Virus record (IMG/VR): IMGVR_UViG_3300022874_000051
Span: 1 to 22,552 of that record
DNA from: a virus
Reading direction: 5' to 3' (one strand)
DNA length: 22,552 nucleotides
Of the stretch, positions 1 to 22,552 are shown piece by piece. The stretch's first letter is position 1, and every line of letters starts with the position of its first letter. Position numbers and translations under genes: made by a program. The notes beneath the pieces are model-generated. The model worked only from the letters and a program-made list of their open reading frames with translations. It was not told the origin of the DNA and made no database searches.

Positions 1-743
1 GAAACTGGGAATATGGCGGAGATCCGAACCAATTGGTCCAATTTGCGTGGTATAAGGAGTGTAAAGTCGAAATTGACAAGATGGACTGCCAACCAACGTT
101 TTTAGGCATCGATGTGGCTAGAGAAGGTAACGATTACTCAACTTTGGCGTTTTTTGACGATCATAGGCTTTTATGGATAGAACGGTATAAATTTGACACG
201 TGTATACCACTAAAAGAGATAGTTAAGGAAAGAATTAAGGATTATCGTATGAGAATGTATAATGTGGCAGCTGATGGCATAGGTCTCGGTGCCGCCCTTA
301 TAGACTTGCTCGCACAGGATAGAATTTATATAGAAGTTTTTAAATCTTCGGAATCACCAACGTCACATCCAGATGGGATGGAACATTTTGTTTTTAGAAA
401 TAAAAGAGCCGAAGCTCACTGGCTTTGGAGAATGGATATACAAAATGGCAATATTGATCTATGTGATGACCCAGAGTTACAGAAACAGACACTTTCTCTT
501 AAATATTACGTAGAAGAGAAGTTTATTAAGATACAGGATAAAAAGACCTTCAAGAAAGAATTAGGATATTCACCAGATACGGCAGAAGCTGCTATTATAG
601 GTAACTATATAAGAAATAAGCAAATTGGTGGTAAAATTCTTTTTGTATCTAAAGGAAGCGCGAGAACTAAGAGTTCCAGTACACAAAGTACGCTGGTTCC
701 GATAGTTGAAGCTAAAACTCACGTTTACGCATTGGAGTATTAA
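1..743 (+). CDS. Terminase large subunit, C-terminal nuclease part (5' partial)
   Basis: This is the RNase H-like nuclease domain of the packaging motor, which cuts concatemeric DNA and drives it into the prohead. The frame is open from base 3 with no stop, so the gene begins upstream and the ATPase domain lies outside the window; the TTG at 33 is an internal Leu codon, not a start. Three acidic residues sit where metal ligands are expected: Asp at 111-113 in FLGIDVAREGND, Asp at 273-275 in AADGIGLGAALIDLL, and Asp at 576-578 in SPDTAEAAIIG. The GIDVA beta strand and the DG-x-G-x-G element are typical of large terminase nucleases. The portal gene starts one base after the stop, the usual terminase-portal order. 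The family call is firm; the packaging strategy (cos or pac) cannot be judged. Confidence 0.9.
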   Translation, partial: NWEYGGDPNQLVQFAWYKECKVEIDKMDCQPTFLGIDVAREGNDYSTLAFFDDHRLLWIERYKFDTCIPLKEIVKERIKDYRMRMYNVAADGIGLGAALIDLLAQDRIYIEVFKSSESPTSHPDGMEHFVFRNKRAEAHWLWRMDIQNGNIDLCDDPELQKQTLSLKYYVEEKFIKIQDKKTFKKELGYSPDTAEAAIIGNYIRNKQIGGKILFVSKGSARTKSSSTQSTLVPIVEAKTHVYALEY

Positions 744-744
744 A

Positions 745-2094
745 ATGGTAGAGAAAACAAAAGAAACAAATCAGGCTGAGGCGAGTAAGTACACTAATAA
801 TAGAGCGAGTAATCCGGGAACGAAATTTGTGAGCGGTCGTATATATGAGGAGTATCTTGGTGCACTTACTACACCAGCAGCCTCCTATCCAATATATGAT
901 AAGATGCGTAGGTCTGATTATCAGATAAAACGGCTGTTAAACGTTCTAATGACTCCTATTAAGTCTGGAACGTTCAAATATTCCCCAAAAGACGATAAAG
1001 ACGAAAAACAGATAGAACAGGCGTATTTTAAGAATCAACTGCTAAATAACTGGGGAACACAGAAATGGAGCGAAATGCTTCATGAGATACTGTCATTCCT
1101 GCCAATGGGGTTTTCTATCTTCGAACCGTACTCACACGTAGTTGAAGACGTTAAATTAGGTTCGGTAGTAACTTTAAAGAGTTTGGGATTCTTGAAACAG
1201 AGCACAATAGATAAATGGGATGTAAAAGATGCTGAGGTTGTAAGTATACTTCAAAAAGCATATGGAAAGAATGATGTGACAATAAAAGGCGATGAGCTGA
1301 TGATTTTCACAAATGAGAAAGAAGGAGACAACTTTGAGGGAATTTCTGTACTAAGAGCCGCATATGGTAATTATATTAGAAAAGACCTTTATTTAAGATT
1401 AGATATGATAGGTCAGGAAAAAATGTCTGTTGGAACTCCGATATTCTTCCTTCCTAAGAGTATGATTTTAGATGATACAGAACTTGCTGCTGTTAAAGCA
1501 GTTGGAGAGTCATATACGTCACATGAGCAAGCATTCGTCATTTTAGACGAGAGATTGAAAGAAGATGGCTTTATGATAGAAAAAGGTGAATATAACTCAG
1601 AAGCGGTGGATACATCCATTAAACGTGAAGATATGGGTATTCTGGACTCCATACTAGCAGGATTCCTCGCAATCGGTACTCAGAAGTCTGGTGGTAACGC
1701 ACAGAACGAGGGACAGATGGAAATGTTCTTAAACAGCCTTTTATTTATTGGTAAGTATATTGCTAGTAAAATTGATCCTTTAACACATTCATATTATGTA
1801 CTCAACTTTGGTGAACCAGAAGAGAGACTAGATATGTTAGTGACAGGTATTGCCAGAAAAGATGCCAGAGCGATGATGGAAGTAATGAGAGGATATGTGA
1901 CATCTAAAATTATACAGCCAGATGATAGGCTGGAAAAAAGAGTCAGAGATGATCTTAATCTACCAGATATTGACGATACATCTATTAGAGATATAAATGA
2001 GACTCCTGACTATAAAGAAGATCAGGATGACCAAGATAAGGAGAATCCTGATAAACAGAAAAAACCAGCAGAATCGCCAGATGAAGGCAAATAG
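745..2094 (+). CDS. Portal protein, Mu gp29-like (DUF935-type)
   Basis: This 449-residue protein should form the dodecameric ring at the head vertex through which DNA enters and to which connector and tail attach. The N-terminal half has the DUF935-like pattern: RRSDYQIKRLLNVLMTPI, then a cofactor-free helical stretch and FLPMGFSIFEP. The C-terminal half has GNAQNEGQMEMFLNSL, a YVLNFGEPEERL strand and a helix ending in DLNLPDIDD, like the closing part of Mu-type portals. The last 25 or so residues are a charged, probably disordered tail rich in Asp, Lys and Pro. The ATG at 745 is chosen because GGAG at 734-737 precedes it at good spacing; the frame is open further upstream but that part overlaps the terminase gene. 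No MuF-like minor head gene follows, which differs from Mu. Confidence 0.85.
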   Translation: MVEKTKETNQAEASKYTNNRASNPGTKFVSGRIYEEYLGALTTPAASYPIYDKMRRSDYQIKRLLNVLMTPIKSGTFKYSPKDDKDEKQIEQAYFKNQLLNNWGTQKWSEMLHEILSFLPMGFSIFEPYSHVVEDVKLGSVVTLKSLGFLKQSTIDKWDVKDAEVVSILQKAYGKNDVTIKGDELMIFTNEKEGDNFEGISVLRAAYGNYIRKDLYLRLDMIGQEKMSVGTPIFFLPKSMILDDTELAAVKAVGESYTSHEQAFVILDERLKEDGFMIEKGEYNSEAVDTSIKREDMGILDSILAGFLAIGTQKSGGNAQNEGQMEMFLNSLLFIGKYIASKIDPLTHSYYVLNFGEPEERLDMLVTGIARKDARAMMEVMRGYVTSKIIQPDDRLEKRVRDDLNLPDIDDTSIRDINETPDYKEDQDDQDKENPDKQKKPAESPDEGK

Positions 2095-2103
2095 GAGTAC
2101 AAA

Positions 2104-2364
2104 ATGAGCAATGAAATTAACAAACAAGGTAAATTTTACACACGCGACTTAGCATGTGCAGCATATCTAAAAACAAAGGGGTTTCCCTTAGAAGTCGATA
2201 GAGTAGGACGTAGAGGTATATTTTACTATGCCGAAGCACAACAGGAAGAAGTCGATGGATTTTTTAAAGGAACAGGGGACTTTATTAGTTTCGCTGGTCA
2301 TATGAGAGGCTTAAAGTCTCAGATACAAAATACTAGAGTAAAGGAGGACGAAAATGACAATTAG
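2104..2364 (+). CDS. DUF5659-like small phage protein
   Basis: This 86-residue protein has unknown function. The FYTRDLACAAYLKTKGF start, a short central beta segment ending in GIFYYAEA, and a final helix containing GHMRGLKSQIQ resemble the DUF5659 pattern seen in small phage proteins. A GGAG at the end of the portal gene precedes the ATG. Its 3' end overlaps the protease gene by 11 bases, implying translational coupling. Position between portal and prohead protease suggests a head-assembly or early-packaging accessory role, but that is inference from neighbours only. Confidence 0.55.
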   Translation: MSNEINKQGKFYTRDLACAAYLKTKGFPLEVDRVGRRGIFYYAEAQQEEVDGFFKGTGDFISFAGHMRGLKSQIQNTRVKEDENDN

Positions 2365-3565
2365 TTTATCTGATTTTGATGCGCAAAGAACGTTATTCTT
2401 GTTTGATAACTTCAATCAAGAAACTTCTGAAACATTAATTAAAAATATGATGAAACTAGATGCTAAAAATAGTGAGGATGTTAATATAGTTATTAATTCC
2501 TGGGGAGGTGAGGTATTTTCTTTATTCGCTATTTTAGATGCAATGAAAGGCCTTAAATCAAACGTTAACACAATATGTTTGGGAGAAGCTGACTCTTGTG
2601 GTGCAGTCTTATTGTCAGCAGGAAATAAACGATATATAGGTGAGAATTCAAGAACGATGATTCATGAAGTTTCAACCTTTACTTATGGTAAAGTTTCTGA
2701 GATTGAAGAAGATTTAAAAAGCGCTCAAGAGATTAATGATAAGTTGATTCAACACTTATCTGATAATACTGGTAATGAGTTTGACTCATTAAAGAGCATG
2801 ATGAAGAAAGATACGTTTTTAGATGCTACAAAAAGCAAAGAAATGAATTTAGTAGATGATGTACTATCGGAACCTAAAGAATCGGATGTTTTTACTAATA
2901 AGGTACAGTCGTTCATAGGAAATTTTGATGGTCATATAAAAGATGGAACTTACGGTAAAGTGTTCTATAATTCATCTATGGGAGCCGTGGACGCTCCAAA
3001 AATGAGCACTGCGTTTGGTGGTAAAGATGTTAATAATGCGGGTTCAACCCGTTTGTTAAATAAATTAATGAAAGGAGAAAAAGTTATGGATAAGAAAGAA
3101 ATGTTCGCTGCTTTAAAGGACAATTTTGATTGTGATGTTGCACAACTAATAGTTGATGCTGCTCGTATTCCAGAAATGGAAAAATCAGTTAAAGAGTCTC
3201 TAGAAGCAAAGGTTAATGCTGAGAAAGTATTAGCAGATCATAATGAAGCACAGGAAAGTGAGAACGTAGAACGCCTTCTTGCAAGCTTAATTACTGAGGG
3301 TAAAGCTACTCAAGCTACCAATGAGGTAAACAAACTAGCATTCGATGCTATAGGGTATACTGCAGCTAAGGAATTAGCAGAAAAGATGCCAGCTATTGCA
3401 AAATTCGAACAAACAGGCTCAAGCGCTAATGAAGATGAGTCAGAAATAACAGATGCGCAAAAAGAAGATAAAGAAGTTAAAGCATACGCTGCAGAAAACA
3501 AAGTAACGTATGAATCGGCTCTTACGTCTATAAGAGAAAACAATAAGAAGAAAGGAGATAAATAA
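2354..3565 (+). CDS. ClpP-type prohead protease with C-terminal scaffold region
   Basis: This 403-residue protein joins a serine protease to a scaffold. Residues 1 to about 175 form a ClpP/S14-like fold: VNIVINSWGGEV gives the beta strand and oxyanion-type glycines, Ser81 lies in GEADSCGAVLLSAG, His104 in TMIHEVS, and Asp153 in KKDTFLDATKSKEMNLVDD is the likely third catalytic residue. After a low-complexity linker (about 175-240), residues 245-403 are acidic and mostly helical, as expected for a head scaffold. In phages with this arrangement the protease digests scaffold and itself during prohead maturation. AAGGAGG at 2341-2347 sets the ATG. Its stop overlaps the next start (TAATG). The third catalytic residue is assigned by alignment from memory and is the least certain part. 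Confidence 0.85.
   Translation: MTISLSDFDAQRTLFLFDNFNQETSETLIKNMMKLDAKNSEDVNIVINSWGGEVFSLFAILDAMKGLKSNVNTICLGEADSCGAVLLSAGNKRYIGENSRTMIHEVSTFTYGKVSEIEEDLKSAQEINDKLIQHLSDNTGNEFDSLKSMMKKDTFLDATKSKEMNLVDDVLSEPKESDVFTNKVQSFIGNFDGHIKDGTYGKVFYNSSMGAVDAPKMSTAFGGKDVNNAGSTRLLNKLMKGEKVMDKKEMFAALKDNFDCDVAQLIVDAARIPEMEKSVKESLEAKVNAEKVLADHNEAQESENVERLLASLITEGKATQATNEVNKLAFDAIGYTAAKELAEKMPAIAKFEQTGSSANEDESEITDAQKEDKEVKAYAAENKVTYESALTSIRENNKKKGDK
3071..3077 (+). promoter_or_regulatory. Internal ribosome binding site for nested scaffold
   Basis: AAAGGAG lies 8 bases before an in-frame ATG at 3086, inside the protease gene. It encodes Lys-Gly-Glu within MKGEKVMDKKE, so the match could be chance, but spacing and strength equal those of the genuine gene starts around it. 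Confidence 0.65.
3086..3565 (+). CDS. Probable nested scaffold protein, in-frame internal start
   Basis: An ATG in the same frame as the protease gene (Met245 of the long product) is preceded by a perfect AAAGGAG at 3071-3077 with 8 bases of spacing, as good as any start in the window. Independent initiation would give a 159-residue, acidic, helix-rich protein beginning MDKKEMFAALKDNF, which is the scaffold part without the protease. Lambda uses the same design, in which Nu3 starts inside gene C. The start lies at the junction between the linker and the helical region, as expected if selected. Expression of the short form is inferred from the start signal and precedent; no direct evidence is available. 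Confidence 0.65.
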   Translation: MDKKEMFAALKDNFDCDVAQLIVDAARIPEMEKSVKESLEAKVNAEKVLADHNEAQESENVERLLASLITEGKATQATNEVNKLAFDAIGYTAAKELAEKMPAIAKFEQTGSSANEDESEITDAQKEDKEVKAYAAENKVTYESALTSIRENNKKKGDK

Positions 3566-3966
3566 TGGCTATACCAAGTTTACCACTACAGAATCCATGT
3601 GATACAGTTACCTTTTTGACAACTGGCACATTGGCATCTAAACAATACAATTTCGTATATCAGAGTGATGTAAATCACGTTAAAATTTCTGCTGTTGCAC
3701 AAAATGAACCTGGAATGAACGTGTTCATTTTGCAGAATACTCCAGGAGCTGGAGAAGAAGCTGACTGTGGTGTTTTAGGAACAGGGGATTCATTTCTCGC
3801 TATTGCTACAGGTGCAGTTACTATTGGTGCAAACCTAGCAGCCTCAACAGGCGGAGCAGGTAAGTTAAGTACAGCTGGTGGAATGTTTTATGCTAAAGCA
3901 AAAGACGTATCTACTGCAGCTGGTGATATAATCGTTGTTGCGACTTTAACGGGTCAATCAACTTAA
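3565..3966 (+). CDS. Probable head decoration (capsid cement) protein
   Basis: This 133-residue protein is rich in Ala, Gly and Thr and is predicted to be almost wholly beta strand. Glycine-flanked short strands such as LAIATGAVTIGANLA and the closing AAGDIIVVATL resemble DUF2190-like and other trimeric decoration proteins that reinforce the capsid lattice. It starts at an ATG that overlaps the protease stop, with AAAGGAG at 3551-3557. Its place directly before the major capsid gene, after protease and scaffold, is the classic position (compare lambda D). No sequence motif proves the role; a minor capsid protein is the alternative. Confidence 0.6.
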   Translation: MAIPSLPLQNPCDTVTFLTTGTLASKQYNFVYQSDVNHVKISAVAQNEPGMNVFILQNTPGAGEEADCGVLGTGDSFLAIATGAVTIGANLAASTGGAGKLSTAGGMFYAKAKDVSTAAGDIIVVATLTGQST

Positions 3967-3986
3967 AATAAGAAAGGAGAATAAAA

Positions 3987-4964
3987 ATGGGTAATAATAT
4001 TGCAATTATGCCGGATGAAGTCCTAACGAACTTATTCCGTGGCTATATGCCAAAAGATCAGAGTTTTATACATGACATGATTTTACCAACAATTAGTGTT
4101 GGATCAAAAGACGGTCAGGTTATCAATTCTGGAACTACATCACAAGAATTTTTGAAAGTTTATCATGACGTTATAGTGGGAAGAACAAAATCTCCAGAAA
4201 TTAACGTTCAATTAACTAAGGCAGATGCTTGGCACACAGAGAAGCATTCATTGAAGATTATGGTTACAAAAGACGATGGTCTTAAGTTCAGTAATAGTGA
4301 TTGGAGAGCGGGCATGAGGGACGCTGAAATCATGTTTACTAAAATGTTAAGAAGCGCAGTGTTAATGGGTAAAGAGTATGCAATAGCAGATGCTTTATTT
4401 AGTACATCAAACATTACTAATAATGTTACTTTATCAGGTGCAGACCAGTGGAGTGATTTTGTTAATTCTGACCCAATTGGTGATGTAAGAACGGCTAAAC
4501 AGACAATCAGAAGTGCAGCTCACATGAAAGCTAATGTTGGGATTATGGGTATTGAGGTATTTGAAATTATACAAGACCACCCACAAATCAAGAAAACTAA
4601 CGGTATTGCTCCAGATGGAACAGTTCCAGTTAGATCACTTACAGAAGCTGAAGTAGCAAAAGCATTCGGTTTAGAAAAACTAATAGTTGGTGACGTTCAA
4701 TATGAAACTGCTATTAAAGGAGCAACTTCAAGTCTAACTGAAGTATGGGGTAAAGGTATGCTATTGGCATATGTTAACCAAGATCCACAACCACAAGAAT
4801 TTCAACGTTCTTTGGGTTACAGTTTTGTTTTAGATGATGCTGAAGTAGATTCGTATGATAATACAGACCCTAAATATTCTAAGTTCGTAAGAATGGAAGA
4901 AGAATATGATGATGTTTTATTAGACGTAACAGCAGCTTATTATATAGACGCTGTAGTAGCGTAA
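3987..4964 (+). CDS. Major capsid protein (HK97 fold)
   Basis: This 325-residue protein has the length and order expected of an HK97-fold capsid subunit. It begins with a short helical arm, continues with a long beta-hairpin-like region (FLKVYHDVIVGRT), a long spine-helix candidate (GMRDAEIMFTKMLRSAVLMG), the helical stretch DVRTAKQTIRSAAH, and an A-domain-like core with ANVGIMGIEVFEII and WGKGMLLAYV, then ends in an acidic strand-rich tail. It lacks an N-terminal delta domain, which fits a separate scaffold. AAAGGAG precedes the ATG. The location after protease, scaffold and decoration genes makes the call strong even though the family assignment is by pattern. Confidence 0.85.
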   Translation: MGNNIAIMPDEVLTNLFRGYMPKDQSFIHDMILPTISVGSKDGQVINSGTTSQEFLKVYHDVIVGRTKSPEINVQLTKADAWHTEKHSLKIMVTKDDGLKFSNSDWRAGMRDAEIMFTKMLRSAVLMGKEYAIADALFSTSNITNNVTLSGADQWSDFVNSDPIGDVRTAKQTIRSAAHMKANVGIMGIEVFEIIQDHPQIKKTNGIAPDGTVPVRSLTEAEVAKAFGLEKLIVGDVQYETAIKGATSSLTEVWGKGMLLAYVNQDPQPQEFQRSLGYSFVLDDAEVDSYDNTDPKYSKFVRMEEEYDDVLLDVTAAYYIDAVVA

Positions 4965-4974
4965 GGAGTACAGG

Positions 4975-5397
4975 ATGAAAAAATTAGAATTATATGAACT
5001 TAAAGAAAAATTGGTTGGGTTAAACATTGATTTCCCTCAGAACGCAACGAGAACTAAACTTGAATCTTTACTACCCGATACTAGTAAAGAAGTCCAAGAT
5101 AAAGAGATTATTGAGGCTAAAGAGGATAAGGTGCAGCTTGTTGACAGGAAGGCTACAGAATCCCCTAAGGAAGATGAAGCTAAAGCGTTAAAGGCATCTG
5201 AAAGGAAAACACCAGTGGCCAAGAAAAAAAGACACCATCGAGATATGGAAGTAGAAGAAGTTGTTGTTACTGACAAGAAATATATTGTGAAAGCAAATAT
5301 TAAAGGGTTTTCAATAGGGCAACCTTTTGAAAGTAGCGCAAGCCAGATTGAGCAACTGCTTGATCGTGGAGCAATAGAAGAGGTTAAAGGAGTTTAA
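4975..5397 (+). CDS. Charged HeH-like protein of unknown function
   Basis: I do not recognise a characterised homologue of this 140-residue protein. Residues 1-30 form a short helix-extended-helix candidate (LYELKEKLVGL, then TRTKLESLL), as in HeH/SAP-type domains. Residues 35-92 are extremely rich in Lys, Glu and Asp and probably disordered. The last 40 residues form a compact alpha-beta motif with KYIVKANIKGFSIGQPF and an IEQLLDRGAIEEV helix, a layout frequent in small proteins encoded after capsid genes. The start is set by GGAG in the 10-base gap after the capsid gene, and the next gene begins immediately after its stop. A minor head or head-completion role is plausible from position only. 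Confidence 0.5.
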   Translation: MKKLELYELKEKLVGLNIDFPQNATRTKLESLLPDTSKEVQDKEIIEAKEDKVQLVDRKATESPKEDEAKALKASERKTPVAKKKRHHRDMEVEEVVVTDKKYIVKANIKGFSIGQPFESSASQIEQLLDRGAIEEVKGV

Positions 5398-6108
5398 ATG
5401 ACTAAAAAACCTATATTAAATGAACAAAAATCTAAAGAAGTAAAGAAGCCGATTATTCACCCTTATAAGGTTCCTGGAGTGGTTGCACAAACTGATGTTG
5501 TTAGGTCTGATTTACGAGTAGTAAATTTTATGGGCAGAGCACCGTCTGGTTTAGTTATACCGCCTTATGGAGAAATATGGGGAGTGAATCATTCTTGGGC
5601 ATATGGGCATAAAATGGATAAGTTATTCATTATGGATGGCTGGAAAGCTATGTTAAATGAATGCGTAACTGATGGCATACCCCAAGAGGAGTACATGAAG
5701 TACTTGCGCGAAGCTACAGATACCCAAATTATTGGGTCTTTTGCTGAGACGTTAGTAGATTCTAAAGGGAATAATGTTCGTACTATGGAAACATTTCCAA
5801 AAGACGTAACTACTTCTCTTATTCCTGGAACATTTTTTACAAGTACAATCGCACATGTTTTAGCATATGTGGCTGCACAAGAGGCTTTAGGTTTTAAGAA
5901 GATTGATACGTTGAATATTTATGGTATTGAAATATGGGCATCTTTTGACGAAGATGAATATAATAATCAAACAGCGTGTGTTGATTTTTGGATTCCTTAT
6001 CTTTACGGAAAAGGTATACAAGTCATGGTACCATCTTATTTAATGTATGCAGGACGAACTAAAAGTAATATGTACGGTTACGTACGTAAAGGACCAAAGT
6101 ATCAATAA
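5398..6108 (+). CDS. Rossmann-like phage protein of unknown function
   Basis: This 236-residue protein belongs, by motif, to a family common in tailed phages: an N-terminal strand with a GRAPS-like loop (residues 41-50), an EIWGVN turn (59-64), a MDKLFIMDGW strand (73-82), then FFTSTIAHVLAYVAAQEALGF (about 145-165), NIYGIEIW (about 174-181), EYNNQTACVDFW (about 187-198) and GKGIQVMVP. Relatives usually show the same sequence of IVG-APS, WGLN, TSS-AYMLALA, YGIDM, EY--Q and GKGI-V-IP, and are sometimes labelled MptE/DUF115-like or glycosyltransferase-like. No reaction is proven. It begins directly at the preceding stop, with AAAGGAG just upstream, and lies inside the head-gene run. It could modify capsid or host glycans, or be structural. 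Confidence 0.5.
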   Translation: MTKKPILNEQKSKEVKKPIIHPYKVPGVVAQTDVVRSDLRVVNFMGRAPSGLVIPPYGEIWGVNHSWAYGHKMDKLFIMDGWKAMLNECVTDGIPQEEYMKYLREATDTQIIGSFAETLVDSKGNNVRTMETFPKDVTTSLIPGTFFTSTIAHVLAYVAAQEALGFKKIDTLNIYGIEIWASFDEDEYNNQTACVDFWIPYLYGKGIQVMVPSYLMYAGRTKSNMYGYVRKGPKYQ

Positions 6109-6122
6109 GAAAGGAGACCATT

Positions 6123-6467
6123 ATGGTTTTAATGAACGCGAATTATACATTGTTAACAGTTGCAGCTGGTTCATCAGCTGGTGTAAACACTGGAACTGCA
6201 TTATCCTATGCTAAAACTGAGAAGAGTAATGTTTCAGTAGTAGTAACAGGTAATACTGCTGCTCAAGTTGTTATTATTGATGGTACTACAGCAGCTACCT
6301 CTACAGGGAGTTATGTAACTATTGATAGTACATCAAGCGCTAGTACATCATCTTATAATGTAGGAATCACTGCTCCGTATACTTATATACGAGCTAGAGT
6401 TACTACAGTTTTAAGTACTGCTACAACAGTTAGCGCTACTGTGATTACTCAAGGAGCGGGGTACTAA
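6123..6467 (+). CDS. Small Ser/Thr-rich beta protein, possible decoration protein
   Basis: This 114-residue protein is dominated by Thr, Ser, Ala and Val with alternating hydrophobic strands (NVSVVVTG, AQVVIIDGTTA, YIRARVTTVLS) and no cysteine. It is probably a single beta-sandwich or jelly-roll domain. AAGGAG at 6111-6116 favours the ATG at 6123 over the second ATG at 6132. It lies between the Rossmann-like gene and the head-tail adaptor. I do not recognise the family. A second head decoration protein or head fibre is a reasonable guess from composition and position. Confidence 0.5.
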   Translation: MVLMNANYTLLTVAAGSSAGVNTGTALSYAKTEKSNVSVVVTGNTAAQVVIIDGTTAATSTGSYVTIDSTSSASTSSYNVGITAPYTYIRARVTTVLSTATTVSATVITQGAGY

Positions 6468-6469
6468 AA

Positions 6470-6916
6470 ATGGCATATACAAGGCTTTGTCTAACTACTG
6501 ATTTAGATGCTTTCTATCAAGGAGTAGTACTGTCCGCTAGTACTAAACCATCTAAAGATGTTGTTGAAGGTTGGATTGATCAGGCAACTGCTTTGATATA
6601 TTCTGCTGTAGCTCAAGAATATGTAGTACCAGTTACTGATGCGACTGACCTTTTAATACTTAAGAATTTATGTGTTGAATATGTCAGGGACGAAGTAAAT
6701 TTTGTTCTAGGAAAGAATAGAGTCAATATTTCTGTTAATCAAGCTCTCGTACCGAGGGGGATTAGTCATAGTGGCTTTCAGAAAAAACTAGATCAAATAA
6801 GAGATGGTAGTTTCAGATTGTTGAATACAGCCGCTGCTTCTACAGTAAATTCTTACAGCTACACAGCTGCTAACGATATTACTGCTGAAGCAACAAAGGA
6901 GACTGCCCAATGGTAA
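6470..6916 (+). CDS. Head-tail adaptor, DUF1320/gp36-like
   Basis: This 148-residue protein fits the first head-tail connector, a helical-bundle protein that binds beneath the portal ring. The N-terminal part has LTTDLDAFYQG, then VVEGWIDQATALIYSAVAQEYVVPV and LLILKNLCVEYVRDEV, a pattern seen in Mu gp36-like DUF1320 adaptors. The C-terminal 25 residues are Thr- and Ala-rich and probably extended. The preceding stop lies two bases upstream; AAGGAG at 6451-6456 is somewhat far, so GGGG near 6458-6461 may contribute. The 3' end overlaps the next gene by 7 bases. Confidence 0.7.
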   Translation: MAYTRLCLTTDLDAFYQGVVLSASTKPSKDVVEGWIDQATALIYSAVAQEYVVPVTDATDLLILKNLCVEYVRDEVNFVLGKNRVNISVNQALVPRGISHSGFQKKLDQIRDGSFRLLNTAAASTVNSYSYTAANDITAEATKETAQW

Positions 6917-7683
6917 CCCAGTTAATAGGTAGGGGTGAAAACCCAGCTTATGAAAGGAAATACTTAACACGTATTAAATTGTGGGAGTCAAAGGGATGGT
7001 TGTCTACAGGTAAAGCTAATGCAGCTATTGCAAGAGCAGGTGAATTTGGAATTCCTAGAATAGTTGTAGATTACTCTGAAAAAATAGTAACGGTTACTTC
7101 TAAGGAAAGTAATGTACAAGTTCTTCGTGTAAAAGACTTAGATTTTGAAACAGACTTATTTAGATTCATCTCTGGTGGTGCCACTAAAGGAGTATCATCT
7201 TTACTAGTTAAAAAGTTAAGAGAAATTAAAAAAAGTTCGCTATCACTTGGTCCGGCATTACAAAAATTAGGTGCAGATTTTTTTGCTACTAACACGGAGG
7301 AAATCTTTAGTCAGTACGGAAATGGGAAAACCCCATTTTTCGATGATTATAATCCTCTTGGAATGTCTGCAAGGTATAAGAGGAACTCCATAACTGGAGG
7401 GTTATACCCTATTTTAGTGGATAGTGGGCAGTTAATGGATTCATTAACTGATTCAGGAGATTCAAGTGAGAGGGTAGAACAGATTACTGGTAACCAATTA
7501 ACTATAGGTACAACAAATCCTAAAGCTAAATGGAATGCTGATGGTCACCCTGGTCTTGGAGGAACGCAGGTTCCTTCTAGAAACCCTGTTCAATTAAATC
7601 CGATAGGAACTAATAGACAGGAAAGATGGGTTAATACCCTAAACGATTATATTATATCTGGAGGTAAAAAAGGTGGTTACTAA
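6910..7683 (+). CDS. Phage virion morphogenesis protein (Mu gpG-like)
   Basis: This 257-residue protein resembles phage virion morphogenesis proteins, which act in head completion or head-tail joining. The recognisable part is in the C-terminal half: LGPALQKLGADFFATNTEEI, then YPILVDSGQLMDSLTD, QLTIGTTNPKAKW, and a HPGLGGTQVPSRNPV segment in which the usual pattern is L-DTG-L--S, vG----YA--HQ-G and P-R-fl. An N-terminal segment of about 100 residues with a GEFGIPRIVVDYSEK element is not usual and may be an extra domain. AAAGGAG at 6895-6901 supports the ATG that overlaps the adaptor stop. Confidence 0.7.
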   Translation: MVTQLIGRGENPAYERKYLTRIKLWESKGWLSTGKANAAIARAGEFGIPRIVVDYSEKIVTVTSKESNVQVLRVKDLDFETDLFRFISGGATKGVSSLLVKKLREIKKSSLSLGPALQKLGADFFATNTEEIFSQYGNGKTPFFDDYNPLGMSARYKRNSITGGLYPILVDSGQLMDSLTDSGDSSERVEQITGNQLTIGTTNPKAKWNADGHPGLGGTQVPSRNPVQLNPIGTNRQERWVNTLNDYIISGGKKGGY

Positions 7684-8155
7684 GTATGATTTAGAAACAT
7701 TTATGGGTGAACTAGAGACTCTTATGAAAGAGAACCTTAACGATTATATGTACGCTATTGATAAAGAAAAAAGTGACTATCTGTTAGGAGGCTTTAATTG
7801 TGATTCTTATTACACTTGGAGTATGTCTGACATACCACCGTATCCTATGTCGTTTTTTCAGTTTGTTGGAGGAGACCCTGTGATTGGAGCAGCTAGTAGT
7901 ACTGGTTATGCTCATTCACTTACATATCCTATAAGACTAACTTGTTTTATATTGGATACAGGGGAAGGTAATGTTGGGAAAATTAAAGCTAGAATGAATC
8001 GTGTCTTACTAGAATTAGTACAAGAGAAAATCGTTAAAACATTTCAGGATTTAAATCCAGAAATCAGTAAAATGGATTCTAAGCTTTTAGAAACAGCAGC
8101 CGGTACAGTTTATGATATAGCTTCTATAGCATTTAATGTAACGTTTGCGTTTTAG
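7673..8155 (+). CDS. Tail terminator/completion-like protein
   Basis: This 160-residue protein sits where the tail terminator is normally encoded, between head-joining proteins and the tube protein. It starts at GTG, supported by GGAGG at 7660-7664, and overlaps the preceding gene by 11 bases. The N-terminal helix (LETFMGELETLMKENL) followed by strands with YPIRLTCFILDTG, a KARMNRVLLELVQ helix and a closing ASIAFNVTFAF strand fits the alpha-beta fold of lambda gpU or HK97 gp10-type proteins. The role is inferred from position and predicted layout. Confidence 0.5.
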   Translation: MVTKYDLETFMGELETLMKENLNDYMYAIDKEKSDYLLGGFNCDSYYTWSMSDIPPYPMSFFQFVGGDPVIGAASSTGYAHSLTYPIRLTCFILDTGEGNVGKIKARMNRVLLELVQEKIVKTFQDLNPEISKMDSKLLETAAGTVYDIASIAFNVTFAF

Positions 8156-8168
8156 TAAGGAGGACAGA

Positions 8169-8339
8169 ATGGAAAAATCTAGCTCTATTAAGGAAACAAA
8201 GAATATTCCTTCTTTCGTGGCTAAACACAGTTTTGAGATACATCATAATGATGTACACCTCAAATTCGAAAAGGGTAAAAAATATTCTGGTATTGATAAA
8301 AAGTGGAAGCCCACTTTGACTCAAGAAAAGATAATTTAA
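8169..8339 (+). CDS. 56-residue basic protein before the tail tube gene
   Basis: This small protein (MEKSSSIKETKNIPSF...) is basic, with a central strand-turn-strand (FEIHHNDVHLKFEKGKKY). The ATG at 8169 is chosen because AAGGAGGA at 8157-8164 precedes it, not the upstream in-frame ATG at 8145, which lies inside the previous gene and has no clear ribosome binding site. I do not recognise a family. Short proteins in this slot in other phages sometimes act at the tail interface, but no function can be assigned. Confidence 0.6.
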   Translation: MEKSSSIKETKNIPSFVAKHSFEIHHNDVHLKFEKGKKYSGIDKKWKPTLTQEKII

Positions 8340-8354
8340 GAAAGGAGAAAAATC

Positions 8355-9257
8355 ATGGCACTAAATAAACCAAGAACAAGTTTTGGTATAACGTCAATGA
8401 CTGCTGTTAATAAGACAACTAAGTTGCCTTACGGTATGGTAAAAGTTGTTCAGACGTATGACCCGACTATGGAACGTGAACAAATCGACCTTTATGGTGG
8501 TAGTAATCCTAGTGCTTGGGATTCGTCAGACGGTAATATCAGTAATGATATTGCGTTGACTATTTCTGAGTTTAAACCGTTTTTGTATACTATTGCTGGT
8601 TACACAGTTAGCACAAGCGAAGCTGCTGAAGTTAGTGGTAATATTACAACTTTAACTAATGATTACGGAACTTCTGTTTCAAATGCTACTACTGGTATTG
8701 CATCAATTGCTTTATCAACATCTTCAGGAAATGGAGTAGCTAATTTAAAAGAAGGTAGATACATGATAACTTGTAGCACATCTGCTGCTGCAGCTGTTGA
8801 TGTATATGCTGTTACTGATAATGATTTCACTAGAGGAACTGATGAAGTTTTTACTACTGATACATTAAAGATTACTACTGCTGCTTTAACTGTTGTAACA
8901 GGAGATACTGTTAATGTTCCTGCTGTAGGATTTGCATTAACAGGAGGATCAGGAACTATTGGAATGACTGCAGGCGATGTAGCTTTCTTTGATGTTCGTA
9001 AACCTAACGAGGGTTACAATGAATATTCATTTGGTGAAAATCCAGTTCCAGTTGAGTTTGATATGTGGTTAGTTTCACAGAAGAAGTCAAATGGAGAGTT
9101 TGTTATGGACAGGTTTCCAAGAGTTAAAATGAACTCAGTACCTGCAGGAATGGCTGCTAAAGAATGGGCCAATGTAGATTTATCAATTAAAGTCATGTTT
9201 GATAACGATTTGGGCTATGCGTTCAAGCGTTATGATACTATTCAAGAACTTACATAA
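8355..9257 (+). CDS. Major tail (tube) protein
   Basis: This 300-residue protein is called the tail tube subunit from its place immediately before the chaperone-frameshift pair and tape measure. The outer parts look like tube core: residues 1-75 contain TSFGITSMTAVNK, GMVKVVQTYDP and a DIALTISEFKPF strand-helix, and residues 220-300 contain FDMWLVSQ, MDRFPRVKMNSVP and ANVDLSIKVMFDNDLGY. Between them lies about 130 residues of Ala/Thr/Ser/Gly-rich beta sequence that may be an added Ig-like or surface domain. AAAGGAG at 8340-8347 precedes the ATG. The tube role is well supported by synteny; the boundaries of the insert are approximate. Confidence 0.75.
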   Translation: MALNKPRTSFGITSMTAVNKTTKLPYGMVKVVQTYDPTMEREQIDLYGGSNPSAWDSSDGNISNDIALTISEFKPFLYTIAGYTVSTSEAAEVSGNITTLTNDYGTSVSNATTGIASIALSTSSGNGVANLKEGRYMITCSTSAAAAVDVYAVTDNDFTRGTDEVFTTDTLKITTAALTVVTGDTVNVPAVGFALTGGSGTIGMTAGDVAFFDVRKPNEGYNEYSFGENPVPVEFDMWLVSQKKSNGEFVMDRFPRVKMNSVPAGMAAKEWANVDLSIKVMFDNDLGYAFKRYDTIQELT

Positions 9258-9268
9258 GGAGAGAAAAA

Positions 9269-9634
9269 ATGGCAAAATTATATGAACTAGTAAGTCAACC
9301 AGTAGGTAATACATTTAAGTTAACTATTGGCGAAGTAACTAAAGAATTGACGCTAAGTCGTTTTGATTTAGCAAAAATGATTGAGTATGAAAAAAGAGGA
9401 CAATCCATGGAACAGCTTATGGAAAATATGCAGAATCAACCTGCTACATGGGCTACACAGGTAGGATGGGATTTGTTAGTAGAGAAGGACGAGTTTAATG
9501 ACAGTATTGATGTCTTTAGGTCGTTGCTGGATATAGAAACTTTAAATGTTTTAGGAGAAGCTTTGATGTTAACAATCGAAGATTCAAGACCTAACCCAAA
9601 AAACGACAAGGGAGTACAGACTCAGAAGAAGTAG
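9269..9634 (+). CDS. Tail assembly chaperone, short (G-like) form
   Basis: This 121-residue protein is the counterpart of lambda gpG, a cytoplasmic chaperone that coats the tape measure before tube polymerisation and is not part of the virion. Features are a beta hairpin start (YELVSQPVGNTFKLTIGEV), then helices with DLAKMIEYEKRGQSMEQLM and a LDIETLNVLGEALMLTIED segment. It ends in a lysine-rich tail at a TAG. A slippery heptamer at 9598-9604, 30 bases before this stop, leads ribosomes into a downstream frame. The AGGAGAG-type site precedes the ATG. Position between tail tube and tape measure genes and the frameshift leave little doubt. Confidence 0.85.
   Translation: MAKLYELVSQPVGNTFKLTIGEVTKELTLSRFDLAKMIEYEKRGQSMEQLMENMQNQPATWATQVGWDLLVEKDEFNDSIDVFRSLLDIETLNVLGEALMLTIEDSRPNPKNDKGVQTQKK
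9598..9604 (+). promoter_or_regulatory. Programmed -1 ribosomal frameshift site, A AAA AAC
   Basis: The heptamer AAAAAAC lies in the exact register X XXY YYZ relative to the chaperone frame (A, then AAA and AAC codons). Both tRNAs can re-pair after a one-base back-slip. It is the only slippery heptamer in the short interval (9595-9634) where the two frames overlap. No obvious stable hairpin or upstream Shine-Dalgarno stimulator was recognised by eye. Confidence 0.85.
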
Positions 9635-9945
9635 GTGCTCCAGAGATTGAATGGAACGAAATAGTTTTTAAGTTATGTCACCAATTGAAGATGTCTCCAC
9701 AAGAGATTCTGACGTTTACGTTTAAAGAGGTATATTACACATTAAAATATCTAAGAAAAGCGGAAGCGCTAGAATTGGATACTAAGTTAAAGATAGCGGG
9801 CAGCAAAAAGGGTTACGAGGGACTGAACGCTATTTTAGCTGAGGAAGAAATGGAGATGTCTGATCCTGTTGATACAGATGAGAAATCTCCAGAGAATATA
9901 GCTTTGTTGGAGAACATTACTAATATAGTTCAAAAAGGAAAATAA
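9604..9945 (+). CDS. T-like extension of the chaperone, reached by -1 frameshift
   Basis: This is the second part of a G-T-type fusion. Slippage at A AAA AAC makes the ribosome reread base 9604, so codons continue CGA CAA GGG and then read 113 residues to the TAA at 9943-9945. The fused product would be about 225 residues (112 from the first frame plus 113). This frame is open only from 9595, just before the slippery site, and has no convincing start of its own: the only initiators inside it are a TTG at 9685 and an ATG at 9691 without a ribosome binding site. The extension contains EIEWNEIVFKLCHQL, MSPQEILTFTF and a helix with LKYLRKAEALELDTKL, like T-type domains that bind tail tube protein. 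Confidence 0.8.
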   Translation, partial: RQGSTDSEEVGAPEIEWNEIVFKLCHQLKMSPQEILTFTFKEVYYTLKYLRKAEALELDTKLKIAGSKKGYEGLNAILAEEEMEMSDPVDTDEKSPENIALLENITNIVQKGK

Positions 9946-9946
9946 T

Positions 9947-12364
9947 ATGGGTATGGCAGGATTGACCGATAGTGTAACAGTAAAATTTAGAGGGGATACT
10001 ACCCAATTAGTAGGCTCTATGAATAGAATGCTTACTAAATTCAGTCAGTTTAGCAATACCATGGGTGGGGCTTCTAGAGCTAGTTCAAGGTATGCTGGCT
10101 CTACTAATCTACTTAGCGGCAGTATTGTGGGAGCTATAATTAGGCTTTATGCTTATCGAGCTGCTATTAATGCTGTTAAGCAGACGTTCATGCAGAGTTT
10201 TAAAGCGGTTGAGAAGTTCAATATGGACGTAGCACAGAGTGCTGCTCTAGTTACATCCTTCGTTGCTAGAAAAGGTACTGATGACCTTGCTGGTGCGTTT
10301 CAGCAATCTTACAAATATGCCCACGATCTTCAGTTAACATTAATAGAAATAAATAAAGATACGTTGGCTAATAGACATCAGATGTCATTAGTTAATAGAG
10401 AGCTACAGAAGCAGGGAGTTTTCTTAGATTTAAATAATGCAAAACAGATAAAAGGATTTAAGACTATTGTTAATACTATTGCTGTATTAACTGCTGGTAT
10501 GCCTAATCAGAATATACAGTATGCGCAAGAAATGCGCGCAGTTATGGAGGGACTAGCAAGACAAGGTACAACTTTATCTTTGTTCTTAAAGGCTCAGTTG
10601 GGTCCTACATGGAGAGATATAACAGCTCAATGGAAGAAGGACGGAAATTTCTTAGAAAAACTAGCTAGTTATTTAAAAGGATTTGATGAAGCTTCTTTAA
10701 AGTTTAAAATGACATGGGCTGCTATAGGGTCTGCTATTTCTACTACGGTAGAGAATATACAGAGATTAGCCTTTGCTGATTCCTTTAAAATAATTCTAAA
10801 GAAGCTAAAATCAGTTAACGATATTTTAGAAGATAATACTTATAAGATTTCAGAAAAGATACACGGATTTTGGAATGGTATAGCCGCTGCTATTGAAGCC
10901 ATGGATATGAAGAAACTAAAAGACTTCTCAAACGTATTGTTTGATTTAGTTATAGTTCTAGCTCTATTTAAGACGGTTTCTATGGTTAAGGGCGTTATAT
11001 ACGGTATAGCTGGCGCATTATCAGTGTTGGCTGCTGGTGGATTAATGGCTGGGATACTTAGTTTATCTGTTTCTCTTGGTATATTTTATGTAGCTATTGT
11101 TATGGCATCTGGAGGAATAGAAAAATTTCAAAAGATAATGAAGAAGGCTGACATTGAAAATAAAATAAAGACCCTTAATAATGCTCTATCACAAGGAAAA
11201 GTAAAAAGCGGTTGGGCATGGGAAGATTGGGGGGCTATATTTGGAATAACAGAAAGAAAGTATGAGCCACTTACCCCTAAAGAAATAGAAGCTACAAATA
11301 AAAAGTTACAAGCATTGCAAGTTACTTTAGCTAAATTTGAGACTGATAATCCTGGCGTTACAACTAATACACCTATGGATGCATTCATAGGAAACTTAAC
11401 AGAACATTTAAAGGATGGTTCCGAATCGTTTATAAAATATATTAAAGAGTTTAAAGGTTCTTATGCTGAGTTAAAGAATACTCTATTCGAGGGGGTTAAC
11501 GGAAAGGGAGGAAAAGCAGACGCTCCTCCAACGTTGCTTACTTATTTTGATGATGTTAAAACAAGGTTTAAAGATTTTTTAGTTGATGTTTTAGATATAA
11601 GAAAAAAACTAGGTGAGGCAATGTCTGATATGTTTTTTGAGTTATTCACAAACACAGAAAAAGATAAGATAAACGAGAAGTTAGGGGAAGACCTAGCGGA
11701 TATAGATTTAGCTTCAAATTTAAAAAGAGAAGATTTATTAGAGGATTATAACACTAAAGTATTTACATCTTTTGAAGAGCGTAGGGCAGCTTATAAACAG
11801 TTACAAGATGACTTGGCTGATTTGGATAAGAAAAGACAAAGAGATATAGACGAGGCTGAGAGACAAGCCAAGAAGGACAGGGATAAGAATGCTGTTACCT
11901 TAACCAAATTTTTTAAAACATTATGGGAAACTATTCTGGATTTAATATATAAGAAGATAGCTGACTTCTTAGCTACTGAAATTATTGCATTCTTTATAGA
12001 TTTTTTTCTCCCAGGAGTTGGCAGCCTTATAAAAACAATGCTTCGTCTGGGATCAGGAGGGGCTGAAGGTCCAATGCAAGCAGATGGTAGTTTTGCCACT
12101 GGAACTGATTATGTTCCTAGAGATATGGTAGCAAATATACATAAAGGTGAGATGATTATACCCGCATCTCAAGCAGCCGATATAAGGGCTGGGTCATCTG
12201 TAGGAGATACAACAGGCATGCTGGCTACAATATCTTCTAAACTATCTGCCATAGGACAGATAGCAAAAGAAAAGGGTACTATGATAATCGGTGATACAGA
12301 ATTAAGGATATTGACTAAAGCAATCAATAATCAAAACTTCTTAATTTCTGAGATGGGAGTATAA
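9947..12364 (+). CDS. Tail tape measure protein
   Basis: This 805-residue protein sets tail length and is thought to pass into the host membrane on DNA ejection. The N-terminal part (SVTVKFRGDTTQLVGSMNRMLTKF) is typical of tape measures, as are long amphipathic helices throughout. Residues about 328-388 form a strongly hydrophobic block with several potential membrane segments (LVIVLALFKTVSMVKGVIYG and following). A charged coiled-coil candidate lies near 615-650, another hydrophobic helix near 665-690, and residues about 716-746 contain GTDYVPRDMVANIHKGEMII, a common motif at the tape measure C-terminus. At roughly 1.5 angstrom per helical residue the tail would be near 120 nm, an inference. 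It starts two bases after the chaperone stop. An ATG two codons downstream is an alternative start. Confidence 0.9.
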   Translation: MGMAGLTDSVTVKFRGDTTQLVGSMNRMLTKFSQFSNTMGGASRASSRYAGSTNLLSGSIVGAIIRLYAYRAAINAVKQTFMQSFKAVEKFNMDVAQSAALVTSFVARKGTDDLAGAFQQSYKYAHDLQLTLIEINKDTLANRHQMSLVNRELQKQGVFLDLNNAKQIKGFKTIVNTIAVLTAGMPNQNIQYAQEMRAVMEGLARQGTTLSLFLKAQLGPTWRDITAQWKKDGNFLEKLASYLKGFDEASLKFKMTWAAIGSAISTTVENIQRLAFADSFKIILKKLKSVNDILEDNTYKISEKIHGFWNGIAAAIEAMDMKKLKDFSNVLFDLVIVLALFKTVSMVKGVIYGIAGALSVLAAGGLMAGILSLSVSLGIFYVAIVMASGGIEKFQKIMKKADIENKIKTLNNALSQGKVKSGWAWEDWGAIFGITERKYEPLTPKEIEATNKKLQALQVTLAKFETDNPGVTTNTPMDAFIGNLTEHLKDGSESFIKYIKEFKGSYAELKNTLFEGVNGKGGKADAPPTLLTYFDDVKTRFKDFLVDVLDIRKKLGEAMSDMFFELFTNTEKDKINEKLGEDLADIDLASNLKREDLLEDYNTKVFTSFEERRAAYKQLQDDLADLDKKRQRDIDEAERQAKKDRDKNAVTLTKFFKTLWETILDLIYKKIADFLATEIIAFFIDFFLPGVGSLIKTMLRLGSGGAEGPMQADGSFATGTDYVPRDMVANIHKGEMIIPASQAADIRAGSSVGDTTGMLATISSKLSAIGQIAKEKGTMIIGDTELRILTKAINNQNFLISEMGV

Positions 12365-12365
12365 T

Positions 12366-13253
12366 ATGACATTTCAACCAGAATTTTGTCAATCAAATTA
12401 CGCTGACTTAAATGTCAATACTAACTTTACATTAACTTTGTTACCAGCTGTTAATTGGTATGAGGTAGATAAGAAATTAATATACGATCACAGGTCTGAC
12501 CGTCTCTTATACACAACAGGGGCTGATGATGATACTACTTCAGTTTATATTACCTTTGATATGGGCGGTATAAACTATATAACTGCTATTAAGTTACTAA
12601 AGATAAACGCTAAATCAGGGTCAATAGAAGTAAGTGATGATAATGCTACATGGTCTACCTTGTATTCGTTCACAACTAATACTTTATCTAGTATACATTG
12701 GTATACAGATGCGTTAACAGGTGTTGAGTATGTACAATTAGACGATGGTTCTTTAGTACTTACTGCTGCTGGTGAAAGAATAGAAGTGGAGAGCGCTAAT
12801 CATGGTAGATATATTAGAGTAACTCTTACTGCTACACAGACACCAGACCAAGAAAAATATATTGGTGAATTGTACATAGGTCAAAGAGAAGCAAAAATAA
12901 TTAAGGGTAAGGTTATAAACTATAGTGAACAAGTAACTGACCCTAAAGCATCTACGTATGAAGATTATAATGGAACTATGGTTAAGAATAGACGACAGGC
13001 TCAATACAATTCTAGCATGACTATTATGAGACCTGATGCTGATGAGTCTGCCTTCTTAAAATCAATAGAAATTAACGGTGGGATATATGATTTTTTCCCT
13101 TGTCCTGATACAGGTTCTGATATTGATAACACATTATCTATAGATGATATACATTATGTTGTTGCTAGTGGGTCTTATGGTAGAAATCAATACGGCAATA
13201 AGACCAAAGGTATTGCTGAAATAAGTTTAGTGGAGAGTAAAGTTGTTAACTAG
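12366..13253 (+). CDS. Distal tail protein with F5/8-type C-like domain
   Basis: This 295-residue protein follows the tape measure, the position of the distal tail protein that forms the ring at the tail tip. Residues about 40-172 look like a discoidin/galactose-binding jelly roll: VYITFDMGGINYITAIKLLK, GSIEVSDDNATWSTLYSF and GRYIRVTLTAT match the usual order of strand, SDDg-tW and fRYIRl segments. Residues about 177-292 (KGKVINYSEQVTD, YNSSMTIMRPDADESAF, IYDFFPCPD, GIAEISLVE) form a second beta domain fitting a tail ring. The jelly roll could bind host surface sugars. It starts two bases after the tape measure stop, and overlaps the hub gene by 11 bases. Confidence 0.65.
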   Translation: MTFQPEFCQSNYADLNVNTNFTLTLLPAVNWYEVDKKLIYDHRSDRLLYTTGADDDTTSVYITFDMGGINYITAIKLLKINAKSGSIEVSDDNATWSTLYSFTTNTLSSIHWYTDALTGVEYVQLDDGSLVLTAAGERIEVESANHGRYIRVTLTATQTPDQEKYIGELYIGQREAKIIKGKVINYSEQVTDPKASTYEDYNGTMVKNRRQAQYNSSMTIMRPDADESAFLKSIEINGGIYDFFPCPDTGSDIDNTLSIDDIHYVVASGSYGRNQYGNKTKGIAEISLVESKVVN

Positions 13254-14823
13254 AACTAACCAAAAAGTATTTAGAGTAGAGATTAAGCGACGAGTTGGTA
13301 ACCAAGATAATCTTGTAGACGGATTAGTGTGGGAACCTGAGTGGCAAGATGTTACTTCTTTATTTGTAGAGAGAGTCAGTGGAGTATCAGTTGATTTAGA
13401 TGACCAAAAACTTGAAGGAAAGTTTGAGCAGACATCTACTACACTAAGATTTACTAACGAGTTAGGTTCGTTTAATCCACAAGGAACTGTTGATTCACTA
13501 TGGACTGACAGTACAGGGGTAAAAACATACTATATGTATCACAGTAGACTAAGGTTTTATGAGTTTTATGAGTATGAAGAATCTATTGCAGATGGTGAAG
13601 AGATAGAACGTCTTCCTTTAATCGATGGTGTACTTACTTTAGAACCTAAATATAAAGACGGTTTCATATGTGAGATGCTTGTAAACTCTAAATTGGATAT
13701 GTTAAGAGATCATTATATTTTAGAAAACATTACGAGTAGAGTTAAGAGAACAAGCGGGCAATCCATAATACAGTATGTAAAAGATATATTTGATAATTAT
13801 TATCCAGAATTAGGAATTAATTCATTAGGCGGATTCCTAAGGAAAGAAATTATATATGATGATGTAACTCCTTATAGCGATAGTTTATTAGCTATGATGA
13901 ATACTATAGCTACCGACGGTGGGGGTATAGCTGGTCTTACAAGAGGAAACGATTTATTCTTTACTTACTTTGGGGCTACTATTGTTGATAAAGAAAACTT
14001 TCAAGATGACTCCGATTGTATAGCCTTGTATTCTATGGATGCAACTGATTATGATGGTGGTACAGGAACGTCTATAGTTGACCAGACAGGTAATGGGAAT
14101 ACCTTAAGTATTGATAATACGGTTGATGATTACTGGGCTCCAGGAGTTTTTGGATATGCAGCTAATAACTGGTACAGAGCTGAGACTGATATATTCTCAG
14201 GTTTAGGAAGCTATACAATAGAGATGATGGTATCTTCTAAAATAAACAGACTTCCTATTAAAGATATAACATATGGGTTTACCACGTATAAGTATTATCC
14301 GTTGTTTGTATGGACTTATGATGCTAATGATAATTTAGGGTTTGCTAACGAGACAGGTTCAGGTCATAAGTTTGAGGGTTTTATGGTTGATGAAAATGGT
14401 GATGTAAACTATGTTACAGGCACAACAGCATTTTCTTTTGGGTATGGGTATTACATATCTGAAATTACTAACGAGCCTATAGGATATACTTTAGGCGAAG
14501 AGTTTATAAGTTATATTGCTATAACAGTTGATACTACAGAAAAATATCTAACGTTTTATATAAATGGGAAACTAATACAGATAGCATATATTGCTGAACT
14601 TGGGTATGTGTCTGCTGATTCTAGTAGAGAAAAGATTGCTGGTTGTGGGTTTAATCAGATGGAAAAAAGCAATGGTGCTACATTAGATTTTACAATTAAA
14701 ACAGATGATCTTGGAGTAATATATTATCACGGAATGAAAATTTCTGATGTTGTAAAGACAAGCTCAGAAATTTTTACACAATACACCCAGCTATTTGGCT
14801 CTGGGTTTGCGTTAGGAGAATAG
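13243..14823 (+). CDS. Baseplate hub, N-terminal part, with LamG-like lectin domain
   Basis: This 526-residue protein seems to be the first part of a tail-tip hub. Residues 1 to about 250 have hub-like sequence: KVFRVEIKRR, VSGVSVDLDDQKLEGKFEQT, LRFTNELGSFNP, LIDGVLTLEPKYKDGFICEM, SGQSIIQYVKDIFDNYYPEL and a segment ending MMNTIATDGGGIAGLTRGND followed by LFFTYF. From about 258 the sequence changes to a concanavalin-like/LamG pattern: CIALYSMDATDYDGG, VDQTGNGNTLSID, YTIEMMV, FISYIAITVDTTEKYLTFYI and NGKLIQIA. The protein then ends without the expected hub C-terminus, which is found in the gene at 15135. The TTG start is chosen because GGAG at 13232-13235 precedes it by 7 bases and no in-frame ATG is nearby. 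Confidence 0.65.
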   Translation: MLTRTNQKVFRVEIKRRVGNQDNLVDGLVWEPEWQDVTSLFVERVSGVSVDLDDQKLEGKFEQTSTTLRFTNELGSFNPQGTVDSLWTDSTGVKTYYMYHSRLRFYEFYEYEESIADGEEIERLPLIDGVLTLEPKYKDGFICEMLVNSKLDMLRDHYILENITSRVKRTSGQSIIQYVKDIFDNYYPELGINSLGGFLRKEIIYDDVTPYSDSLLAMMNTIATDGGGIAGLTRGNDLFFTYFGATIVDKENFQDDSDCIALYSMDATDYDGGTGTSIVDQTGNGNTLSIDNTVDDYWAPGVFGYAANNWYRAETDIFSGLGSYTIEMMVSSKINRLPIKDITYGFTTYKYYPLFVWTYDANDNLGFANETGSGHKFEGFMVDENGDVNYVTGTTAFSFGYGYYISEITNEPIGYTLGEEFISYIAITVDTTEKYLTFYINGKLIQIAYIAELGYVSADSSREKIAGCGFNQMEKSNGATLDFTIKTDDLGVIYYHGMKISDVVKTSSEIFTQYTQLFGSGFALGE

Positions 14824-14824
14824 A

Positions 14825-15124
14825 GTGACAACTGTAACAAATGTATCAGCTTATGCTATTCCGTGGGATACATATAACAGTGCGATTTTAACTGTGACGT
14901 GGGATCAAAGTGATGATGAGGCGGTAACACTTACTTGGAAAAGTGGTGTTACAACTGTTGGAACAGTTTATACCACGCCAAAGGGTGGATTTCCTGCAGG
15001 AGGACAAGGAAAGAATTTTGTTTATTTTAGTGATATGGGTCTTAGCAGCGGTAACTATACTTTATATTGGACTAATCCTGGTGGCACTGTATTGCATTCA
15101 GGGGTAGTTAATATACACCACTAA
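14825..15124 (+). CDS. Small beta protein inserted between hub halves
   Basis: This 99-residue protein is probably a single beta-sandwich domain of Ig or fibronectin type: strands SAILTVTWDQ, AVTLTWKSG, GNYTLYWTNPGGTVLHSG, with a glycine-rich loop (TPKGGFPAGGQGKNF). It starts at GTG one base after the hub stop, with GGAG at 14815-14818, so translation is probably coupled. I do not recognise the family. Its position between two hub-like genes suggests it is a tail-tip component, possibly an accessory binding domain made as a separate chain. Confidence 0.55.
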   Translation: MTTVTNVSAYAIPWDTYNSAILTVTWDQSDDEAVTLTWKSGVTTVGTVYTTPKGGFPAGGQGKNFVYFSDMGLSSGNYTLYWTNPGGTVLHSGVVNIHH

Positions 15125-15134
15125 GGAGATATTA

Positions 15135-16013
15135 ATGGTATTGATACTAGATGATTACGATAAGAATAATATATTAAATCTTACTGGATATACTTCAGGT
15201 GTTCAGCTAGTGCGTAATCTTATTATATTTGATAGCAACACAAGCACTGATGGTTCATTTACATTTTATGTAGAACCGTATGCTACTTCTTTTTCTTTCG
15301 CCATATTTGTTGGTTCTACTGGTTATATGTTTCCAAATAATACTACTCTAAAGGGGTTGGTTATTGCTGTTCATGCTACTACTGCTTTAAGAGAAGACGG
15401 TATAGACATGGAACTATTACAAGACATAACTCTAGAGGGAACTGAATACGCAGAGGTTGTGAGGATTACGTGTGATTATCTTACTGATTATAAAACAATA
15501 GCATGTGAAGTTAATGAGGGTACTGGGTATACTTTTGCTGGTCAGTCGGTGAGGTATTCACAAACAGGTGGTGACTTCTATAGAACATACTTTACTCTAT
15601 TACCTGATGGAGATAATTCAGGGATACTAGCAAGGGACTACACATCTATATTAAATTACGGTTCTAAGATATATTCTTTAGAGAACTATGAAATGCTTAC
15701 CAGTCCTGATGAAAAACAAGCTACATTAGACAATAAACTAGCAGAATTAAAAGATCCAAAGGCAAGGTGTTACTTAGACATACCTTTTGATTATACAGAA
15801 ACAAGTCAAGTAACTCTTTTAGACGAGGTTGAAGTCAGATTGCAGTTACAGAATGTTGGACAATTTGGTAGGTTTAAGGAGGGTGGTCATTATAAGTCTT
15901 GGGATGAGGGTGAAATATATAGATATAAATCATTCTATATTATAGGGATTGACCATGCGCAAGACGGAACCACAACTAGATTGCGATTGATAGAAAAAAT
16001 TAAGGAGGTATAA
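15135..16013 (+). CDS. Baseplate hub, C-terminal part
   Basis: This 292-residue protein looks like the missing C-terminal half of the hub encoded at 13243. The first 35 residues (DDYDKNNILNLTGYTSGVQLVRNLIIF) resemble the strand after the first hub domain in intact homologues, where a Y-d-v-N-v-v pattern follows. Residues about 185-292 contain NYGSKIYSLENYEML, EKQATLDNKLAELKDPKARC, LDIPFD, a TLLDEVEVRLQL strand, and FYIIGIDHAQDGTTTRLRLIE, the usual end of gp27/gpJ-like hub proteins. AAGGAGA precedes the ATG at good spacing, so it is translated on its own. The middle part (about 40-180) is beta-rich and unassigned. Confidence 0.55.
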   Translation: MVLILDDYDKNNILNLTGYTSGVQLVRNLIIFDSNTSTDGSFTFYVEPYATSFSFAIFVGSTGYMFPNNTTLKGLVIAVHATTALREDGIDMELLQDITLEGTEYAEVVRITCDYLTDYKTIACEVNEGTGYTFAGQSVRYSQTGGDFYRTYFTLLPDGDNSGILARDYTSILNYGSKIYSLENYEMLTSPDEKQATLDNKLAELKDPKARCYLDIPFDYTETSQVTLLDEVEVRLQLQNVGQFGRFKEGGHYKSWDEGEIYRYKSFYIIGIDHAQDGTTTRLRLIEKIKEV

Positions 16014-16014
16014 C

Positions 16015-16428
16015 ATGGCACAAATGCATTCAACGGTTATTTCGGCCAACAGTGAGGTAATAGGAAGAAGAATAGATGAGAACTTTGGTTTAAGTACATC
16101 GATAACACCTTCTTTAACACTATCAACTTCAGGCATAGCAGCATTAAACGGTATTACAAGAACAGGAAACATGTACGTAATAAATAGTACAGCTACAACT
16201 ACTCTGTATGGTTTTACAGGAGGTTGTATAGGACAGAGTATAATTATTAAGTCATCAACAGGAGCTACAGTTAATATACATAATAGTACTGGTGCTACAG
16301 GCAACAATATTAAATGGGCATTAGCTACAGGAGTTTTTGTAATTGATAATGTATACGAGAACGCTACGCTTTTGAAGGTTAGTACAGGTACTTATGCTTG
16401 GACAATGACTAGTAGCGTATCTACGTAA
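16015..16428 (+). CDS. Short tail fibre-like protein
   Basis: This 137-residue protein is Thr- and Ser-rich and has the short strand-turn repeats of fibre tips (IAALNGITRTGNMYVINST, TTTLYGFTGGCIGQSIIIKS, NNIKWALATGVFVIDN, ENATLLKVSTGTYAWTM). The N-terminal MAQMHSTVISANSEVI is probably the anchoring segment. AAGGAGGT at 16002-16009 precedes the ATG. Similar modules end many phage fibres with a G-x-I-x-I/L-x-W pattern. Which ligand is bound, if any, cannot be said. Confidence 0.5.
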   Translation: MAQMHSTVISANSEVIGRRIDENFGLSTSITPSLTLSTSGIAALNGITRTGNMYVINSTATTTLYGFTGGCIGQSIIIKSSTGATVNIHNSTGATGNNIKWALATGVFVIDNVYENATLLKVSTGTYAWTMTSSVST

Positions 16429-16440
16429 GGAGGAGATAGA

Positions 16441-16959
16441 ATGGCAACACTAAGTGAAATAAGAGCATCTGATCCGGACAACACCTTAACTGGTGCTGAG
16501 ATACTATTAGAAGATAAAGTATCGGGTGGGGCAACAAAAGCACCTATATTAGGTAACTCCTCATTAGGGGCTAGTGGTAGTAGTATAGCTGCGTACGTTA
16601 AGAATTATTTAGAAAAGACAGGGATAATATATCCACCAACAGTATTAACAATAACTTCCAGTGCTACACCTACAATAGATGTAGAGCTATATAATTCAGT
16701 AACCATAACAGCTTTAGCTACAGCTATAACTAGTATGGATTCTGGTTATTCTGGTACTGCTTCTGATTTTGATAGGTTAACGATAAGGATAAAAGATAAC
16801 GGTACTTTAAGAGCGATAACTTGGGGTACTACTAATTGGGAATCTGCGGGAGTTCCGCTACCCACTACAACAACAGCGGGTAAGCTTATGACTATAGGAT
16901 TTATATATAATGATGATACAAGTAAATGGGGCTGCGTAGCCTTTGCAGAGGAAATCTAA
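16441..16959 (+). CDS. Tail fibre protein with common C-terminal beta domain
   Basis: This 172-residue protein begins with a flexible N-terminal segment (ATLSEIRASDPDNTLTGAEI) and carries, from about residue 68 to the end, a domain I recognise by pattern in many phage fibres: a start near LTITSSATPTIDVELYNSVT, then ALATAITSM, FDRLTIRIKDNGTLRAITWG, PTTTTAGKLMTIGFIYND and SKWGCVAFAEE. AAGGAGGAG precedes the ATG. The stop abuts the glycine-rich adhesin gene. The domain is structural or receptor-facing; its ligand is unknown. Confidence 0.6.
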   Translation: MATLSEIRASDPDNTLTGAEILLEDKVSGGATKAPILGNSSLGASGSSIAAYVKNYLEKTGIIYPPTVLTITSSATPTIDVELYNSVTITALATAITSMDSGYSGTASDFDRLTIRIKDNGTLRAITWGTTNWESAGVPLPTTTTAGKLMTIGFIYNDDTSKWGCVAFAEEI

Positions 16960-18324
16960 ATGTTAAATTGTGAAGTATTAGTAGTAGCAGCAGCTGGAGG
17001 AGGCGGACACAGGGTAGGTGGTGGTGGAGCTGCTGGTGGCTACGAAACTGATACTGATATGGATTTAGCAGTAGGCGTATATGATGTAACTGTAGGAGAC
17101 GGTGGAGAAGGTGCTACTTCTGCGGGTGCAGCTGAAAACGGTGAAGATTCAGTTTTTAATACAATAACTTCTAAAGGGGGTGGCTTTGGTGGTTCATGGG
17201 GTGAAGACGGAGGAGACGGAGCATCTGGTGGAGGAGCTCCATCATATATTGGTAACCCAGGGGAAGCTGTGGCTGATCAAGGAAACGATGGAGGAACAGG
17301 TGGCGGATACATTCCTGGAGCTACAGTTCATGAGGGCGCAGGCGGAGGAGGAGCATCCGATGGAGTAGGAGAAGACTTTGTAGAAGATGGTGGTATTTAC
17401 TATGCTGGTAGTGGTGGACCTGGAAAACTTAATGCTATCTCTGGTACTCCAAAAAGGTATGCTGCTGGAGGAGGAGCTGGTGCAGGAATAGATACAACTA
17501 GAGGAAACGGTGGATCAAGTATCGGTGGAAACGGTGGATATAATAACGTTTCTTATGTTGATGGAGGAGACGGTGATGACAACACAGGAGCTGGAGCCGG
17601 AGGAGGTGGATACTATGTATTTGCTTCTACTAGTGGAGATGGTGGAAAAGGCGGGTCTGGTATAGTTATAATAAGATATGTTACTGGTGGATACAAAGTA
17701 ATTGGTGGAACAATAACAACTAATGAGGGAACGGAACAGACAGAAACAAAAACAACAACTTTGCATGCTTTAAATGGGTGGTTGTTTGTAAACACTATTA
17801 ATGGAACTACCATGACAGGTAGTGAAATAGGAACAATGTGGGATGGAATTTTTGGGGCACCAGTAACTGCTATGCAGTATTGGAACCCAACAACTCAGGC
17901 GTATGTTACTACTAATGTAGATACGCATACGTTTAGTGCTGGTGATGGGTATTGGATTCAGTCTAATAAGTCCGGTTCTTATCAGATTCCTTGTACTCAG
18001 TACTTGGGAGGTTCGTTTAGTTTGGTTACTGGTGATAATGAAATCGGATTACCAGTAGGTGTTTCTTACACACTAGGAGAGATTAAAGATGAGATAGGAG
18101 CTATAGCTACAAACGCTCAAATTTATGATGTCTATTATGGTAGTGGGTGGCAAAGTAATGACGCATGGAATACACAAGATAGTTGCTATGGGATTAAGAT
18201 AACAATGTCAGAGGATTATACATGGACACCGAAAAAATTGGTGGCACCCCACGAAACAATACATACGTTTACTGAAAGCGGAACGCTGCAGGTAATTAAT
18301 TCGAATTTGTTGTTTACAATATAG
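16960..18324 (+). CDS. Glycine-rich adhesin-type fibre protein
   Basis: This 454-residue protein has two parts. Residues about 1-240 are glycine-rich with poly-Gly clusters separated by short loops (LVVAAAGGGG, GGGGAAGGYETD, GGGFGGSW, GAGGGGY) and end in GGSGIVIIRY, a hallmark of glycine-rich phage fibre domains that fold as layered polyglycine type II helices in some adhesins. Residues about 265-454 contain two related GW/W-rich segments (NGWLFVNTINGTTMTGSEIG, AMQYWNPTTQAYV, AGDGYWIQSN, then GDNEIGLPVGVSYTLGE and DVYYGSGWQSND). The start is the ATG one base after the previous stop, with a weak GAGGA site upstream. It likely contacts the host surface. Loops between glycine runs would be variable in relatives. 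Confidence 0.65.
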   Translation: MLNCEVLVVAAAGGGGHRVGGGGAAGGYETDTDMDLAVGVYDVTVGDGGEGATSAGAAENGEDSVFNTITSKGGGFGGSWGEDGGDGASGGGAPSYIGNPGEAVADQGNDGGTGGGYIPGATVHEGAGGGGASDGVGEDFVEDGGIYYAGSGGPGKLNAISGTPKRYAAGGGAGAGIDTTRGNGGSSIGGNGGYNNVSYVDGGDGDDNTGAGAGGGGYYVFASTSGDGGKGGSGIVIIRYVTGGYKVIGGTITTNEGTEQTETKTTTLHALNGWLFVNTINGTTMTGSEIGTMWDGIFGAPVTAMQYWNPTTQAYVTTNVDTHTFSAGDGYWIQSNKSGSYQIPCTQYLGGSFSLVTGDNEIGLPVGVSYTLGEIKDEIGAIATNAQIYDVYYGSGWQSNDAWNTQDSCYGIKITMSEDYTWTPKKLVAPHETIHTFTESGTLQVINSNLLFTI

Positions 18325-18337
18325 AGGAGGATAAAAG

Positions 18338-18598
18338 ATGTCTGAGAAAGTAAAGAACTTTGTAAGCACGGATTGGGTTAAGAACGTTATATTTTTAGTA
18401 GGGGTTATATTTGCATGTGGAGTTTTATGGAGTAATTTAAATGGTACTATGGAACAAGTAAGGATAAACCATATTACAATCGATACTAAAGTAGCTTATG
18501 AGGACTATCGTGCCCACATAGAGGAAACATGTGGAAGGTTTGTGAGGATAGAAAAGAAGTTAGATGATATATTGTTTTTATTATTGAAGAAGAAATAG
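18338..18598 (+). CDS. One-TM membrane protein with C-terminal coiled coil, holin/spanin-like
   Basis: This 86-residue protein has one clear membrane segment at residues about 14-32 (VKNVIFLVGVIFACGVLW), preceded by a short charged N-terminus and followed by a helix with a heptad-like pattern (VAYEDYRAHIEETCGRFVRIEKKLDDILFLLLKKK). It has no signal peptide cleavage site. AGGAGG precedes the ATG. The next gene, 9 bases later, is a peptidase, so a lysis accessory (holin, or membrane anchor) is the natural guess. Small phage proteins of similar layout are often annotated as holin or hemolysin XhlA-like, although XhlA has its membrane segment at the other end. Confidence 0.5.
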   Translation: MSEKVKNFVSTDWVKNVIFLVGVIFACGVLWSNLNGTMEQVRINHITIDTKVAYEDYRAHIEETCGRFVRIEKKLDDILFLLLKKK

Positions 18599-18607
18599 GA
18601 GTAACAG

Positions 18608-19117
18608 ATGTACGGAAATAGATTTACGCCAAATGGTTTCGGAATTAAAGAGCTAGTAGACAAGGAAACTTATTCCTTACTAGGCAAAGAGGCGTGGAAA
18701 CTTCTGGACATAAGACTCATTATGACCTTAGATAATCTTAAAAGAGAGACTGGTTGGACCATTATCGCTAACACTTGGAGCTTTAAATCAACAGGAAGCC
18801 CTTTGTTTAGTCAAAGAGGATACAGGAGTAAGCGAAGTGGCACAGGAGCCAAGGGTGGAGCACACTATTTGGGGATGGCCATAGATTTTGATGCATATAG
18901 GGCTGGAAAAAGAATTGAACCCTCTGATGTACGTAAATATATTTTAGATAACATAAATAAGTTTTGCTATGTTAGATGTTTAGAAACTGACATAAACTGG
19001 GTACACTTAGATGTAATGGGATGGGAAGACCATCCAAAGAGAAGCGCGGTAACTGATAACAAAATATTGCTATGGAGTCCTAAAACAGGAAGCAAATTAA
19101 TAGAAAGGAAAGTATAA
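18608..19117 (+). CDS. M15 family zinc peptidase, probable endolysin
   Basis: This 169-residue protein carries the metal-binding pattern of M15 peptidases (VanY/DD-carboxypeptidase or L-Ala-D-Glu endopeptidase type). His86 and Asp93 lie in GGAHYLGMAIDFD (H-x6-D), preceded by SQRGYRSKRSGTGAKG, and His133 is in INWVHLDV. The general base would be an acidic residue just before it (Glu126 or Asp128 are candidates). The enzyme would cleave peptide stems in peptidoglycan, either for lysis or for DNA entry if virion-bound. There is no cell-wall-binding domain or signal peptide. GGAG is in the gap before the ATG. Its position within the fibre gene run leaves open a virion-associated role. Confidence 0.75.
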   Translation: MYGNRFTPNGFGIKELVDKETYSLLGKEAWKLLDIRLIMTLDNLKRETGWTIIANTWSFKSTGSPLFSQRGYRSKRSGTGAKGGAHYLGMAIDFDAYRAGKRIEPSDVRKYILDNINKFCYVRCLETDINWVHLDVMGWEDHPKRSAVTDNKILLWSPKTGSKLIERKV

Positions 19118-19467
19118 TGACACCAGAATATAATATAACAATAAAACAAAACTCTGATTTTAACGATATTACAATCACGCCTAAGGAAGACGATGGTTCA
19201 GTTGTAGATCTATCTGGATACACTGCTAAGATGCAAGTTAGAAATAGAATAGATGGTACGGAGTTGGATAGTTTAACTACTGAGAACGATAGAATAACTA
19301 TATTAGAAGTAGACGATTTTTGGGATGTTACATTAAAGTTTCCAGCTGTTACTAGTTTAGCTTATGAGTTCACTAGTGGAGTGTACGATTTAATTCTGGT
19401 ATCCAGTAGTCTAAACGATATTTATATACGCGGTTCATTTAATGTTCAGGAAGGGGTTACACTATGA
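19117..19467 (+). CDS. BppU-like small tail/baseplate protein
   Basis: This 116-residue protein is beta-rich. The start YNITIKQNSDFNDITITPK, then VDLSGYTAKMQVRNRIDGTE, a strand WDVTLKFPAVTSLAY, and GVYDLILVSSSLNDIYIRGS followed by a VQEGVTL end match the pattern of small tail proteins related to the BppU N-terminal domain (I-x-G-x-x-f, DLsGy-a-mqvR, Y-YdL, l-GsF-v---vT). It overlaps both neighbours by one and four bases (ATG on the peptidase stop; ATGA with the fibre gene), so it is translationally coupled to the fibre and may be its adaptor. Confidence 0.5.
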   Translation: MTPEYNITIKQNSDFNDITITPKEDDGSVVDLSGYTAKMQVRNRIDGTELDSLTTENDRITILEVDDFWDVTLKFPAVTSLAYEFTSGVYDLILVSSSLNDIYIRGSFNVQEGVTL

Positions 19468-22400
19468 TACTAACAGTAACTACATCAGCAAACTTATTAG
19501 ACATATGCACTAGTAGTCAGAGTAGGATACTCGAGATAAATAGAGGGATACAAGGACCTGCAGGAGCGGAGTACTGGACTAGGACAGGGACAACACTGAC
19601 ACCATCTACAGATGGTGACGATGTTATCGTTACTGGTACTTTTACTAGCCCTTTTATAGTGTCAAGTACTAACATATCAGCTGTTACTTTATCAGCAACT
19701 GATACAGTAGTGTTTCAAGATGGCCTTAGCATAGGTGGGTTTACATATAATTCTCAAGGCAAACCTGTCGCTGACTCATCTTATGCACAAATTGATATAG
19801 GCGGTGCTTTTAGCAGTGATTTTCCAGGTGGTATTTATGACCATACTGTAATTACTCCAACTTCTTTAGTAGCTTCAGCTTATGGAGTGTATGTTGATAA
19901 CGCATTAAACACAACTTCTGGTGATATCACAAACTATTATGGTATTAAAGTAGCAGATGTTACCAACGTTGGTGGTACTACAACAAATGTTTATGGATTA
20001 TATCTAGCCGCACAAACTGTAGGAACTAATAACTACGCTATGTATGCTGGTGGAGAAGTAGTTATAGATGTAGCTGACATAGCTATTGAACTAGGAGACG
20101 CAATATACGGTGATTCTGATAGACTCAATCTAGATGGTAACGTAACAATATGGCGTGATGCAGGGTCAGAATATTGGATAAACCTTAATGCTGGGTCTAC
20201 TCCTGGTATTCTATCTGGATGTGAGGTTAATACTGAAACTATGGGTGGAGGTTGGGATGACCTAACTGACATAGCTCTTAGAACATATACTACTAATTTG
20301 GACACAGCGTATGATGATGATATAGCTGGTAATATAGTAGGTGATGAAACTATAATCCGTGTTATTAGCACGGGTACTTATTATAAATTAGAGTTTACAG
20401 CATGGGGCTCTACTGCAGCAGGAACATATAAAGCTACAGCCTATGAAATAGAGACAACACCGTCTTCAGGAGATGCAATAAACTTTACAAACGGTGGAGT
20501 TATTAGTGTAGCTGGAACTAAAACGGTTGATATAGACACTGGCATAGTTAAAGTATTTGGTGATGTAGAGGCAGAGAACTTAATTTCTGGTGGTGACATA
20601 ACAGGTGGTGGTGATGTAACAGGAGCTAACCTATCCGGTACTAACACAGGAGACCAAGACTTATCTGATGTATTCTATAAGTCAGTAGACACTACTGACG
20701 ACATTACTGACACAGCCACAAATAGGTTTACTGATGATACAGCCATAACTAGACTAGCTAATACTAGTGGTACTAACACTGGCGATCAAGACTTAGACCC
20801 ATACATGTTATTAGACCAGACAACTCCTCAGACTATAATTAATGGGGTGCCTATATTTGATTTAGGTGTGGAATTAAACGGAGCTTCTATATCCATTTCA
20901 TTCGGTTCTACTGCTACTAATTATGCTGGACATTCGGATGGGGGCGATAATTTAGCACCTATAGCATTCGGTTCCATAATGTTAGGATTAGCTGATGGTG
21001 GAACAGGTTTATACAACTATCCTTACCAAGCGTCTTATGATGGTACAGTAGATAATGTTGAATTTAATACAGAGTACATGGGTGGCGGTGGATGGACTGA
21101 CTTATCTAATATAGAATCTAGAACATACACAAGCGACTGGGTTACTGCTTACGGCACACAAGCGCTACCTGACCTTGTTGGGGATGAGACTGTAATACGC
21201 AGCACGGTAACAGGAACATATTATAAATTTTTATTTTCACAATGGATAACTGATCCTGGATATTATATGTTTCAAATTCAAACAAACGAAGTATTAACTT
21301 TGCCGTCATTAGGAACTGTTATAAATTTACCAAGTGGTGGAGTAATAGACGTTAACGATACCACTGCAATAACTGTAACATCAACTGGTGTTGTTGTTGC
21401 AGAGGATATAGAGGCTGATAACTTAAGTGGTACTAACACTGGAGATGTCACAGCTTCTTTACCTTTATCTATTACAGATTTTGTTGCTTCTTTAGGACAC
21501 AATACTGATAACTTAAAGATTACGTCTGACCAATTAAATACCATTCAAGATATAACAGAGACATCTACGCCATCATTTAACCAGATTACGTTGAACACTA
21601 ATGCTGTTGATAACTCAGACACACCTAGATGGGACCAAGTTCTTAGTCTTTTTGAGGGATTACACTGGAAAGAAGCAGTAATAGACTTTACAGACGCTCC
21701 TCCAGAAAGTCCAACAACAGGAGATAGATATATAGTTGGAACAGGGTCAGGAGCTTTCGCAGGAGAAGATGATAACTTTGCAGAATATAATGGTGCTACT
21801 TGGGATTTTGAAATAGTTGAAGAAGCTGATACTTGTTGGAACAAAACAGAAGATACTAATTTTACATTTAATGGAACTTCTTGGGTAGAATTAGGCTCAA
21901 CTGTAAGCCATAATAATACAACAGGCTTACAAGGAGGAACAAGTGCAGAATACTACCATTTAACATCAGCACAACATGCAATAGCAACACAAGCAGCTAC
22001 TACTGCTCTTAGTGGTTATTTGACTGATACTGATTGGGATACTTTTAATGAAAAAGCAGAAGCTAACCAAACAATGTATATAGGAACAACTGGTGTGGCG
22101 ATAAATAGAGCTTCATCAGCATTAACTTTAGCTGGATTGACTTTAACAACACCAGATTTGGGAACTCCAACGACACTAATTGGAACTAATATAACTGGAA
22201 CAGGGGCTAGTTTTACTGCTGGAAATGTAACTACTAATGCTAATCTAACTGGAGTAATAACTTCTGTGGGTAATGCTACATCTATTGCTTCACAAACAGG
22301 AACTGGCACAAAATTTGTAGTTGATACAAGCCCAACTTTAGTTACTCCAGAGATAGGAGTTGCTACTGGAACAAGTTTAGATTTAAGTAGTGATTTAACT

Positions 22401-22552
22401 CTTACTAATACTACTAACGCTGATTTAAATGGTATTATTTATAAAGGTGCAACTCCTTTTATGCATAACTTTAATTATGGAGATAATGGGACGGTTACTA
22501 CTGTTGGATATAATACTTTTGTAGGAGGTGCTGGTAATTTAACTATGGGTTC
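19464..22552 (+). CDS. Giant tail fibre protein (3' partial)
   Basis: From the ATG in the ATGA overlap this frame is open to the window edge with no stop, at least 1029 codons. AAGG near 19451 gives a modest ribosome binding site. The N-terminus is a short anchor followed by GIQGPAGAEYW and a VIVTGTF strand. Then come fibre modules: NYYGIKVADV and NVYGLYLAAQTVGTNNYAMY (repeated YG-Y pattern), two copies of a 120-residue domain (20226-20582 and 21060-21425), three SGTNTGD motifs, a DUF2793-like domain at about residues 734-810 (WKEAVIDFTDAPPESPTTGD, WDFEIVEEAD), then HNNTTGLQGGTSAEYYHLTS and GTNITGTGASFTAGNV. The last visible stretch (NTFVGGAGNLTMGS) may begin repeats like those seen before fibre tips. 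It likely binds the host receptor; the C-terminal tip or any chaperone domain lies outside. Confidence 0.8.
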   Translation, partial: MILTVTTSANLLDICTSSQSRILEINRGIQGPAGAEYWTRTGTTLTPSTDGDDVIVTGTFTSPFIVSSTNISAVTLSATDTVVFQDGLSIGGFTYNSQGKPVADSSYAQIDIGGAFSSDFPGGIYDHTVITPTSLVASAYGVYVDNALNTTSGDITNYYGIKVADVTNVGGTTTNVYGLYLAAQTVGTNNYAMYAGGEVVIDVADIAIELGDAIYGDSDRLNLDGNVTIWRDAGSEYWINLNAGSTPGILSGCEVNTETMGGGWDDLTDIALRTYTTNLDTAYDDDIAGNIVGDETIIRVISTGTYYKLEFTAWGSTAAGTYKATAYEIETTPSSGDAINFTNGGVISVAGTKTVDIDTGIVKVFGDVEAENLISGGDITGGGDVTGANLSGTNTGDQDLSDVFYKSVDTTDDITDTATNRFTDDTAITRLANTSGTNTGDQDLDPYMLLDQTTPQTIINGVPIFDLGVELNGASISISFGSTATNYAGHSDGGDNLAPIAFGSIMLGLADGGTGLYNYPYQASYDGTVDNVEFNTEYMGGGGWTDLSNIESRTYTSDWVTAYGTQALPDLVGDETVIRSTVTGTYYKFLFSQWITDPGYYMFQIQTNEVLTLPSLGTVINLPSGGVIDVNDTTAITVTSTGVVVAEDIEADNLSGTNTGDVTASLPLSITDFVASLGHNTDNLKITSDQLNTIQDITETSTPSFNQITLNTNAVDNSDTPRWDQVLSLFEGLHWKEAVIDFTDAPPESPTTGDRYIVGTGSGAFAGEDDNFAEYNGATWDFEIVEEADTCWNKTEDTNFTFNGTSWVELGSTVSHNNTTGLQGGTSAEYYHLTSAQHAIATQAATTALSGYLTDTDWDTFNEKAEANQTMYIGTTGVAINRASSALTLAGLTLTTPDLGTPTTLIGTNITGTGASFTAGNVTTNANLTGVITSVGNATSIASQTGTGTKFVVDTSPTLVTPEIGVATGTSLDLSSDLTLTNTTNADLNGIIYKGATPFMHNFNYGDNGTVTTVGYNTFVGGAGNLTMG
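20226..20582 (+). repeat. Fibre domain duplication, copy 1
   Basis: This 357-base coding segment (about 119 residues) begins VNTETMGGGWDDLTDIALRT and contains GDETIIRVISTGTYYKLEF, then GDAINFTNGGVISVAGTKTV and ends DVEAENL. It pairs with 21060-21425 at matching order and spacing. Confidence 0.8.
21060..21425 (+). repeat. Fibre domain duplication, copy 2
   Basis: This 366-base segment (about 122 residues) begins EFNTEYMGGGGWTDLSNIES and contains GDETVIRSTVTGTYYKFLF, then GTVINLPSGGVIDVNDTTAI and ends DIEADNL. It is clearly related to copy 1 but diverged in sequence, so the duplication is not recent. Confidence 0.8.

Follow-up and report, generated by a model that had tools for sequence, protein, structure and literature searches.

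Three consecutive genes that may encode a multi-chain hub at the tail tip of a phage

Three consecutive genes, whose products we term A, B and C, are real and separately translated, and together they probably specify the tail-tip core of a siphophage-type tail, as a divergent member of the known multi-chain hub layout. They lie in a window of 22,552 nucleotides, the whole stretch of DNA analyzed here (positions 1 to 22,552 of record IMGVR_UViG_3300022874_000051). The phage is uncultured and probably of Antarctic-lake origin; the only clear relative that we found, L006, comes from metagenome 3300035698 (Ace Lake, Antarctica).

Three genes downstream of the tape measure

The genes of the window follow one another in the order TerL, portal, protease, major capsid, connectors, probable tube protein, two chaperone frames, tape measure, probable Dit (distal tail protein), A, B and C. 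The Dit assignment is made by position and is a probable one. The features needed for the argument are listed below.

9947-12364, plus strand: tape measure protein, 805 aa, with PHROG tape-measure matches at a C-terminal motif (E 1e-4), 48% identical in L006
12366-13253, plus strand: probable Dit, 295 aa, by its position after the tape measure, 65% identical in L006
13232-13237, plus strand: Shine-Dalgarno sequence of A (GGAGAG)
13243-14823, plus strand: protein A, 526 aa, TTG start
13243-13992, plus strand: A residues 1-250, candidate N-terminal hub part (HDI, possibly some HDII), at the start of the first gene after Dit, the start being conserved in L006
13993-14820, plus strand: A residues 251-526, lectin-like region, with a possible concanavalin-A/galectin-type sandwich at about 285-470 in a low-confidence model
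14814-14819, plus strand: Shine-Dalgarno sequence of B (AGGAGA)
14825-15124, plus strand: protein B, 99 aa, GTG start, an orphan that reads as beta-rich, coding bias +0.38 bits/codon
15123-15129, plus strand: Shine-Dalgarno sequence of C (AAGGAGA)
15135-16013, plus strand: protein C, 292 aa, ATG start
15135-15389, plus strand: C residues 1-85, extra N-terminal module, coding bias +0.40, no family match
15390-16010, plus strand: C residues 86-292, candidate C-terminal hub part by pattern resemblance (NYGSKIYSLEN ... FYIIGIDH ... RLRLIE)

The start codons of A, B and C are each preceded, 5-8 bases upstream, by a Shine-Dalgarno sequence, and the genes are tightly spaced, with 1 base between A and B and 10 bases between B and C. 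All segments of the three genes show a coding-frame bias of +0.24 to +0.40 bits/codon in frame, the other five frames being negative. The DNA from 13200 to 16030 is present without any difference in a second assembly (IMGVR_UViG_3300025661_000015), and this identity makes a sequencing error unlikely. The three reading frames are as the initial annotation described them, each with a start, its own Shine-Dalgarno sequence and coding bias. Its contention that they do not result from a single frameshift holds as well, in view of the separate signals and bias of each frame and the identical second assembly.

Upstream of these genes, the head module is mosaic (3987-4964 and 706-2094), with a capsid protein nearest to those of Mu-like phages (B3, RR1-B), a portal nearest to Arthrobacter siphophages and a TerL nearest to Bacteroidota phages, all at about 25-39% identity. 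A classical -1 slippery heptamer, A AAA AAC, occupies 9598-9604 in the frame of the 9269-9634 gene; from 9595 onwards the -1 frame is free of stops and continues into the 9685-9945 frame, which matches expectation for a programmed frameshift of tail assembly chaperones. In the tape measure, an indel at about 11492-11508 breaks the alignment to the sister assembly, and the protein differs by S328L, the remaining tail being almost identical. Beyond C, the small protein encoded at 19117-19467 matches PHROG 1084 (function unknown) with an E value of 6.6e-14 and, weakly, an L-shaped tail fiber assembly family; its gene precedes a very long fiber-like gene at 19464. A similarity of 8 bits over a short stretch between this protein and C 1-85 was taken as chance.

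Close relatives are few. The L006 contig stops after the first 35 residues of A; these are 66% conserved, and the gene likewise starts with TTG and overlaps the Dit gene. The nearest other relative, L027 (IMGVR_UViG_3300033153_010923), shares 46% identity in TerL and matches the portal strongly (368 bits); at 4 kb it is too short for the tail. Searches of IMG/VR with the major capsid protein, Dit, tape measure, TerL, endolysin and the hub N terminus returned as near matches only the same phage, L006 and L027, the tail genes occurring in nothing else, and a tape-measure model gave no convincing match in about 1,370 bacterial genomes. No relative with an intact or a split hub was found for comparison, and the history put forward in the initial annotation, in which modules entered a whole hub gene before its chain was broken, has no intact relative behind it and is conjectural.

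Lectin-like region of protein A and the two smaller proteins

The initial annotation had seen a LamG-like lectin pattern in A. An AlphaFold2 model of A alone, of mean pLDDT 35, contains a two-sheet sandwich around residues 285-470. When this model was submitted to Foldseek, the top matches were nearly all concanavalin-A-like proteins (GH16 enzymes, CBM40 and galectins), with a best E value of 0.012. Consistent with this, VIA-align superposed the lectin-like part of the same model on galectins with a Z score of 5.7 (108 aligned residues, 3.3 Å), although Z scores below 8 can, by the program's own notes, reflect merely a common arrangement. A search of BFVD with the model returned nothing at an E value of 0.001 or better and a few entries with concanavalin-A-like names in its list. 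The lectin pattern thus receives weak but consistent support, and residues of about 285-470 may be said weakly to resemble, in a predicted structure, a sandwich of the concanavalin-A-like/galectin type. Matches of A to the Pfam families PagP and Toxin_R_bind_N fell below cut-off and were taken as chance or as a shared sandwich fold. In the N-terminal half, helices are predicted at residues 150-224.

The probable Dit carries a discoidin/F5-8C-like insert at residues of about 54-157, which matches F5_F8_type_C with an E value of 4.5e-5, below the curated cut-off. This discoidin-like domain may be a second sugar-binding module at the tail tip.

Protein B is matchless in Pfam, PHROG and other libraries. 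As for C, the model of residues 84-292 has a pLDDT of 40 and is unusable; its structural matches are unrelated proteins, with Z scores of at most 3.3, and none is hub-like.

Hub identity and comparison with known hubs

Neither A 1-250 nor C has a hub match, or any family match, in Pfam, PHROG, NCBIfam, the PDB or phages. Searching 50,697 phages by tblastn with A, C, A 1-247 and the end of C gave nothing or noise, and single-query hhalign against 632 protein clusters gave background only (the lectin query being incomplete). PF05954 and PF14594, which represent single-chain hubs of the gp27/gpD type, have no match in the window; the PF14594 control genomes were likewise without match, so that the PF14594 result carries no weight. 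Pairwise hhalign of A and C against known hubs also stayed at background. The power of this single-sequence test was gauged with lambda gpL and gpJ, JBD30 gp50 and gp53, 80alpha Tal, an Arthrobacter phage protein and gpD-type hubs, and the known hubs matched one another within the gpD family only. Because verified hubs of different families miss each other too, the empty result for A and C is uninformative either way, and the grounds for a hub assignment are the succession of tape measure, Dit, A, B and C and the sequence pattern. We infer from that pattern, and mainly from gene position, that A 1-250 and C 86-292 may be the start and the end of a hub.

It had been supposed in the initial annotation that related hubs are usually one chain. 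This fails for lambda, RcGTA, R4C and JBD30, Gram-negative-type siphophages in which the hub is split over two or more chains, small genes lying between them. In most phages a single polypeptide makes up the hub subunit, in lambda up to three, and the site of chain division is a focus of hypervariability (PMC13243795). In lambda, gpL contains HDI and gpJ contains HDII-HDIV, K and I lying between the two; RcGTA is arranged in the same way, the HDII-insertion domain there being one that the two chains share, and in both systems the chain break falls within the HDII-insertion region (PMC10721106). The first hub chain of RcGTA and R4C combines a Dit-attachment domain with an oligosaccharide-binding domain (PMC7296036, PMC10276861). 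In JBD30, two small genes separate the upper baseplate protein, which comes after Dit, from the hub protein (PMC11445458). Multi-chain hubs are an established layout and no anomaly, and the novelty here is modest.

The run of genes from the tape measure through Dit to A, B and C parallels both H-M-L-K-I-J of lambda and gp46...gp49-gp50-gp51-gp52-gp53 of JBD30. Lambda gpL-gpK-gpI-gpJ is further alike in the order after Dit, the small genes between the gpL and gpJ hub chains and, on the hub reading proposed here, the decorated break (PMC10721106). However, gpL has an iron-sulfur site, gpJ is 1132 aa long with fiber domains whereas C is 292 aa, and a large lectin-like region is present in A. RcGTA g13-g14-g15 and the R4C hub and megatron share a small gene with our genes and, on the same reading, would also share the Dit-attachment and sugar-binding parts on chain 1 and the rest of the hub on chain 2. 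They differ in a four-cysteine iron-sulfur site and a megatron of over 1300 aa, and the lectin of A is larger and seemingly of another fold. With JBD30 the resemblance lies in the succession of genes after Dit, from the upper baseplate protein gp50 through the small genes gp51 and gp52 to the hub gp53 (PMC11445458); the differences are a putative metal-binding set of cysteines in gp50 and the length of gp53, 735 aa. Single-chain hubs (T4 gp27, T5 pb3, 80alpha Tal and gpD) are similar in total hub content, for which about 250 + 207 residues are proposed here, but consist of one polypeptide, and their sequence similarity to A and C is undetectable by a pairwise test that is powerless across families.

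Several traits of the known split hubs are missing. The four conserved iron-sulfur cysteines of the lambda gpL/RcGTA g13 family are absent from A, which has only three cysteines, at positions 143, 259 and 468; so few and so widely spaced, they leave no gpL-type iron-sulfur site. Homologs of gpL/g13 without the iron-sulfur cluster have been reported (PMC13243795), A not being filed in that family. The long fiber or receptor-binding extension of lambda gpJ and the megatron is also absent, C ending directly after its hub-like C terminus. Together with the lack of a hub match for A 1-250 and C and of an intact or split relative for comparison, the missing site and the small size of C are points against a hub assignment.

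A proposed tail tip and its alternatives

What is present is the gene order of Dit, first chain, small gene and second chain, as a layout in which Dit is placed by position. By analogy with lambda M-L-K-I-J and JBD30 gp49-gp53, it is plausible that the tail tip is built from several chains. Of the tip of several polypeptides proposed in the initial annotation, the three separate chains and the parallel in gene order stand, and their assembly is conjectural. In such an assembly, A, B and C would join non-covalently beneath the Dit ring, as do the chains of lambda (gpL, gpI, gpJ), RcGTA (g13, g15), R4C and JBD30 (gp50, gp53). A would dock on Dit through its N-terminal hub domain, its lectin-like domain facing outwards, while C would provide the remaining hub domains and so close the ring and the channel. 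B would be a small accessory piece, at the place of lambda K/I or RcGTA g14. The lectin of A and the discoidin-like insert of Dit might then mediate initial binding to surface sugars, after which the hub would open.

The alternative that survives best, although we consider it unlikely, is that the role of hub or upper-baseplate protein belongs to A alone, with the lectin as an extension of it, and that C is an accessory protein of the baseplate or tail tip that is unrelated to A. The core of the hub might in that case be unusually small or come from another gene of the window. The failure of C to match in any library and the absence of hub-like matches to its model are what this would predict. 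However, C directly follows A and B and has a hub-like C-terminal pattern, and the first 250 residues of A are short for a complete hub, the gpD-type hubs compared here having 344-389 aa.

Less probable still, and in our view doubtful, is a break unlike that of lambda and RcGTA, with HDI and HDII in A 1-250 and HDIII/HDIV only in C, which would run through the ring-forming core and not between HDI and HDII. The hub ring would then be completed in trans, chain 1 ending after HDII, chain 2 consisting of HDIII/HDIV only, and the lectin, the small beta protein and the extra N-terminal module all sitting at the break. On a reading of patterns, the helix-plus-hairpin of A 170-240 (SIIQYVKDIF ... SLLAMMNTIA ... 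LFFTYF) and the end of C do resemble successive parts of a single-chain hub. However, neither placement is backed by an alignment, the test being powerless, and a C of 292 aa could equally hold HDII-HDIV. If true, the hub would be split at a point reported neither for lambda nor for RcGTA, and its second chain would be very short and lack a central fiber.

Finally, a recently broken hub gene (pseudogene) or an assembly error, to which three successive frames could point, is highly improbable and was rejected on the coding bias, start and Shine-Dalgarno site of each frame, the identity of the two assemblies and the tight packing of the genes.

Should the multi-chain tail tip that we favor be confirmed, the concept of the multi-chain hub would stay unchanged, and A, B and C would provide one more hub break that serves as an addition site for host-binding modules, in a lineage far from all model phages.
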